From Chloropicon primus (taxonomy: Eukaryota; Chlorophyta; Chloropicophyceae; Chloropicales; Chloropicaceae), in assembly GCA_023205875.1 (NCBI GenBank), contig CP060754.1:1302001-1366000 (forward strand): 64,000 nucleotides of DNA, in the 5' to 3' direction. This document shows positions 1 to 64,000 of this stretch, one piece after another (the first letter of the stretch is position 1; every line of letters begins with the position of its first letter). A program made the position numbers and the translations under genes. Below the pieces are notes generated by a model. The model saw only the letters and a list, made by a program, of their open reading frames with translations. It was not told the origin of the DNA and did not search any database.

Positions 1-735
1 GCGGCTTTGGCGGAGGCACTCGTCTCGGATCTCGGGCACCTCTTCGGCCCGGACGAGCCGAAACCCGTTTTTTTTGGACACGGGACGGGGTCCTGGTTCG
101 CCTTCGAGGTCGCCAGGCTGCTGGAGTCCAGGAGCGTCGTCGTCGACGACGACAACAGCGACGAGTCCGCGGGGGATCGCCTCCTCCCTCCCGTCGCCCT
201 TTTCGTGTCCTGCTTCCCCGCCCCCGACATCCCGGTCGAGGACAGGCCGTGGCCAGCGCTTTCGGGCCTCGCGAGCGAGGCGGATCTCCGGAGGCACCTC
301 GTTCAAGTTTGGGGGGTCCCGATCGAAGCGCTGAGGCCGCCGGCCCGGAAGCCCTTTCAGGAGGCTCTCCAGAGAGATTTGGGTCTCTTGGATGCCTACT
401 TGTGCGTCCCGCCGGGGAGCAGCAAGGAGGCGGGTTCTTCGCCGCCGTCGTCGCAGGAGGTGGGAGGCGGCAAAGGCACGAGCGTGGGGGTCACCAAGCT
501 GAAGTGCCCGATCAGTCTTTTCGTGAGCCGGGAAGACCCTTTTGTTGGGCCCATGACGGGATCTCCGGTGCTGATGGAAGCGTGGGGCAGGTTCACCCAA
601 GTTGGAAAGATGTCTGTGGACATCTTTTATGGTGATCACTACTATTTGTGCGATAGGAAGATGGGGAACGACGTCGGCCGGGTCCTTCTGGAGAAAGTGC
701 AGAAGATCGCTGACCTCGTCAGCTTTGAATTCTAA
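1..735 (+). CDS. Type II thioesterase-like alpha/beta hydrolase (5' end cut by window)
   Basis: The frame is already open at base 1 with no ATG, so the true start lies upstream. The product resembles the GrsT/type II thioesterases that release acyl chains from polyketide or peptide synthases. The nucleophile-elbow region FFGHGTGSWFAFEVAR lines up with the family FFGHSMGAW.AYEVAR. A distal GDHYYL resembles the catalytic-His GGHFFL motif. The middle holds a Ser/Gly-rich linker, ordinary for this GC-rich genome. The elbow serine position is glycine here, so the protein may be non-catalytic or a Ser two residues later may act. It could be the C-terminal domain of a larger synthase, because only the last 244 residues are visible. 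Family assignment is fairly firm; activity is uncertain. Confidence 0.6.
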   Translation, partial: AALAEALVSDLGHLFGPDEPKPVFFGHGTGSWFAFEVARLLESRSVVVDDDNSDESAGDRLLPPVALFVSCFPAPDIPVEDRPWPALSGLASEADLRRHLVQVWGVPIEALRPPARKPFQEALQRDLGLLDAYLCVPPGSSKEAGSSPPSSQEVGGGKGTSVGVTKLKCPISLFVSREDPFVGPMTGSPVLMEAWGRFTQVGKMSVDIFYGDHYYLCDRKMGNDVGRVLLEKVQKIADLVSFEF

Positions 736-1634
736 GTCTAACACGGAATTACAGCCCGTTGGGACAGCAGCTGCTGCTCCATCGCATCGCCCTCCTTTCC
801 TTCGGAGTCCTTCCTCCTGGACTTGCTGGGAAAACGCTCAAGAAATTTCCACAGGGAGAGAGAGACGAGAGAGAGACAGAGAGACGAGAGAGAGACAGAG
901 AGACGAGAGAGAGAGAGAGAGCAAGTCCAAGAAGTCCAAGTCCCTTCGTCTTCTTCTTGAACATTCTTCTTGGGATCCCAAGACCTGTTTAGCGCGACAC
1001 ACGATGAAGACCATGCCGAGGTATACAAGCAAGAAACAAAACAAAACTCAAAACTCAAGACACTCGGTGCCTGGGATCTGCATGAGAAATGTACAAGACC
1101 AAGACGCCCCTTCGTCTTTTGGACTTTGTTGTAGCCCTCCCTTTCCCTTTCCCTTGGTACCCTCCAATTAACGTGGTCTTGCTCTGCTCTGCTTTCCTCT
1201 AAGTAACTCCAAGGCTCCCTCCACTTTCCGTGCAGAAGGAAAGGACGAGGGCACTCCTGTCTTCCCGTCCTCTCTCAAGCCAAAGCCAAGGACAGAGACC
1301 AAGCGCTAGCTGTGTGTGCGTGGGTGGGGGCAAGGCACGACCTTGTTGGAAGGGATGAAGACAGAGAACAGGTTGACCAGCGGACCCTAAAAGAACTCAA
1401 GGGGTGGCGACGCACAACACCTGATATATCAGGTCGTGGACGGAGGAAGAGGGGAAACCCATCAACACCACAGTGAACCCAAAGGTTGGATCTTTGCAAA
1501 GATGAAGACGTGCACGCAGGGATAGAACTTGGCGAAGAGACAGAAAGGTCCCCTTGGGAGGAACGCAAAGGCGGGCGATCTAACTATTGATACGGCACAG
1601 GCACAGGTAGTACCACACTCGCTTAAGCGTCGCC
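736..1634. other. Intergenic region with purine-rich low-complexity tract
   Basis: No convincing gene is seen here. A GA-rich tract of about 70 bp lies near 854-921. The remainder should hold the 3' end of the thioesterase-like gene and the promoter/5' UTR of the channel gene at 1635. Reading frames here are low-complexity shadows. Confidence 0.6.
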
Positions 1635-3818
1635 ATGAAGGACGGAGGACGTCAGAAGATCGTGTCGCCCCGCATCAGCGTCATGAAGGGGATGCAAGGG
1701 CAGCAAATGAAGGAGCTGGGGAGGCGCCAGTCCGCCTTCACGCTGGAATACAGGCAGCTGAGGACGGAAGCCGACGAGCACGTGTTCAAGACTGCCCTGA
1801 ACAAAGTAAAGAAGCTCTTCACCGGGAACAAGATTGGTGTGAACGACAAACACATTGTGGAGGAGGAGGACCTTCCTGCTCCGAGGCGCAACAGGCCCCG
1901 GTCGATGTCCGTCCAAGAGGACCTCCTTTCCGATAAGCTGAACCAGCCAACCTTTATGTTCAACCCCATTGGGCACACCAAGATGGCGTGGGACGCTTTT
2001 GTCATGTTCTTCGTGATTTGGAACTGCTGCTCTGTGCCCTACCACACTGCGCTTCAGCCGCGGTACAATTGCACGGAGGAGGAGCTCAAGAACGTGGAGT
2101 ACACGGACTGCTACCCGAAAACAAGTCAGAACTTTGACGTCCTTGTCTACATTGTATTCTGGCTGGACTTGTTCGTCCAGTCAAGGACGGGCTACGTGAA
2201 CGATCAGCAGCATATAGTGCTGAATTTCAAGCAAGCGTTTCGCCACTACCTGTGCGGCTGGTTCCTGATCGATTTCGCGTCCGCCATACCTTTCGACTAC
2301 ATAGCGGCATCCAAATCGGAGACCGGCTTCATCGAGATCCGCTTGTTGCAGATGCTCAAGCTCTTCAAGGTGGCGCCGCTCACAAAGGGTCTGGACAAGA
2401 CCCCGCAGGCGAACATCTTCCGCCTTGTCAGAGTCATCCTCGGCCTGATGATGCTCGGGCACTGGATCGGTTGCATGTACTTCTACCTTGGAATGCACCA
2501 GCTCACGTACTACGAGAACGAGGGCTGCAACGACAACACGGGGTGCCCTTGGATCAAGCAATACAACATGACGACGGCAAACCTTTATACGCAGTACTCG
2601 TCTTCCCTCTACTGGGGGATGACCATGCTTACGTCCGTGGAGTTCGGATACGTGTCGCCCCACACGAACGTCGAAAAGTTCTTCGCATGGTTTTGCCAGC
2701 TCCTGGGAGCCATTATCACTGCCATCATCTTCGGAGAGGTCGTCACGGCAGTCCAGGACTTTGAGGGGTCCAACTCCAGGTACAGGAACGTGATGGGTCG
2801 GACCAACCAGTTTCTCAAGTTTTATAACTTGCCCAAAGATTTGGCGAAGAGGGTGAGAAACAACATGGAGTACGGCTGGACCCTGCACAGTGGTATGGAC
2901 CAGCACGAGCTTCTCCAAGTCCTTCCGGATTCTTTGAGGACGGAGGTGCTCATGCACGTGCAAAGGAACGTGATACAGACGTGCACCATGTTCAAAGAGT
3001 GCGACAAGGCTTTCATCAAGGCGATGTGCCTGAATCTGGAGCCTAACGCCTACTTGCCATACGAGGTGGTCTATGAGGAGGGGGATGCAACGCGGGACGT
3101 TTACTTTGTTTCCAGGGGCAGGTTTAAGGTGGTCACGGGAACAGGACGAGCGCTGAGTGTGCTGAGCGAGGGCGATTATTTCGGCGAGCTCTCGTACTTT
3201 GACTACACGAGAAGAAGTGCAAGTGTTGTGGCGATCACATACGGGGAGGTCTACATCATCACCTGTACGAAACTTGACGAAATTCTTGACTCCTTCCCTG
3301 AGTACGTTTCCGTGCTGAGGAGAGAAGCAGCTCAGCACGCCAGGGTGTACGACAAGGGAACATTCTACACTTCACCGGGAGTCCGCCGCAAGTCGGCGCT
3401 GAACCAGCAGCCTGCCCCCGGCGGCGGCACCGTCAAGGAAGACCCCGTGGAGGTGAAGACAAAGTCAATCACCCCGTGGCTGGAAACCCCACAATCCAGG
3501 TCTCCTCTCGGTGGGATCACCGAGGACGAGGAGATGACCGAAGAGGAACTTTCTCTTACCCCAACTGTACCTGTCACGGAAGACGACTACAGCGACGATG
3601 CCCAGAAGGACCTTCCTGGCTCGATATCCAGTCCACCCAAGAGCCCCCAAAAGAAGCAGCTCACGGACATAGAGATCCAGTACAAGACGGCGACCATGTA
3701 TTCTAGCCAACTAAAAAAGATGTATGAGCAGGCTCTCCACCAGGAGAAAATTTTGGCAGCGAACATACAAAACGTGAGGCAAAAGGAGCAGGAGAGGATG
3801 AGGGAGGAAGACATTTAG
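1635..3818 (+). CDS. Cyclic-nucleotide-gated / HCN-type six-helix cation channel
   Basis: A 727-residue plasma-membrane type ion channel. A cytosolic N-terminus (about 1-115) precedes six hydrophobic helices (S1 near 118-138). A weakly charged S4-like stretch contains IRLLQMLKLFKV. The pore segment at about 326-345 reads WGMTMLTSVEFGYVSP. After S6 come a C-linker and a cyclic-nucleotide-binding domain (about 450-560) with the phosphate-binding-cassette motif GDYFGELSYF followed by Arg-Arg-Ser-Ala. The C-terminal tail is acidic and ends in a coiled-coil-like helix. In the selectivity filter the GYG of potassium channels is replaced by EFG, so ion selectivity cannot be inferred from family. The gene is one exon; the start is the first ATG of the frame. 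Family call is strong, ligand and ion are unknown. Confidence 0.9.
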   Translation: MKDGGRQKIVSPRISVMKGMQGQQMKELGRRQSAFTLEYRQLRTEADEHVFKTALNKVKKLFTGNKIGVNDKHIVEEEDLPAPRRNRPRSMSVQEDLLSDKLNQPTFMFNPIGHTKMAWDAFVMFFVIWNCCSVPYHTALQPRYNCTEEELKNVEYTDCYPKTSQNFDVLVYIVFWLDLFVQSRTGYVNDQQHIVLNFKQAFRHYLCGWFLIDFASAIPFDYIAASKSETGFIEIRLLQMLKLFKVAPLTKGLDKTPQANIFRLVRVILGLMMLGHWIGCMYFYLGMHQLTYYENEGCNDNTGCPWIKQYNMTTANLYTQYSSSLYWGMTMLTSVEFGYVSPHTNVEKFFAWFCQLLGAIITAIIFGEVVTAVQDFEGSNSRYRNVMGRTNQFLKFYNLPKDLAKRVRNNMEYGWTLHSGMDQHELLQVLPDSLRTEVLMHVQRNVIQTCTMFKECDKAFIKAMCLNLEPNAYLPYEVVYEEGDATRDVYFVSRGRFKVVTGTGRALSVLSEGDYFGELSYFDYTRRSASVVAITYGEVYIITCTKLDEILDSFPEYVSVLRREAAQHARVYDKGTFYTSPGVRRKSALNQQPAPGGGTVKEDPVEVKTKSITPWLETPQSRSPLGGITEDEEMTEEELSLTPTVPVTEDDYSDDAQKDLPGSISSPPKSPQKKQLTDIEIQYKTATMYSSQLKKMYEQALHQEKILAANIQNVRQKEQERMREEDI

Positions 3819-3909
3819 ATGAGCAAGGTTCACTGAGAATTTTATGAAACTTTTGTTAAAAAAAAACTTTCAAAAATAGAGAAAACAGCCTAACCCCCAA
3901 GGCTCGCCC

Positions 3910-4520
3910 CTACCGCGTCCTGTTCTTCGATACCTTCATCCTCTTCTTGCTTCCCTTCCTCGCTTGGGCCTCTGGAGCTTGCTCCTCGGCCTCCACGCCC
4001 CTGTTGCTCGCCTGAGAGAACAAGTAGTCCTTGATCGCAAGGGCTATGAGATAGGAAACGTACAGCGGGATCTGAAATCGATGGCAGTGCGCGGATGTCA
4101 GTACAAGGAAAGGGCGACGGGCTCTTGTTCGGAGGGACTCACCAGACCAAAGATCGCGATTCCCCACTTCATGGACAGCACCGTGAAGAAGTTGCATCCT
4201 CCGATCAGAAATATCAGGTCCTGCAAGTTCTCGATCCACCACGCAGGAGCACGGGTTCCAGTCCTCAGATTCACGGGCAGGAGGGACGTCCCGTTGCCGG
4301 CCACCGTCCCGAGAAACGACAGAGAGAACCATGCCAACAGATTGATGATCGAGAGGAACACCCATCCTTTGGGGGTGTGCATTTCCATAGGTTTCGCCGT
4401 TCGAGTGACTGCAACCGTGCCCACGAAGTGAGCGAACTCGGAGGACACAATCACCTTCCGGAGCAAGGCAAGCCTCGCCCCGTTCTCCTTCGCGAGCTTC
4501 TTCGCAGAACCACCAGCCAT
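3910..4520 (-). CDS. TMEM208 / SND2-like ER membrane targeting protein (two exons)
   Basis: Exon 1 is 4143-4520 and exon 2 is 3910-4071. The 71-bp intron has GTGAGT at its 5' end and TTTCAG at its 3' end, and the phase is preserved. The 179-residue product has a Lys-rich start (MAGGSAKKLAKEN), several hydrophobic helices, a conserved NLQDLIFLIGGCNFF region and a basic C-terminus ending MKVSKNRTR. This matches TMEM208/Snd2 in length, topology and basic tail. Known members work in the SRP-independent (SND) route of ER membrane-protein insertion. A longer open frame upstream of 4520 looks like 5' UTR. TPST ends only 140 bp upstream on the same strand. Confidence 0.75.
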
Positions 4521-4660
4521 CCTCCTCCAAGCCAAAAAAGCAGGTTTCGATGACGAAATTAAGAAAGGAGCTGGCGGAAGGAAGGAGCGTGTGATTGGCG
4601 CTGCGTTGCACATCATTGCGAGCAAAGACAAAAAGAAAAGAAAAGGAGAAAGGCTTCGCT

Positions 4661-6451
4661 TCATTCAACTCGAGTGTCGATTACTGATTTGCAGGTCGCG
4701 TCTTCCTCTCCCCGTGCATGCATGTACAGCGCCCTGTCCAGCACGTTCGCCTTTTCGATGTAATCGATGACTTCCTCGTCGATGAGGTGCCTTTTGTACA
4801 CGATCTGGCGGCCGTACTCATCCTGGACCTTTTGCAGGAACTTGATCTTGTGCTTCATCTCCTTCTTCGACCTGGCCCGGTCAATGCATTGATCGTAGAC
4901 CATTTTCACCGTCGCCTTGTCTGGCGGCATGCCGTACTCGTCAGAGAGCCACGCCTCTTCCGCCTTGATGGGCTCGCCGGCCTTCCGCAACTCCTCCATG
5001 AGCCTCTCCTCCTCCCTTTCGATGTCCCTCAACTCCTTCACTGCGAGATCGTCAGAGCTGTCCTCGCTTGCCCGACGATTTTGCTGCTCGAGCTTTGAGG
5101 CAAGCAAGGACTCGAGGTCATCCTCCAGTTCCACCAGCCTCTCCCTCCTTTCCTCCTCCTTCTTTTGCACGGCCACCCTGAGATTCTCCACCCACCTTTC
5201 CCCGTTCTTGTAGGCCAGCTGATTGAAGTCCCAGCCCCCCGCCTCCAGCAACCCGGCGATCGAGGCGTCGAGGTCCTCGAAGAGGCTGACGTGCCACATC
5301 CCGTCAAGCACGCCCTTTGCCCTGTCCAGGATTGCCTCGCCAAAGGCGTAGTCGCCCTCAAAACTGGTGTCCATCGCGCAACCCCGAAGCTCCTTGGAAA
5401 GCCCGTGCTCCCTCGAGATGTTGGTGATGCCAAGGACCTGGTACACCTGGTTGTTGTGGATCACGTGGTGGACTTCCGGCAGCCTCACGAACTCCGACAG
5501 GGGCATCACCAAGGGGTTGTCGTAGGGGTCCAAATCCGGAAGCACGTTGGCCCCAGGAGGCGGGGCCCCCGCGGTCTCGTTCGAGACTCTGTTGTAGTAC
5601 ACAATGTCCTTGCTGGTGGCGTTGTACTGCACCGACCAAGCGTGCGCCCCGTCCTCGGAATCGACCAAGAGCTTCTCCCTCTCCCTCGTCTTCTGCTTCC
5701 TTCTCCTCATGTCCTCCTCAACGATGGGGATGAGCTCGATCCAAGGCCAGACGTCGTCCGTCGACGTCCTCCTCCCGTCCGTCTTCTTCGGCTTGTACAG
5801 GTACCGGGACGCCGTGCGGACTGTGAACTCGTAGGCGCTCAGCGCGCGGTCAACTGGGTCCCTAAGCTGGGTGAACACGGCCAAGTTCTGCCCGTCGTCC
5901 TGCCCGAAGGGTCGAATTGTCTCCAGGACGGAGAGGTCGTCGTGGGTCCCCTGAAAGCTGCACCTGTGGCCCACCGGATCGAGGGCCCCGACATCGATGG
6001 GGTTGTGCCTGACGTCGGAGGCCCCCGCGGAAGCGGCGGCGTCACCCTGCCCGTCCTGCCTCCACCTCACCGACCTCGTGCGGCTCCCGCTCTTCCCCTC
6101 GCCGTACGAGCTGAGGCACCTCTGGTAGGGCGGGAAGATCCCCTTCATGAGGCAGAAGTTCAGCGTCCTTCCCGCAACCCGAGGGATATGCAGGAAGAAG
6201 TAAAAGTTCGGGTTCGGCGGAGGAGGGGAAGAAGGTTCCCCCCGCTCCACCAGCCTCCCCTCGGCAAAGTTCGGGAGGTCGTCCAACCGCTTCAGACACT
6301 CCTCCGTTGTAGTCGTTGTCCCCTCCGTCGTCCCAACCACCAGCACCAGGAAGAAAACCGCCGCTGCTGCGACGAGACGGGACGAGACGAGGGGGCGAGA
6401 GGACGAGGCGAGAAGACGAGAGGCCTTCCTCCCCATGGCGACGCACCCCAT
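4661..6451 (-). CDS. TPST: Plant-type tyrosylprotein sulfotransferase (heparan-sulfate sulfotransferase fold)
   Basis: This 596-residue, single-exon gene has an N-terminal hydrophobic anchor/signal (about 26-40). A 5'-phosphosulfate-like motif FFLHIPRVAGRTLNFCLMK follows, and then the 3'-phosphate-binding motif QLRDPVDRALSAYEF. Further blocks (DVWPWIELIP, HVIHNNQVYQVLGIT, RAKGVLDGMWHVSL) track Arabidopsis TPST rather than animal TPSTs. The enzyme class transfers sulfate from PAPS to tyrosines of secreted peptides in the Golgi. An acidic/charged coiled-coil segment (about 405-480) rich in Glu and Arg is inserted before the C-terminal block. Heparan-type carbohydrate sulfotransferase is the alternative reading. 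The substrate is unknown. Confidence 0.8.
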   Translation of the reverse strand: MGCVAMGRKASRLLASSSRPLVSSRLVAAAAVFFLVLVVGTTEGTTTTTEECLKRLDDLPNFAEGRLVERGEPSSPPPPNPNFYFFLHIPRVAGRTLNFCLMKGIFPPYQRCLSSYGEGKSGSRTRSVRWRQDGQGDAAASAGASDVRHNPIDVGALDPVGHRCSFQGTHDDLSVLETIRPFGQDDGQNLAVFTQLRDPVDRALSAYEFTVRTASRYLYKPKKTDGRRTSTDDVWPWIELIPIVEEDMRRRKQKTREREKLLVDSEDGAHAWSVQYNATSKDIVYYNRVSNETAGAPPPGANVLPDLDPYDNPLVMPLSEFVRLPEVHHVIHNNQVYQVLGITNISREHGLSKELRGCAMDTSFEGDYAFGEAILDRAKGVLDGMWHVSLFEDLDASIAGLLEAGGWDFNQLAYKNGERWVENLRVAVQKKEEERRERLVELEDDLESLLASKLEQQNRRASEDSSDDLAVKELRDIEREEERLMEELRKAGEPIKAEEAWLSDEYGMPPDKATVKMVYDQCIDRARSKKEMKHKIKFLQKVQDEYGRQIVYKRHLIDEEVIDYIEKANVLDRALYMHARGEEDATCKSVIDTRVE

Positions 6452-6938
6452 TCTAAGCCAGGAGTGGTAGTAGTAGCAGCCCTCTCCGACTTGCGAGGTG
6501 GTACCGGCGCAACGATCTTATTGATCTCACCGCCGGCGTCGTCCTTCTTCCCCTCCACTTCGTCTCCAACACCTCCCGAGCCTCCCCTCGCGCTCGTTCT
6601 CCCCCTCCCCCTCCCTCCTCCCTCTGTCGATCCCCCCAAACCTCTTTCGCGTCCTCAAATCCTCACCACCGGGTCGAATCCTTCAACGAAGGGCTCTTTG
6701 GAAAGAGAAAGACTCCAATCTTCCGCCCGTGTCCCGCTCCCTTTCCCCGCCTCTCTCCCGAGCCTCCCCTCGCGCTCGTTCTCCCCCTCTCCCTCGAGCG
6801 TTAGAGTTCTCCCGTCGCTCGAGAGCTTGTGGAGAGAGAGAGAGAGGAGCGTCGGCGTCGGCGGAAGAGAGAGAAAGAAGGAGCGAAGGAGCTTTGGAGA
6901 CGGTAGGGAGGGGAGACAGTAGAGAGAGAGAGAGAGAG
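6452..6938. promoter_or_regulatory. Shared divergent promoter region, TPST / mitochondrial ACP
   Basis: A 487-bp interval lies between two genes pointing away from each other, so both promoters must lie here. It is CT-rich on the + strand and ends in a GA-repeat 5' UTR (about 6831-6938) running right up to the ACP start codon. No TATA-like element is obvious. Confidence 0.5.
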
Positions 6939-7337
6939 ATGGCGTTGAGGTCGATAGCTGGTGCGGTGTCGCAGGCGGTGACGCGGACTATGGGTGTGAA
7001 GGAGCTCGGAACGGTGGGAGCATTCAGAACGCTAGGTCAAACGAACTTGAACTTGTTTGGAACGCGGTTCTACGGCGACGCTGCCTTGTCCAAGGACGAG
7101 GTGACCGCCCGCGTCCTCGACGTCGTGAAGAACATGGAGAAGGTGGACCCGGCCAAGGTGAACGCCGAGTCTTGCGACTTCACCAAGGACTTGGGCTTGG
7201 ACTCCCTCGACACCGTGGAGGTTGTCATGGCTTTCGAGGAGGAGTTCCAGCTCGAGATCCCGGACGAGGAGGCCGACAAGATCGCTTCCTGCCAGCAGGC
7301 GATCGAGTACATCACCAAGCACCCCATGGCCAAGTAA
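6939..7337 (+). CDS. Mitochondrial acyl carrier protein
   Basis: A 132-residue protein. Residues 1 to about 45 are a Ser/Arg/Ala-rich presequence lacking acids. The ACP four-helix domain follows, with the phosphopantetheine site [20 protein letters not shown] and the IPDEEADKI helix typical of mitochondrial ACP (NDUFAB1/ACPM). Its roles are octanoyl/lipoyl precursor synthesis and membership of respiratory complex I and Fe-S assembly. A plastid ACP is less likely because the sequence after the pantetheine site is of the mitochondrial type. The start ATG sits directly after a GA repeat and is the first one with a sensible presequence. Confidence 0.9.
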
Positions 7338-7498
7338 AGGGAAAATTATGATGATGATTCATTAAAAATACACACTTTGGCTTGGCTTGGCTTTGTGGCT
7401 GGCTCGGCGAACGATTAATAGAGAAGATTTTTAAGACAACACAGTTGGCTCCCACCGTCTGCATGTAGGAGCTGGTGGGTGCGGCTCCCCCCCGTGCC

Positions 7499-9733
7499 TC
7501 AGGTCGCCGTGAGCTCCACCTCTTCCAGGGCGGCCTTCCTCTTGGTGAGGTCGAGCTTGTGGAGCAGTATCACGACCTTCCTCGCTCGGGCGGACTCGTC
7601 CGGGGACTCCTCCACCTCCAGGAACTCGAGTGGGGCCTCCTGCATGCAGAACACAAAGGCCAGGGGAGCCCCGCCCCCGATGATGCTCCTGGGGCTGAGC
7701 ACCAGCAGCTCCCCGTCCACCCACTTTGGGTCCGCGTAGCCGTCCCTGGCGGTCTGGCCTCGGCCCCTGTAGAGGTGCTGCACCGCGAGCTCTTCCGGGT
7801 ACCGGTACTGGTTGTGGTACTGCCAGGAGGACCTCCCGGTGGAGAAGGACACCCTGTTCTGCCTGGAGATGTTGGCCTTGAAGCTGACTTTCCCCGCAGG
7901 AACGTTGGAGTCGCCCGTGATTTTCGTCGCCACGACGTGCTCCTGGAACGTCCCGTCGTCCGCGGGAAGCATCTCCCTCCTCAGGCTCAGCAGCTCCGTC
8001 CCGTGGACGCCGTAATTCCCAAAGTAGATCCCCTCGAAAGGGTCGTTCCAGTGGGACCCGTCGATGTTCAGGCGGTCATAGGACACCACGAGCTGGTCTT
8101 CGCCGACGTTGCCGCTCTTGCTGTCCTCCGATAATTCCCGTCGTTTTTGATCCAGTTCGTTCAGCATATCCAGCGTGAGGACTGCGCTGACTGAGTCCTC
8201 GGTCGTCTTCTTCGAGTCATCAGCCTTCTCGTTGTCGGGGTAGATGGCGGACAGGGGGGTGGAGCCGTCCTTCGCCTTGTCCTTGGCATCCCGCACGAGC
8301 TCCTTGAGGGCGACCAGGAGCTCGTTGTACGCCCCCGACTTGGACTGCTGCAGGACGCTGATGTCGCGGAGGCCGTCCTTTGATTCTTCGGAGAACTCGA
8401 TCCGGGGGTGCTGCCAGACGATCTCAAATTTGTTCAGATCGTCCCCGCACACCAGCTCCGCGGGCCTGGGCTCCTCCTCCATCGAGTCAAGCCCGAAGGA
8501 GCTCGTGTCGACGAGCTCAAAGTCCTCCGGGTCGTAATCCCCCCGGGAGAAGAGGTCGGCCAGCTCCCCGTCCATACGAGTGGAGGCGTCGAACGCCTCC
8601 CTCTGCCACTCAAAGTCGCCAAAGTCCAAGTCCGACGACGACGACGACGGCTGCGGCGGCGGCGGCGAGGAGGAGGAGGAGAGCGAGGACGGCGGAGAGG
8701 AGGAGGAGAACTTGTGGAGGAGTTCCTGTAGCTCGTCCGGCACCCCCAACTCGTCGCCGTCGTCGCCCAGCATCAAGTCGTACTGATTCTCGCCCGCCAG
8801 CAGAGAGTACGTCACTGCCATCTGCTTGTACTCGCCGCCGACGTTCTTCAGGTACAGCTCCCAGAGCCTCTCCCCGGGCTCCGCCCAGGAGGAGGAGGGC
8901 CCCAGCATCCCGTCCAGCGGAGGCGACGAGGAGGAGGAGGAGGAGGTGGTGGTGGTTTTGGTGGTGCCGCCCCTCTTCCAGCGCTTCCTACCCCCCGTGG
9001 AAGAGGGGGAGGAAGAAGAAGAGGAAGAGGAAGACGACAGCGGAGAGTAGCCCTCGTCCTTGGTGGAGTAGTACATCTGGGCAAGGTCCGAGCCGCTGTA
9101 GCCCCTCGCGGAGAGGGACGAGAACCGAGGCTCCACGAGAACGACGTGTCCGTAAGGGTCGAGGACGTCTTGGTGGACGGACAAGTCGCCCTCCCCCTCC
9201 TTCCCGGGCCCCAGCCTCTCCTCGCACCTCCCCACCCACCAGCCCTGGAACCGGGTCCCGGCCTCGTCCCTCAGCCCCGCCGCTCTCGAAAAGTCCTCGC
9301 GACGGAGGCAAGCCTCCAGCTCCTGCAGAGCCTGCTCCACGGCGTCCGGCGTCTCCTCCAGCACGGCCCTGAGCTTGTCCTTGAGAGCAAGGGCCTCCTC
9401 GTACTCCTCTTCCCTCACCCGCTGCCGGAGGAGCTGAGAGAGGTGGAGAGCCTGCGAGGAGGCGCTCCTGCACTTGGCGATGTACTCCACCCACTCGTCC
9501 CAGTCCGGCGGATAGAGCGACGACGAGGTGGTGGCGGTAGTGGCGGCGGTGGCGGTGGTGGCCGACGCCACGAGGAGCACCAGCGCTTGCTGTCGCTTAC
9601 TACTACTACTACTCCTACGACGACGACGACGACAACGACGACTCGAGGGCGGAGGCGGCTTTAGTGCACCGCATTGCGGCAAAGCGACGACGCGCTCCGC
9701 CCTCGCGACGAGTTCCGCCCTCGCGGCGGCCAT
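7499..9733 (-). CDS. EXECUTER-like plastid singlet-oxygen signalling protein
   Basis: I chose ATG 9733, giving MAAARAELVARAERVV and a serine-rich, transit-like start; an ATG 57 bp upstream gives a less plausible leader. Residues about 75-140 contain UVR-type helices (LSQLLRQRVREEEYEEALALK and a second copy). These are followed by a DPYGHVVLVEPRFSSLSARGY block. The C-terminal 200 residues match the DUF3506 half of EXECUTER1/2: DPFEGIYFGNYGVHGTE, ATKITGDSNVPAGKVSFKA and DPKWVDGELLVL. In plants EX1/EX2 sit at thylakoid grana margins and relay singlet-oxygen stress to the nucleus. Several Ser- and Glu-rich low-complexity linkers enlarge the protein to 744 residues. The overall domain order supports orthology. 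Confidence 0.85.
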   Translation of the reverse strand: MAAARAELVARAERVVALPQCGALKPPPPSSRRCRRRRRRSSSSSKRQQALVLLVASATTATAATTATTSSSLYPPDWDEWVEYIAKCRSASSQALHLSQLLRQRVREEEYEEALALKDKLRAVLEETPDAVEQALQELEACLRREDFSRAAGLRDEAGTRFQGWWVGRCEERLGPGKEGEGDLSVHQDVLDPYGHVVLVEPRFSSLSARGYSGSDLAQMYYSTKDEGYSPLSSSSSSSSSSPSSTGGRKRWKRGGTTKTTTTSSSSSSSPPLDGMLGPSSSWAEPGERLWELYLKNVGGEYKQMAVTYSLLAGENQYDLMLGDDGDELGVPDELQELLHKFSSSSPPSSLSSSSSPPPPQPSSSSSDLDFGDFEWQREAFDASTRMDGELADLFSRGDYDPEDFELVDTSSFGLDSMEEEPRPAELVCGDDLNKFEIVWQHPRIEFSEESKDGLRDISVLQQSKSGAYNELLVALKELVRDAKDKAKDGSTPLSAIYPDNEKADDSKKTTEDSVSAVLTLDMLNELDQKRRELSEDSKSGNVGEDQLVVSYDRLNIDGSHWNDPFEGIYFGNYGVHGTELLSLRREMLPADDGTFQEHVVATKITGDSNVPAGKVSFKANISRQNRVSFSTGRSSWQYHNQYRYPEELAVQHLYRGRGQTARDGYADPKWVDGELLVLSPRSIIGGGAPLAFVFCMQEAPLEFLEVEESPDESARARKVVILLHKLDLTKRKAALEEVELTAT

Positions 9734-10368
9734 GGAAGACGACACACGAGTAGTCTGTCTGTCTTTCTGTCTGCAGCAAAGGATAAACACAACTCAACTC
9801 CTCCAGTAATGATGCTGATAATATGCTGATGCTGATGCTTGACTGTCGAGGTACCCAAAGGAAAGCAAGAGAGAAAGGGAGAAAAGAAGTGTGCGTGGTG
9901 TGAAGTGAATGCACGCGCCTCGTTCCCCTTCCTTCCCTGGCTCGTCTCGCCTCGGAGTCGAAGAAGAAGCAAACAAAAGTTGCTCCTCCCCTGCTGTCTG
10001 CGCTCGCCCAATGAACAAGATAGAAAACGATATCCAATCGAAACGCGCTGAAGCGAAGCGAAGGGGAGAGGAGGAGAGGAGGAGAGAGAGAGAGGAGGAG
10101 AGAGAGAGAGGAGGAGAGAGCGATTCTGAGACCGAGACCGAGACCGCGAGACCGATACCTCGCCTTCTTTCGGGTGGAATCCAATTGCGCTGTTGAAAGT
10201 GAGCGAGAGACTTGTCTTGGTCTCTGGTCTCTTGCGGAGGGAAAGGCAGGGAGAGAGGGGGGGAAGGGAAGGAGGCATCGTCTTTCTTATCGTGGAATAC
10301 CCGGGACACGGTCAGCGTCTGCGTCATCACCATCGCCGCCCCGGGCTAGCGCTCACTTGGGACAACTC
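9734..10368. other. Divergent intergenic region with GA-rich tract
   Basis: This 635-bp interval lies between the EXECUTER gene and the Rpr2-like gene, which diverge from it. It contains a purine-rich tract (about 10055-10145). Open frames on both strands are low complexity, and I see no gene. Confidence 0.55.
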
Positions 10369-10833
10369 ATGAAGACCGCGAGGCAGCTGAGGGCGGACGA
10401 GGTCGTGCAAGAGAGGGCAAAGTACCTGCTGGAGGTCGCCAAGCGCGGCGGCAGCCCGGGCGAGCCGTCGTCGTCCTCGTCGTCGTCGATACCCCGGTGC
10501 ATCGCGGCGAGGTGCGGCCACAAGGCCCTGAGCTTGCACCACGCGAACGCCCTGAGCACGCAGAGGCTCCTGCGAAGGCCGGAGGTCCTTTCCCTGTGCG
10601 GGTACTGCGGGTGCCGCCTGGACGACGACGATGACGCCAAGGGGCGAGGGGGAGGAGGTGAGTCGGAGGGGGCCGTGGTGGCCGTCAAGGGGAAGGCCCT
10701 GAGGAGCATCAGGAAGCACCTGAGGTCCAGGAGGAAGAAGAAAGTCCTTCTCCGGGCGACGTCCAGGGTCTGCAAGCTGTGCGGACGGAAGACGATCTTC
10801 AAGACCCTGAAAAGGGAAGAAGCGGCCGCCTAA
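10369..10833 (+). CDS. Rpr2/Rpp21/SNM1-like zinc-ribbon subunit of RNase P/MRP
   Basis: A 154-residue basic protein. An N-terminal helix (QERAKYLLEVAKRGG) and a second helix (HHANALSTQRLLRRP) precede a first cysteine pair, LCGYCGCRL. After an acidic/Gly-rich insertion and a basic stretch (RSIRKHLRSRRKKK) a second pair follows, VCKLCGRKTIF. Two helices plus a split CxxC...CxxC ribbon is the Rpr2/Rpp21/SNM1 layout. Those proteins bind the RNA subunit of RNase P or MRP and take part in tRNA or rRNA processing. The open frame continues about 195 bp upstream; I chose ATG 10369 because the upstream part is low complexity. Another small zinc-ribbon RNA-binding protein is possible. Confidence 0.55.
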   Translation: MKTARQLRADEVVQERAKYLLEVAKRGGSPGEPSSSSSSSIPRCIAARCGHKALSLHHANALSTQRLLRRPEVLSLCGYCGCRLDDDDDAKGRGGGGESEGAVVAVKGKALRSIRKHLRSRRKKKVLLRATSRVCKLCGRKTIFKTLKREEAAA

Positions 10834-11960
10834 CAGAAAAACCACCTGAACAGCAGCAGCAGCAGCAGCAGCACTGAAGAAGAGGAAGAGGTGTTGGATT
10901 GGATTGGATTTGAATGGAATGGAATGGATGGTGGAGCAAGAAAGGTACGTTACAGGCTTGCCGCCAATCGAGTCGTCGCAAGAAAATTACTTGCTGAACT
11001 TGAACAATGTCTGGTGGCGGAACGACTTACCAGTTTTGGGGGTTGGGGGTGTAAAAAAAAACTATTATTATTTCTTGTTGTTTAATATGATTGCTTTTGC
11101 TTTAGTTCGTCATTTGTATTTCCTAGAATCAGATTCTCATTACTCCTTGCTTGGTTTGCTGGTTTTGTTTTTGTGTTTGATTCCCTGCTGGATGGTTCAC
11201 TGGTGCCTGTGATGGGACTTGAGATTGGTGATGGGACTTGAGGTTTTGGTTTCCCCGCTGTGTTGTTGTCTGTGAACGGAAAAAGAAGAAGAAGAACCAA
11301 AGAGGAAGGGGAACCAAACCCAACCCAACCAAAGAGAAGAAGAGGAGACTTCGTCGTTGTCGTTGTCGTTGTCGTTGTCAGAACAAACTAAAGTTTTAAC
11401 TAACAAAAAAGGAAGAAAAAAATCCAAAGGAAGGTCCTCCTTTGGATCTTATCCAAGTCGCCATGTCATCCTCCTTTTCTCGGCAGTAGCGTCTTCTCGG
11501 CCACTAGAATTTGTCCGATTAGAAAAGAGTAGAAAACCCGTTGCCGACTCTAACACGTTTTTTCTCCAAAAAGAGATTTCACCGCAAGTCGCATTCTCTA
11601 CACGTGGCCCGGAGAGGCATTATTAGCCTCAAGATTGGAAAAGAAAGCGCTTTTCGTAAAAGAGGCGTCGACCTCGAACAAACACAAACACAAACGCAAA
11701 CACTGCGCGAGACGAAGAGACGAAGAGACGAAGAACCCGAGGACCGAGGACGAGGTGAACTCCCCGCTTACGTCACGGCGGTCTGGCCTCCTTGGCGGCA
11801 TTCTGCTCCTCCTTTTGCGCTTCTTCCTTTTCCCAGAACAAGCGCACGAGGGCCTGGAAAAAGGAAAAGGGATTTCTCTCCCTCTCTCTCTTTGGCTCTT
11901 TGGCTCTCTCTTTCTGAGTGAGGACGACGACGGTGACGGCGACGCCGGGTGTTGCAGAGA
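10834..11960. other. Long intergenic region, AT-rich in its first half
   Basis: More than 1.1 kb without a supported gene. About 10880-11600 is markedly AT-richer than the surrounding genome, with runs such as AAAAAAAACTATTATTATT near 11055. It contains a short direct repeat of GTGATGGGACTTGAG (about 11210 and 11229) and a GTCGTT hexamer array near 11351-11382. CAG trinucleotides occur near 10852-10875. The part nearest 11960 is presumably the ERF gene promoter and 5' UTR. Confidence 0.5.
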
Positions 11961-13271
11961 ATGGTGCGCCACGACGGCGGTGGTGGTGGAGGAGGAGGCC
12001 TTGTGAAGGCTTCTTCTTCTGCTCCTCCTAATCCTAATCCCAAAAGCAGCAGCAGTCCGGGGCACGGCGGCAGCGAGCACGACTCGTGGTGGACGAACAT
12101 CGACAAGCCGAACGCGTGCTCGTCCTTCTCCGCGGAGAAGGACTGGTTCGCGTACCTGGAGGACATGCAGTACGAGTCGTCGGAGGACATGATCTCGACG
12201 TCCTTCGCGCTCCCGCGAGGGGGGGGAGCCAAGCACCTGGACCGCCTGGACCACCCGACGACGGACGAGGACGAGGGGGAGAACAACAACACGACCTCGT
12301 CGAGGACGTCGACGGACGGCCTGCTGCAGACGTACGTGTACGACGCCCTCCTGCAGCAGGGCATCAACGGGACGCAGCACTTTCCCTTGTGCTGCTCGAC
12401 GTCCTCCTCGCCGTCCACGGGTCACCTGGTGAGCATCTTCGACGCGAGCTTGGACAAGTACGACAAGCAGTTCTCCCTCAAGCCGGTGCAGATCTCCCCG
12501 GAGGAGTTCGAGAAGAGGAGGTTCTACCACTGCGGCAGGGGACCGGGCCGCAAGGCGTCCGGGCTGGTGATGAGCCACCACCACCTCGGGGTGGCGAAGA
12601 GGGGGAGGCAGGCCAAGGGGGCGACGGAGCCAGGAGCCAGGAGGCTGTCGTCCTCCTCCTCCTCGTCGTCGTCGCCGCACAAGCAGAGGAGCGTGCACTA
12701 CCGGGGGGTGAGGCGGCGACCCTGGGGGAAGTGGGCCGCCGAGATCAGGGACCCGACGAAGGGCATCCGGCTGTGGCTCGGGACGTTCAGCACAGCCAAG
12801 GACGCCGCGCTGAAGTACGACGAGGCCGCGAGGAAGATCAGGGGGAAGCAGGCCAAGTGCAACTTTCCCTTGGCGACGATGGCGGCGGCGACTAGGCAGG
12901 TGGAGGAGGAGGAGGAGGAGGAGATGGTGGTGATCGAGCAGCAGCAGCAGCAGGAGCAGGACCAGCAGCAGTCCTCGAGCAGCACGCAGATGAAGCTCGA
13001 GGCGACCATGAGCCCGACGACGACGACGACGACGACGACGATGAGCGGCGCCGGAACGAGGCCCTCGAGGTCCTCGAGCCTGAGGACGACGACGACGACG
13101 ACGACGAGCGGCGGCGTCGGAACGAGGCCCTTGAGGTCCTCCTCCCGGCGCTGCAAGTCGGTGTACCGCAGCGGGGAGCACGAGACGACGTCGACGACGT
13201 CGGCGGACAACAAGAGCAACAACGGCGGCGGTGGCGGGGAGTCGTCGGACTCGGACGGGACGATCGTCTGA
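11961..13271 (+). CDS. ERF-type AP2 domain transcription factor
   Basis: A 436-residue nuclear regulator with one plant-type AP2/ERF DNA-binding domain at about 245-304: [20 protein letters not shown], then [20 protein letters not shown] and CNFPL. The YRG and RAYD-like elements and the WLG motif are intact; a single domain puts it in the ERF/DREB class. The rest is low complexity: Gly at the start, Ser runs, a Glu run after the domain, then Gln, Thr-Thr and Gly runs from ACG/CAG repeats. The start is ATG 11961; an upstream in-frame GTG is not used. Target genes cannot be predicted. Confidence 0.88.
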
Positions 13272-13683
13272 GTCTGAGTCTGAGGATGGACCAAGATGAT
13301 GATGATGAAGAAGGAAGAAGAAGAAGAAGAAGAAGTTTATGAACAACACAAAAATGAAACAGCAAGCATATGAAACAATGAGAATTAGTACAAGCATTCT
13401 TTTTATTCGTTTTTATTTCTTCCATTCTATTTTATTTTGCTTGGTGTGAAAGGAGAGAAAGGCAGGCAAGGCCCAGGTCGCGCGCGCCGCGCTTACGTTA
13501 CTCAATTCAGTTCAGTTCAGTTCAGTTCAGTTCAGTTGAATTGGAGTTCAAGTGAATTGGAGGCCCCAACGTTCCGTTCCATTCTTCTCGCAGCCAGATC
13601 GTCCAACTGCCAGCTACAACCCCCTCACCTCGCCGTTTCCTTACTCTCCTCTCCTCTTCCCTTCTCTCTCTTCTTCTTCTCTC
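13272..13683. other. Convergent intergenic region with pentanucleotide repeat
   Basis: This interval lies between the 3' ends of the ERF gene and the kinase gene. A TTCAG pentamer is tandemly repeated about six times at 13505-13536, and GAA runs occur near 13310-13335. No gene is seen. Confidence 0.55.
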
Positions 13684-14781
13684 TCAGTGGGCCTCGGTGA
13701 TCATGGTCCCCACGCCCTCGTCCGTGAGGATCTCCTGCAAGAGCGAGTGGGGCTGCCTTCCGTCGATGATGTGGGCGGCTTGAACGCCCTGCGCGATGGA
13801 GCGCACGCAGCACTGAACCTTGGGGATCATCCCCCCCGCGATGATCTCCTCGGTGATGAGGCCGCGGGTGGTCTGGATGTCCAGCTCCTTGTACAGGGTC
13901 CCGACGTCGTCCTTGTCCTTCAGGACGCCAGGGACGTCGGTCATCAGGATGAGCTTCTCCGCCCCGAGGCTCGCGGCGATCTCCCCGGCCGCGATGTCCG
14001 CGTTCACGTTCAGGGACTGGCCGGACTCGTCCGAGGCCACCGAGGCGATGACGGGGATGCTCCCCTTCTCCACGATGGCCCCGATGAGTGCGGGGTCGAC
14101 CCCGGTGACGTCCCCGACGTAACCGAGCTCCCTGTCGCTCGTCTGCCTGGCGCTGATGAGGTTGGCGTCCTTGCCGCATAGTCCGACCGCCTTCCCCCCC
14201 GCCTTGTTGATCAGGCTCACGATGCTCTTGTTCACCTTGCCCGCGAGGACGGCCTCCACGATCTCCATCGTCGCCTCGTCCGTCACCCTCAGCCCGTTGT
14301 GGAACCTCGGCTCGATCCCGACCTTGTCCAGCCACCTGTTGATCTCCGGTCCGCCGCCGTGGACCATCACGATCCTGATCCCCACGCAGGACAGGAGCAC
14401 CACGTCACTCACCACCCTCGCCTTCAGCGTCGGGTCCTTCATCGCCGCCCCGCCGTACTTGACCACGATGGTCTTGTTCGCGAACCTCTGCAGGTAAGGC
14501 AGGGCCTCCGCGAGGATCTGCACCCGGTCGAAGGCCGAAGGCTTAGGAGCAGCAGGACCCCCTGCTTCTGCTGCTGCTGCTGCTGCTTTCGTTGTTGTTG
14601 TTGTTGATGATGATGGGGTGGAGGAGGAGAGGTGATGGTGACGACGGAGACGACGGGTGGTAACGGTGGTGGTGGTGGTGGTGGCGGCGCGGCGTGCGAC
14701 CGATGGTGATGATGGTGGTGATCTCGTCGGCGGTGGTGCTGCTGCCGACCTGGCGGAGGCGAAGACGGCGGCGACGGCCAT
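13684..14781 (-). CDS. Plastid acetylglutamate kinase (arginine biosynthesis)
   Basis: A 365-residue enzyme phosphorylating N-acetyl-L-glutamate, the controlled step of arginine synthesis in plastids. Residues 1 to about 85 are a Ser/Thr/Arg/His-rich, low-acid leader that fits a transit peptide. The amino-acid-kinase fold follows with [57 protein letters not shown] and [10 protein letters not shown]. Plant and algal members are inhibited by arginine and relieved by PII; the conserved C-terminal block is compatible with that. I chose ATG 14781 because the kinase homology plus leader fits the usual length. The frame stays open a further 513 bp upstream. Confidence 0.93.
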
Positions 14782-15334
14782 TGTTTGCTTGTGTGTGCTT
14801 GGTTTGGACTCCTCGCCCGTCGTCGCGTCGTCGTCGTCGGATTGTTTTTTTTGGATTGAGAGGAGAGGAGGAGAGAGAGGAGGAGGAGGAGGGGAGGAAG
14901 GAGGAGGAGGGGAGGAAGGAGGAGGAGATCGGTGGTGCACGGCGATGTAACCAGCGGCATGGCTTCTCGCATTGCAGAGGTCTTGGGACAAGGTGAGGAG
15001 CTCGCACGCCCTCTCCCTTTCCTTCTCCTCGTCGCTCAGTGGTCTGTTATTTGTGTGTTGAAGTTGAGGATACCCTTCTTCGTGGCACCGCTGGCCAAGG
15101 CATGGCAGTATGCCCGAGGTATTCGCGGCAGCATGGCACGTAAGGCATCGCTCCTGGACTTCCTTCTCCACATCCATCATCATCATCATCATCATCTCTC
15201 CGAAAAGCTGGAAGCTGCTGAGAACCACCTCGAAGAGGTCTGGCAAGGGCAACGGGAAGGAGACTCTGATGCTGCTGCTGATGCTACGGAGCAAGCGAAA
15301 CCAGGGGAGGAGTCGGAGAAGGAGATCTAAAACT
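14782..15334. other. Region upstream of acetylglutamate kinase; open frame with Cys pairs
   Basis: The kinase frame stays open on the minus strand to 15294. It passes through a proline/serine-rich stretch encoded by a GGA-type repeat (about 14863-14935). Further out is a non-repetitive segment with [14 protein letters not shown] and [11 protein letters not shown]. That segment could be an upstream exon, a small separate gene or chance. A frame on the + strand over the same DNA looks less protein-like. I do not assign a gene. Confidence 0.3.
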
Positions 15335-15448
15335 CAGTGGGCTCGAAGCCAGGACCCGCCTTGCCCTTGGGACCCAATTGAATGCATGGTGTGGGCGGAC
15401 AGCAGGAAAGACCAGGACGTCATCGAATGGATCGATGCCAATTCGTAA
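15335..15448 (+). pseudogene. Relic of the 3' end of the ankyrin-type repeat gene
   Basis: A fragment reads QWARSQDPPCPWDP, then the gene terminus DVIEWIDANS and a stop, the same ending as the intact gene at 15974-17407. Only part of one repeat and the C-terminus remain, and no start or F-box-like region precedes it. Its 3' flank is identical to that of the intact gene (see the paired repeat). It therefore looks like the remnant of a tandem duplication later collapsed by recombination. Confidence 0.75.
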
Positions 15449-15576
15449 CCAAGAACAATGTCTCACGACGAACCTGTCATCGACCTTCGCTTCCTCTTCT
15501 GATTCCTCCTCCTCCTTTCTCCTTTGTTTTCTCTCTTCCGGTGGATTTTCTCCCTTCCGCTGAACCATCATAACGG
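15418..15576 (+). repeat. Direct repeat, copy 1 (3' end and downstream flank of ankyrin gene)
   Basis: This 159-bp segment is repeated without differences that I can see at 17377-17535, an offset of 1959 bp. It covers the last codons (VIEWIDANS), the stop and about 125 bp of 3' flank. Confidence 0.85.
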
Positions 15577-15647
15577 CCCGAGGCCACGAGGGGCCGAACG
15601 AGGACGAGCACGAGAGAGAAACGAAGAGGACGGGAGCGCGTGGAGGA

Positions 15648-15682
<35 letters not shown>

Positions 15683-15973
15683 ACAGGAAAGAAGGAAGCG
15701 TCGTCTCGTGCTCTTTCGAACGAGCTCTCGCGCGAAAGAAACGACCCAGTGGTGAGGATCTGGCGACACGAAACGCGAAAAATTGAGGCAGAAAGAAATC
15801 GAGGAGTAGATCACCGAGGAAGGGAGGCGACGACGAGGGCGGGATTTTGTGCCGGAGGTTTCTCTCGAGTGATAGACGAGTGGAAGGAGTGTCTTTTCCT
15901 CATTAGAACGAGCCCTCGCGCGCGACAAGAAGGACCCGGTGGTGAGGATCGTCTGAGGAGCACGGACGTGAAG

Positions 15974-17407
15974 ATGGCGGTGACGATGGAGGGCAAGAGG
16001 CAGAGGAGGGAGGGCAGGGATGCACTGGACGTGCTGCCGGGGGTACTGTGGAGCGTCATTGGCACGCATGTGGCCGACTACGACCGGGTCGCTTTCGGGT
16101 TTACCTGCAAGACGTTCCTCGAGGCGGTGACAATGGCGACGACGGCGACGGCGACGGCGGCGAACCCTGAGCAGAAGAAGGTTGCTCTGAAGACGGACCT
16201 GACGGACGACAAGTTGTTCGAGCAGATGCCTTGCTTCAGTTTGGGTTGGTTCCAGTGGGTGCTTCGGTCGTTCAAAAGGAGGAAGGGAGCACGGCATAAC
16301 TGGGAATACTACGATCACTTGTACGACTCTGACCTGCTGCACCTCGCCGCTTTCCAGGGCAGCAAGAAGGTGATCAAGTGGTTGGTGAGCCAAGGGATCC
16401 CTTTGGATATGGAGCGCGAGGATGACGATGGTATGGAGCGCGAGGATGACGATGGGGTACCCGCATCGGTGGTAGCAGCTAAAGGAGCTGCTTGCGGAGG
16501 TCATATTGAGTTGCTCGAATGGTTGAGGAGCGAGGGGTGCTGGTTTGATGAAGAGACTTGTGCTCGTGCAGCTGGAGGAGGTCACCTTCACGTTCTGCAG
16601 TGGGCTCGAAGCCAGGACCCGCCTTGCCCTTGGGACGCGGGGACTTGTTCTTGGGCAGCTCGAGAAGGTCACCTTGACGTTCTGCAGTGGGCTCGAAGCC
16701 AGGACCCGCCTTGCCGTTGGGACCGGCAGACTTGTTCTTCTGCAGCTGAAGGAGGTCACCTTGAGGTTCTGCAGTGGGCTCGAAGCCAGGACCCGCCTTG
16801 CCGTTGGGACCGGCAGACTTGTTCTTCTGCAGCTGAAGGAGGTCACCTTGAGGTTCTGCAGTGGGCTCGAAGCCAGGACCCGCCTTGTGATTGGAACTAC
16901 GAGACTTGTAAAGAGGCAGCTTCAAGAGGTCATCTTCACATTCTGCAGTGGGCTCGAAGCCAGGACCCGCCTTGCCCTTGGGACGAGGAGACTTGTTATG
17001 AGGCAGCTCGAAGAGGTCACCTTGACGTTCTGCAGTGGGCTCGAAGCCAGGACCCGCCTTGTGATTGGGACAAGAGGACTTGTAGAGAGGCAGCTCGAAG
17101 AGGTCACCTTCACATTCTCCAGTGGGCTCGAAGCCAGGACCCGCCTTGCCCTTGGAACTGGGAGACTTGTGATTGGGCAGCTCGAAGAGGTCACCTTCAC
17201 ATTCTCCAGTGGGCTCGAAGCCAGGATCCGCCTTGCCCTTGGAACAAGGCGACTTGTGAGTGGGCAGCTGGAGGAGGTCACCTTGAGGTTCTGCAGTGGG
17301 CTCGAAGCCAGGATCCGCCTTGTGATTGGAACCCAGAGGATTGCAGAAGAGAGGCGAAGTACTACAATCAACAGCACGTCATCGAATGGATCGATGCCAA
17401 TTCGTAA
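15974..17407 (+). CDS. F-box-like protein with nine 29-residue ankyrin-type repeats
   Basis: A 477-residue protein. The N-terminus (about 14-50) has an F-box-like helix pair (LDVLPGVLWSVIGTHVADYD, then FTCKTFLEA). Ankyrin-like helices follow (LLHLAAFQGSKKVIKWLVSQG, ELLEWLRSEGCWFDEETC). Nine near-identical units start VLQWARSQDPPC and carry W-D/N and TC...AA..GHL. The DNA period is exactly 87 bp. Units 2 and 3 (16688-16774 and 16775-16861) look identical, showing recent homogenisation. Similar WARxxGCPWD repeats occur in large algal and stramenopile families. An adaptor role, for instance in an SCF ubiquitin ligase, is inference. A relic of the same gene lies upstream. Confidence 0.75.
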   Translation: MAVTMEGKRQRREGRDALDVLPGVLWSVIGTHVADYDRVAFGFTCKTFLEAVTMATTATATAANPEQKKVALKTDLTDDKLFEQMPCFSLGWFQWVLRSFKRRKGARHNWEYYDHLYDSDLLHLAAFQGSKKVIKWLVSQGIPLDMEREDDDGMEREDDDGVPASVVAAKGAACGGHIELLEWLRSEGCWFDEETCARAAGGGHLHVLQWARSQDPPCPWDAGTCSWAAREGHLDVLQWARSQDPPCRWDRQTCSSAAEGGHLEVLQWARSQDPPCRWDRQTCSSAAEGGHLEVLQWARSQDPPCDWNYETCKEAASRGHLHILQWARSQDPPCPWDEETCYEAARRGHLDVLQWARSQDPPCDWDKRTCREAARRGHLHILQWARSQDPPCPWNWETCDWAARRGHLHILQWARSQDPPCPWNKATCEWAAGGGHLEVLQWARSQDPPCDWNPEDCRREAKYYNQQHVIEWIDANS

Positions 17408-17535
17408 CCAAGAACAATGTCTCACGACGAACCTGTCATCGACCTTCGCTTCCTCTTCTGATTCCTCCTCCTCCTTTCTCCTTTGTTTTCTCTCTTCCGG
17501 TGGATTTTCTCCCTTCCGCTGAACCATCATAACGG
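17377..17535 (+). repeat. Direct repeat, copy 2
   Basis: Matches 15418-15576. It contains the last codons of the intact ankyrin-type gene and its downstream flank. After it the sequence turns to a CTCGTC-rich low-complexity stretch to about 17635. Confidence 0.85.
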
Positions 17536-17748
17536 GCGGCTCTCTCTTCTCGCCTCGTCCTCGTCGTCCTCCTCGTCGTCGTCGTCGCCGTCGTCGTCGC
17601 CGTCGTCGTCGTCGTCGTCGCCGTCCTCCGCCGTTACCATCAACGATCTCGTTGTCCTTGTGTAATTAACGTCTCTCACCGATCCTTTGTCTCACGGAGC
17701 AAGAGGAGAGGCGACTGTTGTTTCGCCGCCTCATCGGTTTGACACGCC

Positions 17749-17865
17749 TTCGTAGGCTGACGCGCTTCCATTGCGCCAAGGCCGCAACGCACGACAGAGC
17801 AGAGCTCCGAGTAATGTCATACAGCAAATAGCGACCTGTGGGGCTCGAACCCACAACCTTCAGCT
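17749..17865 (-). tRNA. Permuted tRNA gene, probably tRNA-Arg(ACG)
   Basis: On the minus strand the 3' half comes first (17864-17830): GCTGA anticodon-stem strand, AGGTT variable loop, GTGGG-TTCGAGC-CCCAC T arm, AGGTCGC acceptor strand and a T at position 73. After 44 nt the 5' half follows (17785-17749): GCGGCCT acceptor, TG, D arm GCGC-AATGGAA-GCGC, G, anticodon strand TCAGC and loop CTACGAA. GCGGCCT pairs with AGGTCGC over seven positions (one G-U), and TCAGC pairs with GCTGA over five. So the two halves rebuild a full 72-nt cloverleaf only when their order is swapped. The flanks can pair too (GCGTG at 17747-17743 with CACGC at 17881-17877; TACG with CGTA), giving a bulge-helix-bulge-like site. 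A junction at 37/38 gives ACG (Arg); other junctions could give AAC (Val). Confidence 0.85.
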
Positions 17866-17991
17866 CGTTACGCGGTGCGTGGACGAAACGAGATGACATT
17901 TTTTTCATTATGTAGAGATGATGGCGGGCTGCGTGAGGAGGGAGGAAGCCCGGGGGGGAGGGAAGCCCTTGCTTTCCACGATTTTTGGAGC

Positions 17992-18459
17992 ATGCAGCGC
18001 CCACCCGAGCCCGAGCCCAAGTCCAACAAGGCCGCCAAGTCCTCCTTTTTGCTGACGGACACCCTGGACTTCCTGGCGAGCGCGGAGGTCGTGGTGGAGA
18101 CCAGGGACTCCACCGTGTACCGCGGCGTCCTCGAGGAGTCCTCCTCGCCGTCCACGCATCATCATCGTCATCATCGTCAACATCATCAACACCTGGTGCT
18201 CCGTTCTGTGCGATGCGAGAACGTTTCGACGGGTCGTCGGTGGGAGGCGGCCAGGGTCCACGTCCTTCACCGAATGGTCCGCTCCGTCGTCCTTCCCCCG
18301 TCCTTCGACCCCATCACGGAGCTCGACCAGCTCCGGCAACACGAGAGGAGGAACACCGAGGTCGCCTCGAGGAGGAGGAAGCTCATGACAAGGAAGGCGC
18401 TCAAAGCCAGGCAGCAGCAGGTGCAGCAGGTGCAGCAGCAGATACACCGCCACCGCTAG
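17992..18459 (+). CDS. Sm-like (LSm10/SmD1-type) protein
   Basis: A 155-residue protein with an Sm fold pattern. Sm1-like TLDFLASAEVVVETRDSTVY and RGVLEE come first. A His-rich loop follows, then LVLRSVRCENVSTGRRW and an Sm2-like block VLHRMVRSVVLPPSF. The RSVVLP ending and following helix resemble LSm10/SmD1. The C-terminus is basic and Gln-rich. Such proteins form rings on snRNAs or related RNAs. The start ATG 17992 is the nearest to the domain; the frame is open further upstream. The last 247 bp overlap the PUS6-like gene in another frame, so one of the two gene models may need an intron. Confidence 0.55.
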   Translation: MQRPPEPEPKSNKAAKSSFLLTDTLDFLASAEVVVETRDSTVYRGVLEESSSPSTHHHRHHRQHHQHLVLRSVRCENVSTGRRWEAARVHVLHRMVRSVVLPPSFDPITELDQLRQHERRNTEVASRRRKLMTRKALKARQQQVQQVQQQIHRHR

Positions 18460-19637
18460 AGCACCACCACCACCAACCGTACAGGCTGGACGTGCTGGAC
18501 CCGCCACCCCCGAATCTTGTCTCTCCCCTCGGACCGAGGGTGGAGCACATCGTCATCTCTGGTGGTGGTGCTGGTGCTGCTCCCTCGCGTTTGTCCTCGG
18601 CGATCGCGTCCCTCCTCCCCTGCGGCGGGGTGCCTCTGGAGTTCGCGGAGAGGCTCATCGCGTTCGGGGCGGTGCACTGGAGCCCGATCCCTCCGGCAAT
18701 CGGTCACGCCGTTGCCCTGAGGGACGAGCTCGTGCGGGAGCGGGGCATCAAGGACCCGACCCACCCGAGGTACGCGTGCAGGAGGGCCAAGCCCTCGGAC
18801 GGGGAGGTGGCGGGGTACGGGACGTACATCAGGGTCCACCTGCAGCCGAGGAGGTTCCCCGCGGCCCTTCGCACGGACTGGAGCAAGAGGGTGGTGGAGG
18901 GACTGGACAGCGAGCACTACGTGGTCATCGACAAGCCGTACGGCGTGGGGGTCCCCCCCACCGTCGACAACGCGGAGGAGAACTGCCTGCACATGACCCG
19001 CAGGGTTCTCGGCTTGGAGGACCTCAGGATCACCCACAGGCTGGACCAGCCCACGAGCGGGGTCCTCGTCCTCGCCAGGACCAAGGAGTTCGCGTCCTAC
19101 TTCAACGGGCTCTTGGCCAGGAGGGACGGGTCCGTGAGGAAGCACTACAAGGTGTTCACGAGAAGGGAGGTGCCTCGGGGAGCCCTGGACGAGGAAGGGG
19201 TCCTCACGCATTACGCCAGGGTGGGGGTGAGGGCCGCCAAGTCCAAGACGAGGACGGTGATGTACGACGAGGACGCCGAGGGGAGGCACGTGTGCAAGCT
19301 CCGGGTTTTGGGCTCCGAGGCCGTTGTCGACGGCGGCGGCAAGGTCCAGGGGTACGAGACCGAGGTCGTGCTGATGACGGGGAGGACCCACCAGATCCGG
19401 GCCCAGTTCGCCGCGGTGGGCTGCCCCGTGGTCGGGGACACCGTCTACGACGGCCGCGGGGAGGACTCGGCCCGGTACCGCGAGGGGGAGTTCGAATTCT
19501 TGGAGAAGATCGGCCTGCAGGCTTGCAAAATGGCCGTCAAGGACGAATCCTCCTCCCCCTCCCCCAAGTACTTTCCGGCCCAAGGCATCGAGTTCAGCGC
19601 CCTGAGCGACCCTTGGTGGAGGGTTGAGTTGAGTTGA
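18213..19637 (+). CDS. Chloroplast-type RNA pseudouridine synthase (PUS6-like, RluA family)
   Basis: A RluA-family enzyme converting uridine to pseudouridine in RNA. The catalytic motif ITHRLDQPTSGVLVLAR has the invariant Asp. Upstream, HYVVIDKPYGVGVPPTVDN and the plant-PUS6-like GTYIRVHLQPRRFPAAL appear, and downstream TGRTHQIRAQFAAVGCPVVG. Length (474 residues from ATG 18213) is close to Arabidopsis PUS6, and the N-terminus is Arg/Pro/Ser-rich as for an organelle leader. ATG 18213 is the only ATG in this frame between 17985 and the conserved domain. It overlaps the Sm-like gene by 247 bp, which is suspicious; a spliced alternative 5' exon cannot be excluded. Confidence 0.85.
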   Translation: MRERFDGSSVGGGQGPRPSPNGPLRRPSPVLRPHHGARPAPATREEEHRGRLEEEEAHDKEGAQSQAAAGAAGAAADTPPPLEHHHHQPYRLDVLDPPPPNLVSPLGPRVEHIVISGGGAGAAPSRLSSAIASLLPCGGVPLEFAERLIAFGAVHWSPIPPAIGHAVALRDELVRERGIKDPTHPRYACRRAKPSDGEVAGYGTYIRVHLQPRRFPAALRTDWSKRVVEGLDSEHYVVIDKPYGVGVPPTVDNAEENCLHMTRRVLGLEDLRITHRLDQPTSGVLVLARTKEFASYFNGLLARRDGSVRKHYKVFTRREVPRGALDEEGVLTHYARVGVRAAKSKTRTVMYDEDAEGRHVCKLRVLGSEAVVDGGGKVQGYETEVVLMTGRTHQIRAQFAAVGCPVVGDTVYDGRGEDSARYREGEFEFLEKIGLQACKMAVKDESSSPSPKYFPAQGIEFSALSDPWWRVELS

Positions 19638-19968
19638 GTGGAGTGGAGTGGAGTTGGAGTGGAGTTGGAGTGGAGTTGGAGTGGAGTAGATCGAACCTAA
19701 ACCTTTGGCTTTGGTGGAGGTGGCTTTGGACTCAAACAACAACATGAACGAACAACTTTAATCCACCTGAACCGTCCATCCATCATCCGTCCGTCCATCG
19801 AACCTAAACCTTTGGCTTTGGTGGAGGTGGCTTTGGACTCAAACAACAACATGAACGAACAACTTTAATCCACCTGAACCGTCCATCCATCGTCCGTCCG
19901 TCCATCACCATCCATCCCTCGGTTTCATCCTCATTTCACATTTCCCGCCAACCCACACTCTCTGGAGA
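19638..19968. other. Intergenic region made mostly of tandem repeats
   Basis: A GGAGTT/GGAGTGGAGTT-type array (about 19625-19687) leads into a 107-bp tandem duplication (19691-19904). Then the Treslin-like gene begins. Nothing coding is seen. Confidence 0.6.
19691..19904. repeat. Tandem duplication, two 107-bp units
   Basis: Units begin with TCGAACCTAAACCTTTGGCT at 19691 and 19798. I see one base difference (CATCATCCG versus CATCGTCCG), so the duplication is recent. The units carry TCCATCC-type microrepeats at their ends, which could have seeded the duplication. Confidence 0.9.
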
Positions 19969-22119
19969 ATGAGAATGATGGCTGCTGCTTCCTCCGCGGG
20001 TCCCCTGGAGGGGGACGGAGTCATGGCGGCGGATTGCCCGAACCGCCTCGCCATCCTCGTGGACGTCGCGCAACTCAGGAGGTACCCCGGCGACAACAAA
20101 AGCAACGACGAAGACGCATCCGCAACGACGACGACACGCGATGCTGGTGATGCTGTTGCTGCTGCTACTAATGCTGCTACTAATGCTGCTGCTTCTGGTG
20201 ACGCTCCACCATCCGCCCCCGGCGTCTACTGCCCTCTCCGAGCGAGGGCACTGATGGCGGACGTGGCGTGCCTCGTGGCGCAGTCCGCGGCGTCCCACAT
20301 GTTGTTTGGATCTTCGTCATCACCATCACCATCATCTTCATCACCATCATCACCACCATCACCATCACCTTCACCAACATCACCTTCACCATCACCTTCA
20401 CCAACATCTCTTCGCAGCCGCAGGTGCAGCTGGACCTGGAGAATCTTCGACTCGCAGCTGAGCCTGATGGCGACGGAGAAGGACGTGGCCCAGCTGGCTC
20501 GGGAGGACGTGGCCCAGCTGGCTCGGGAGGACGTGGCCCAGCTGGCTCGGGATCGTCACAAGCCTGGCGTGGCCCACCAGACGTTCGAGGCCTTCGATTA
20601 CGCGCACTTCACGCACTTTCTGAGGGTGCTGGAGAGGTTCACCGCGACTTGTAGGGGGAGGGTCAACAAGGGGGTGGTGGTGGACAGGCTTCAGCAGGTG
20701 TCGAGGTGCCTCACAGGGGTCCTGTCCACGTTGGACCACAACGCCTCGATCGTGTCTTGGGTGTTCAGCAGCTACGAGGCGGGGAGCGACAGGGTCGAGG
20801 AGATCAAGACTATAGGAGCGAGGGGGAGCCTCCTGAGGTGGTTCTCCCCCGGGAACGTGGGCTCCTCGGGCTCCCCGGGCTCCCCGGGCCTTCCGAAAGC
20901 CATCGAGGTGCTCGAGCTGCGCCAGGTGATGGCGGAGCTCAGGGAAAGGAGGAGGGAAATGCGGGAGCGGGGCATGGCGGTGCTTCGGGAGGCCACCTCG
21001 CTCGCCACCTTCGCCCCGAGCTCCTCAGAGGGAACGGAGGTTCTCTGCCCCCCCGCGAGGACCTCGGGCCGAGGCGTGGCCAAGGCAGCGGACGTGGAGA
21101 GAACCAGAGCGCTGCTGGACCAGAGCCTCGAGTCGTACAACAACAAGCGCGGGGCGGTGGGGGAGAGGGGGGGGGGGACCCCGGAAGCGAGCGACGGCGA
21201 CGGCGACGGCTCCCTCTCCAGGCTTGTGGCGGACAGCAACTTGGAGCTGCAGTCGTTCTACAACACGTCGGAGAGCGGCTTGAGGCCCCACACAGTGGTC
21301 CACAAGGTCGTCAGCAGCTTCTTCTCGAGCAGGGCTTGCAAGCCCTCCGAGGCCTTCTCCGGATGCAAGGACCTGTTCGTGGACCGCGCCACGCTCAAGG
21401 AAAAGTACGGCAAGGGCTTCAAGGGCAGCAAAGAGATGAAGGTGAAGGAGTACCTGACGCAGATTCTGCTCCGCTTGGAGTCGGCCAACCAGGCGATGAC
21501 AAAGGCGCCCGAATCAAGGGAAGAGGGGCTGCTGCTCGGCAAGCAGCAGTTGAAGGAGCTGAAGCAGATGCTGAAGGACATCATGTTCAGCATGCCTGCG
21601 GCTATCCCTGGAAGCGGGGTCAAGGAGCTTCTGGAAACGATCGTGTCCCCGTCCTTTCCGCACTTGGAGAGGACGGTGCACCAGCTCAAGTCCCACTTCG
21701 GCTTGGCGTCCCAGGCGAACAACAGGAAGAGGGCGGAAAAGGCCGAGGAAAGCGCTCAGCTGAACGGCTTTGGCGTGAAGAAGGAGGAGGGCCGAGGAGG
21801 GAGATCCTCCTCGAGAAGGATCTCGTCTTCCAAGGCCAAGCCAAAGCCAAAGTCCGCGATCCCTTCGACCGCCGCGGCGTACCCCCTCCTCCCCCAGAGT
21901 CAGTCGAGCCAGGCACCAAAGGTGTGCCAGCAGTCGCAGTCTGCGGCCCAGCAGCAGCCCCGATTCCACGGGAACCTGGCAAGGCAAGTCTCCCTGAAGC
22001 TTGGGGTACCAGCAAAGAGCAAAAGGCGGGGGGGGAGGCCCGAGCTGGGCAGGGAGAACAAGAAGCCGTGCGTCAGGAAAGACACCGTCTTGGAGACCCC
22101 GTTCCTGAAGAAGCGGTGA
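19969..22119 (+). CDS. Treslin/SLD3-like replication initiation protein (tentative)
   Basis: A 716-residue protein. The N-terminus (LAILVDVAQLRRYPG, ALMADVACLVAQSAASHMLF and WTWRIFDSQLSLMA) resembles the VWA-like head of Treslin, whose hallmark is W.FKFFDSQ. A Ser/Pro microsatellite linker (from about 20305-20410) lies in between, and three DVAQLARE repeats follow. A central region (DYAHFTHFLRVLERF) precedes a conserved helical block: KYGKGFKGSKEMKVKEYLTQ, LLRLESANQAM and HLERTVHQLKSHFGLA. This block resembles the SLD3/Treslin CDC45-binding domain. The C-terminal tail is basic and ends TPFLKKR. Known relatives bring CDC45 to MCM at origins. The call rests on motif memory only; an unrelated lineage-specific protein is the alternative. 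Confidence 0.45.
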   Translation: MRMMAAASSAGPLEGDGVMAADCPNRLAILVDVAQLRRYPGDNKSNDEDASATTTTRDAGDAVAAATNAATNAAASGDAPPSAPGVYCPLRARALMADVACLVAQSAASHMLFGSSSSPSPSSSSPSSPPSPSPSPTSPSPSPSPTSLRSRRCSWTWRIFDSQLSLMATEKDVAQLAREDVAQLAREDVAQLARDRHKPGVAHQTFEAFDYAHFTHFLRVLERFTATCRGRVNKGVVVDRLQQVSRCLTGVLSTLDHNASIVSWVFSSYEAGSDRVEEIKTIGARGSLLRWFSPGNVGSSGSPGSPGLPKAIEVLELRQVMAELRERRREMRERGMAVLREATSLATFAPSSSEGTEVLCPPARTSGRGVAKAADVERTRALLDQSLESYNNKRGAVGERGGGTPEASDGDGDGSLSRLVADSNLELQSFYNTSESGLRPHTVVHKVVSSFFSSRACKPSEAFSGCKDLFVDRATLKEKYGKGFKGSKEMKVKEYLTQILLRLESANQAMTKAPESREEGLLLGKQQLKELKQMLKDIMFSMPAAIPGSGVKELLETIVSPSFPHLERTVHQLKSHFGLASQANNRKRAEKAEESAQLNGFGVKKEEGRGGRSSSRRISSSKAKPKPKSAIPSTAAAYPLLPQSQSSQAPKVCQQSQSAAQQQPRFHGNLARQVSLKLGVPAKSKRRGGRPELGRENKKPCVRKDTVLETPFLKKR

Positions 22120-22336
22120 CCGGGAGGGGGTCCTTGGAGATAAAGAGGAAGTCTTGACAACAGCAAAAGTCGAAATGTCCATCATCTGGTTCATGTGTCA
22201 CCCCCAACCAACCCCCAGGCAACAACGACGGACAACGAAAAGCAAAACAGACCTCCACACGTTACGCCGTGTTTTACATCATCATCACAATCGATCGACC
22301 CCAACAAAATTTTGATATATCATATCAAAACACAAA

Positions 22337-24525
22337 TCACATCGAGTTTACCATCTTGAAGTCGGTGCTGGCGATTGCCATGGCGAAGGCCTGGAGGATG
22401 CTGCAAGGGGCGGCGACGTCGAGGGAGAACTCGTTCTTTCCCCTCTTCCCAAAGATGACAACCTCCTTCTTGGATGGCAAGACAGCGCGAACGGTCTTGC
22501 CAACCTTGGACGACCCGTCGTCCATCTTGGCACCCGCGATCGTCTTGCTGGCCTTCGAGTCGGCCATGACGAAGTTCTTCACACTGGCTTCCGTGACCCT
22601 TCCCTTGAAGTCGAGCACGTAGGACTGAAGGTCCTCCCTCCACTGGGGCTCCAAACTCTTCAGGACCACCTGGGGAGGAAACGAGGAGGAGCCCGCCTTT
22701 GCAGCGCCGCTCCCCTGCCCGCCAACGCCGTCGCTCTTGGCCCTCTCCTTGCTCTCCTTGTAGCAGTGGATAAGCTCCGTGTTCGCACCCGCCTGGTGCG
22801 CGCACTTGGGATCCGTGAAGATCGCTGTCATGGACCTGGGGCCCCCGTCTTTGGTCAGCAGAGTTTGCTTGTACCTGATGGCCAGCAGCTCGTCCCCGCC
22901 CTCGGCGTCGCCCTTGTCAGCGTTGCTCCTCTTGAAGAGGGTGTACTCCGAGCCCAAGATGTTTCCTCTGAGCTTGGCGATGTACCCCTCCGACTCTCTC
23001 GTGAGCCCTTCCCTCTTTACGCTGATGATGTAGTAAGAGCTCTTGCTCTTCTTCCTCTTCCTCGCGCAAAGAAGGAAAGCCTTGCTGTCGGGGAGCCCGG
23101 GGACATTGTCCAGGAGCATCTCGAAAACGGGGTACGAGCCAACAATCCCCCGCTTCCTGATCATGCGGCACTGGAGCATCTTCTTCATCTCCAAGGGCCT
23201 GAGCAGGGCCTCGAGCCTGCTCTCGTTCAGCAGGGACATGATGCCCTCCGTGCTGGCCATTCCCATATCCAGCCCGCGGCGCCCCACGTCTGCTCCCAAG
23301 CCTGGCTTGCTCTGCTCGCTGGCCTCCTTCGGCCTCGCCAGAACTTTTTCGCCATCCCCCCCATCGCTCCTCTCCCCCTCCTGCTGAAAGAGCTTTCTGC
23401 TGGTGCCCCCCGCCCTGCCGTGGTCGGCAGTGCCTTGCATCATCGAGGACGGCGTTCTCTGGCTGATGTGGTCCGCCAGGGCCACCCCTCTCCCTTTCCC
23501 ACCGCTGCCCAACTCGAGGCCCGGCTTCTCCTCCTCTTTGCTGACAAGCTCCTCCTCTTCCCTGAGAGCGGCCTTCAGACTGCTCATGGGCGTCTTGGGA
23601 GCCATGATGCCTGGGGACCCCTGCGTCCTGGCCGCGAGCGATCGGCCCGCCCGGTACAGGTTGCTTCCGTTGTTCAAGACCTGGTCTTTGGTTATCTTTG
23701 CCCTGCCTCCCCCGCCATGGTGCTTACCAGACGGCTCATGGCTCGTGCTGCGGGTCCTCAAGTTGAACACCGGATTGTCTTGAGAGAGCTGGGGCGCGAA
23801 GGGTGACGAGAGGGTGGCCCTCACGCCCGCCTCCGACACTGGGCTCACAACAAACGAGTCCTCGCAGCTGCTCGAAGTCCTCTGGCTGCTCGCTGGACTC
23901 TTCTCATCCGGGATGGAAAGGTTCTCGTCCGATTCAGAGTCACTGGACAGGCCGCCATCATCCCCCGAGCCCTTGTACCCTCTGTACCCACCAAGGCCCC
24001 TGACCGTAGTGGTCCCACTGGCCAAGCTACGCCGGAACGCCACGCCCTTCTGCAAGAGGTTGATTCAAGGACAAGACAAAGCGGTGAGACCAGTGTCGTC
24101 AGCAACCGAGCAGGAAGACGAATGCCGGATGATGCAGCGCCCTCTCAAGCTTACCTTCCCCGTGTACTTCTCCCTCAAGGTCTGGTGGTAGTCACCACGA
24201 TCTTCCAAGATCAAGCTCGAGTTGGCATTGCCTCGAAACTAGGACGGAGGCAATCCATCCGCGCGACGCGAGAGAAGCAAGATCAGTTTTGAGATGGATG
24301 GATGGAATCAAAAGTCAGCACACGAGGTGTGTCTCCAGTCTCGCTTGCTCTGAGCACTCGGGCGAGCCAGCCTCCCCGTCCTCATTGCTGGAGCGAAGCA
24401 ACAAGGTGGTGGAAAGCTTCAAAAACCTTTGGCCAACTTTGGGCTCGGAAAAGGAGAAGGAAAAGGTCGCTCACCTTGGGTTGGAGAGCCTCGGCTGCCT
24501 CGCCCAGTAAGTCTCGTCCTGACAT
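22337..24525 (-). CDS. Tubby-like protein (three exons)
   Basis: Exons are 24475-24525, 24155-24238 and 22337-24049. Donors are GTGAGC and GTAAGC, acceptors CCTAG and TTGCAG, and all junctions are phase 0. The 615-residue product starts MSGRDLLGEAAEALQPK; the large frame alone has no ATG at its 5' end, which is why the upstream exons are needed. A disordered Ser-rich region precedes the tubby barrel (about 330-615): RMIRKRGIVGSYPVFEMLLD, LCARKRKKSKSSYYIIS, VVLKSLEPQWREDLQSYVLD and the signature FGKRGKNEFSLDVAAPCSIL. Tubby domains bind PI(4,5)P2 and DNA and link membrane signals, often GPCR or ciliary, to transcription. No F-box is seen, unlike most land-plant TLPs. Confidence 0.88.
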
Positions 24526-24743
24526 GGTAGGCCAGCAGTGCTTTGTGCTTGGGCTTGCTTTGGTCTGGGAGGAAGTCCAACCAACCCAAGCCAACCGATG
24601 GGGACTTTGCGAAGTGGTTTTCGAACTAGTCCGTAATTCAAGGATAGGAGGCGTAGACGAGACCTCGAAGGGATTATTGGGATTGGTGAGAATGCACACA
24701 AGAACGTGTGTTGTGAGATAAAAAGAGGAGCAAAAAGATGGAA

Positions 24744-26495
24744 TTATTGGCACATGGAGATGGCCTCGAGGCCCTCCGCGTTGCTGAGCTGCTCTGGGAC
24801 ATGGGGGACTAGCCCTGTCTCGAGCTCTCTCTCCAGGACGACGCCGACCTTCTCGCCGGGCTGCTGCTGCTGCTGCTGCTGCCCGGGGGAAGAGACTGAT
24901 CCGAGTGCGGGCGCCCCTGACGCAGAGGGAGAGGCCGACGAGTACGATGGCTGCATCGTCGTGGCCATCACCGGGGACGGGGACCCGCCGAGCTGCTGCA
25001 GCAGCTTCCTGCCAAGGCTAGAGGTGCCGGACGACGGGACAAGAGGCGGAGCCATCACGCCCGAGGTGCCAGGCGCCCCGGCCATTCCTGGCATTCCTGG
25101 CATTCCTGGCGTGCCTGAGATGGCTCCCAGCTCAGGCCTAAGGATGTTCACCGTCTGGGGCTTGAAAGGGAAAGGATTGATCTTGCCCAGACCCATCTCC
25201 CCGGACTGCCTCGTGTGAAGGAGTTCCTCGATCATGCCAATGGCCGCAGTCATCATCACGGGGAGCTGGCTTCGTGGCCCCGTGGGGTTGACGACCATGC
25301 TCACGTCCACCTCGCTGGCCACGATCCTGGCCAAGTCCTTGTCCGGGTCCCCAACCGTGAAGTTGTTGGGGGGTTTCCACATGCAGTTCTCGCCCTGGGC
25401 GATGGGCCCCTCCGTGAAGGACGCGCACTGCATCCCCCAGGCCTCCGCCGGGGAGACTTTGGTGCAGATCAAGCGGGCGAAGAACGTGTACTCGGGCAGG
25501 AGCTGCGGCCTTATCTCGAAGTTCTTGCTCTTGCACTCGTTGGCCACTGGGTCCCACGCGTTGAGGTAGGTCGTCTTCTCCGTTGGCCCGCACACGATCT
25601 GGTACGACACGAACTCGGGCACGCCGCGAGTGTCCGTCCTCCTCAGCCCGTCGAGGTCCAGGTCGGCAATCGGCAGGGCCCCGCCGTGCATCAGCTCGCC
25701 CGCCTCGTTCCTCGGCATCTTCTGCAGCTTCTGCATCAAATCCCTGACTCCGATGTTGATCGTCCCGGCCCTCGTGCCGTTCTTCAGGTTGCCCGCGGTG
25801 AGCAGGATGGGGTACGCGATGGCGGTCTTCTTGTCGAACCTCCTCCTTATCACGCTCATCCTGGGATCCCCCGACTTGATCGGGACGAGCCCTGGCCCGA
25901 ACGCCTGCAAGACCTTCGTGGACTCCCTGACGGTGGACGTGAACCCCATGATGTAGCTCTTGTCCCACATCAGGTTCACCGCGCCTCCCCCAAAGTTCGC
26001 GTTCGGATCGCTCGCGTAGGAGGGGCCGCTCAGGGGCGCCTGGGGGGCAAGCGTCGTCGAGATGGGCCCGCCAGCAGAGGGCTTCCCGTCGTAAAGGCTG
26101 CCCCCCCCTCCCGAGATGGCCCCGAGGGACGCGTTGAGGTCTTCCACCTTGTCACCATCCCCGGAAGAAGAAGAAGAAGTAGAAGAAGCTGACGGGGAGG
26201 TGATGGCCCCGAGGGACGCGTTGAGGTCGTCCACCTTGTCACCATCCCCGGAAGAAGAAGAAGAAGTAGAAGCTGACGGGGAGGTGATGGCCCCGAGGGA
26301 CGCGTCGAGGTCGTCCACCTTGTCACCGGGCGAGATCACGCCCAAGGTCGTGCTGACCTGACCCGACGGAGCAGCCCCGCCCTCGCCGCTGGAAACGGCA
26401 CCGGGCTCCTGGCAGTGCGCCACGTAGGGCCCCACCAGGAGCCCCACCAGGAGCACGACCGCCCAGCAGGAGATGATGGTGTCGAACTTCCTCAT
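24744..26495 (-). CDS. Secreted or membrane-anchored protein of unknown function with tandem repeats
   Basis: I chose ATG 26495: a hydrophobic segment (CWAVVLLVGLLVGPYVAHC) follows directly, consistent with a signal peptide or anchor. Residues about 45-140 hold three units of a 28-29-residue repeat (GDKVDDLxASLGAI plus a Ser run), with DNA periods of 87 and 84 bp. The central 300 residues are non-repetitive with several Cys (QIVCGPTEKTTYLNAWDP, ARLICTKVSPAEAWGMQCAS), suggesting a folded extracellular domain. A collagen-like GMPGMPGMAG stretch and a Gln run lie near the C-terminus. I do not recognise the family. The 583-residue frame is intact and in host codon usage. Confidence 0.7.
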   Translation of the reverse strand: MRKFDTIISCWAVVLLVGLLVGPYVAHCQEPGAVSSGEGGAAPSGQVSTTLGVISPGDKVDDLDASLGAITSPSASTSSSSSGDGDKVDDLNASLGAITSPSASSTSSSSSGDGDKVEDLNASLGAISGGGGSLYDGKPSAGGPISTTLAPQAPLSGPSYASDPNANFGGGAVNLMWDKSYIMGFTSTVRESTKVLQAFGPGLVPIKSGDPRMSVIRRRFDKKTAIAYPILLTAGNLKNGTRAGTINIGVRDLMQKLQKMPRNEAGELMHGGALPIADLDLDGLRRTDTRGVPEFVSYQIVCGPTEKTTYLNAWDPVANECKSKNFEIRPQLLPEYTFFARLICTKVSPAEAWGMQCASFTEGPIAQGENCMWKPPNNFTVGDPDKDLARIVASEVDVSMVVNPTGPRSQLPVMMTAAIGMIEELLHTRQSGEMGLGKINPFPFKPQTVNILRPELGAISGTPGMPGMPGMAGAPGTSGVMAPPLVPSSGTSSLGRKLLQQLGGSPSPVMATTMQPSYSSASPSASGAPALGSVSSPGQQQQQQQPGEKVGVVLERELETGLVPHVPEQLSNAEGLEAISMCQ

Positions 26496-26816
26496 GACTC
26501 GCGCGCGCGGTTCCGTTCCGTTGCCTCGTCGTCGTCCTCGTCCCCGTGCGTCTCTCCAGCGCTGGGAAAGAACCACGTCGTCGTCGGCGCCGTCGTCAAG
26601 TTCCCCTGGCCTGAGTAACCGCCCGCCTTTGCTGTTGTCGATTCATTCCGAGACGAGCGAGGATTCAAGGTTGTCAAAAATATCCAGAGGAATGGAGAAT
26701 AGAATAGGTGAGGGATGAGATGGCGGTCGGTCGTCGTCGTTGTCGTGGGAAGCGATGGCGATGCGCTGGTGATCCTCTGGTTTGTGTTACAACTTTTTGT
26801 TTTGTTTTGTTTACTG

Positions 26817-27462
26817 TCAACTGCACCGGACGAGGGGAGACTGGGCTTCTTCCGGGGTCAATTGAGAAACCTTTTTTATCGTCATCGCCCCGCCGAGGAG
26901 GTCGTTCGCCCCGCTCAAGGAGTCCTCCGTGGCCATCGTCCCGGGCTCGATCGCGCCGCTGGACTCCGGGCGGCGTCCTCTCTCGGTGCCCCTGCAGGCC
27001 AGTGCCTTGAACACGTCGTACTTTCCCGGTCTCGCGTTGATCTTGGCGGTCGTGCAACCGCCCTCCGAAGGGACGCGGATCACCGCGTGGCGCACGACGG
27101 TCTCGTCTGCGGCAACGACAGCGCGGGAAACCGTCAGCTCGCTGGAGATCGCGCGATATCTCTCTCTGTGTGTGTGTGTGTGTGCCTGCTTCAGACTTAC
27201 CGGTGCAATCCACGACGTACGTGACTATGGACTTAGACCCATCCTCAAACGACAGCAAGCCGCCCCTCTCCCCGTCCTCGAACGTGTAGCCACCGATCAC
27301 GGTGACGTTCATGTCCGCCCCCGAGTCGCCGACCCCGGGCATCACCAACTCGATCTCGTAAGGCTTTTCGAAATCGACGACGGGAGCCATCACAGCAGCC
27401 ACCACGGAGCTCAGACACCAAAAAGCCAGAGCGAGAATGACACCCCTCGCCGTCGTCGCCAT
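26817..27462 (-). CDS. Secreted protein of unknown function (two exons)
   Basis: Exon 1 is 27201-27462 and exon 2 is 26817-27106. The donor is GTAAGT and the acceptor TTGCCGCAG; phase 1 is preserved. An earlier AG at 27141 would give a stop at once, so 27107 is the better acceptor. The 183-residue product begins with a clear signal peptide (MATTARGVILALAFWCLSSV). A beta-rich region follows (KPYEIELVMPGVGDSGADM, VTVIGGYTFEDGERGGLL, SIVTYVVDCT, HAVIRVPSEGGCTTAKIN). Three or four Cys could form disulfides, and the C-terminus is flexible. I recognise no family. Confidence 0.65.
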
Positions 27463-27687
27463 GTTCTCTCTCGCTCGCTCAAACACCCTTTTCCTCGATC
27501 GATGACTGCCTCCGCCGCCCCGATCCGCGCAAGAACTAAACTGCCGGGACCGGTCGAGCGTTACGGCCCCCCCCAAGGTCAAGGTCTCTCTGCCTTTCCT
27601 CTTCTAATGGATAAGGTAAGAATTTTTTTTTTCAGCCACAAGACAGAGAGAGGTGCTGCTGAAGGACAGACAGAACGAAGGCGCGAG

Positions 27688-28696
27688 ATGGAGAGAGCTG
27701 CAACGAGAGTGGGAGCGAGGGTAAGTGAACCTTTCATTCGGAATTCAGCTCCACGTTCTCGCTCGCCTGTGCGTGTGCGTGTGCGTGTGCGTTCCTCTGC
27801 CATTGTGCTGTGTCCAGAGGAACCTTCCCTTTCCCTTTCTCTTCACAGGAGCGGCTCTCGCTGCTTCGCCCGTGCGCGCTCGATGCCTGGCTAACGCAAC
27901 TCTCTGTCTGTCTCTTTCGCCCTCCTGTCTATTCTCTTGCTCTTCGTTCCTCTTCGCCGTCATGCACCAGGGTCCCTTGAGGATTCCCAGCAGGCGAGTG
28001 GGAAGAGGGCAGCTGCAGGTCGTGGCCTTCAAGAAGGTGTCCAAGAAGGTCGAGGTGGTGCTTTCCAAGGACGTCGCTTCGGTTGGAACCTCTGGGACTG
28101 TCAAGAAAGTATCGAGGGGCTACTTCAAGAACTACCTGTATCCCCAGGGACTCGCGGAGCCTGTTACCGACCAGGTCATGGAGAAGATGAAGGCTCAGCA
28201 GGCGCGCGACGCGGCGGCAAAGGAAGCTGTAAGTTCCGACCCCTCCCGAAATCAATCAGAACATCGCCCCCACACGGAGAGAGGGAATCCACTGACACGC
28301 TGACAACGTGCTGAACTTCGTGCTGAACTTTTTTGACGATGCGTTCATCCTCGACCAGCTGAAAGAGGATGCCAAGAAGATTGCGACGGCCCTCTCGATA
28401 GCGAAGAACTTCACGGTGAAGAAGGAGGCCAACGAGGAGAACACCTACGGAAGGTATGTGAATTCTTGAGCCACGATCGCGATGACAGCGCCGATGACGC
28501 AAATTGCTGACCCATCTGCCTCTCCAGTGTCACCATGGCGGAGCTCAAAGCCATCATCAAGAAGCAGACGACCCTCGACTTGAGCGACGACGTGATCGAC
28601 TTGCCTGTGATCAAGGAGCTCGGAACCTTCACCGTTACGGCGAACTTGCACCCCGAAGTGAAGCAGGACTTCACAGTCACCGTCGAGAAAGCTTGA
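27688..28696 (+). CDS. Plastid ribosomal protein bL9 (four exons)
   Basis: Exons are 27688-27720, 27971-28228, 28359-28453 and 28528-28696, all with GT-AG ends and consistent phase (184 residues). The product has the bL9 N-domain (KVEVVLSKDVASVGTSGTVK, RGYFKNYLYPQGLAEPV), the long connecting helix (VMEKMKAQQARDAAAKEA) and the C-domain (NTYGSVTMAELKAIIKKQTT, ELGTFTVTANLHPEVKQDFT). The exon-2 leader is basic and presequence-like, so a plastid or mitochondrial target is expected; plastid is favoured by similarity. The first exon is the least certain: an alternative is to start at ATG 27962 just before exon 2. A pyrimidine-rich tract supports the acceptor at 27970. Confidence 0.82.
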
Positions 28697-28893
28697 TTTA
28701 ATAGCCACTTTTGGTGACACCGAGTCTTGTTATGTGCCACACTTGTGCTTCCAGCACGCACTCGCCGTCCGCCCGCACCACTTGCTCCGCCCGGGCTTCC
28801 CAAGAAAGGAAGACTCACCGCGATAAAGGAACAGGCACACAATATACTATCGATAGAATTACACGGGGGCGCCAAAACTGCCCTCTCTTCCCT

Positions 28894-29078
28894 TTACCTT
28901 TTCCCCTTGCCCTTGCCCTGGGCTTGCTGGTCCTCCAGAGCATCGAGGTCCACGTCGCCTCCTCTCGCCATGACCGCGCTCATGATGCGGTTGAGCTTCT
29001 CCATCTTCTTCAGGTCGCTCGCTTGATTCGTCTTGTACGTGAAGCACTGCCGCCAGACGCAGAGCCACAGAGAGAAAG

Positions 29079-29111
<33 letters not shown>

Positions 29112-29453
29112 ACCAACGAGAGAGGAAGAAGAGTCAGCCTTCTTGGAAGCTCCGCCACCAGATTGTCACGTCCCGCTCAGCCGACTTCGCAGCATCGCAA
29201 GCGAAGCCCCGAAGGGATTCGAACAACACGCGCTTCCCAATGATCGCCTCTAGCGCACTCGACACAAGCACGCCGAGCATCATCATGGTTTGATCATTTT
29301 GCCTTCGCCCTTTCTTACCTCCTCGTTGTCTGTTGCCTTTAAGGTCATCTTCCCCTCCGCGTGTTTGTACTTGACGACGTATCGCGTGTGGAGAGGATTC
29401 CTCCGTGCCATCTCCTCCGCCTTGGCGGCGAACTCGTCCCACTCCAGCAGCAT
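28894..29453 (-). CDS. SRP9: Signal recognition particle 9 kDa protein SRP9 (two exons)
   Basis: Exon 1 is 29319-29453 and exon 2 is 28894-29046, with donor GTAAGA, acceptor GCGGCAG and phase 0. The 95-residue product (MLLEWDEFAAKAEEMARRNP, RYVVKYKHAEGKMTLKATD, CFTYKTNQASDLKKMEKLNR) matches SRP9 along its whole length. A basic GKGKGKR tail ends the protein. SRP9 pairs with SRP14 on the Alu domain of SRP RNA and arrests elongation during ER targeting. The intron contains a GA repeat. The upstream region, from about 29514 on, belongs to the inverted duplication, so the SRP9 start lies only 60 bp from that boundary. Confidence 0.88.
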
Positions 29454-29842
29454 GACCTCCTCCTCTTGGGCCTTTGGCTGGCTCCTCTCTCTCCTTGGCT
29501 CGCGAACCCTAGAGGAGAGAGAGAGAACGGATAACGCCTCGCGGGGGTTTGTCGGCGCATGACGGGGAGAGGGTAGGTGCTTGTCGAGGACTTTGTGCGC
29601 GAACGGTGACGGGGAAAGGGAGGAGGTGTGGAAAGAACGCAAGGGCGTCTCAAGGGCTTTCGATTGATACCTCAGCTGAAGGTTTTCACGAAAAAGAGGA
29701 GTGGTCCTCCCTTTGAGACGACAGGCGTTAGAGAAGGCTGCCTCGAAGTTTGTTTTGCGAGTTGTTGGCTCGGTTCGTGAAGAGGAAGAGGAAGGCAAGT
29801 CTTCGTCGAGCTGTGCAGTGTTTTGCGGTGCTTTGTTTCATC
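29454..29842. promoter_or_regulatory. Shared divergent promoter region, SRP9 / HARE-HTH gene A
   Basis: A 389-bp interval between diverging starts. Bases from about 29514 are duplicated in inverted form upstream of gene B (to 55497). The presumed promoter and 5' UTR were therefore copied with the gene. Confidence 0.5.
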
Positions 29843-31807
29843 ATGAGGCGTCCCACGAGACAGAGACGCTGGACACGCACCAGGTCGACGGCGGCGATGA
29901 TCGCGGCGGCGAGGGCCGTCGCCGGTGGTGATGACGACAAGGGAGGGTTGTCCCCAGGTGCCATGGACATGGACGTGGACGGAGAGTGTGTGCAGAGCTT
30001 CATGACGGACTCCACCACCATCATCGAAGAGGAGAGCGACAGTGAGGACATGGACATGGACGGAGAGTGTTTGGGGAGCTTCGTGACGGGCTCTACGACG
30101 ATCATCGAAGAGGAGAGCGACAGTGAGGAGGATAGTGGTGGTGCGGATTCGTCCTGCCAACCTGAGACAGCGCAGGTGACTATGATGGGAGGCAACGCAC
30201 GTCCTTTCAGGACTCGCAATGGAAAGAGAACTCTTGTGGCTGCCGTCTATCTCGTTCTTCAAGATGCGGGAGGGAGCGTGCGCGCCAAAGAGATCCATGC
30301 ACGGATCCAGGCCAAGAAGTTGTATGTGTTCAGGCGGAGAGATGGCTCTGTTCATACTGATCCGAAGAGTATGCGGAAAACTGTCAGGTCTGCTTGTTCA
30401 AGGAGCCCCTTCTTTGTTCGCACTGCCTTGGGAAGATATGCCATTGCCAAGAAATACTTGAATGGGTCCAATACTCAAGGTGCGCCTGGCACCTCACCGC
30501 TTCGGGATGCCATCTATCGCGTTCTTCAAGATGCGGGAGGGAGCTTGCGCGCCAAAGAGATCCTTGGCCGGATCCGGGCCAAGAAGTTGTATGTGTTCAG
30601 GCGGAGAGATGGCTCTGTTCATACTGATCTGCAGAGAATGCGGAAAGCTGTCAATTGGGCTTGTATAGCGAGCCCCTTCTTCGTTCGCACTGCATACGGA
30701 AGATATGCCATTGCCAAGGAATCCTTGAATGGGTCCAATACTCAAGGTGCTGTCAGGCCCTCACCGCTTCGGGATGCCATCTACCGCGTTCTTCAAGATG
30801 CGAGAGGGAGCTTGCACTACGAAGAGATCTTTGGTCGGATCCGGGCGAAGAAGCTACATGTGTTTAGGCGAAAAGATGGTTCTGTTTCTACTGATCTGAA
30901 GAGAATGAGGGATACTGTCATCTCTGTTTGTTCACACAGCCCCCGCTTTGTTCGCACTGAACGCGGAACTTATGCCATTGCCAAGAAATACTTGAATGGG
31001 TCCAATACTCAAGATGCTGTCAGCACCTCACCGCTTCGGGATGCCATCTATCGCGTTCTTCAAGATGCGGGAGGGAGCTTGCACTACAGAGAGATCCAGG
31101 CCAAGGTCCAGGCCAAGAAGTTGTATGTGTTCAAGCGGAGAGATGGTTCTCTTTCTACTGATCTGAAGAGAATGAGGGATACTGTCATCTCTGTTTGTTC
31201 ACACAGCCCCCGCTTTGTTCGCACTGCACGTGGAACTTATGCCATTGCCAAGAAATACTTGAATCGATCAACCGCCGACAACCTCAATGAGCAGAATTCC
31301 AACGCCGCCAACAACAACAACAACATGAAGACGACGAGATCTCCTTCTCCTTCTCCCTATGCTTTGGATTTGAGAGAGGCTCTCGAGTCCGGCCTGATGA
31401 CGGAGGAGGAATACGCCAGCGCAGTGCAGGAGGCCCAGCGTTATGACAGCAAGTCCCCGGAGAAGAAGAGAGAGATCGCGGACTACAACGAGGCGTTGAG
31501 GATCATCTTTGCGGACGCATCTCTTAAGCTGAGCGACAAGGAACAATGCATTGTGAAGAGAGAGTACCTGGAAGAGGTCGGGCTCTGCAATCCTCGTCGT
31601 TCGTCGAAGAGAAGACCAAGCAAGGCGGTCCCTTCCATTGTCAAGGTCAAGCAGGAAGAGTGAGGAGGGAGATTACCGTGAGAGCAAAACAAGCCGTAGG
31701 AGACTAGATATAAGCAAGCTGTAGATACAAATATCACTCTGTGCCATCATGGCCTTTTCTCCTCCTCCTCATCGCCACCGACGACACGAGACCGCCGCCG
31801 CGTACGT
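29514..31807 (+). repeat. Inverted duplication, arm A
   Basis: This arm matches 53558-55497 in inverse orientation. It includes about 330 bp upstream of the HARE-HTH gene, the gene and about 145 bp downstream. Arm A is longer because it holds an extra 89-residue repeat and a duplicated acidic segment near the N-terminus. The outer edges (GGAGAGAGAGAGAACGG and CGTACGT sides) show no terminal inverted repeats or target duplications that I can see. Confidence 0.85.
29843..31663 (+). CDS. Protein with four tandem HARE-HTH winged-helix domains (copy A)
   Basis: A 606-residue, probably nuclear protein. A basic N-terminus (MRRPTRQRRWTRTRS) is followed by acidic Ser/Glu segments. Four 89-residue units follow, each about 75 residues of winged helix plus a LNGSNTQ linker: LRDAIYRVLQDAGGSLHYRE, KKLYVFKRRDGSLSTDLKRM and SPRFVRTARGTYAIAKKYL. 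The pattern (DA...VL...G..LHY.EI..RI...GTYAI) is that of HARE-HTH (HB1, ASXL, restriction endonuclease) domains, linked to DNA binding and chromatin. A Lys/Glu-rich helical C-terminus (LDLREALESGLMTEEEYAS) follows. The DNA period is exactly 267 bp. The composition is less GC-rich than neighbours. ATG 29843 is the first in the frame. Function beyond DNA binding is unknown. Confidence 0.75.
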   Translation: MRRPTRQRRWTRTRSTAAMIAAARAVAGGDDDKGGLSPGAMDMDVDGECVQSFMTDSTTIIEEESDSEDMDMDGECLGSFVTGSTTIIEEESDSEEDSGGADSSCQPETAQVTMMGGNARPFRTRNGKRTLVAAVYLVLQDAGGSVRAKEIHARIQAKKLYVFRRRDGSVHTDPKSMRKTVRSACSRSPFFVRTALGRYAIAKKYLNGSNTQGAPGTSPLRDAIYRVLQDAGGSLRAKEILGRIRAKKLYVFRRRDGSVHTDLQRMRKAVNWACIASPFFVRTAYGRYAIAKESLNGSNTQGAVRPSPLRDAIYRVLQDARGSLHYEEIFGRIRAKKLHVFRRKDGSVSTDLKRMRDTVISVCSHSPRFVRTERGTYAIAKKYLNGSNTQDAVSTSPLRDAIYRVLQDAGGSLHYREIQAKVQAKKLYVFKRRDGSLSTDLKRMRDTVISVCSHSPRFVRTARGTYAIAKKYLNRSTADNLNEQNSNAANNNNNMKTTRSPSPSPYALDLREALESGLMTEEEYASAVQEAQRYDSKSPEKKREIADYNEALRIIFADASLKLSDKEQCIVKREYLEEVGLCNPRRSSKRRPSKAVPSIVKVKQEE

Positions 31808-32284
31808 TCCATACAGGCAGCGCGGGTCCAACTCCTTTCTTGATCAATGGAGAGCAAGCAAGGCCTTCCTTTTATACTGCTCTCCCTTCCCTCTTGCTCT
31901 CGTCGTCCCCTTCTGCATCATCACTCCTCTCAATCCATTCGTCCTCCCTGTCTCGCAGCAGTCGCCTCCTGCCTGCATGCAGAGGGAGGAGAAACTCAAC
32001 CAAACCAGCCCAGCAGAGAGAAAGCGAAAGAATCATGGGATCCAGAGATTGATTGCTGTATACAATAGTTTTATTACTTAGCTCGGGGGAGGAGGCATAC
32101 TTAGCTGAACTCATAATATGGTCACTCCAAGCCTCGCTTCCCTCACCTCTTCTTGTCCGCTCTCCCAAGGCAAAGGAAAGACAGAATAAAAATACGAGTA
32201 TCCCATACAATCCCAAACCCGATTCGATTGCGTGTGCTCGCACCCGATCGAGGAACCCAAGCGATCCCCGCCAACCGTTGGAGC
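31808..32284. other. Intergenic region between HARE-HTH copy A and BASS4
   Basis: Just under 500 bp with CT-rich stretches. It should hold the 3' UTR of the BASS4-like gene. Frames on both strands are shadow-like, and no gene is supported. Confidence 0.5.
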
Positions 32285-33607
32285 TCATTCGCCGTCGCCC
32301 TTGTCTTCCCTCAGAATATCCACCAGCTCAATTTGGATTTCCACAGGCTTGGTCCCCCCGTTCTCGACCCTGCTCGTTTCCCGGTCCCGGAACTCCGTCG
32401 AAACCTTGTCTCTCAGGGGGTGATCCTGGGGCAAGGGAGCCTTCACGCCCACCCTGCCGTCAAAACTCGTTTGCATCGGGTCGATCTTTTGCTCCTTGAG
32501 GCTGGACGCAGTTTCCACCAAACCAACCAGATTCATTCTCGAGTCTGACCTCTTGCTCTTTCGATCGGATGACCGCTTCCTTCCCCCCTTCCCCATCCCG
32601 CTCTCCACGCCGCCCATCCAGCGGGACACGATAACCGAGTCGATGAGGATCTGCACCAGGTGGCTCACCACGCAGGGCACGACCAGGAGGCCATGATACC
32701 CCTCGTAGGGCTCGGGCAAGAAGTTGATCACGGTCACGGCAATGGGAAGCGTCTTCTGGCTCGTGCACAGCAACAGAGCCCTGTACTCCGGTTGCTCCAC
32801 TCGGAGGAGGCTCACGCTGATGAAGTTGAAGACCAGAAACGCGATGTGAATGCCTATTCCCCCGGCGACCAGCAAGAGCAGGTCCCCGGCGCTCTGATCA
32901 ATCACCTCCGGCTGGGCTTTGCTCAAGGTCTGCCACACGATGAGGACGAGGCACAGCGAGTTGGCCATCGAAAACTTTTGCTTCTTCTCCTTGGCAAACT
33001 TCCCAAGCGCTTGGTGCGAGTGGCGCAAGAGCTTGCCCAGGATGAGGGGCGCCAGAATCGTGATCGCAAGCTTGATGAGAAGGGACAGGGCATCAAAGTC
33101 GAAGTCTTCCTCGGAGTCCAAGACCAACTTGACAGCGAAAGGAACCGTTAAAATCCCCAGCAAGTTTGTCCCCACCGTAAGCAAAAGTGCCAAGGCAGCA
33201 TTGCCTCCTCCCTGGGTCACCAGCGCCACCCCAGACGACAGCGTTGTCGGCACCGCACAGAACACGGAGAGGCCGCTCGCAAAGGCCTTTGGCTTGAACG
33301 GTAGCTTCATGATTCCGAATCCCAAGGTTGGCGTGATGAGCAAGATGGCCACGAAGCCGTACCCCACGGCAACGTAGTTCTTCGCCGCCTTCATGATGTC
33401 ATCCGTCTTCAAGGTGAAGCCGGACGAAAGGAAGATGAGGAAAATCAAGCAGCTCGAGACTAACTTGTAGTCGTTCCCATTCCCCTCGACCATGTGCTTT
33501 TGAACCTCCCTCCCTGGTGGTGGGTACACCATGGCGACCGTCGCCGCAGTGACGAGGCCGAGGGGCAGGAAGTTCTTCTTCAAGAAAGGCCAGACTTTGC
33601 TGGACAT
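32285..33607 (-). CDS. SLC10A7/BASS4-like bile-acid:sodium symporter family transporter
   Basis: A 440-residue membrane protein with about ten hydrophobic helices. Typical family stretches include FLIFLSSGFTLKTDDIMKAA, FCAVPTTLSSGVALVTQGGG, LLTVGTNLLGILTVPFAVKL and LLLCTSQKTLPIAVTVINFL. These fit the SBF-like SLC10A7 branch, to which plant BASS4 (plastid envelope) belongs, better than the BASS1-3 branch. Transported solute is unknown; animal SLC10A7 affects Ca2+ and glycan homeostasis. The start at ATG 33607 gives MSSKVWPFLKKNFLPLG; there is no long transit peptide, so location is open. The C-terminal 90 residues are charged and cytosolic. Confidence 0.85.
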   Translation of the reverse strand: MSSKVWPFLKKNFLPLGLVTAATVAMVYPPPGREVQKHMVEGNGNDYKLVSSCLIFLIFLSSGFTLKTDDIMKAAKNYVAVGYGFVAILLITPTLGFGIMKLPFKPKAFASGLSVFCAVPTTLSSGVALVTQGGGNAALALLLTVGTNLLGILTVPFAVKLVLDSEEDFDFDALSLLIKLAITILAPLILGKLLRHSHQALGKFAKEKKQKFSMANSLCLVLIVWQTLSKAQPEVIDQSAGDLLLLVAGGIGIHIAFLVFNFISVSLLRVEQPEYRALLLCTSQKTLPIAVTVINFLPEPYEGYHGLLVVPCVVSHLVQILIDSVIVSRWMGGVESGMGKGGRKRSSDRKSKRSDSRMNLVGLVETASSLKEQKIDPMQTSFDGRVGVKAPLPQDHPLRDKVSTEFRDRETSRVENGGTKPVEIQIELVDILREDKGDGE

Positions 33608-33999
33608 GACGGCCCTTGGCAAGTCGGCTGTCCTTCCTTGCCTCGGTTCTCTTTGCTTCTGTATGCTCCTCCGAGTATTCGCTCAAAGCGAGAGAATATT
33701 ATGGGAATTGAGACTTTGTTGTCATAATATTCTTCCAGCTAAAGTACTGCAAGCTCTGAGGTCCCCGTGGCGCTAGCAGGGACGATGCTCGACTTCATTC
33801 CTTGGCCGCTTCCTGTCCAATGACCTCCCGAGTCCTTCACGACGTTATACCTGCGACCAACTTTACGACGATGGACCCTTGGAATCCTTCCGAGATCCAC
33901 AAGCTGCTGCTCTGGCTCGAGAGGGGGGGGCGTTTCAGGTCGAAAACCGACGTTTGGGACGGAGGAGGAGGAGGTGGTGATTAGTGATCACTGATTACG
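33608..33999. other. Intergenic region between BASS4-like start and TRS120 stop
   Basis: Both flanking genes are on the minus strand, so this interval should contain the TRS120 3' end and the BASS4 promoter. No gene is seen; a GGA-rich patch lies near 33958-33975. Confidence 0.5.
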
Positions 34000-36603
34000 T
34001 TACATGACAACCAAGAGAGGGAGGCCTCCCCAGTGTTGAATCCAGTTATAGCTGCCTAGCTTGAAGGAGCATCCGAGAACTCTCGCTGCGCACGGGCCTT
34101 CTCCGTGTCTTGTTGGCGTGAAGGTCAAGACGCTTTCCGCTTTCCCTTTTGCGCCAATTTGGATCCTAGACGCGAAGGTGATGGTCACGCCTTCCCCCCG
34201 CTCCTTGTGCACCAGCAGCTCGCACAGCACGTCGAGCTCGGCAGGGAAAGGGTTTTTCAGAGCGACGCCCACCTGGACCGTTTGCCCACTTTTCATGGTG
34301 TACTCCTGGCACGCGCCGGCCTCCTCGCCAACCGTGGGTGCGGGTTCGTACAGGAACACCTGCCTCTTCCTCGAGGCCTGAACAACTTTGGAAGGGGTGA
34401 ATTTCCCCGCGTCAAGAACAATGGTTACGCTGGTGAGCAAGCTCAAGAAGTACTTCCGCTCTTGGTGGACAGATGCGTTGCTGCCCGCGCTGCGGATCAC
34501 CCGCAGCAACCAATCGAGAGTCTTGTGATCCAAGTCGTCCTCACCTCCGTGGATCGCGTGGCTCCACAGGTAGAGGAAGTAAAAGGCTGCTTTGGCGGCA
34601 AGAAGCCCCTTTCCTTGGGACAAGGCATTTGTGATGATGCTGAACTGGACGGTTTGGACAACCTTTGGCCAAGTGGAATGCTGACCCCTCGACTTGTTCA
34701 ACTCCGCGATGTTTCTTGAATACAAGTCGAGCAACCCCCATTTCTTGAGCAGCTTCCAGTTGCAATGGTTCCGAAAGTCGTTCTCAAGCCCGTACAGGTG
34801 TCCTGCGCTCACTGTGAGATGCAAGGTGAGCTCCTTGTGCCTGTCTGGAAACGAAGAGGCCGCGAGGAGCATGTACTGCCCGACCTTTTTCTTCTTGCTG
34901 CAAAGGGCGTAAATCTTTGCGACGTCCAGGAGGCAGCACGCCACGGATTCCTGGTTTGAAACAAGCTGCATGTTGGGCAAGGAGTCAACAACGCTCTCGA
35001 TGTACTTTTCGATCTGGATTTGAGTCATGTAACTGAAGTAAGACCAAGGCTCGCACCAAGCCTTGAGCTGGCTCCCGAAGTGGGCAGTCTTCAAAAGCAG
35101 ACTCGCTCTCAGAGTGGGCAAGCTCTTGTACAGATTTGCGGCCTGGTCGCATGCCTGCCGCACAGAAAGCCACAGCTGCTCGAGTTTCTTTGATGCAACT
35201 GGCTCGACCATCTCATTGTCCCTGAAAAATGCGCACACGTCTACCGCACACGTGCCCTCGAGGGCGGAGGCGTGCCAAAGGATGTCGCCGCACTCTTTGG
35301 TCACATCCAGCGCAGCTGCGTAGTGCACCAAGGCGTCGTCCGGGCTCCGCACGCACAAGCAGTAGTCCCCCAACTCTTTCTTCAGCCTTCCGACGTGAGA
35401 GAACTTCATGTGCGCGATCCTGTCGTGAGCGTCTATGGCCGACGACCCAAGATCTGACGACCGCAACAAGTCAAGCGGCGTGGTCAGCGCCAGCGATGCA
35501 GGGGACGCCTTCGATATCCAATGCTCCATGGCAACGAGGAGAGATGCGCCGACCCTGTGCATGGTCGAATCCATGGAGCACCTCGCCTGAAAGTAGCACG
35601 TGGAAGGAGACGCCGCCGGGGCAGAGGACAGCTCGCCCAGCGCCTGGTGGTACCTGGTGAAGAGTGTCACGCCAACCTCTTCCCCGCTCGTGTCCCCTTC
35701 GAGGAGCGTGAGAATGTCCACGGATTCGTCCACCCTTATGATGAAGTAAACCAGCGCAGGAAAAGCCACGCACATCTCTGCGAAAAGGATCTGCAAGCTC
35801 TCGCTCGTCACTTCGCCCTCCCCTCCCCCTTCTTCGTCTTCGGGTGGACTCACGATGACCCCGATCGAAACAAGAGGCTGCATGTACAGCCTCAGGCACT
35901 CCCATTGCTTGCTCACGGAGGCGGACGAGTCGTCCTCGACCCCCGGGCGCCTCCGGGATGAGCTGGTGACCTCACCGCCCGGCCCCGTGAAGAACCGCAG
36001 TTGATTGCCGTGCAGGTACCGAAAGTGCAAGTGAGAGTTCTCCGAGGTCCAATCCAGGTTGGAAAGGGGGTCCTCGTCGGGAATTCTCTGCGTTTGACCC
36101 CCTGAACCTTTGAAGCTCGAGTAAAATGGATAGATGTCACGAAGCGCGACCAGGGTACGCCTCTCCACCCTCAGAGCAGTGGCCTTCATCCTGGCATCCT
36201 GAGTTTCCGACAAGGGGTCGCCGCCGCGGGGGCCCTCCCTCCTCAGCACCAAAGGGCAGATGTTGGCCTTGATCGTGCTCGCGTCGGAAAAGTTGGAGCC
36301 GTACTCGTAGGGCGGGTGGTAGATGCTCTCTTCCCCCTCCGCAGCGCCGGCATCCGGGAGCAAGGCCTCGTCCGCGCTCCTCGACTTTTTGTGGTTTCGC
36401 CTCGCGCCTTTCAGGGTGATTCCCATCGCAGGAAGCTTCGCTATTGCATCGTCCAGGTCGTTGGTGTTGAAGTGCGCTGTGTCTTCCGGCTGCTCCACCG
36501 AGCCCACGCTCGAAGACTCCCGCAGCCTCATCCTGGACGAGAGAGTCCCTTCGTCGCCCCCCCCACCATCCCTGCTCCCGCTTCGAAACACGGTCCACGA
36601 CAT
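34000..36603 (-). CDS. TRAPP II complex subunit TRS120 / TRAPPC9 homologue
   Basis: An 867-residue single-exon protein of the TRAPP II tethering complex (Golgi/post-Golgi traffic, Rab-A/Ypt31 GEF regulation). The diagnostic TPR-like block is GRLKKELGDYCLCVRSPDDA, then LVHYAAALDVTKECGDILWH and ALEGTCAVDV. Further on, LYEPAPTVGEE and VALKNPFPAELDVLCELLVH match the first C-terminal beta-sandwich region. Plant and animal members run to about 1150-1200 residues, so this one lacks the distal C-terminal sandwich domains; the frame ends cleanly. The N-terminus is Ser-rich. It shares a 200-bp divergent promoter with the SART3-like gene. Confidence 0.8.
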   Translation of the reverse strand: MSWTVFRSGSRDGGGGDEGTLSSRMRLRESSSVGSVEQPEDTAHFNTNDLDDAIAKLPAMGITLKGARRNHKKSRSADEALLPDAGAAEGEESIYHPPYEYGSNFSDASTIKANICPLVLRREGPRGGDPLSETQDARMKATALRVERRTLVALRDIYPFYSSFKGSGGQTQRIPDEDPLSNLDWTSENSHLHFRYLHGNQLRFFTGPGGEVTSSSRRRPGVEDDSSASVSKQWECLRLYMQPLVSIGVIVSPPEDEEGGGEGEVTSESLQILFAEMCVAFPALVYFIIRVDESVDILTLLEGDTSGEEVGVTLFTRYHQALGELSSAPAASPSTCYFQARCSMDSTMHRVGASLLVAMEHWISKASPASLALTTPLDLLRSSDLGSSAIDAHDRIAHMKFSHVGRLKKELGDYCLCVRSPDDALVHYAAALDVTKECGDILWHASALEGTCAVDVCAFFRDNEMVEPVASKKLEQLWLSVRQACDQAANLYKSLPTLRASLLLKTAHFGSQLKAWCEPWSYFSYMTQIQIEKYIESVVDSLPNMQLVSNQESVACCLLDVAKIYALCSKKKKVGQYMLLAASSFPDRHKELTLHLTVSAGHLYGLENDFRNHCNWKLLKKWGLLDLYSRNIAELNKSRGQHSTWPKVVQTVQFSIITNALSQGKGLLAAKAAFYFLYLWSHAIHGGEDDLDHKTLDWLLRVIRSAGSNASVHQERKYFLSLLTSVTIVLDAGKFTPSKVVQASRKRQVFLYEPAPTVGEEAGACQEYTMKSGQTVQVGVALKNPFPAELDVLCELLVHKERGEGVTITFASRIQIGAKGKAESVLTFTPTRHGEGPCAARVLGCSFKLGSYNWIQHWGGLPLLVVM

Positions 36604-36805
36604 GCCACCTTCCCTCTCTCAAACCCAGGCAAGCGAGGGACCAATCGAAAGCCCTTGAAACGAACTATTCCCCGCCACCCTCTCCCTCTCCCGCCTCCCC
36701 CTCCTCCCAAGTTGAAGAACCTGCCGCCTCCTCCGCTGGCTCCGTCGGTTACAGTTTGGGCGCCATCCTGGCTGCCTCCTCAAAAAGTGGAGCTGGTCTC
36801 TCGCC

Positions 36806-38536
36806 ATGGCGGACGAGAAGGTGGCAGCGCTTCTGCGGATGGACACGGACTCCGACGAGGAGGAGGAGAATGCTTCGGAGGGACGGGACGATGGCGGCGG
36901 CATCGATGCTGTTACGGCGGACCGCCTCGTCGTTCTGCGGGATCACCTCAAAAGGTATCCTCAATCGTACGAGGGTCATGCGGAGTACGTCGAGCTCCTG
37001 AGGGGAGCGAGGAGGGGGCTGACTGGCGAGGGTGGGGAGGCCGAGGAGGTGTGGAGGCTTTTGTCCAGCGCTAGGGAGAGTTTTGCCGAGGAGTTCCCCC
37101 TCAACGAGACTCTGTGGCTCGAATGGGCCAAGGACTGCGTCGAGCACGGCGACGGCTTGGAGGTGGCTGCTGGGCTGCTGGAGAGAGCGGTGGCCGACTA
37201 CCCGACGCCAGCGGTGTGGAAGGAGCGCCTGGTGACGGAGCGTGGGGCAGGGAGGGGGGAAGAGGAAGTTCGACGCCTTGCGGAGGAAGCGGTCTTGTCT
37301 TGCGGCTTGCACGTGGCCGAGGGTGCCACCTTGTGGGAAGAGTACGCCCAGTTCGAGGAGGGCAACCTCAAGGCCAGGGAGGTCGAAGGGAGCAGGGGTG
37401 AGGCGGGGGAGCAGAGGGAGAGGGTTAGGAAGGTGTACAAGCGGTGTCTGGGCACGCCCCTTCAGAACTTGGACAAGCTGCACGAGAGGTATCGCGCCTT
37501 CGAGGGCTTGGAGGCAAAGGATCCGTCGCCTTTGGCCGACGCGGTCGAAGCCTCCGTCAAGGAGTTGGAGGCCCGGGCGATCTACGAGAGGGGCTTGGCC
37601 TCCCCGGGCCAATCCGACGAGGACGCGATGCTCACATTCCAAAAGTACTTGAGGTACGAGAACAAGTACGGTAGCCCGACCAGAGTCCTTTCTGTCTTTC
37701 AGAGGCTGGTGTGCAGGTTCCCGTGCTCCGACACGTGCTGGGATGCCTTTGGCAAGTACGTGGAAGGGACCCTGAAGAGCGGGAAGGAGGCGGGCCAAGT
37801 GTACCGCAGGGCTGCGAGGAACTGTCACTGGACCCCCCAATTCTGGATAAGCGCCCTGGTTTGGTCGGAAGGCCCCGACCGAGAGGACCTGATCCGCGAC
37901 ATGGCGAGGAGGTTCAAGGCCCCCTCCAGCGGCGCGGGAGAGAGCATCACACTGTGCGTCGCCAAAGCTCCAGAGGGCGGCGGAGCGGCGGCGACTGGCG
38001 CGCACCAGGAGAAACCCGCGGCCCGGAAGGCAGCAGGGAAGAAGAAGAAGCGGGAAGCGAAGAAGGCGGGCGCCAAAACGACGACGACGGCCGCGGACGA
38101 ACCCGGCACGGCGAAATCGAAATCGGAATCGGGCGCCGAAGCTGGCGGGAAGCGGGTGTTTCTGGATCAGTGCACCCTCTTCGTCAAGAACCTTCCCCAC
38201 GACGTCTCGGAAGGGGGTCTCACCAGCCTTCTCGGGGGGGGCGAGATCGTCCAGGAGTGCCGACTCGTTCTCGACAGATACACCGGAAAGCCCAAAGGAT
38301 TCGCGTACGTGGACTGCAAGAGCGAGGAGTGCTTGCAGAAGGCTCTGGAGAAGGACGGCGCAGACTTTTCGGGGAGGAAAATTTTCGTGGCCCGGTCCAA
38401 GCCCACGAAGAAGAGGCCAAGAGGGGAAGCGACTGCTGGGGGGAATTCAAATGCTCCTGCCAAGGCTCATCCAAAACGGTCATCGAATCCTCTCCCCCTC
38501 ATGCCTCGGAAAGTGAAACTCAGACTCCAGATGTAG
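36806..38536 (+). CDS. SART3/Prp24-like U4/U6 snRNP recycling factor
   Basis: A 576-residue nuclear splicing factor. An acidic start is followed by HAT repeats (about 45-390: LNETLWLEWAKDCVEHGD, RYRAFEGLEAK, TCWDAFGKYVEGTLKS, ATLWEEYAQFEEGNLKAREV). A Lys-rich nuclear signal (GKKKKREAKKAG) comes next, then one RRM (about 455-535) with RNP2-like CTLFVKNLP and RNP1-like KGFAYVDC. The C-terminus ends LPLMPRKVKLRLQM. SART3 has this HAT-NLS-RRM order and reanneals U4/U6. This copy is shorter than the animal protein and I see only one RRM rather than two or more. It is intronless. Confidence 0.8.
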   Translation: MADEKVAALLRMDTDSDEEEENASEGRDDGGGIDAVTADRLVVLRDHLKRYPQSYEGHAEYVELLRGARRGLTGEGGEAEEVWRLLSSARESFAEEFPLNETLWLEWAKDCVEHGDGLEVAAGLLERAVADYPTPAVWKERLVTERGAGRGEEEVRRLAEEAVLSCGLHVAEGATLWEEYAQFEEGNLKAREVEGSRGEAGEQRERVRKVYKRCLGTPLQNLDKLHERYRAFEGLEAKDPSPLADAVEASVKELEARAIYERGLASPGQSDEDAMLTFQKYLRYENKYGSPTRVLSVFQRLVCRFPCSDTCWDAFGKYVEGTLKSGKEAGQVYRRAARNCHWTPQFWISALVWSEGPDREDLIRDMARRFKAPSSGAGESITLCVAKAPEGGGAAATGAHQEKPAARKAAGKKKKREAKKAGAKTTTTAADEPGTAKSKSESGAEAGGKRVFLDQCTLFVKNLPHDVSEGGLTSLLGGGEIVQECRLVLDRYTGKPKGFAYVDCKSEECLQKALEKDGADFSGRKIFVARSKPTKKRPRGEATAGGNSNAPAKAHPKRSSNPLPLMPRKVKLRLQM

Positions 38537-38754
38537 ACAATAAAACCACAAAGCCGGGGGTGGACACTCCTCCATTGTCAATCCAAGACCTTCCCCCGAT
38601 GACATGACATGTCTCTCCCCCCCCCTCTCTCTCTCTCCCAGACTGAGGAGATCATTTGTCCTCCCCCTCGAGCTTATCCCCCGGCCGGGCCGGGTAAAAG
38701 TGGGGCGGACCCCTGTCGGAGAGTGGGGCCGAAAGGTGCGGGCGGAGGGAACCA

Positions 38755-40461
38755 ATGGCAGGACGCGGTGGAGGACATCTCGGCGACATGGGGGGGACAA
38801 TGTCCTGCCGTGCGAAGATATCCATCGCCGTGGTGGAGTTCGACCTTACCGTGGGTCAGGTCTGCCGTTGTCTTGTGCCCGAGGACGCTCTGGACGACAA
38901 GGAGAAGAAGGACCTCGCGTACCACGCGTTTCCGGACTCGAAGAGCGTGGAGCTTACTCTGAGCTCTGGGAACAACTCCATTCACGACACGCTCTTTCAC
39001 TTTCGGATAAAGAACCGCAGGGAGGCAGGGGAATGGCGCTACGCTTACGCTTTCTGCAGGCAGAGGCACGACCCGAGCTTGCCCAGGGGAGGGGACCAGA
39101 TAAGCGTGGTGGTGGTGTCGAACACGCCAATGGCGACGACCCTGATGCAGATCACCAAATTCGCGGGAGAGGTTTACTTCGCCAAGGGCCAGGAGGCTCT
39201 GGCACAAGTGGTTGACTCCGTGGACGCCTGGGGCCGGGACGAGGAGGAGGGAGGGGTGGTGGAATGCGAGCTGGAGGTCCCCGGGGAGGGGGAGGGGGAG
39301 GGCGAGGAGAACGGCAACGGCAGGCAGGCCAGCGCGGCTTGGAAGCACATGAGTAGCAGCAGGGGCGGGAAGCAGCTCACGGTGAGGGCGGACGAGTTCG
39401 TGGCGCCGATCATCTTTCCGGAGAGGAGGGCTTCCACCCTGGACGCAAAGGAGGGGCAGGAGGAGAGCCAGACCGACGCGCAGACGAGAATGAGCTTCAG
39501 CAAGGTCTGTACGTACTCCTGCCTGTCTGGGGTCGTGAAGCACTTGTGGCGGATATGGGAGGCCATGCTTCTCGCGGAGCCCTTTGTGATATTCGGAAGC
39601 AACCCAGAGATCGTTTCTTCCTCGGTCTCCGCGTGCATGGATCTCATCTTCCCCCTGCCCTACAGCGCGGACTATAGGCCGTACTTCACGATTCACGACA
39701 GCGAGTTCAACGAGATCCAGAACCCGGAGAACTGCGGTGCGGAGGGAAACCCCACTTTGATTGGGGTGACCAACACGTACTTTCTCAAGGCCTATAGCAG
39801 TTGGCCGAACATTTTGTCCGTGGGGGGCGGGGACGCCGCGGGGGGGCTCGCGTACAATTCCCCCATGTCCTCCCCGAGGTCCCCCAGGCGAGGGAGCCTG
39901 AAGTCCTGGTTCTCCTTCCGGTCCGAGGACAGGAGCAACCTCATCAACGTAGTCGACTCGTACACCCAGGAGTTGTACGCGATGGGCCCAGGCCTGGTGA
40001 AAGAGAGCTACAAGATCCTGGGGTCCCTTGACCTCACCCCGGACGATGCCAGCGAGATGCAGTGGGTCACCTCCGCCACCATCAACACGAAGATACTCAA
40101 GAAACACTTTCAGGAGCTCACGGAGACGTTCCTCGCCCAGATCGATCCTTACGCGAAGGGCTTGTACGACGTCGAAGGGGGGAACGAGGAGATCCTGACG
40201 TGCTTGTCGACTCAAGCGTCATTCCCCCCGGTCCTCACGCAGAGCATGGACAGGACGAAGCTCTTGCAATTGTACGAAAAGGTACGGTGTTATGACTCGC
40301 TTGACGCGTTCGAGGACGTCGAGCCTCTCACGCAGACAAATACACTGACGACTACATCGATCGATCGACTCCTTTCTTGGTTTGTGTGTGTGTTTGTGTG
40401 CCCTTTCCAGTTTCTGAATTCGCCCAACTGCGATCCCTGGTTCAAGAGCCGCTCATTGTAA
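38755..40461 (+). CDS. DENND6-family DENN domain protein (two exons)
   Basis: Exon 1 is 38755-40281 and exon 2 is 40411-40461, with donor GTACGG, acceptor CCCTTTCCAG and phase 0. Splicing gives a C-terminus LQLYEKFLNSPNCDPWFKSR, matching the family; unspliced read-through would add unrelated residues. The 525-residue protein shows the DENND6 (FAM116/AFI1) uDENN start AVVEFDLTVGQVCRCLVPED. The core block LWRIWEAMLLAEPFVIFG, PYFTIHDSEFNEIQ and LIGVTNTYFLKAYSSWPNIL follows. Family members are Rab GEFs, Rab14 for animal DENND6A. A Glu/Gly-rich insertion lies near 165-190. Confidence 0.88.
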   Translation: MAGRGGGHLGDMGGTMSCRAKISIAVVEFDLTVGQVCRCLVPEDALDDKEKKDLAYHAFPDSKSVELTLSSGNNSIHDTLFHFRIKNRREAGEWRYAYAFCRQRHDPSLPRGGDQISVVVVSNTPMATTLMQITKFAGEVYFAKGQEALAQVVDSVDAWGRDEEEGGVVECELEVPGEGEGEGEENGNGRQASAAWKHMSSSRGGKQLTVRADEFVAPIIFPERRASTLDAKEGQEESQTDAQTRMSFSKVCTYSCLSGVVKHLWRIWEAMLLAEPFVIFGSNPEIVSSSVSACMDLIFPLPYSADYRPYFTIHDSEFNEIQNPENCGAEGNPTLIGVTNTYFLKAYSSWPNILSVGGGDAAGGLAYNSPMSSPRSPRRGSLKSWFSFRSEDRSNLINVVDSYTQELYAMGPGLVKESYKILGSLDLTPDDASEMQWVTSATINTKILKKHFQELTETFLAQIDPYAKGLYDVEGGNEEILTCLSTQASFPPVLTQSMDRTKLLQLYEKVRCYDSLDAFEDVEPLTQTNTLTTTSIDRLLSWFVCVFVCPFQFLNSPNCDPWFKSRSL

Positions 40462-40780
40462 CAACATCACGATCTATTCATTGTTGACACCGTCCCCTTC
40501 CCTTGTCCCGTCCCGTCCCTCCCTGGACGTCCCAGGAAAACACTTTGCACGAGCTGGATGATTGGCATTCCTTTCAGGAGAAGGGATGAACCTCTTGCTG
40601 ATCAGACAACATCCTTCAGCCTTGAAGACATCCAAGCAACCACCCGATGAAAGGAAGCCAGCCATTCAGTGTTCCTCCAATCCTGGCCTCAATCCTCGAA
40701 GCCCCTGCTCCACTTTTTCCTTTTGCCTTTTCAAATTCTCTGAAACAGGAAGGAGAGGCTCGGCTCGCATCACCATCACC
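40462..40780. other. Intergenic region / 5' UTR of PPIP5K
   Basis: This 319-bp interval separates two same-strand genes. The PPIP5K frame is open back to 40562, but the conserved protein begins at ATG 40781. No other gene is seen. Confidence 0.5.
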
Positions 40781-43700
40781 ATGGACCCGACGTTCCCTTC
40801 CTCCCTGGGCGAGGCCAAGCCCGCGGGTTTGCTGTCGACAAAGTTCGGTGAGCTTGGGCTCGATGCGTCGACGGCGGCGACGTTTTCCACGATACGCGTC
40901 GGCGTTTGCACCATGGACAAGAAGGCCAAGTCCAAACCCATGATCGCCATCTTGACGAGGTTGAACCTCTTCGCTGACTTTGACATCTTGACGTTCGGGG
41001 ACGACCTGATCCTGGACAAGCCGATCGAGCAGTGGCCGCAGGTGGACTGCCTGGTGTCGTTCTACTCGAGCGGGTTTCCCCTGGAGAAGGCCGAGAAGTA
41101 TGCAGAGATGATGAAGGAGAAGGACCCAAAGTTCATGTGTCTGAACGACCTCAAGCTCCAGCACGTGCTTCACGACAGGAGGAGCGTGTACCGGACCCTG
41201 GCGGACGAGCTCATCCCGGTGACCAAGTACATCCAGGTGACGAGGACGCCCCGCGTGGTCAAGCCCGCCACGGAGGACAGCGAGGAGGAAGTCGAGTGGG
41301 ATGATCCAGAAGGCTTCGTTGAGACGGAGGACTCCATCACGATGAACGGGATGACGATCACCAAGCCATTCGTCGAGAAGCCTATCCACGGGGAGGACCA
41401 CAACGTTTGGATCTATTACCCCGCGGACACCCTCAACGGAGGCGTGAAGAAACTTTTCAGAAAGAAGGGGAACAAGAGCAGCGAGTTTTACCCGGAACAT
41501 CCTGGCACGGTGAGGAGGAACGGCTCGTTTCTTTACGAGAGGTGAGTAGCCCGATCTTCTTCGATCTCGTTCTCGACGCTTGCTCTCATTTTTTTTGGCT
41601 GCGCACTGACTCCAAAGACTTCACGCGGCGTGTGTAGGTTCATGCAGACTGGCGGGACCGATGTCAAGGTGTACACGGTGGGCCCGCACTATGCGCACGC
41701 CGAGGCAAGGAAGTCCCCGGTCGTGGATGGTTTCGTGGAGAGGTTCCCGGACGGGAAGGAGATAAGGTACCCTGTTCTGCTGACCTTGGCCGAAAAAGAG
41801 ATCGCGAGGAAGGTGAACCTGGCCTTTGGCCAGTTCGTCTGCGGTTTCGACCTCTTGAGGAGCGAGGGCAAGTCTTATGTCTGCGATGTGAACGGGTGGT
41901 CTTTTGTGAAGAACTCGGAAAAGTACTACGCGGATGCCGCGGATATCATGAGGCAGCACATCCTCCACCACCTCTCACCACACAAAACGGCTTCGGGAAG
42001 GGACATCGCTGTGGACACCTCCAACCTCCTGGGGTTGGAAAGCCCGGGGGCGTCACCGGCGGGGGCAAGTTCCGGGTCGAGAAAACTTGATCGGACGGGG
42101 TCGATATCGATCCCTATCATGGGCAGCAGCAAGATGAGTGCCCCGACCGTGTCTGCAAAGAGCGATGATGTTCACGGGTCGCCCAATTATTTTTCTGTGA
42201 TGGACAACGGCAGCCTGCCTAGCTTCATGCTCAAAGAGGGGAGCTACGAGGACATAACCAAGGCGGCGCAATCATGGCACAGGACGAGGCATGAGCTCAG
42301 AGCCATTATTGCTGTGATACGGCACGGGGATAGGACGCCAAAGCAGAAGATGAAAGTGAAAGTCACGCAGAAGCCGCTTTTGGATCTCATGTCCAAGTTT
42401 GGGGGGGGCTACTTCAATGGTAAGCTCAAGCAAGCGAAGCTGAAGAAGCCCCATGAGCTCCAGGACGTCTTGGACACCATCAGGCAGACTCTCAACGACC
42501 TTGAGGAGACCTGCAGCTACAAGATGTATGACCTGATGTCGCAAGTGGAGGGCAATTCGGACGATGACGAGGAGAGAGAGTTTCTGCACAAGATGAGGCT
42601 GGCGAAACACATTTTGGAGAGAGGGGGGAAGTTCTCTGGAATCAACAGGAAGGTCCAGATGAAACCCCTCGAGGTGAAGATAAACGAGGAGAAAGGGCAC
42701 GTGGAGGTGGTGGAGGCCCTGATGATAATTAAGCACGGAGGCGTGCTCACTGACTGTGGAAAGAAGCAATCTATAGAGCTCGGGGCCAAGTTCAGGAAGC
42801 AGATGTACCCCCAGGGCAAGGGGGGAGAAGGGGACGGGCTGTTGAGACTGCACTCTACGTACAGGCACGACTTGAAGATTTACAGCTCAGACGAGGGCAG
42901 AGTCCAAGTCAGCGCAGCTGCTTTTACCAAAGGCCTCTTGGACCTTGAGGGCGACTCCCTCGTTCCAATCATGGCGAGTCTGGTGAACAAGGAGCAGCAG
43001 ATCCTCGACGCGTTTGGGAAGGGCGTGGATGAGGCCCTGCAGGAAGTCAAGATCAAGCTGCAGTGTGCCATTACAGGTGGCTTGAACAAGCTCATTCTGC
43101 CGAAGTTCGCTTCTCAGCCGACCAACACCACCGTGACGCTGTCCCAGTCTCCCATGAAGGGCAAGAAGGTCGTGGTGGACGTCGGGGAGACCCCCAAAGT
43201 CGAGGGGATACCAGAGAATTCGATTGAGATTCTCCAGGAGATGAACTCATGTATCAGGACGCTTTGCGACCACATGCTCGAACGCCTTGGCCATAAGGAG
43301 GAGATCGAGGACCACGAAGACTTTATGATGGAGACCCAGGCTATGCTGGACTACGAGCGCTGGAAGGCGCACCTCCTCAGCTTTTGCAAGAGGGGGAAGT
43401 ACAACATCAGTGAAATCTCGGACATCTACGATTCGTGCAAGCACGACTTGATCAGCGAGAAGTTCAAGGACACGGACGAGGACTTTCTATTGATCAAGAA
43501 GACGTACTGTCTGGCGAAGACGATGGCCGCCATTGTGGTTCCCAACGAGTATGGGATGACGGGGCAAGAGAAGTTGAACATTGGTCACAGGATCTGCTCG
43601 GAGCTCCTGAAGAAGCTTCACAGGGACTTTTCCGCGATGCGGCAGCAGTCAAAGCTTGACGTCCAAGAGTTCCTGGACCAGGAGGAGAGGGAGAGGGAGG

Positions 43701-44101
43701 CTTCTGAGGAGGACGATGAGGAGGGAGGTGGAGGGGGGACCCACAGGCTCGCGGCCGAGTTCGCAGAGGGGGTGAAAACGCCCCTCCGCCACGTAAGATC
43801 AAGGTTTTACCACACCTCGGAGTCCCACATCCATGCCCTTCACAACGTGCTGGCGATGGAGGGAATCTTCTCGGCGGTGAAGGGGGTTGAGTTTGACTAC
43901 CTCAGCTCCATCGTGTTCCGGGTTTTCGAGAACCCGGAGATGGAGGAGAAGGACGACGCCAGGTGGACTGTGGACATCCTCTTCTCCCCGGGGTGCGTTG
44001 GCGAACCCTCCGATGGGTGCGCCAGTGCTGTGGACCTCGTCAAGTTGTCCACGGTCACTCTGAAGGACCTTGAGAGCATCATCAACCTCAAACCGTCGTA
44101 A
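40781..44101 (+). CDS. Diphosphoinositol-pentakisphosphate kinase (VIP1/PPIP5K, two exons)
   Basis: Exons are 40781-41541 and 41638-44101, with donor GTGAGT and acceptor GTGTAG; one Arg codon is split. The 1074-residue enzyme makes inositol pyrophosphates (InsP8/1-InsP7), signals for phosphate and energy status. The N-terminal ATP-grasp kinase half (about 35-340) has STIRVGVCTMDKKAKSKPM, PFVEKPIHGEDHNVWIYYP, KVYTVGPHYAHAEARKSPVV and FDLLRSEGKSYVCDVNGWSF. The C-terminal histidine-acid-phosphatase-like half begins near 478 with IRHGDRTPKQKMKVKVT and includes KIYSSDEGRVQVSAAAFTKG. The bifunctional layout is complete. An acidic Glu/Gly insertion lies late in the phosphatase half. Confidence 0.93.
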
Positions 44102-44605
44102 GCATCGTGTAAACACCTTAACGAAGATCCAACGGAGTGCCAACCAAGCCCCCACCTTCTCCCCATCTCTCTCTCGATCGATCGATCGCCTTCCACTCCT
44201 AACACCCTCACCACAGCGCTGATTCTTTCGAGTGAGAGCTCTTTCGAAAGATCAAGAGGCGAAGATTCCCCTCACTCCCACTCCCGCCCCCGTCCCTCCC
44301 GTCCCACGCCGTCCCTCATTGCCATGCGTCCCTCCCTCCACCAATCCCGATTGGGGCAGTTACCTTTCTGGAGCCCAGTGGACCAAAACCAAATTGACGG
44401 CTTCGATCGAGTCGAGCGATCGTCGCAAGGCTTTGCGGCAAGTGCGTCGTCGAAGGCGCGCGACGAGTGCGAGGAGAAGGGCGAAGCGAGTGGTGGACCG
44501 GACGCCGCCGCCTTCCTCACGCGCGAGCGAGGTCGAGGTCGAGATCGAGGTTTCCGTCCTCGTTCACGTCGTCGCCGGACGAGGCCTCACTCACGGGGCG
44601 CCGCT
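44102..44605. other. Intergenic region / 5' UTR of PRPF8
   Basis: A CCCTC-rich interval with a GATC repeat near 44175-44187. The PRPF8 frame is open upstream to 44324, but those 94 residues are basic low-complexity without family likeness. Confidence 0.5.
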
Positions 44606-47600
44606 ATGGCTGCGGCAATGGACGCGACCATGGATGACGTCGTGGTGACGGAGGAGGAGGAAGAGGTCCTGCGGGAGAAGGCGCGGAAATGGTCGAAGCA
44701 CGCGTCGAAGCGGTTCGGGAACAAGAAGAGGCACGGGTACGTGGAAAGCAACACGAACATGCTTCCCGCCGAGGTGTGCAGGAAGATAGTGAGGGATCAC
44801 GGGGACATGAGCTCGAGGAAGTTTCGTCACGATCGTCGGGTGTACCTCGGAGCTCTCAAGTTCCTTCCTCACGGGGTCTACAAGCTCTTGGAGAACGTGC
44901 CGATGCCGTGGGAGCAGGTGCGGATGGTTCCGGTGCTCTACCACGTCACCGGGGCGATATCGTTCGTGAACGAGACTCCGAAGGTCATCGAACCGATCTT
45001 CGTGGCCCAGTGGGCGAGCATATGGCTCATGCAAAGGAGGGAGAAGAGGGACAGGAGGCACTTCAAGAGGATAAGGCTGCCGTGCTTCGACGACGAGGAG
45101 CCGATATTGGATTACGCGGACAACCTGCTTGACGTGGAGCCACTGGACGCGATCGAGCTGGAGCTCGACGAGGAGGAGGACGAGAGCATTATCGAGTGGT
45201 TTTACGACCACAAGCCCCTCATCGACGACCCAAGGTTCGTGAACGGCACGTCCTACAAGAAGTGGAAGCTGCCGTTGCCGGTGATGAGCAACCTATACCG
45301 GATCGCCTCCCAGTTGCTGTCCGATATCGTGGACCAGAACTACTTCTACCTCTTCGACAAGGATTCCTTCATCACGGCAAAGTCTCTGAATATGTGCGTC
45401 CCGGGGGGACCAAAGTATGAGCCCCTGTTTCGTGACATGGACGCCCGGGACGAGGACTGGAACGAGTTCAACGATATCAACAAGCTGATCATCCGTCAGC
45501 CTCTTAGGACGGAGTACAAGATCGCCTTCCCCTTCCTGTACAACAACAGGCCCAGGAGTGTCAGGCTGGGAGCGTACCACGAGCCCATGTGCATGTACAT
45601 CAAGCAGGAAGACCCAGACCTGCCCGCATACCACTACGACCCGCTTATCCACCCCATAGCTGCGTACAGATCGTCCGCAAGGGCGAGCAGGGTTGGGGGG
45701 AGCGAAGGGGGAGAGGGGGGGAAGAGGAGGAAAGTCGAGGAGAACGGGGTGAGCGGTCACCCACCCGCCTCCTGGGACGACGACAATGACGACAACGACT
45801 TTGAGGAGGACGACGAGTTCGTTCTTCCCCGAGGCGTGAACGCGTTTTGCAGCACGAGCAAGCTCGAGACACCGAATACGAGGGATGCAATCGAGTTGTG
45901 GTGGGCCCCTCGGCCTTTCAACCAGCGCAGCGGCCGGACGAGACGTGCGATGGATGTCCCCTTGGTCAACACCTGGTTCAAGGAGCACTGCCCCAGGGAC
46001 AACCCCGTGAAAGTCAGGGTGAGTTACCAGAAGCTGCTCAAGTGCTACGTCTTGAATGCCTTGCACCACCGAAAGCCAAAGTCCATGAAGAGGAAAGACC
46101 TGATGAAGTCCCTCAAGGCGACCAAATTTTTTCAGCAGACGGAGCTGGATTGGGTGGAGGCAGGCTTGCAAGTGTGCAGGCAAGGGTACAACATGCTCAA
46201 CCTCCTCATCAATCGAAAGAACCTGAATTACCTTCACCTGGACTATAACTTCAACCTCAAGCCAGTGAAGACGTTGACGACGAAGGAGAGGAAGAAGAGC
46301 AGGTTTGGAAATGCCTTTCACCTTTGCAGGGAGATCCTGAGGCTCACCAAAATGATTGTGGATGCCCACGTCCAGTACAGGCTGGGGCATGTGGACGCCT
46401 ACCAGCTGGCGGACGGCCTCCAGTACACCTTTGCGCACGTGGGGCAACTCACGGGAATGTACAGGTACAAGTACAGGCTGATGCGCCAGATCAGGATGAC
46501 AAAGGACTTGAAGCACCTTATCTACTACCGCTTCAACACGGGAAGCGTTGGCAAGGGCCCTGGAGTGGGTTTCTGGGCCCCCATGTGGCGTGTTTGGCTC
46601 TTCTTCCTCAGGGGCATGATCCCCTTGCTGGAAAGGTGGCTAGGAAACCTGCTGGCCAGGCAGTTTGAGGGAAGGAGCAGCAAGGGCGTGGCGAAGACGG
46701 TGACGAAGCAGAGGATCGAGTCGCACTTTGATTTGGAACTAAGGGCTGCAGTGATGCACGATATTCTTGACATGATGCCTGAAGGGGTCAAGCAGAACAA
46801 AGCGAGGACGATACTCCAGCACCTTTCGGAGGCGTGGCGCTGCTGGAAAGCGAACATTCCTTGGAAGGTCCCAGGCTTGCCTGCACCAATAGAGAACATG
46901 ATTATCAGGTACGTCAAGTCCAAGGCGGATTGGTGGACTAACGTGGCCCACTACAACCGCGAGCGCATCAGGAGAGGCGCGACTGTGGACAAGACTGTCG
47001 TCAGGAAGAATCTCGGCCGCCTCACAAGGCTGTGGCTGAAGGCTGAGCAGGAGAGGCAGCACAACTATCTGAAGGATGGCCCTTACGTGAGCCCTGAAGA
47101 GGCCGTGGCAATCTGGACCACGGCGGTGCACTGGCTCGAGTCGCGGAAGTTCTCGCCGATCCCCTTTCCCCCTCTCTCGTACAAGCATGACACAAAGCTT
47201 TTGATTCTGGCCTTGGAGCGACTCAAGGAGTCTTACACCGTCTCCGTGAGGTTGAACCAGACGCAGAGGGAGGAACTTGGGCTGATTGAGCAGGCTTATG
47301 ACAACCCTCACGAGGCACTTTCACGGATCAAGAGGCACCTGCTCACCCAGAGGTCCTTCAAGGAGGTTGGAATAGAGTTCTTGGACTTGTACAGTCACCT
47401 TATTCCTGTGCATGATATTGAGCCCCTGGAGAAGATATCTGATGCTTACCTCGACCAGTATCTGTGGTACGAGGCAGACAAGCGGCAACTTTTCCCGAAC
47501 TGGATCAAGCCCAGCGACAATGAGCCTCCGCCGCTGCTCGTGTACAAGTGGTGCCAAGGCATCAACAACCTGACGGATGTCTGGGAGACGGCAAATGATG

Positions 47601-50600
47601 AATGTGTTGTGATGATGCAGACGAGGCTCGAGAAGCTCTTCGAGAAGATCGACCTCACGCTGCTCAACAGGCTGCTGAGGCTGATCGTTGATCACAACCT
47701 CGCCGATTACATGACGTCAAAGAACAACGTGGTGATCTCGTACAAGGACATGTCGCACACCAACTCGTACGGACTCCTTAGGGGCCTGCAATTCAGCTCG
47801 TTCATCACGCAGTACTATGGACTGATCGTGGACCTCCTACTCCTGGGTTTGACCAGGTCGAGCGAGATCGCTGGCCCAGCGAACCATCCAAACGATTTCC
47901 TCTGCTTCAAGAATGTCCAGGCAGAGACAAAGCATCCGATAAGGCTGTACTGCCGGTACATTGACAAGGTCTACATGCTCTTTAAGTTTGAGGCGGACGA
48001 GACCAAGGATTTGATCCAGCGGTATCTCACGGAGCACCCTGACCCAAACAATGAAAACATTGTTGGCTATAACAATAAGAAGTGCTGGCCAAGGGATGCC
48101 AGAATGAGGCTGATGAAGCACGACGTGAACCTGGGGAGGGCTGTCTTCTGGGACATGAAGAACAGACTGCCAAGGAGCATGACAACTTTTGAGTGGGAGA
48201 ACAGCCTCGTCAGTGTGTATAGCAAGGACAACCCAAACGTCTTGTTCAGCATGGCTGGCTTTGAGGTCAGAATACTTCCCAGGTGCAGAATGTCTCAGGA
48301 AGGTTTTGCGCAGAGGGAAGGCGTCTGGAGCCTCACCAACGAGGTGACGAAGGAGAGGACGGCCCAGGCATTCCTGAGAGTGGACGATGAGGCGATGAAG
48401 GCGTTTGAGAACAGGATAAGACAGGTTCTCATGTCCTCTGGTGCAACGACCTTCACCAAGATTGCAAACAAGTGGAACACGGCTCTGATTGGATTGATGA
48501 CCTACTACAGGGAGGCCGTCATCCATACCCAAGAGCTCCTTGACCTGCTGGTGAAGTGCGAGAACAAGATCCAGACGAGAATCAAGATTGGCCTTAACTC
48601 AAAGATGCCTTCGAGGTTCCCTCCTGTTCTGTTCTACACGCCAAAGGAAATCGGTGGTCTTGGGATGCTCAGCATGGGCCACATCTTGATCCCTCAGTCG
48701 GATTTGAGGTATGCCGGACAGACTGACTTGGGAGTCACGCACTTCCGCGCGGGAATGACCCACGAAGAGGAGCACCTCATACCAAACCTGTACAGGTACA
48801 TCCAACCCTGGCTCAGCGAGTTCACGGACTCGCAAAGAGTGTGGGCAGAATACGCGCTGAAAAGGCAAGAAGCTATGTCGCAGAACAGGCGTTTGACCTT
48901 GGAGGATTTGGAGGATAGCTGGGACAGGGGAATACCGAGGATCAATACCTTGTTCCAGAAGGACAGGCACACCCTGGCCTATGATAAGGGCTGGAGAATA
49001 AGGACGGACTTCAAGCAGTACCAGATCACGAGGCAGAATCCGTTCTGGTGGACCCACCAAAGGCACGACGGCAAGCTGTGGAACCTGAACAACTACAGAA
49101 CGGACGTGATCCAGGCCCTTGGAGGCGTGGAGGGTATCTTGGAGCACACCCTCTTCAAGGGGACCTACTTTCCCACGTGGGAGGGTCTGTTTTGGGAGAA
49201 GGCCTGCTTTGCCACAGGCACCAAGCTGCTCCTTGCCGACGGCTCAACCATTACGGCTGGGGAGGTGAGGAGAGGGCATCAGCTCATGGGTGATGATGGC
49301 ACGCCCCGCCTGGTGCAGGAGGTGGTCACGGGCCTGAGCAAGCTTTACGAGATCACCTTTGGGTATTCTAAGGAGGAGCCTCTTGTCGTGACAGGCAACC
49401 ACATCTTGTGCTTCAAGACCACGAGCCGTTTCTGCATGTGCTGGTCAGATGAGCGGGGTGCTGTTGTGGTTTACTACTTTGATGGGAATTCATGCCGCAG
49501 TAAGCAGTTCCGTGTCCATGCTGACTGGGATTCATTCTACTACAGCAAGGAGGAAGCCCATGCTGCTGCTCAGAAGTACCTGAAGGAGGTGCATCGCTCA
49601 GGTCGTGGCCTCACTGTGATTGACAACAATGCTTCTGGCCTCACCGGAATCGAGGAGCGCAGCGGTTCGATTCGTGTCCTTGTTCCAGGCGAGAAGAACA
49701 AGCGCCGCGTGTTCTCCTGGAGTGCAAAGGGGCGCAAGTCTGCTGACACTGTGATGGTAAAGAACCGCGAGGAGGCGTTCCAGCAAGCACACTCCATGAA
49801 TCAAGATTTTCGCAACAAGGGCCAGTGCATGGAGGGCAAGGAAAACCTGAAGGAGATGAATCTGTCCTGGTGCAAAGCTGATGGGGCGTATCGCGTAGCC
49901 CACAAGGTGGATGGCAAGACCAAGACCATGAGCTTCAACGTGACCAATCGCATCTACTACGAAAATCGCGCCAGTGCTGAGCGGGCTGCTGAGGCTTACA
50001 TGAGTGGGCTTGGCAAAGCAAACATGGGCAAGGGGGAGGTGTGTGAAACGACAGTGGAGGAGTACCTTGAGCTGCCTGTTTCTGTGCAGCGCATGCTGCT
50101 GTTCTACCGTGCGCCAGCCCTCAAGTTCAACGAATCGCTCAGTGTGGAGCAGATGCCTGTGAACCCCTACTTTCTCGGACTTTGGCTTGGAGATGGCACA
50201 TCAACAACAATCAGCAACAATCATGAGGAGCAGATTATTTCCTTCCTGCAACAGCATGCTGATGGGCTTGGGATGAAGCTCACTAACTCTGATGGCAGCA
50301 TTGCATACCGCACGGTGGGCGGCTTCGGCAACACCAATGCCCTCTTGGATGCTCTTCGGAGGCTTGGTGTGGTCAGGGATGTGGGACAGGCAGGATCTCA
50401 GAAGGATTGCAAGCACATTCCACGGATTTATCTGGAGGCGAGTGAAGAGGTGCGGCTGATGCTACTTGCTGGCCTCATTGATTCTGACGGCAGCTACCAT
50501 GATTCAAGCCTGCACTTTGCCTTTACACAGGCTGAGCGATGGCACAAGACGCTGTTTGAGAATGTTCTCTTCCTTGCTCGTAGCCTGGGCTTCAATGCCA

Positions 50601-53383
50601 ACTATGCACGCCACTGGAGAGAGGGTGGGTTTTGTGAGTCGCTGCAGGCTGAGATTCCTGCAGGCTGGTGCCTCAGCATGAAGGTGACGGGCGACATTGA
50701 CAGGGTACCTACCCTGCTCCCACGCAAGCAGGCTCGCAAACGTTCAGATCGTGACTGGAGTGTGCACTCGGTGATGCAGGTGAAGCAAAGGCCACAGCCA
50801 GAGCTGTACGCGGGTTTCCTTGTGGATGGCAACAAGCGTTTCCTGAGGAGCGACTTTCTTGTGGTGCACAACAGTGGCTTTGAGGAGAGCATGAAATTCA
50901 AGAAGCTGACCAGAGCCCAGCGTTCGGGTTTGAACCAAATCCCCAACAGGCGTTTCACCTTGTGGTGGTCCCCGACAATCAACAGGGCGAACGTGTACGT
51001 GGGTTTCCAGGTTCAGCTGGACTTGACAGGCATCTTCATGCACGGGAAGATTCCGACGTTGAAGATCTCTCTGATCCAGATCTTCAGGGCTCACTTGTGG
51101 CAGAAGATCCACGAGTCCATCGTCATGGACCTCTGCCAGGTCCTCGATAAGGAGCTTGACGCCCTGGAAATTGAGACGGTGCAGAAGGAGACGATCCACC
51201 CGAGGAAGAGCTACAAGATGAACTCTTCCTGTGCCGACATCCTTCTCTTCGCGGCATTCAAGTGGCAGATTTCCAAGCCCTCTTTGATGACGGAGGGCAA
51301 GGACGTGTTTGACCAGAAGCCGAGCAACAAGTACTGGCTTGACGTCCAGCTGAGGTGGGGTGATTTCGACTCTCACGATATTGAGAGATACACCAGGGCC
51401 AAGTTCCTTGACTATACCACGGACAACATGTCGATCTACCCGAGCCCCACGGGCTGCATGATTGGGCTCGACTTGGCTTACAATCTCCACGCTGGGTTTG
51501 GCAACTTCTTCCCGGGGATGAAGCCCCTGTTGTCCCAGGCAATGGGAAAGATCATGAAGTCCAACCCTGCTCTGTACGTGCTGAGGGAGAGGGTCAGAAA
51601 GGGGCTGCAGCTTTACAGCTCCGAGCCAACTGAGCCTTACCTGAACAGCCAGAACTACGGGGAGCTGTTTTCCAACCAGCTCATTTGGTTTGTGGATGAC
51701 ACGAACGTTTACCGCGTCACGATACACAAGACCTTTGAAGGTAACCTCACGACCAAGCCGATCAACGGTGCCATCTTCATCTTCAACCCCAGGACCGGGC
51801 AGCTGTTCTTGAAGATCATTCATACGTCGGTGTGGGCAGGCCAGAAACGCCTGGGCCAGCTCGCAAAATGGAAGACAGCAGAGGAGGTGGCTGCCCTGAT
51901 TCGGTCGCTCCCTATCGAAGAGCAACCGAAGAGGATCATCTGCAGCAGGAAGGGAATGCTCGACCCGTTGGAGGTCCACTGCCTGGATTTTCCTAACATC
52001 GTGATCACTGGAACGGAGCTCCAACTGCCGTTCCAAGCTGCCCTGAAGGTGGAGAAGTTCGGAGACTTGATTCTCAAGGCCACGGAGCCCCAAATGGTCC
52101 TTTTCAACATCTACGACGACTGGCTGAAATCGATCTCGTCCTACACGGCCTTCTCGAGGCTGATATTGATCCTCAGGTCCTTGCACGTGAATGTGGACAA
52201 GACGAAGATGCTCCTGAGACCAGACAAGAGCATCGTTTCGGAGGCCCACCACGTTTGGCCCTCGCTGACGGACGAGCAGTGGATCAAGGTCGAGGTCGCG
52301 CTGAAGGACCTCATCCTGGCAGACTTTGCGAAGAAGAACAACGTGAATGTCGGGGCCCTGACCCAGACGGAGATCAGGGACATCATCCTTGGTGCAGACA
52401 TTGCGCCACCTTCCATGCAGCGCCAGCAGATTGCGGACATCGAGAAGCAGGCCAAGGAATCCTTGCACCAGAGCGCGGTGACCACCAAGACTGTGAACAA
52501 GCACGGAGAGGAGATGGTGGTGACGACGACCTCTGCGTATGAGCAGCAGGTCTTCAGCAGCAGGACGGACTGGCGGGTGAGGGCCATCTCGTGCTCGAAC
52601 CTTCACTTGCGTGTGAACCACATTTACGTCAATTCGGAGGACCTGCACTTCGACACGGGGTACACGTACATCCTGCCGAAAAACGTTTTGAAGAAGTTCA
52701 TCATGATCTCGGACCTCAGGACTCAGGTCATGGGCTTCATGTACGGTGTCAGCCCGCCGGATCACTCTCAGGTCAAGGAGATCAGGTGCATCGTGATGCC
52801 GCCGCAGTGGGGCAACCACCAGCAGGTGAATGTGCCGCAGCAGCTTCCGGACCACGACTACCTGGACGACCTCGAGCCCCTGGGGTGGCTCCACACCCAG
52901 CCCAACGAGACGGGCGGTCTCAGCGAAAAGGACATCCAGATGCACAGTGGGATCCTGGAGAGGCAGGAGTCTTGGGACGGGGAGAGGTGCATCGTGGTCA
53001 CCTGCAGCTTCACCCCTGGCAGCGTGAGCCTCACAGCCTATAAGCTTACCCCGCAGGGCTACGAGTGGGGAAGGGGCCAGAACAAGGACGGAGGAAGAGG
53101 AGGTGGTGGCAGTGGGGGAGAGCCCCAGCCCGGATCCTTCGAGAAGGTCCAGATGCTCTTGAGCGATCGGTTCATGGGTTACTTCATGGTCCCCGAGATC
53201 GGGTCCTGGAACTACAACTTCATGGGCGTCAAGGCTTCGCCAAACATGTCCTGGAACATCAAGCTGGACAACCCGAAGGAGTTCTACAATCCGCTGCACC
53301 GTCCTACGCACTTCTTGGAGTTCTCCGGCTCGGGCGCAGAAGGAAAGCTCTCCCAGGCCGACGTGGAGGACCACCTGGCCTAA
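44606..53383 (+). CDS. PRPF8: Spliceosome core protein PRPF8, precursor with intein
   Basis: The precursor is 2925 residues. Removing the 556-residue intein (1534-2089) leaves 2369, the usual PRP8 size. PRP8 is the scaffold of the U5 snRNP and cradles the catalytic RNA. Extein sequence is extremely conserved: [92 protein letters not shown] and a C-terminal JAB1/MPN domain (near 2650-2925; [20 protein letters not shown]). A Gly/Lys-rich insertion at about 350-400 interrupts a divergent linker. ATG 44606 places the conserved start at the right distance. The gene is intronless. Extein arginines are mostly AGG/AGA. Confidence 0.97.
49205..50872 (+). mobile_element. PRP8 intein with LAGLIDADG homing endonuclease
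   Basis: This in-frame insertion lies between GLFWEKA and [11 protein letters not shown] of PRPF8, which I recall as the site used by fungal PRP8 inteins. Splicing motifs: Cys1 (block [15 protein letters not shown]), block [11 protein letters not shown], block [19 protein letters not shown], and a terminal His-Asn followed by Ser+1. Two endonuclease motifs are intact, [10 protein letters not shown] and [12 protein letters not shown], each with its Asp, so homing activity is plausible. Between block B and the endonuclease lie about 200 residues with three AP2-like modules. Codon usage differs sharply from the extein. The 1668 bp keep the frame open, and the spliced extein is seamless. Confidence 0.95.
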
Positions 53384-53698
53384 ACCATTTTAACGCACGA
53401 CCAAAAGAAAGCTTTGTACAACAAGAAATTATTTTAAACCTAAACGGCAACGACTACACAACCCAGCTCAATGACCCACCCTCTTAGCCTGAGAGTCTCA
53501 GCAGGGCGTTCGATTGATCGAGATCGAGACATGAATGGATCCGCCCCTTGCTTTGTCACGTACGCGGCGGCGGTCTCGTGTCGTCGGTGGCGATGAGGAG
53601 GAGAAAAGGCCATGATGGCACAGAGTGATATTTGTATCTACAGCTTGCTTATATCTAGTCTCCTACGGCTTGTTTTGCTCTCACGGTAATCTCCCTCC
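53384..53698. other. Convergent intergenic region, PRPF8 / HARE-HTH copy B
   Basis: The first part (to about 53557) is unique; from 53558 it is arm B of the inverted duplication, the copied 3' flank of the HARE-HTH gene. No other gene is seen. Confidence 0.55.
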
Positions 53699-55497
53699 TC
53701 ACTCTTCCTGCTTGACCTTGACAATGGAAGGGACCGCCTTGCTCGGTCTTCTCTTCGACGAACGACGAGCATTGCAGAGCCCGACCTCTTCGAGGTACTC
53801 TCTCTTCACAATGCATTGTTCCTTGTCGCTCAGCTTAAGAGATGCGTCCGCAAAGATGATCCTCAACGCCTCGTTGTAGTCCGCGATCTCTCTCTTCTTC
53901 TCCGGGGACTTGCTGTCATAACACTGGGCCTCCTGCACGGCTTCGGCGTACTCCTCCTCCGTCATCAGGCCGGACTCGAGAGCCTCTCTCAAATCCAAAG
54001 CATAGGGAGAAGGAGAACTCATCGTCTTCATGTTGTTGTTGTTGTTGGCGGCGTTGGAATTCTGCTCATTGAGGTTGTCGGCGGTTGATCGATTCAAGTA
54101 TTTCTTGGCAATGGCATAAGTTCCACGTGCAGTGCGAGCAACGCGGGGGCTGTGTCTACAAGCAGACCTGACACAGTGCAGCATTCTCTCCAGATCAGTA
54201 GAAACAGAACCATCCATACGCCTGAACACATGTAGCTTCTTGGCCTGGATCCGTGCATGGATCTCTTTGACGCGCAAGCTCCTTCCCGCATCTTGAAGAA
54301 CGCGATAGACGGCATCCCGAAGCGGTGAGGTGCTGACAGCATCTTGAGTATTGGACCCATTCAAGGGTTCCTTGGCAATGGCAGAAGTTCCACGTGCAGT
54401 GCGAACAAAGCGGGGGCTCTTTGAACAAGCAGTCCCGACACATATCCGCATACTCTCCGGATCAGTAGAAACAGAACCATTCAGACGCCTAAACACATAT
54501 AGCTTCTTCGCCTGGATCCGGCCAAGGATCTCTTTGGCGCGCAAGCTTCCTCCCGCATCTTGAAGAACACGATAGATGGCATCCCGAAGCGTTGAGGTGC
54601 TGACAGCACCTTGAGTATTGGACCCATTCAAGTATTCCTTGGCAATGGCATATCTTCCCAAGGCAGTGCGAACGAAGAAGGGGCTCGCTATGCAAGCCCC
54701 ATTGACAGCTTTCCGCATTCTCTTCGGATCAGTATGAACAGAGCCATCTCTCCGCCTGAACACATACAACTTCTTGGCCTGGATCCGTGCATGGATCTCT
54801 TGGGCGCACAAGCTCCCTCCCGCAGCATCTTGAAGAACGAGATAGACGGCAGTCACAAGAGTTCTCTTTCCATTGCGAGTCCTGAAAGGACGTGCGTTGC
54901 CTCCCATCATAGTCACCTCTGCTGGCTCAGGTTGGCAGGACGAATCCGCACCACCACTATCCTCCTCACTGTCGCTCTCCTCTTCGATGATCGTCGTAGA
55001 GCCCGTCACGAAGCTCGCCAAACACTCTCCGTCCACGTCCATGTCCATGGCACCTGGGGACAACCCTCCCTTGTCGTCATCACCACCGGCGACGGCCCTC
55101 GCCGCCGCGATCATCGCCGCCGTCGACCTGGTGCGTGTCCAGCGTCTCTGTCTCGTGGGACGCCTCATGATAAAACAAAGCACCGCAAAACACTGCACAG
55201 CTCGACGAAGACTTGCCTTCCTCTTCCTCTTCACGAACCGAGCCAACAACTCGCAAAACAAACTTCGAGGCAGCCTTCTCTAACGCCTGTCGTCTCAAAG
55301 GGAGGACCACTCCTCTTTTTCGTGAAAACCTTCAGCTGAGGTATCAATCGAAAGCCCTTGAGACGCCCTTGCGTTCTTTCCACACCTCCTCCCTTTCCTC
55401 GTCCCCGTCCGTGCACAAAGTCCTCGACAAGCACCTACCCTCTCCCCGTCATGCGCCGACAAACCCCCGCGAGGCGTTATCCGTTCTCTCTCTCTCC
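53558..55497 (-). repeat. Inverted duplication, arm B
   Basis: The inverse partner of 29514-31807, separated from it by about 21.7 kb. The flanks and the C-terminal coding part are nearly identical to arm A, while the repeat domains differ in number and are mosaic. The edge nearest NamZ lies only 24 bp before that gene's ATG. Confidence 0.85.
53699..55168 (-). CDS. Protein with three tandem HARE-HTH domains (copy B)
   Basis: A 489-residue paralogue of copy A with the same basic N-terminus, acidic segment, LNGSNTQ linkers and C-terminal helices. It has three rather than four winged-helix units. Unit 1 of B (RMRKAVNGACIASPFFVRTA) is closest to unit 2 of A, so units have been shuffled by conversion or unequal exchange. 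Copy B lacks one of the two acidic DGEC...SDSE blocks found in A. The frame is intact, so both copies could be expressed. ATG 55168 corresponds to the start chosen for A. Confidence 0.75.
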   Translation of the reverse strand: MRRPTRQRRWTRTRSTAAMIAAARAVAGGDDDKGGLSPGAMDMDVDGECLASFVTGSTTIIEEESDSEEDSGGADSSCQPEPAEVTMMGGNARPFRTRNGKRTLVTAVYLVLQDAAGGSLCAQEIHARIQAKKLYVFRRRDGSVHTDPKRMRKAVNGACIASPFFVRTALGRYAIAKEYLNGSNTQGAVSTSTLRDAIYRVLQDAGGSLRAKEILGRIQAKKLYVFRRLNGSVSTDPESMRICVGTACSKSPRFVRTARGTSAIAKEPLNGSNTQDAVSTSPLRDAVYRVLQDAGRSLRVKEIHARIQAKKLHVFRRMDGSVSTDLERMLHCVRSACRHSPRVARTARGTYAIAKKYLNRSTADNLNEQNSNAANNNNNMKTMSSPSPYALDLREALESGLMTEEEYAEAVQEAQCYDSKSPEKKREIADYNEALRIIFADASLKLSDKEQCIVKREYLEEVGLCNARRSSKRRPSKAVPSIVKVKQEE

Positions 55498-55520
55498 AAA
55501 TTCCATTTCTCAGGGGACGA
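55169..55520. promoter_or_regulatory. Shared divergent promoter region, HARE-HTH copy B / NamZ
   Basis: A 352-bp interval between diverging starts, nearly all of it arm B. NamZ therefore probably uses, or has had replaced, its upstream sequence by the duplicated segment. Confidence 0.5.
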
Positions 55521-56894
55521 ATGGCGATGGCGATGGCGCGGGGAGGTGCTTTGGTGGCCGCACTTTGGGCGGTGGTGCTTGCCCTGTCGCGGCCGGCGGA
55601 GGCGACGGAGACGAATGACAACTACAATTTAAGGGGAGGTGCGAGGCAGGGCGGCGTCACGACGACGGGTCTTGATAGGATGTGTTCCTCTCCTTCCTTT
55701 GCCAAAGTTGTGACCGGTGGCAAGCCGACGTGCATCCTCGCCCACGCTGCGTCCGTCCTTCCTGACTTGACGCATGCCGTGGATGCTTTGGCTCAGACGA
55801 GCTCCGGCGTGAAGTTGACATCGGTGTTGGCGCCGGAGCACGGGTTCAGGGGCGCTCAGCAAGCGGGGCATGGAGGGAAGAACTCCACCGTGGACCCTCG
55901 GACGGGCCTGCAGGTGTACAGCATCTACCTTAAGGGCTACGAGCAGATCTTGTCCCTGATGCAGAAGGATGGATCTCAGGTGGTGCTTGTTGACCTCCAG
56001 GATTGTGGTGCTCGGTTCTATACTTACATATGGAGCCTGTATGATGTGCTGGTGGCCGCGGCGGGGTCCAAGGTGGGAGGCCAGGGCGCCGGTTACCCGG
56101 TGAAGGTTGTGGTTCTGGACCGGCCAAACCCCTTGGGGGGCGAGAGGATCGGCGGCCCTGTCCTCGATGCGGACTTCAGCAGCGGCGTGGGGAAGAGGCC
56201 GCTGAGTATGCAGCACGGGATGACGATAGGGGAGTTGGCGAACTTGTTTAACGAGGAGTACGTGGGGCTGGAGGACTTCAGCAAGGGGAACAAGGCCGAC
56301 CTGCAAGTGGTGACGATGGAGAACTGGAGAAGGGAGCTCTCGTTTACGGATACCGGGCTGCCCTACGTCCCCCCGAGCCCGAACCTGCCCACCCCCACGA
56401 GCGTTTACCTTTACGTGGGACTTGGACTCATCGAGGGGGTGAACATTAGCGAGGGGAGGGGGACTGCCCTGCCTTTCCAGCTGATAGGGGCGCCCTACAT
56501 GGGCTGGGAGTACGCGGACGCGCTGAGGAAGCTGCAAATGGACGGGACCGAGGTAAGGGAAGCTTATTTTGTTCCGGTGATGAGCAAGCACGCGAACCAG
56601 ACTTGCGGCGGGGTGGAGGTGTCCTTGCCCCCCAAGGGTGGCCCGCAGGGGGAGCTGGATGCGATCAGGGTCGGCATCCAAGTCATTAAGCTGGCCCACG
56701 ATATGTACAAGGACCAAGGGGGGTTCGATTGGGTGAAGAGTGGCTCGAGATACTGGATCGACCTCCTCACCGGGAACGAGCTGGTGAGAACCGGCATCGA
56801 GAGCGGTCTTCAGGTGGACCAGATCGTCGCACAGTGGCAGCACGAGCTCGAGTGGTTCAAAATCTTGGCCCAGAAGTACCTCCTCTATCAATGA
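55521..56894 (+). CDS. NamZ-type (DUF1343) exo-beta-N-acetylmuramidase, secreted
   Basis: A 457-residue protein with a signal peptide (MAMAMARGGALVAALWAVVL). A full DUF1343 domain follows: LTSVLAPEHGFRGAQQAG, DLQDCGARFYTYIWSLYDVL, VVLDRPNPLGGERIGGPVLD, SMQHGMTIGELANLFNEEYV, LPYVPPSPNLPTPTSVYLYV, GVNISEGRGTALPFQLIGAP and SKHANQTCGGVEV. The bacterial prototype NamZ removes terminal N-acetylmuramic acid from peptidoglycan fragments. In an alga it may digest engulfed or external bacterial wall, or plastid-derived peptidoglycan. Codon usage matches host genes (mostly AGG), so any transfer is old. It is single exon; the C-terminal part lacks obvious membrane anchors. Confidence 0.88.
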   Translation: MAMAMARGGALVAALWAVVLALSRPAEATETNDNYNLRGGARQGGVTTTGLDRMCSSPSFAKVVTGGKPTCILAHAASVLPDLTHAVDALAQTSSGVKLTSVLAPEHGFRGAQQAGHGGKNSTVDPRTGLQVYSIYLKGYEQILSLMQKDGSQVVLVDLQDCGARFYTYIWSLYDVLVAAAGSKVGGQGAGYPVKVVVLDRPNPLGGERIGGPVLDADFSSGVGKRPLSMQHGMTIGELANLFNEEYVGLEDFSKGNKADLQVVTMENWRRELSFTDTGLPYVPPSPNLPTPTSVYLYVGLGLIEGVNISEGRGTALPFQLIGAPYMGWEYADALRKLQMDGTEVREAYFVPVMSKHANQTCGGVEVSLPPKGGPQGELDAIRVGIQVIKLAHDMYKDQGGFDWVKSGSRYWIDLLTGNELVRTGIESGLQVDQIVAQWQHELEWFKILAQKYLLYQ

Positions 56895-57187
56895 TGTAGA
56901 CGGAGACGGAAGACGGAGATGGAGAGATGGAACTCCACCTCCATCTGTCCCTCGTTCCTCCATAACTCCATCCTCCATAACTTTTATAATTTTTTTGATT
57001 CAAAACCAAACCATCTGTCTTGCTGTTTCTGTCCCACAAGAGCAAGAGGAACTGCCGAGGTGCTGCCGATCGTCCGAGTTGCTCGTTGCCCGGCGCTTGG
57101 CGAATGAAGCGACGCGACGCGAGGGAAGACTAGCAGCCACGACAGCGTTGCGGAACTCGGCCAAAGGTAGCATCTTGGTTCGTCGCC

Positions 57188-57952
57188 ATGAGCGAAACGG
57201 AGACGGAAGAGAAGAGTCCCGTGGAGGTCGGGACCCCGGAGAGGGAAGGGGTGAGGTCCGAGGAGGAGGAGGAGGAGGAGGAAGCAGCAGAGGAGCTTGA
57301 GCTCGTGACGGCTGCGATGCAGAACGGGAAGGACATGAGTCTCGTGGTGGACTCAGCTGCGGGAGCGCTGGAGGACATGGACACGGCCATCAAGGGGCTT
57401 CGAGACTGGCAGAGAGAACACAGCGAGCAGGTGGCGCGGTTGGAGAAGGAGAACGAGAACCTGCTTAAGAGTCTCTTGGAGCAAGGCAGCTCGAGGTCGA
57501 TGGCTGAGGGCCAGGGTGATGCCGAGAACGAGGCTCCCGCTGCGGAAAACGCCGAGTACCTGGACATACTGAACGAGCTCAAAAAGTACGAGTCGAGGCC
57601 TGAAGTGGTGGAGAAGGTTTTGGGTGCGGTTTCATCAGTGGGGAAGACAGAACTCAGCGAGGAGAAGCTTAGGCTCGTCACCTCAGCCGCGAAGATGACC
57701 TTCGCAGTGGAGGCCGAGAAAGCTGGGAAGAGCCCAGACCGACGTCCTGAGGTCTCGGACTCCACAAAGTCCATACTGCAAGAAGCCGACGAGCTGCTTC
57801 AGTCCCTCGCTTCCGAGGAGGATGACCAGGGGTTGCTGAGCGGGAGCTCGAACGACGCGATTGCCTGGAGCTCTGACTTGCAGTCTGTGCTATCGAAGCT
57901 GGAGATGCTGGAATCGCCTTCGAAACAAGTGAAGCAGGAAGACGCCGCGTGA
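57188..57952 (+). CDS. Acidic coiled-coil protein of unknown function
   Basis: A 254-residue protein, very rich in Glu at the N-terminus (a run of Glu around 25-32). A predicted coiled coil lies near 60-100 (MDTAIKGLRDWQREHSEQVA, LEKENENLLKSLLEQ), and further helices follow (YLDILNELKKYESRPEVVEK). The C-terminus has SDLQSVLSKLEMLESPSK. It shows no signal peptide, membrane segment or Cys. Host-like codon usage and helical heptads suggest a real gene, but I do not recognise the family. The upstream interval 56895-57187 holds no other gene. Confidence 0.6.
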   Translation: MSETETEEKSPVEVGTPEREGVRSEEEEEEEEAAEELELVTAAMQNGKDMSLVVDSAAGALEDMDTAIKGLRDWQREHSEQVARLEKENENLLKSLLEQGSSRSMAEGQGDAENEAPAAENAEYLDILNELKKYESRPEVVEKVLGAVSSVGKTELSEEKLRLVTSAAKMTFAVEAEKAGKSPDRRPEVSDSTKSILQEADELLQSLASEEDDQGLLSGSSNDAIAWSSDLQSVLSKLEMLESPSKQVKQEDAA

Positions 57953-58061
57953 GGGCGCAGGCGCAGGTTCTCAGTAGAGTCCAGGCAAAAACAACAACGA
58001 GTAAACCATTTTTTCTTTTTCTTTTTTTGTGGGGGGAGAACGAAGACCGGTGTCATTCACC

Positions 58062-59681
58062 TTAGCACGCCTGTGCGGAGTACACGCTCCACGAGTACAC
58101 AGAAAAACCAAAGGCCAGAGCAGCCCCAAAGGTGGCGGACACGTAGATCCAGCCCTTGAAGTTCCTGGGGTATTCGAACGAGTATTTGTGGACTTCGGCG
58201 ACGAAGGTGGACACCGTGCTGAGAGACCCATTGAACCCGGTCTCAAATGCGCCCATTCCAACGGCGAGCCAGTAAAGGTTGGTCTCCGAGATGCAGTAGT
58301 GCCGCTCGAACGCCGAGACAATGGAGTTGAGGAGCGTGCCCGTGAGGTTGATGGAAAACGTTCCCAGCGGAAACCAGGCCATCTGGCCCTTCAACACTCC
58401 CGACTTGTTGTTGTTGAAGTTCATTGACATCTTCCACCGGGCAAAGCACCCGAACGGTGCGAAGAGCAAGGACATCCAGCACTTCCTGCGCTTGTAACTG
58501 CCATCGTACCTCAAGAGGCAGGCCCACAAGGTCGTCAGGGCCAGGAAAGCCACAGTGAAGACGACATTGCTGAAGGCGATCAGCCTCCTCTGCCCCTTGC
58601 TCGCTTCGCTTTTGGGGAGGCTCTTCTTGCTCCCCGTTCCTTCCCTTGGACCTCCTCTCGCGGCGCTGCTTGGCGCGGGTGGGAAATCGCCGCACTCCCG
58701 AAGCGACAAGTTCTCGCTCGTCAGGACGAGAGGCCCCTGCACCTCGTACTTTTGCGAGACGACATCGGCGGCCGGCACGCTCGGATCCGGGTTTCTCCTC
58801 ACGAGCCACACCTCGTCCCCCTTCCCCCCCTCGAGGACGTGAATGGCCGGCGTCGTCCCGCTCTCCCCCCCGCCGTCTTCCGGAAGCGCGGGCGGCGGCC
58901 CTCTCGGCCGGTGGTTGATCGTGGACAGGATGGCGTTCTTCCTGATGTTGTGCCACAGCCTGACCCTCTCCCTCTTGTCGCGGTGACTCACTCCGACGAC
59001 CCACATGTGCATCCTAATCGCGGCGTGCTCCCCCAGGATGAAGCACAGGAGCGAGGAGGAGACCTCGAGGAGGAGGACGATGGCGACGGCCCCGACCCTG
59101 CAAGAACAAGGAGAAGAAGAAGAAGAAAAAGGCGGAGGTCGAGTCAGTCGAGGTTCTGCCAGGGGAAGCCAGAAGCCCACGCACCTTCCCCTCGTCAGGA
59201 TCGACACCATCTGAAAGGCCCAGCTCGCGAAGGTTGTCAGGGAGCCGCAAAACCCCACCCTGAGTCCGAGGAGGAGGTCCTCGTGGTGCTGAATCAGGTG
59301 GTCCTCGGGCAGGAAGCTCACGGGCATTTTGGGCTGCTCGAACCACACGAGGTGGGCCTTGTTCTCCGTGAGGAACCCCATGAAGAAGGACCCCACCATG
59401 TTCGCCACGAGGATCCCCAGCACGCTCCTCACCTCGTCCTCGGCGCTGCTGGAGCAGCTGGGACCGTCGGCGAGCACGTCGTGCCCGTAGCAGGTGGAGG
59501 TGATGCCCTCGTCGATCCAGAAGCGGACGAGCACGCCGAGCTGGGCCCACAAAGCGAGGTGGACGAGGGTGAAGAGGGCGCCTCCTCCTCCCGGGAGGAG
59601 GAGGGCAGGGGGGGAGGAAGAGGGCCACGACGCGGGCACGCCCCCCCCTTCGCGGGGACTCCTTCCCATCTCCACCTCCAT
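58062..59681 (-). CDS. Fluoride exporter FEX/CrcB, eukaryotic two-domain form (two exons)
   Basis: Exons are 59185-59681 and 58062-59097, with donor GTGCGT, acceptor CTTGCAG and one split Arg codon, giving 510 residues. Two homologous four-helix CrcB domains are visible. The first has GILVANMVGSFFMGFL and LRVGFCGSLTTFASWAFQM; the second has SINLTGTLLNSIVSA and GAFETGFNGSLSTVSTF. Phe-box-like and Gly-Ser-Thr motifs are present in both. The fused antiparallel arrangement is the FEX form of fungi and plants, a plasma-membrane fluoride channel protecting against environmental fluoride. A long, variable, charged loop (about 205-330) separates the halves. Confidence 0.9.
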   Translation of the reverse strand: MEVEMGRSPREGGGVPASWPSSSPPALLLPGGGGALFTLVHLALWAQLGVLVRFWIDEGITSTCYGHDVLADGPSCSSSAEDEVRSVLGILVANMVGSFFMGFLTENKAHLVWFEQPKMPVSFLPEDHLIQHHEDLLLGLRVGFCGSLTTFASWAFQMVSILTRGRCVGFWLPLAEPRLTRPPPFSSSSSPCSCRVGAVAIVLLLEVSSSLLCFILGEHAAIRMHMWVVGVSHRDKRERVRLWHNIRKNAILSTINHRPRGPPPALPEDGGGESGTTPAIHVLEGGKGDEVWLVRRNPDPSVPAADVVSQKYEVQGPLVLTSENLSLRECGDFPPAPSSAARGGPREGTGSKKSLPKSEASKGQRRLIAFSNVVFTVAFLALTTLWACLLRYDGSYKRRKCWMSLLFAPFGCFARWKMSMNFNNNKSGVLKGQMAWFPLGTFSINLTGTLLNSIVSAFERHYCISETNLYWLAVGMGAFETGFNGSLSTVSTFVAEVHKYSFEYPRNFKGWIYVSATFGAALAFGFSVYSWSVYSAQAC

Positions 59682-59736
59682 CGCACTCGCGAGAAGCTCC
59701 CTTCCGTCGCCCTGCTACACCCGGTGCGAGAGAGAG

Positions 59737-59770
<34 letters not shown>

Positions 59771-60257
59771 AATGTGCGTGTGAAGGCCAGAGCACACGAG
59801 GAGGAGGAGGAGGAGAGAGAGAGAGGGGGGGCGGTGGTGGTGCTCTCCACGCCCCCCTCGTACCTTGTCCCAGGCCATGCAGCCTCAACCCGAGGCCATC
59901 CGCTCCCGACCCAATGCAACCGCGTCCTCAATTCCCAAGAAAGCAAGATAGGGGAGAAGAGACGGAGCAACCCTCGTGCCTCCCCTCGGGAGCGCGCGCA
60001 CGCCGCGAGCGAGCGAGCGAGCGAGAGCGAGAAACAACGACGAACGACGATTGAAGCCCAGCAACAGCTCAACTCAGCCGTTACGAATCGGTTACACTCG
60101 TGTTGCCTGGTAACCTCTTTCTTCGAACGATCGGAGATAAGATCGGGGGAGATCTCATTGGTCAAGAGATCTTCTTCAAGGCAGGCGCTGAAGGAAGAGA
60201 GAGAGGAGGCGAGAGAGACGAGACGAGAGACGAGACGAGAGAGACAGAGGACCAACC
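59682..60257. promoter_or_regulatory. Shared divergent promoter region, FEX / PsaK, with GT repeat
   Basis: A 576-bp divergent interval with a GT microsatellite at about 59741-59768, a GAGC-type repeat near 60005-60025 and a GA-rich patch (about 60197-60250) before the PsaK ATG. No gene is seen. Confidence 0.5.
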
Positions 60258-60951
60258 ATGAGCATGAACGCGGGGAGCAGAGTATGCCTCGGAAGCAAGA
60301 ACGCTGTCGCCACCAGGCCACGCGTCACCGTCCCGGCAAGGGTAAGAGAACCAAGAACCGAGAGCCGAACGAAACCACAATGATATGGGATGGGGTCTCT
60401 TTCGTGTTTCTTCAGGACTTTTTTTGCGTGTTTTTTATGCAGGGGGTGTGCACCGTGCTGACGCTTCCGCTTTCCCTTTCTCTTCCTTCCCTCGCCCCCT
60501 CTCTCCCTCTCTCTGCCTCGTCAGAGCCTGGCTCCTCGCGCGAGGATTGCAGCGAACAAGATGATCAGGTGTGACTGGCTGTCAGAGCACTTGAACAGCG
60601 GCGGCTTCATCGGATCCCAGACCAACATCGTAAGTGGCGGGAGCTTTCGTGGTCAAATCGGCGAGGAATGCATTCGCTTCTCGCTCTGTGTCGCTGACTT
60701 TTCGTTGTTGTTGCTTTCTCCTCCCCTCTCCCCTCTGCGCTTCCTAGGCCGTGTGCACGGGAACGGCCATCATGTTGTTCGCCGTGAGGAACGGCTGGGC
60801 TCCAAGCACCTCCCAGAACTCGAAGCTCGAGAAGGGTCTCGGTTTGGAGGACTCTGGATCGGACATGCTCTCCGGAGACCCAATGGGTGAGTAGTAGTGT
60901 CGGAGGGTGTGTGTGTGCGTGTGTGTGAGAGAGAGGCAGAGCAAAGAGAGC

Positions 60952-60982
<31 letters not shown>

Positions 60983-61178
60983 CGGGTGGATCGACTTCTC
61001 GTGCTCTTTTTTTCTTGCTGAGGCGAGGCAAGCGCTGACTTGAATTTTTTTCTCCCTCCTTGGTCTCCACTTGCTGCGCGCCGCAGGAATGACGTTCGTG
61101 GACGTGTTGGCAGCCGGATCCTTTGGACACATCCTCGCCGCAGGAATGCTCTTGGGACTCCACAACATGGGAAAGTAA
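60258..61178 (+). CDS. PSAK: Photosystem I subunit PsaK (nuclear, four exons)
   Basis: Exons are 60258-60341, 60525-60629, 60748-60886 and 61087-61178; donors are GTAAGA, GTAAGT and GTGAGT, and acceptors CGTCAG, TTCCTAG and CCGCAG, with phases consistent. The 139-residue precursor has a Ser/Arg-rich transit peptide (MSMNAGSRVCLGSKNAVATR). Mature PsaK follows, with a first helix from GGFIGSQTN and AIMLFAVRNGWAPS, a stromal loop LGLEDSGSDMLSGDPMGMTF and a second helix HILAAGMLLGLHNMGK. PsaK anchors LHCI on the photosystem I core in thylakoids. The intron between exons 3 and 4 contains GT and GA repeats. This gene is the clearest sign of a photosynthetic host. Confidence 0.9.
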
Positions 61179-61330
61179 GGAACCAGAGCGGGCTCCGAAG
61201 GGTTGTGAGAGAAGGCGGCAGAGCGATAATTTCTGTTATTTAGAGAAGGATTTCGATTTCAAGGAGCAGGCACACGCGGCACGCGCTGCTGCGTGTTTTT
61301 GGGATTGCGAGAGAACACCCCCCCGCCCTC

Positions 61331-61648
61331 CTAGGTGTCCTCCCAGAACGCCAGGCCCCTCTTGCCCACCTGCTTCACCATCCTCGCCCTGGTCTCCTTG
61401 TCCATGCCCGACATGCTCTTCACCCACTTGTTGTGCGTCTCCAGCATCCTCCGCCTCTCCTCGTCCGAGAGCGGGCACGCCGGGTCGAACGGGTCCACGG
61501 CCACCACGATGCCGCCTTTCTCGCGACCCTCCTCCCCCTCCTCCTTCCTCGACGACGACGCTGGCGAAGGTTGTGGGGCGAGGGTTGTGGGGCAGTTCTC
61601 CTTCCCGCTGCCGTCCCACGCCTTGGAAAACTTCCACCTCCAGCTCAT
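61331..61648 (-). CDS. Small conserved-looking protein of unknown function
   Basis: A 105-residue frame. The N-terminus is basic (MSWRWKFSKAWDGSGKENCP), followed by a flexible stretch and a compact helical C-terminus: DPFDPACPLSDEERRRMLET, HNKWVKSMSGMDKETRARMV and GKRGLAFWEDT. The helical part looks like a folded small domain, perhaps an organelle accessory protein, but I cannot name the family. It converges on PsaK with a 150-bp gap. Confidence 0.5.
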   Translation of the reverse strand: MSWRWKFSKAWDGSGKENCPTTLAPQPSPASSSRKEEGEEGREKGGIVVAVDPFDPACPLSDEERRRMLETHNKWVKSMSGMDKETRARMVKQVGKRGLAFWEDT

Positions 61649-61976
61649 GACGCCCGCGGAACCCTAGCGACGAAGACGACGCACGCGAGGGCGACGCCAA
61701 TTGCCGATGTACGATGTACGATGTACGATGAGCCGCGCGCGAGAGAGAGGCCTGTCTCTCTGTCTCGTCTCTCCAAATTCTAATTTTTTTTCGAGGAGAG
61801 AAGACGATGACCTTGGATCTCAGTAACCGACACGCCACAACCTTAAAAGAAAGAGGCCAAGAGCGCAGAGCCGCACGCCAGACAAGAGAGAGCAGAGTTT
61901 CGACGACGACGACGACGACGTGTGTTGTGTGTGTACACCAGAGCAGAAGAAGAGTGTGTTTGCGTTTGCGAGGAGG
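61649..61976. other. Divergent intergenic region
   Basis: A 328-bp interval between diverging small genes. It contains TGTACGA triplet repeats near 61705-61730 and a GAC repeat just before 61920. No other gene is seen. Confidence 0.5.
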
Positions 61977-62288
61977 ATGATGAAGACGAAGGTTCTTGCG
62001 GTTGCGGCAGTGATGATGGTGTTTGTTTCGGTGGTTTCGGCCACAGCCGTGAAGCAGCACAGGAGGTTGCAGCAGAACCCGTTCCCTCTGGACTGGGAGG
62101 GTTTCTCCGAATCCCTCCTGGACGAGTTGTCCGACAACTACGACTTTGGAGACCTCCTTGGCGTCCCGACGACGAACGGCTACGATTCCGTCTTCAACGA
62201 GTTCGTCCTCGCGTTGGGGGCCATCCTCGGGGCGGGTGCCCAGAGGGCCTACGACGGGCCCGTCGCCGCGGCGAGCCCCTTGGGATAA
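61977..62288 (+). CDS. Small secreted protein of unknown function
   Basis: A 103-residue frame beginning with two ATGs and a clear signal peptide (MMKTKVLAVAAVMMVFVSVV, cleavage probable after VSA). A basic HRRLQQ follows, then an acidic mature part (PLDWEGFSESLLDELSDNYD) and a hydrophobic segment LALGAILGAGAQRAY. It could be secreted, lumenal or anchored by the C-terminal hydrophobic stretch. I do not recognise a family. Gene status rests on the signal peptide and codon usage only. Confidence 0.5.
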   Translation: MMKTKVLAVAAVMMVFVSVVSATAVKQHRRLQQNPFPLDWEGFSESLLDELSDNYDFGDLLGVPTTNGYDSVFNEFVLALGAILGAGAQRAYDGPVAAASPLG

Positions 62289-62920
62289 GAAGCCGCCGCT
62301 GCTCTCTCTGTCTCTCTCTGTCTGTCTGTGTGACTCCCCCGGCGGCGGAGGAGGTCTCTGTCTGTGGGCACCTCGGCTGCTGGCGGGGAGGAGTCAGGGA
62401 GGAGGGCGAGGAGTTTGGCCGCATGCCTGGTCTCTTGTAACAAGGTTTACCCACTTTTTCCTTCTTCTTTTTCTTTGGTCAACGAGAACGAACGAGCGAG
62501 ACGACTTGGACGATCCCCAACCCGGCTCACACCTTCACAAGAGGCACACACAAAAGACGCGCACAAACGAGGGAAAAAGGAACACGGGACGACTGGGGGG
62601 TGGCTTTTCGACTTTCACCTCTTGGATCTCTCTCGGTGTCATCATTCAGTCAGCACGCACGCGCGCGTACAACAACATGGGACAAGCTTCCGCTCTGAAT
62701 ATTTAGTGTCGTGGTTTCCTTCGCGAGTCGTCGTCGTCGTCTTCACATCTCCGCGGGAGGCCCCCTCGCGCTCCCTCCACCCCCATCATCCTCGCACGCG
62801 GGTGGTGCACCGAGGACAGGCCCCGAGCTCAACTCAACTCTCAGCCGAGCGGGACCCCGCGTTCTTCCGGAGCGCCTCAACCCCCAAGGCGCCCCAAGGC
62901 ACCGCTCCCCCCTCACCCTC
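62289..62920. other. Convergent intergenic region
   Basis: About 630 bp between convergent genes, with CTCTGTCTGT-type microrepeats near 62305-62330 and CACGCACGCGCGCG near 62655. Nothing coding is supported. Confidence 0.5.
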
Positions 62921-63232
62921 TCACTTGCTCGCCTTGGCCTCCAACTCCCTCCTCACTGCCTCCTCGAGCTCCTCCTTGGCCCCTCCGGGGCTCGTCCCCC
63001 GCACCGCCCTCATGGTGTACAAGTACGCTCCCCCCACGAAGAAGCACAGGCTGACACCAAAGACCCAGTTGGGCAGCCCCGTCTTGGTCTTCCTCCCTTG
63101 GCCGTACCCTGCCGCCCTGAGCATCTCCGGGTAGTCTGACTTCTTCATCCTGAATGCCGTCGGACTCACGACCTTGCTCCCACCACCACCGACTCCTCCC
63201 TTCTCATTCCTCTCGAACGGCGTCTTCGCCAT
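62921..63232 (-). CDS. COA3-like single-pass mitochondrial protein (cytochrome c oxidase assembly)
   Basis: A 103-residue protein from ATG 63232. A Gly-rich basic N-terminus precedes one transmembrane helix (WVFGVSLCFFVGGAYLYTMR). AVRG and a charged helix (KEELEEAVRRELEAKASK) follow. The sequence FVGGAYLYTMRAVRG resembles the plant COA3-type signature FVGGVYFYTMRAVGG. COA3 stabilises newly made COX1 in the inner membrane. Length and topology fit. Other small single-pass mitochondrial proteins are possible. An upstream in-frame ATG at 63274 would add 14 residues. Confidence 0.55.
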   Translation of the reverse strand: MAKTPFERNEKGGVGGGGSKVVSPTAFRMKKSDYPEMLRAAGYGQGRKTKTGLPNWVFGVSLCFFVGGAYLYTMRAVRGTSPGGAKEELEEAVRRELEAKASK

Positions 63233-64000
63233 CCTCAACCACCTTGCTGCTTGCTCAAGACAGATCAAACCCAACCCAACCCATCACATAAGACAAAAAA
63301 AAAGAAAGAGACAGAGACAGAGAGACAGAACGTTTGTTTCCTCTATCAGTCTTCACCCTGGGATCAAACGACGCACTCGATGCTCCGTCCCTCCTCTCGG
63401 GGATCGTTCGAGACTCACCTCACCTCACCTCCTCTCCAACTGGCCACGACCACGAATCAAAGCCAACAAAGCAAACAAAACAATCACAATGGAGAGAGAG
63501 AGCGCCCGCGAGAGAGAGCGAGAGAATGCGGATGTCTTGATCGATGCCGAAGAACCCTCTGTTCCCTTCTTCTGTTCCCTTCTTCTGTTCCCTTCTGTGG
63601 AGTGAAACCTCCTCCTCGTCGTCGTCGTCTGAGAATTTTAGTTTTTTGTTTTGTTTTGTGGGCCACAGAAACTGGATAAGGGGGAAAAGGACGAGAACAC
63701 ACACAGACGGAGGAAGACGGCGTCGAGGGCGACGAGAGGAGGGCGACGCTTTCAGGGGACGTCGTGCATATCGAAACGTCTTGTTGAGATCTTTCCATCG
63801 ACTCCTTTCTCGAAAGGAACGACGAAAGGGTGAGGATTCCTCGACCGAAAGAGGTCGGTGCCTTCTGTGCTAGTTGAGGGATTGGTTGATCCTCGAGGGA
63901 AGCGTTACGTTGCGTTGCGCTAACTAACCGACGAAGCCCCTTCTCTCGCGCGCGCTCTATCTCTCTGTCTCTTGGGGGACAAAAGGCTTGGACCGATTCA
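63233..64000. other. Right-end region without a supported gene
   Basis: Contains the presumed promoter of the COA3-like gene, AAAGAGACAGAGACAG-type repeats (63300-63330), a tripled TTCTGTTCCC motif (63568-63597) and GTCGTC runs. Frames on either strand are low complexity. A gene on the + strand may begin beyond the window. Confidence 0.45.

Follow-up and report, generated by a model that had tools for sequence, protein, structure and literature searches.

Circularly permuted tRNA genes, in which the 3′ half of the tRNA lies upstream of the 5′ half, are known from few algae. The excerpted text of PMC3978253 gives 34 of them, from six algae and one archaeon, and describes TATA-like sequences upstream, T-stretches downstream, and a circular pathway. 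Permuted tRNA genes have also been described in Auxenochlorella (PMC12636532, as excerpted). Here we describe such a gene in Chloropicon primus, found in a 64-kb stretch of its genome (the window), as one of at least seven permuted gene places, with which Chloropicon (class Chloropicophyceae) would join the few lineages that have them. We found no earlier report for Chloropicon or its class in the main texts of an open-access library: the word "permuted" does not occur in the main texts of the Chloropicon genome papers PMC6731263 and PMC12301720, and the only other papers to come up are the Auxenochlorella one and PMC13353863, in which both matches are in the reference list.

In the excerpted rows of Table 1 of PMC3978253, the type II genes of Ostreococcus and Micromonas are like those of C. 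primus in that the 3′ half comes first, the junction falls between tRNA positions 37 and 38 (in 18 of their 19 rows), and there is no further intron in all rows but one. Their spacers are 11-64 nt long, a range that includes the 44 nt of the C. primus tRNA-Arg(ACG) gene and leaves out the 107 nt of its permuted tRNA-Phe(GAA). Both groups have permuted genes for Ser(CGA) and Ser(TGA). The Ostreococcus and Micromonas rows include no Arg(ACG), Glu(TTC/CTC), or Phe(GAA); these isoacceptors are absent from all the excerpted Table 1 rows of permuted genes, and are additions relative to them. C. primus also differs in its class, and in Arg and Phe genes that lack a T-stretch. The genes of Cyanidioschyzon merolae, as presented in the excerpted parts of PMC3978253, share with the C. 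primus gene the upstream TATA-like sequence, a spacer free of signals, an expected single transcript, and, with modest support in C. primus, flanks that resemble a bulge-helix-bulge. On the other hand, C. merolae is a red alga with several junction types, for which a downstream T-stretch and a circular intermediate are described, while the C. primus Arg gene has no T-stretch and its circle is a prediction.

We put at roughly 0.92 the probability that the window holds a working circularly permuted nuclear tRNA-Arg(ACG) gene, whose product would be processed via an RNA circle. The locus has these parts, listed along the minus strand of the window:

17893..17912, minus strand: TATA-like / A-rich promoter motif (CATAATGAAAAAAATGTCAT), its start 47 nt upstream of the 3′ half
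17877..17881, minus strand: outer helix, strand in the leader (CACGC), paired with 17743-17747 in the MFE fold
17869..17872, minus strand: leader strand of the central 4-bp helix (CGTA), paired with TACG at 17751-17754 in the MFE fold
17830..17865, minus strand: 3′ half, tRNA positions 38-73 (placed by covariance model, ARAGORN, and script), with the 3′ strand of the anticodon stem, variable loop, T arm, 3′ acceptor strand, and U73; B box at 17841-17851
17786..17829, minus strand: intervening sequence of 44 nt, a loop on the acceptor stem in the precursor
17750..17785, minus strand: 5′ half, tRNA positions 1-37 (placed by the same three means), with the 5′ acceptor strand, D arm, 5′ strand of the anticodon stem, and most of its loop; A box at 17768-17778
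17751..17753, minus strand: anticodon ACG; given the joined halves, ARAGORN calls tRNA-Arg(acg)
17743..17747, minus strand: outer helix, strand in the trailer (GCGTG), from the MFE fold
17535..17741, minus strand: copy of a dispersed repeat, starting about 1 nt past the trailer helix, with ends placed where similarity matches change

The original prediction was of a 3′ half preceding a 5′ half on the minus strand with 44 nt between them, and that order is what both direct reading and a script return (17865-17830, spacer, 17785-17750). The pairs it counted in the joined tRNA are likewise all there, and all standard: seven in the acceptor stem (one G-U), four in the D stem, five in the anticodon stem, and five in the T stem. 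The two flanking helices it proposed, GCGTG/CACGC and TACG/CGTA, both appear in the MFE fold; GCGTG is at 17743-17747, just outside the end that it gave for the locus. Neither ARAGORN nor Rfam (gathering threshold) finds a tRNA in the window, as expected for swapped halves. When the halves are rejoined in the other order, they form a full cloverleaf with a single anticodon.

Two measures indicate that this arrangement exceeds chance, and they support the permuted gene as the best reading, along with ARAGORN on the joined halves. One is a covariance model built from 16 ordinary tRNAs of the same genome, with introns removed, halves swapped, and random 8-nt spacers inserted, and with no permuted gene in the training. 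Searched against the 64-kb window and 23 of 87 loci (E-values are roughly calibrated), this model matches window positions 17865-17750 with 58.5 bits (E 3e-19) and zero broken pairs. This is the second best match, after a permuted Glu-TTC gene at 59.4 bits. The remaining 31 matches have at most 26.2 bits, and the strongest of them begin in the 3′ half of an ordinary tRNA gene or of a tRNA-Met fragment. Among these 31, the permuted Phe(GAA) gene is found only in two pieces (20.6 and 18.7 bits), with its 107-nt spacer not bridged.

The other measure is a geometric scanner, designed after three permuted examples were already known, which looks for 5 T, 7 acceptor, 4 D, and 5 anticodon pairs, and for U8, A14, GG, and U33, with a joint at 37/38 only. 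The tRNA-Arg locus has 21 of 21 pairs, and no other site in the window reaches 17. Scanning both strands of 150 random 64-kb windows from a first-order Markov model gives 9, 11, and 2 hits at scores of 17, 18, and 19, and none above.

Using this scanner on 167 overlapping loci (299,285 bases), with identities assigned by ARAGORN on the joined halves, we find six further permuted gene places (L072, L078, L129, L130, L159, and L108):

Phe(GAA), C5, spacer 107 nt: scanner and ARAGORN
Glu(TTC), C14 (L078), spacer 17 nt: scanner and ARAGORN
Glu(CTC), two copies, C5, spacer 46 nt: identical inverted copies of 271 bases, with about 2.4 kb between their B boxes
Ser(CGA), C9, spacer 13 nt: scanner and ARAGORN
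Ser(TGA), C3, spacer 11 nt: 19 of 21 pairs, the weakest, at a score also reached twice in the random windows

The census is a lower bound, covering 111 of the 144 places with the B-box pattern GGTTCGANYCC, and the 37/38 joint in these genes gives no independent support for that joint in tRNA-Arg, since it is the only one the scanner seeks. A T-stretch occurs within 20 nt past the 5′ half in five of the six; Phe has none. For C. primus RCC138, 46 tRNA genes have been published, a tRNAscan-SE figure (PMC12301720, as excerpted) that probably leaves out genes of permuted layout. In Auxenochlorella, also a green alga, an ordinary tRNA search likewise gave an incomplete set (PMC12636532, as excerpted).

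The promoter motif is a 12-mer, TATA-like and then A-rich, obtained by Gibbs sampling from the upstream regions of 34 ordinary tRNA genes, duplicate gene copies included. Its best site among the 127,978 positions of the window (both strands) is the 12-mer at 17901-17912, which begins 47 nt ahead of the 3′ half. The 44-nt spacer has no promoter signal (best motif score −0.07) and no TTTT. Among the other permuted genes, Phe(GAA) scores 13.1 at −44, and Glu-TTC scores 6.2, a level met by 111 of the 127,978 window positions. No T-stretch terminator follows the 5′ half of tRNA-Arg; the nearest TTTT downstream is at 1,472 nt, which leaves the gene without the customary Pol III stop. Nine of the 16 ordinary tRNA genes inspected also have no TTTT in the first 70 nt downstream.

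The unconstrained MFE fold of the tRNA-Arg precursor includes the outer helix, the central helix, the anticodon stem, the T and D arms, and the acceptor stem closed by the spacer. This full layout is not seen in the MFE folds of five other permuted precursors. We also compared the pairing of the leader with the loop plus trailer to that in 1,000 shuffles per gene. For tRNA-Arg the pairing is modestly above the shuffles (P 0.035), with bulges that are not 3-4-3, the 3′-side bulge having 4 nt rather than 3. The other P values are 0.011 for Phe, 0.024 for Glu-CTC, 0.096 for Glu-TTC, and, with a leader of only 7 and 8 nt in the test, 0.405 for Ser-TGA and 0.985 for Ser-CGA. Precursors of ordinary tRNAs usually have an anticodon-intron pair; in tRNA-Arg, C32 is opposite an A at −3, so that this pair is missing.

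It is very likely that the permuted gene is functional. Pol III would start at the upstream TATA-like promoter and produce one precursor with leader, 3′ half, 44-nt spacer, 5′ half, and trailer. The leader and trailer would pair beside the anticodon stem into a structure like a bulge-helix-bulge, which the tRNA-splicing endonuclease and a ligase would cut and join at 37/38 to make a circle. The spacer would then be excised by RNase P and tRNase Z, and CCA would be added. The anatomy, the cloverleaf, the position of the promoter motif, and the splicing-endonuclease domains are read from the DNA, and for transcription, circle, processing, and charging we follow the known pathway, as given in the excerpted text of PMC3978253. 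The splicing-endonuclease domain PF01974 is found at two loci of the genome (E 2.4e-18 and 2.4e-13). For TFIIIC there is one match to the B-block profile (26.1 bits, E 1.3e-4), and the profile of subunit Tau95 has no match in the genome, where its controls were also empty.

By the usual wobble rules, decoding of CGU and CGC needs the Arg(ACG) tRNA, whose anticodon is read as ICG following deamination. These codons occur 26 and 30 times among the 4,363 codons of six ORFs in the window. The genome searched has 17,584,162 bases in 20 contigs. A similarity search with a 231-base region of the locus finds no second copy of either half, and its six other matches are to the downstream repeat. The Arg(ACG) 5′-half pattern TGGCNNARTGGN{10,15}CTACGRA has one match in the 17.58 Mb, the window locus; the pattern assumes the D arm of this gene and an uninterrupted 5′ half, and an Arg(ACG) gene differing there would escape it. 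An RF00005 search gives at least 34 matches, 33 above the cut-off (a lower bound, with 63 of 285 candidates scored), and ARAGORN assigns Arg(ACG) to none of those examined. An ordinary Arg(ACG) gene elsewhere, which would make this one a relic, was thus found neither by similarity nor by the 5′-half pattern, and this essential isoacceptor seems to be supplied by the permuted gene alone. A seemingly permuted-only essential isoacceptor makes the persistence of such genes testable.

A relic is the alternative that survives best, and we still find it improbable. An ancestral tandem pair of tRNA-Arg genes would have lost its outer halves, so that the adjoining 3′ and 5′ halves are both dead, and another locus would make Arg(ACG). 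The missing T-stretch terminator, with a repeat directly downstream, would be in keeping with decay, and the same genome does have a lone 3′ half of tRNA-Met (L077); a replacement gene could also lie outside the 111 of 144 places, all of one B-box form, that the census covered. However, all 21 pairs are intact and the required conserved nucleotides are kept, a promoter motif lies upstream, the outer flanks pair, and no other Arg(ACG) 5′ half was found by pattern in 17.58 Mb. Moreover, in five of the six further places with the same layout, a T-stretch directly follows the 5′ half.

The identity of the joined tRNA had been left between Arg (ACG) and Val (AAC). The 7-nt anticodon loop reads ACG whether the halves are joined at 36/37, 37/38, or 38/39. 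A permuted tRNA-Val(AAC), with loop CTAACGA, requires a joint within the anticodon, and an overlap between the flanks does allow AAC with a joint at 33/34 or 34/35. The similarity search for Val(AAC), which used a coarse filter, returned Val-CAC alone (a search for Trp(CCA) with such a filter had no match). Against this, 18 of the 19 excerpted green-algal rows in Table 1 of PMC3978253 join at 37/38. We also compared the joined tRNA to 17 ordinary tRNAs of C. primus, their introns spliced by hand, and the closest are Arg-CCT, Arg-TCG, and Arg-TCT (73, 70, and 68%), with Val-CAC at 61%. The T at position 73, which had been flagged as worth resolving, is present, and among the 17 a U73 is common to all three ordinary Arg tRNAs and two Gln tRNAs and to no others, Val-CAC having A73; tRNA-Cys, outside the 17, is also T-ended. 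With ARAGORN on the joined halves also giving Arg(acg), we reject tRNA-Val(AAC) as very improbable. Judged by its anticodon, Arg-like body, and discriminator, the tRNA is Arg(ACG).

Least credible of all is a split tRNA, with halves transcribed separately and joined in trans, which the separation of the halves on the DNA would allow and which we reject, because the 44-nt spacer has no good promoter motif and no TTTT, and in the fold it is the loop that caps the acceptor stem.

Returning to the permuted tRNA-Arg(ACG) gene, the sequence behind its trailer belongs to a dispersed repeat (GGCGGCGAAACAACAGTCGCC...CTTGCTCCGTGAGACAAGG...) whose 5′ end varies among copies. By eye, the window copy contains a GGCGGC/GUCGCC hairpin, at about 17710-17730. 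We count 17 loci that match in the tRNA-proximal part (second pieces merged, one 33-nt match on C12 left out), a lower bound with 40 of 273 candidates scored. They are the window copy and loci on C1, C2, C3, C4 (2), C5 (2), C6, C9, C14 (2), C15, C16 (2), C17, and C18. Of these 17 loci, 16 lie at most about 125 nt downstream of a Pol III gene on the same strand: 11 ordinary tRNAs, three permuted ones (Arg, Phe, and Glu-TTC), the SRP RNA, and the 3′ fragment of tRNA-Met. For the remaining locus, the distance to tRNA-Cys is about 490 nt. The repeat has the look of an element that targets Pol III genes, and such placement suggests that it may be mobile. The excerpted text of PMC3978253 includes a proposal that permutation shields tRNA genes from mobile elements, on which a repeat adjoining three of seven permuted genes bears.

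These results can be combined into one tentative picture, which we regard as possible and on balance doubtful. The permuted gene would be the only source of tRNA-Arg(ICG), and CGU/CGC decoding would depend wholly on an RNA circle; the Pol III-linked repeat behind the trailer would have replaced the terminator and would stop transcription via its hairpin, so that permuted genes would coexist, unshielded, with a Pol III-homing element.

Some other features of the window and of the tRNA genes are worth recording. An ankyrin-repeat ORF (window 15524-17407, plus strand; Ank_4, E 7.9e-23) converges on the permuted tRNA, and the DNA of this stretch recurs at many places in the genome. The lone tRNA-Met 3′ half (C9, about 636458-636493) has the same downstream flank as an ordinary gene on C16, and is possibly the remnant of a tRNA gene duplication. 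The tRNA at C2:589444-589563 (L036) is Gly(TCC) for ARAGORN and, by eye, Arg(CCG) with T73; an extra B-box-like GGTTCGACCCC lies just upstream of it. A tRNA-Lys(TTT) gene (C4:559753-559844, L071) seems, by eye, to have two introns, one in the anticodon and a further one in the D arm. Finally, four tandem tRNA-Pro(TGG) genes (C4:1124897-1127803; L015, L033-L035) are spaced 940-948 bases apart.
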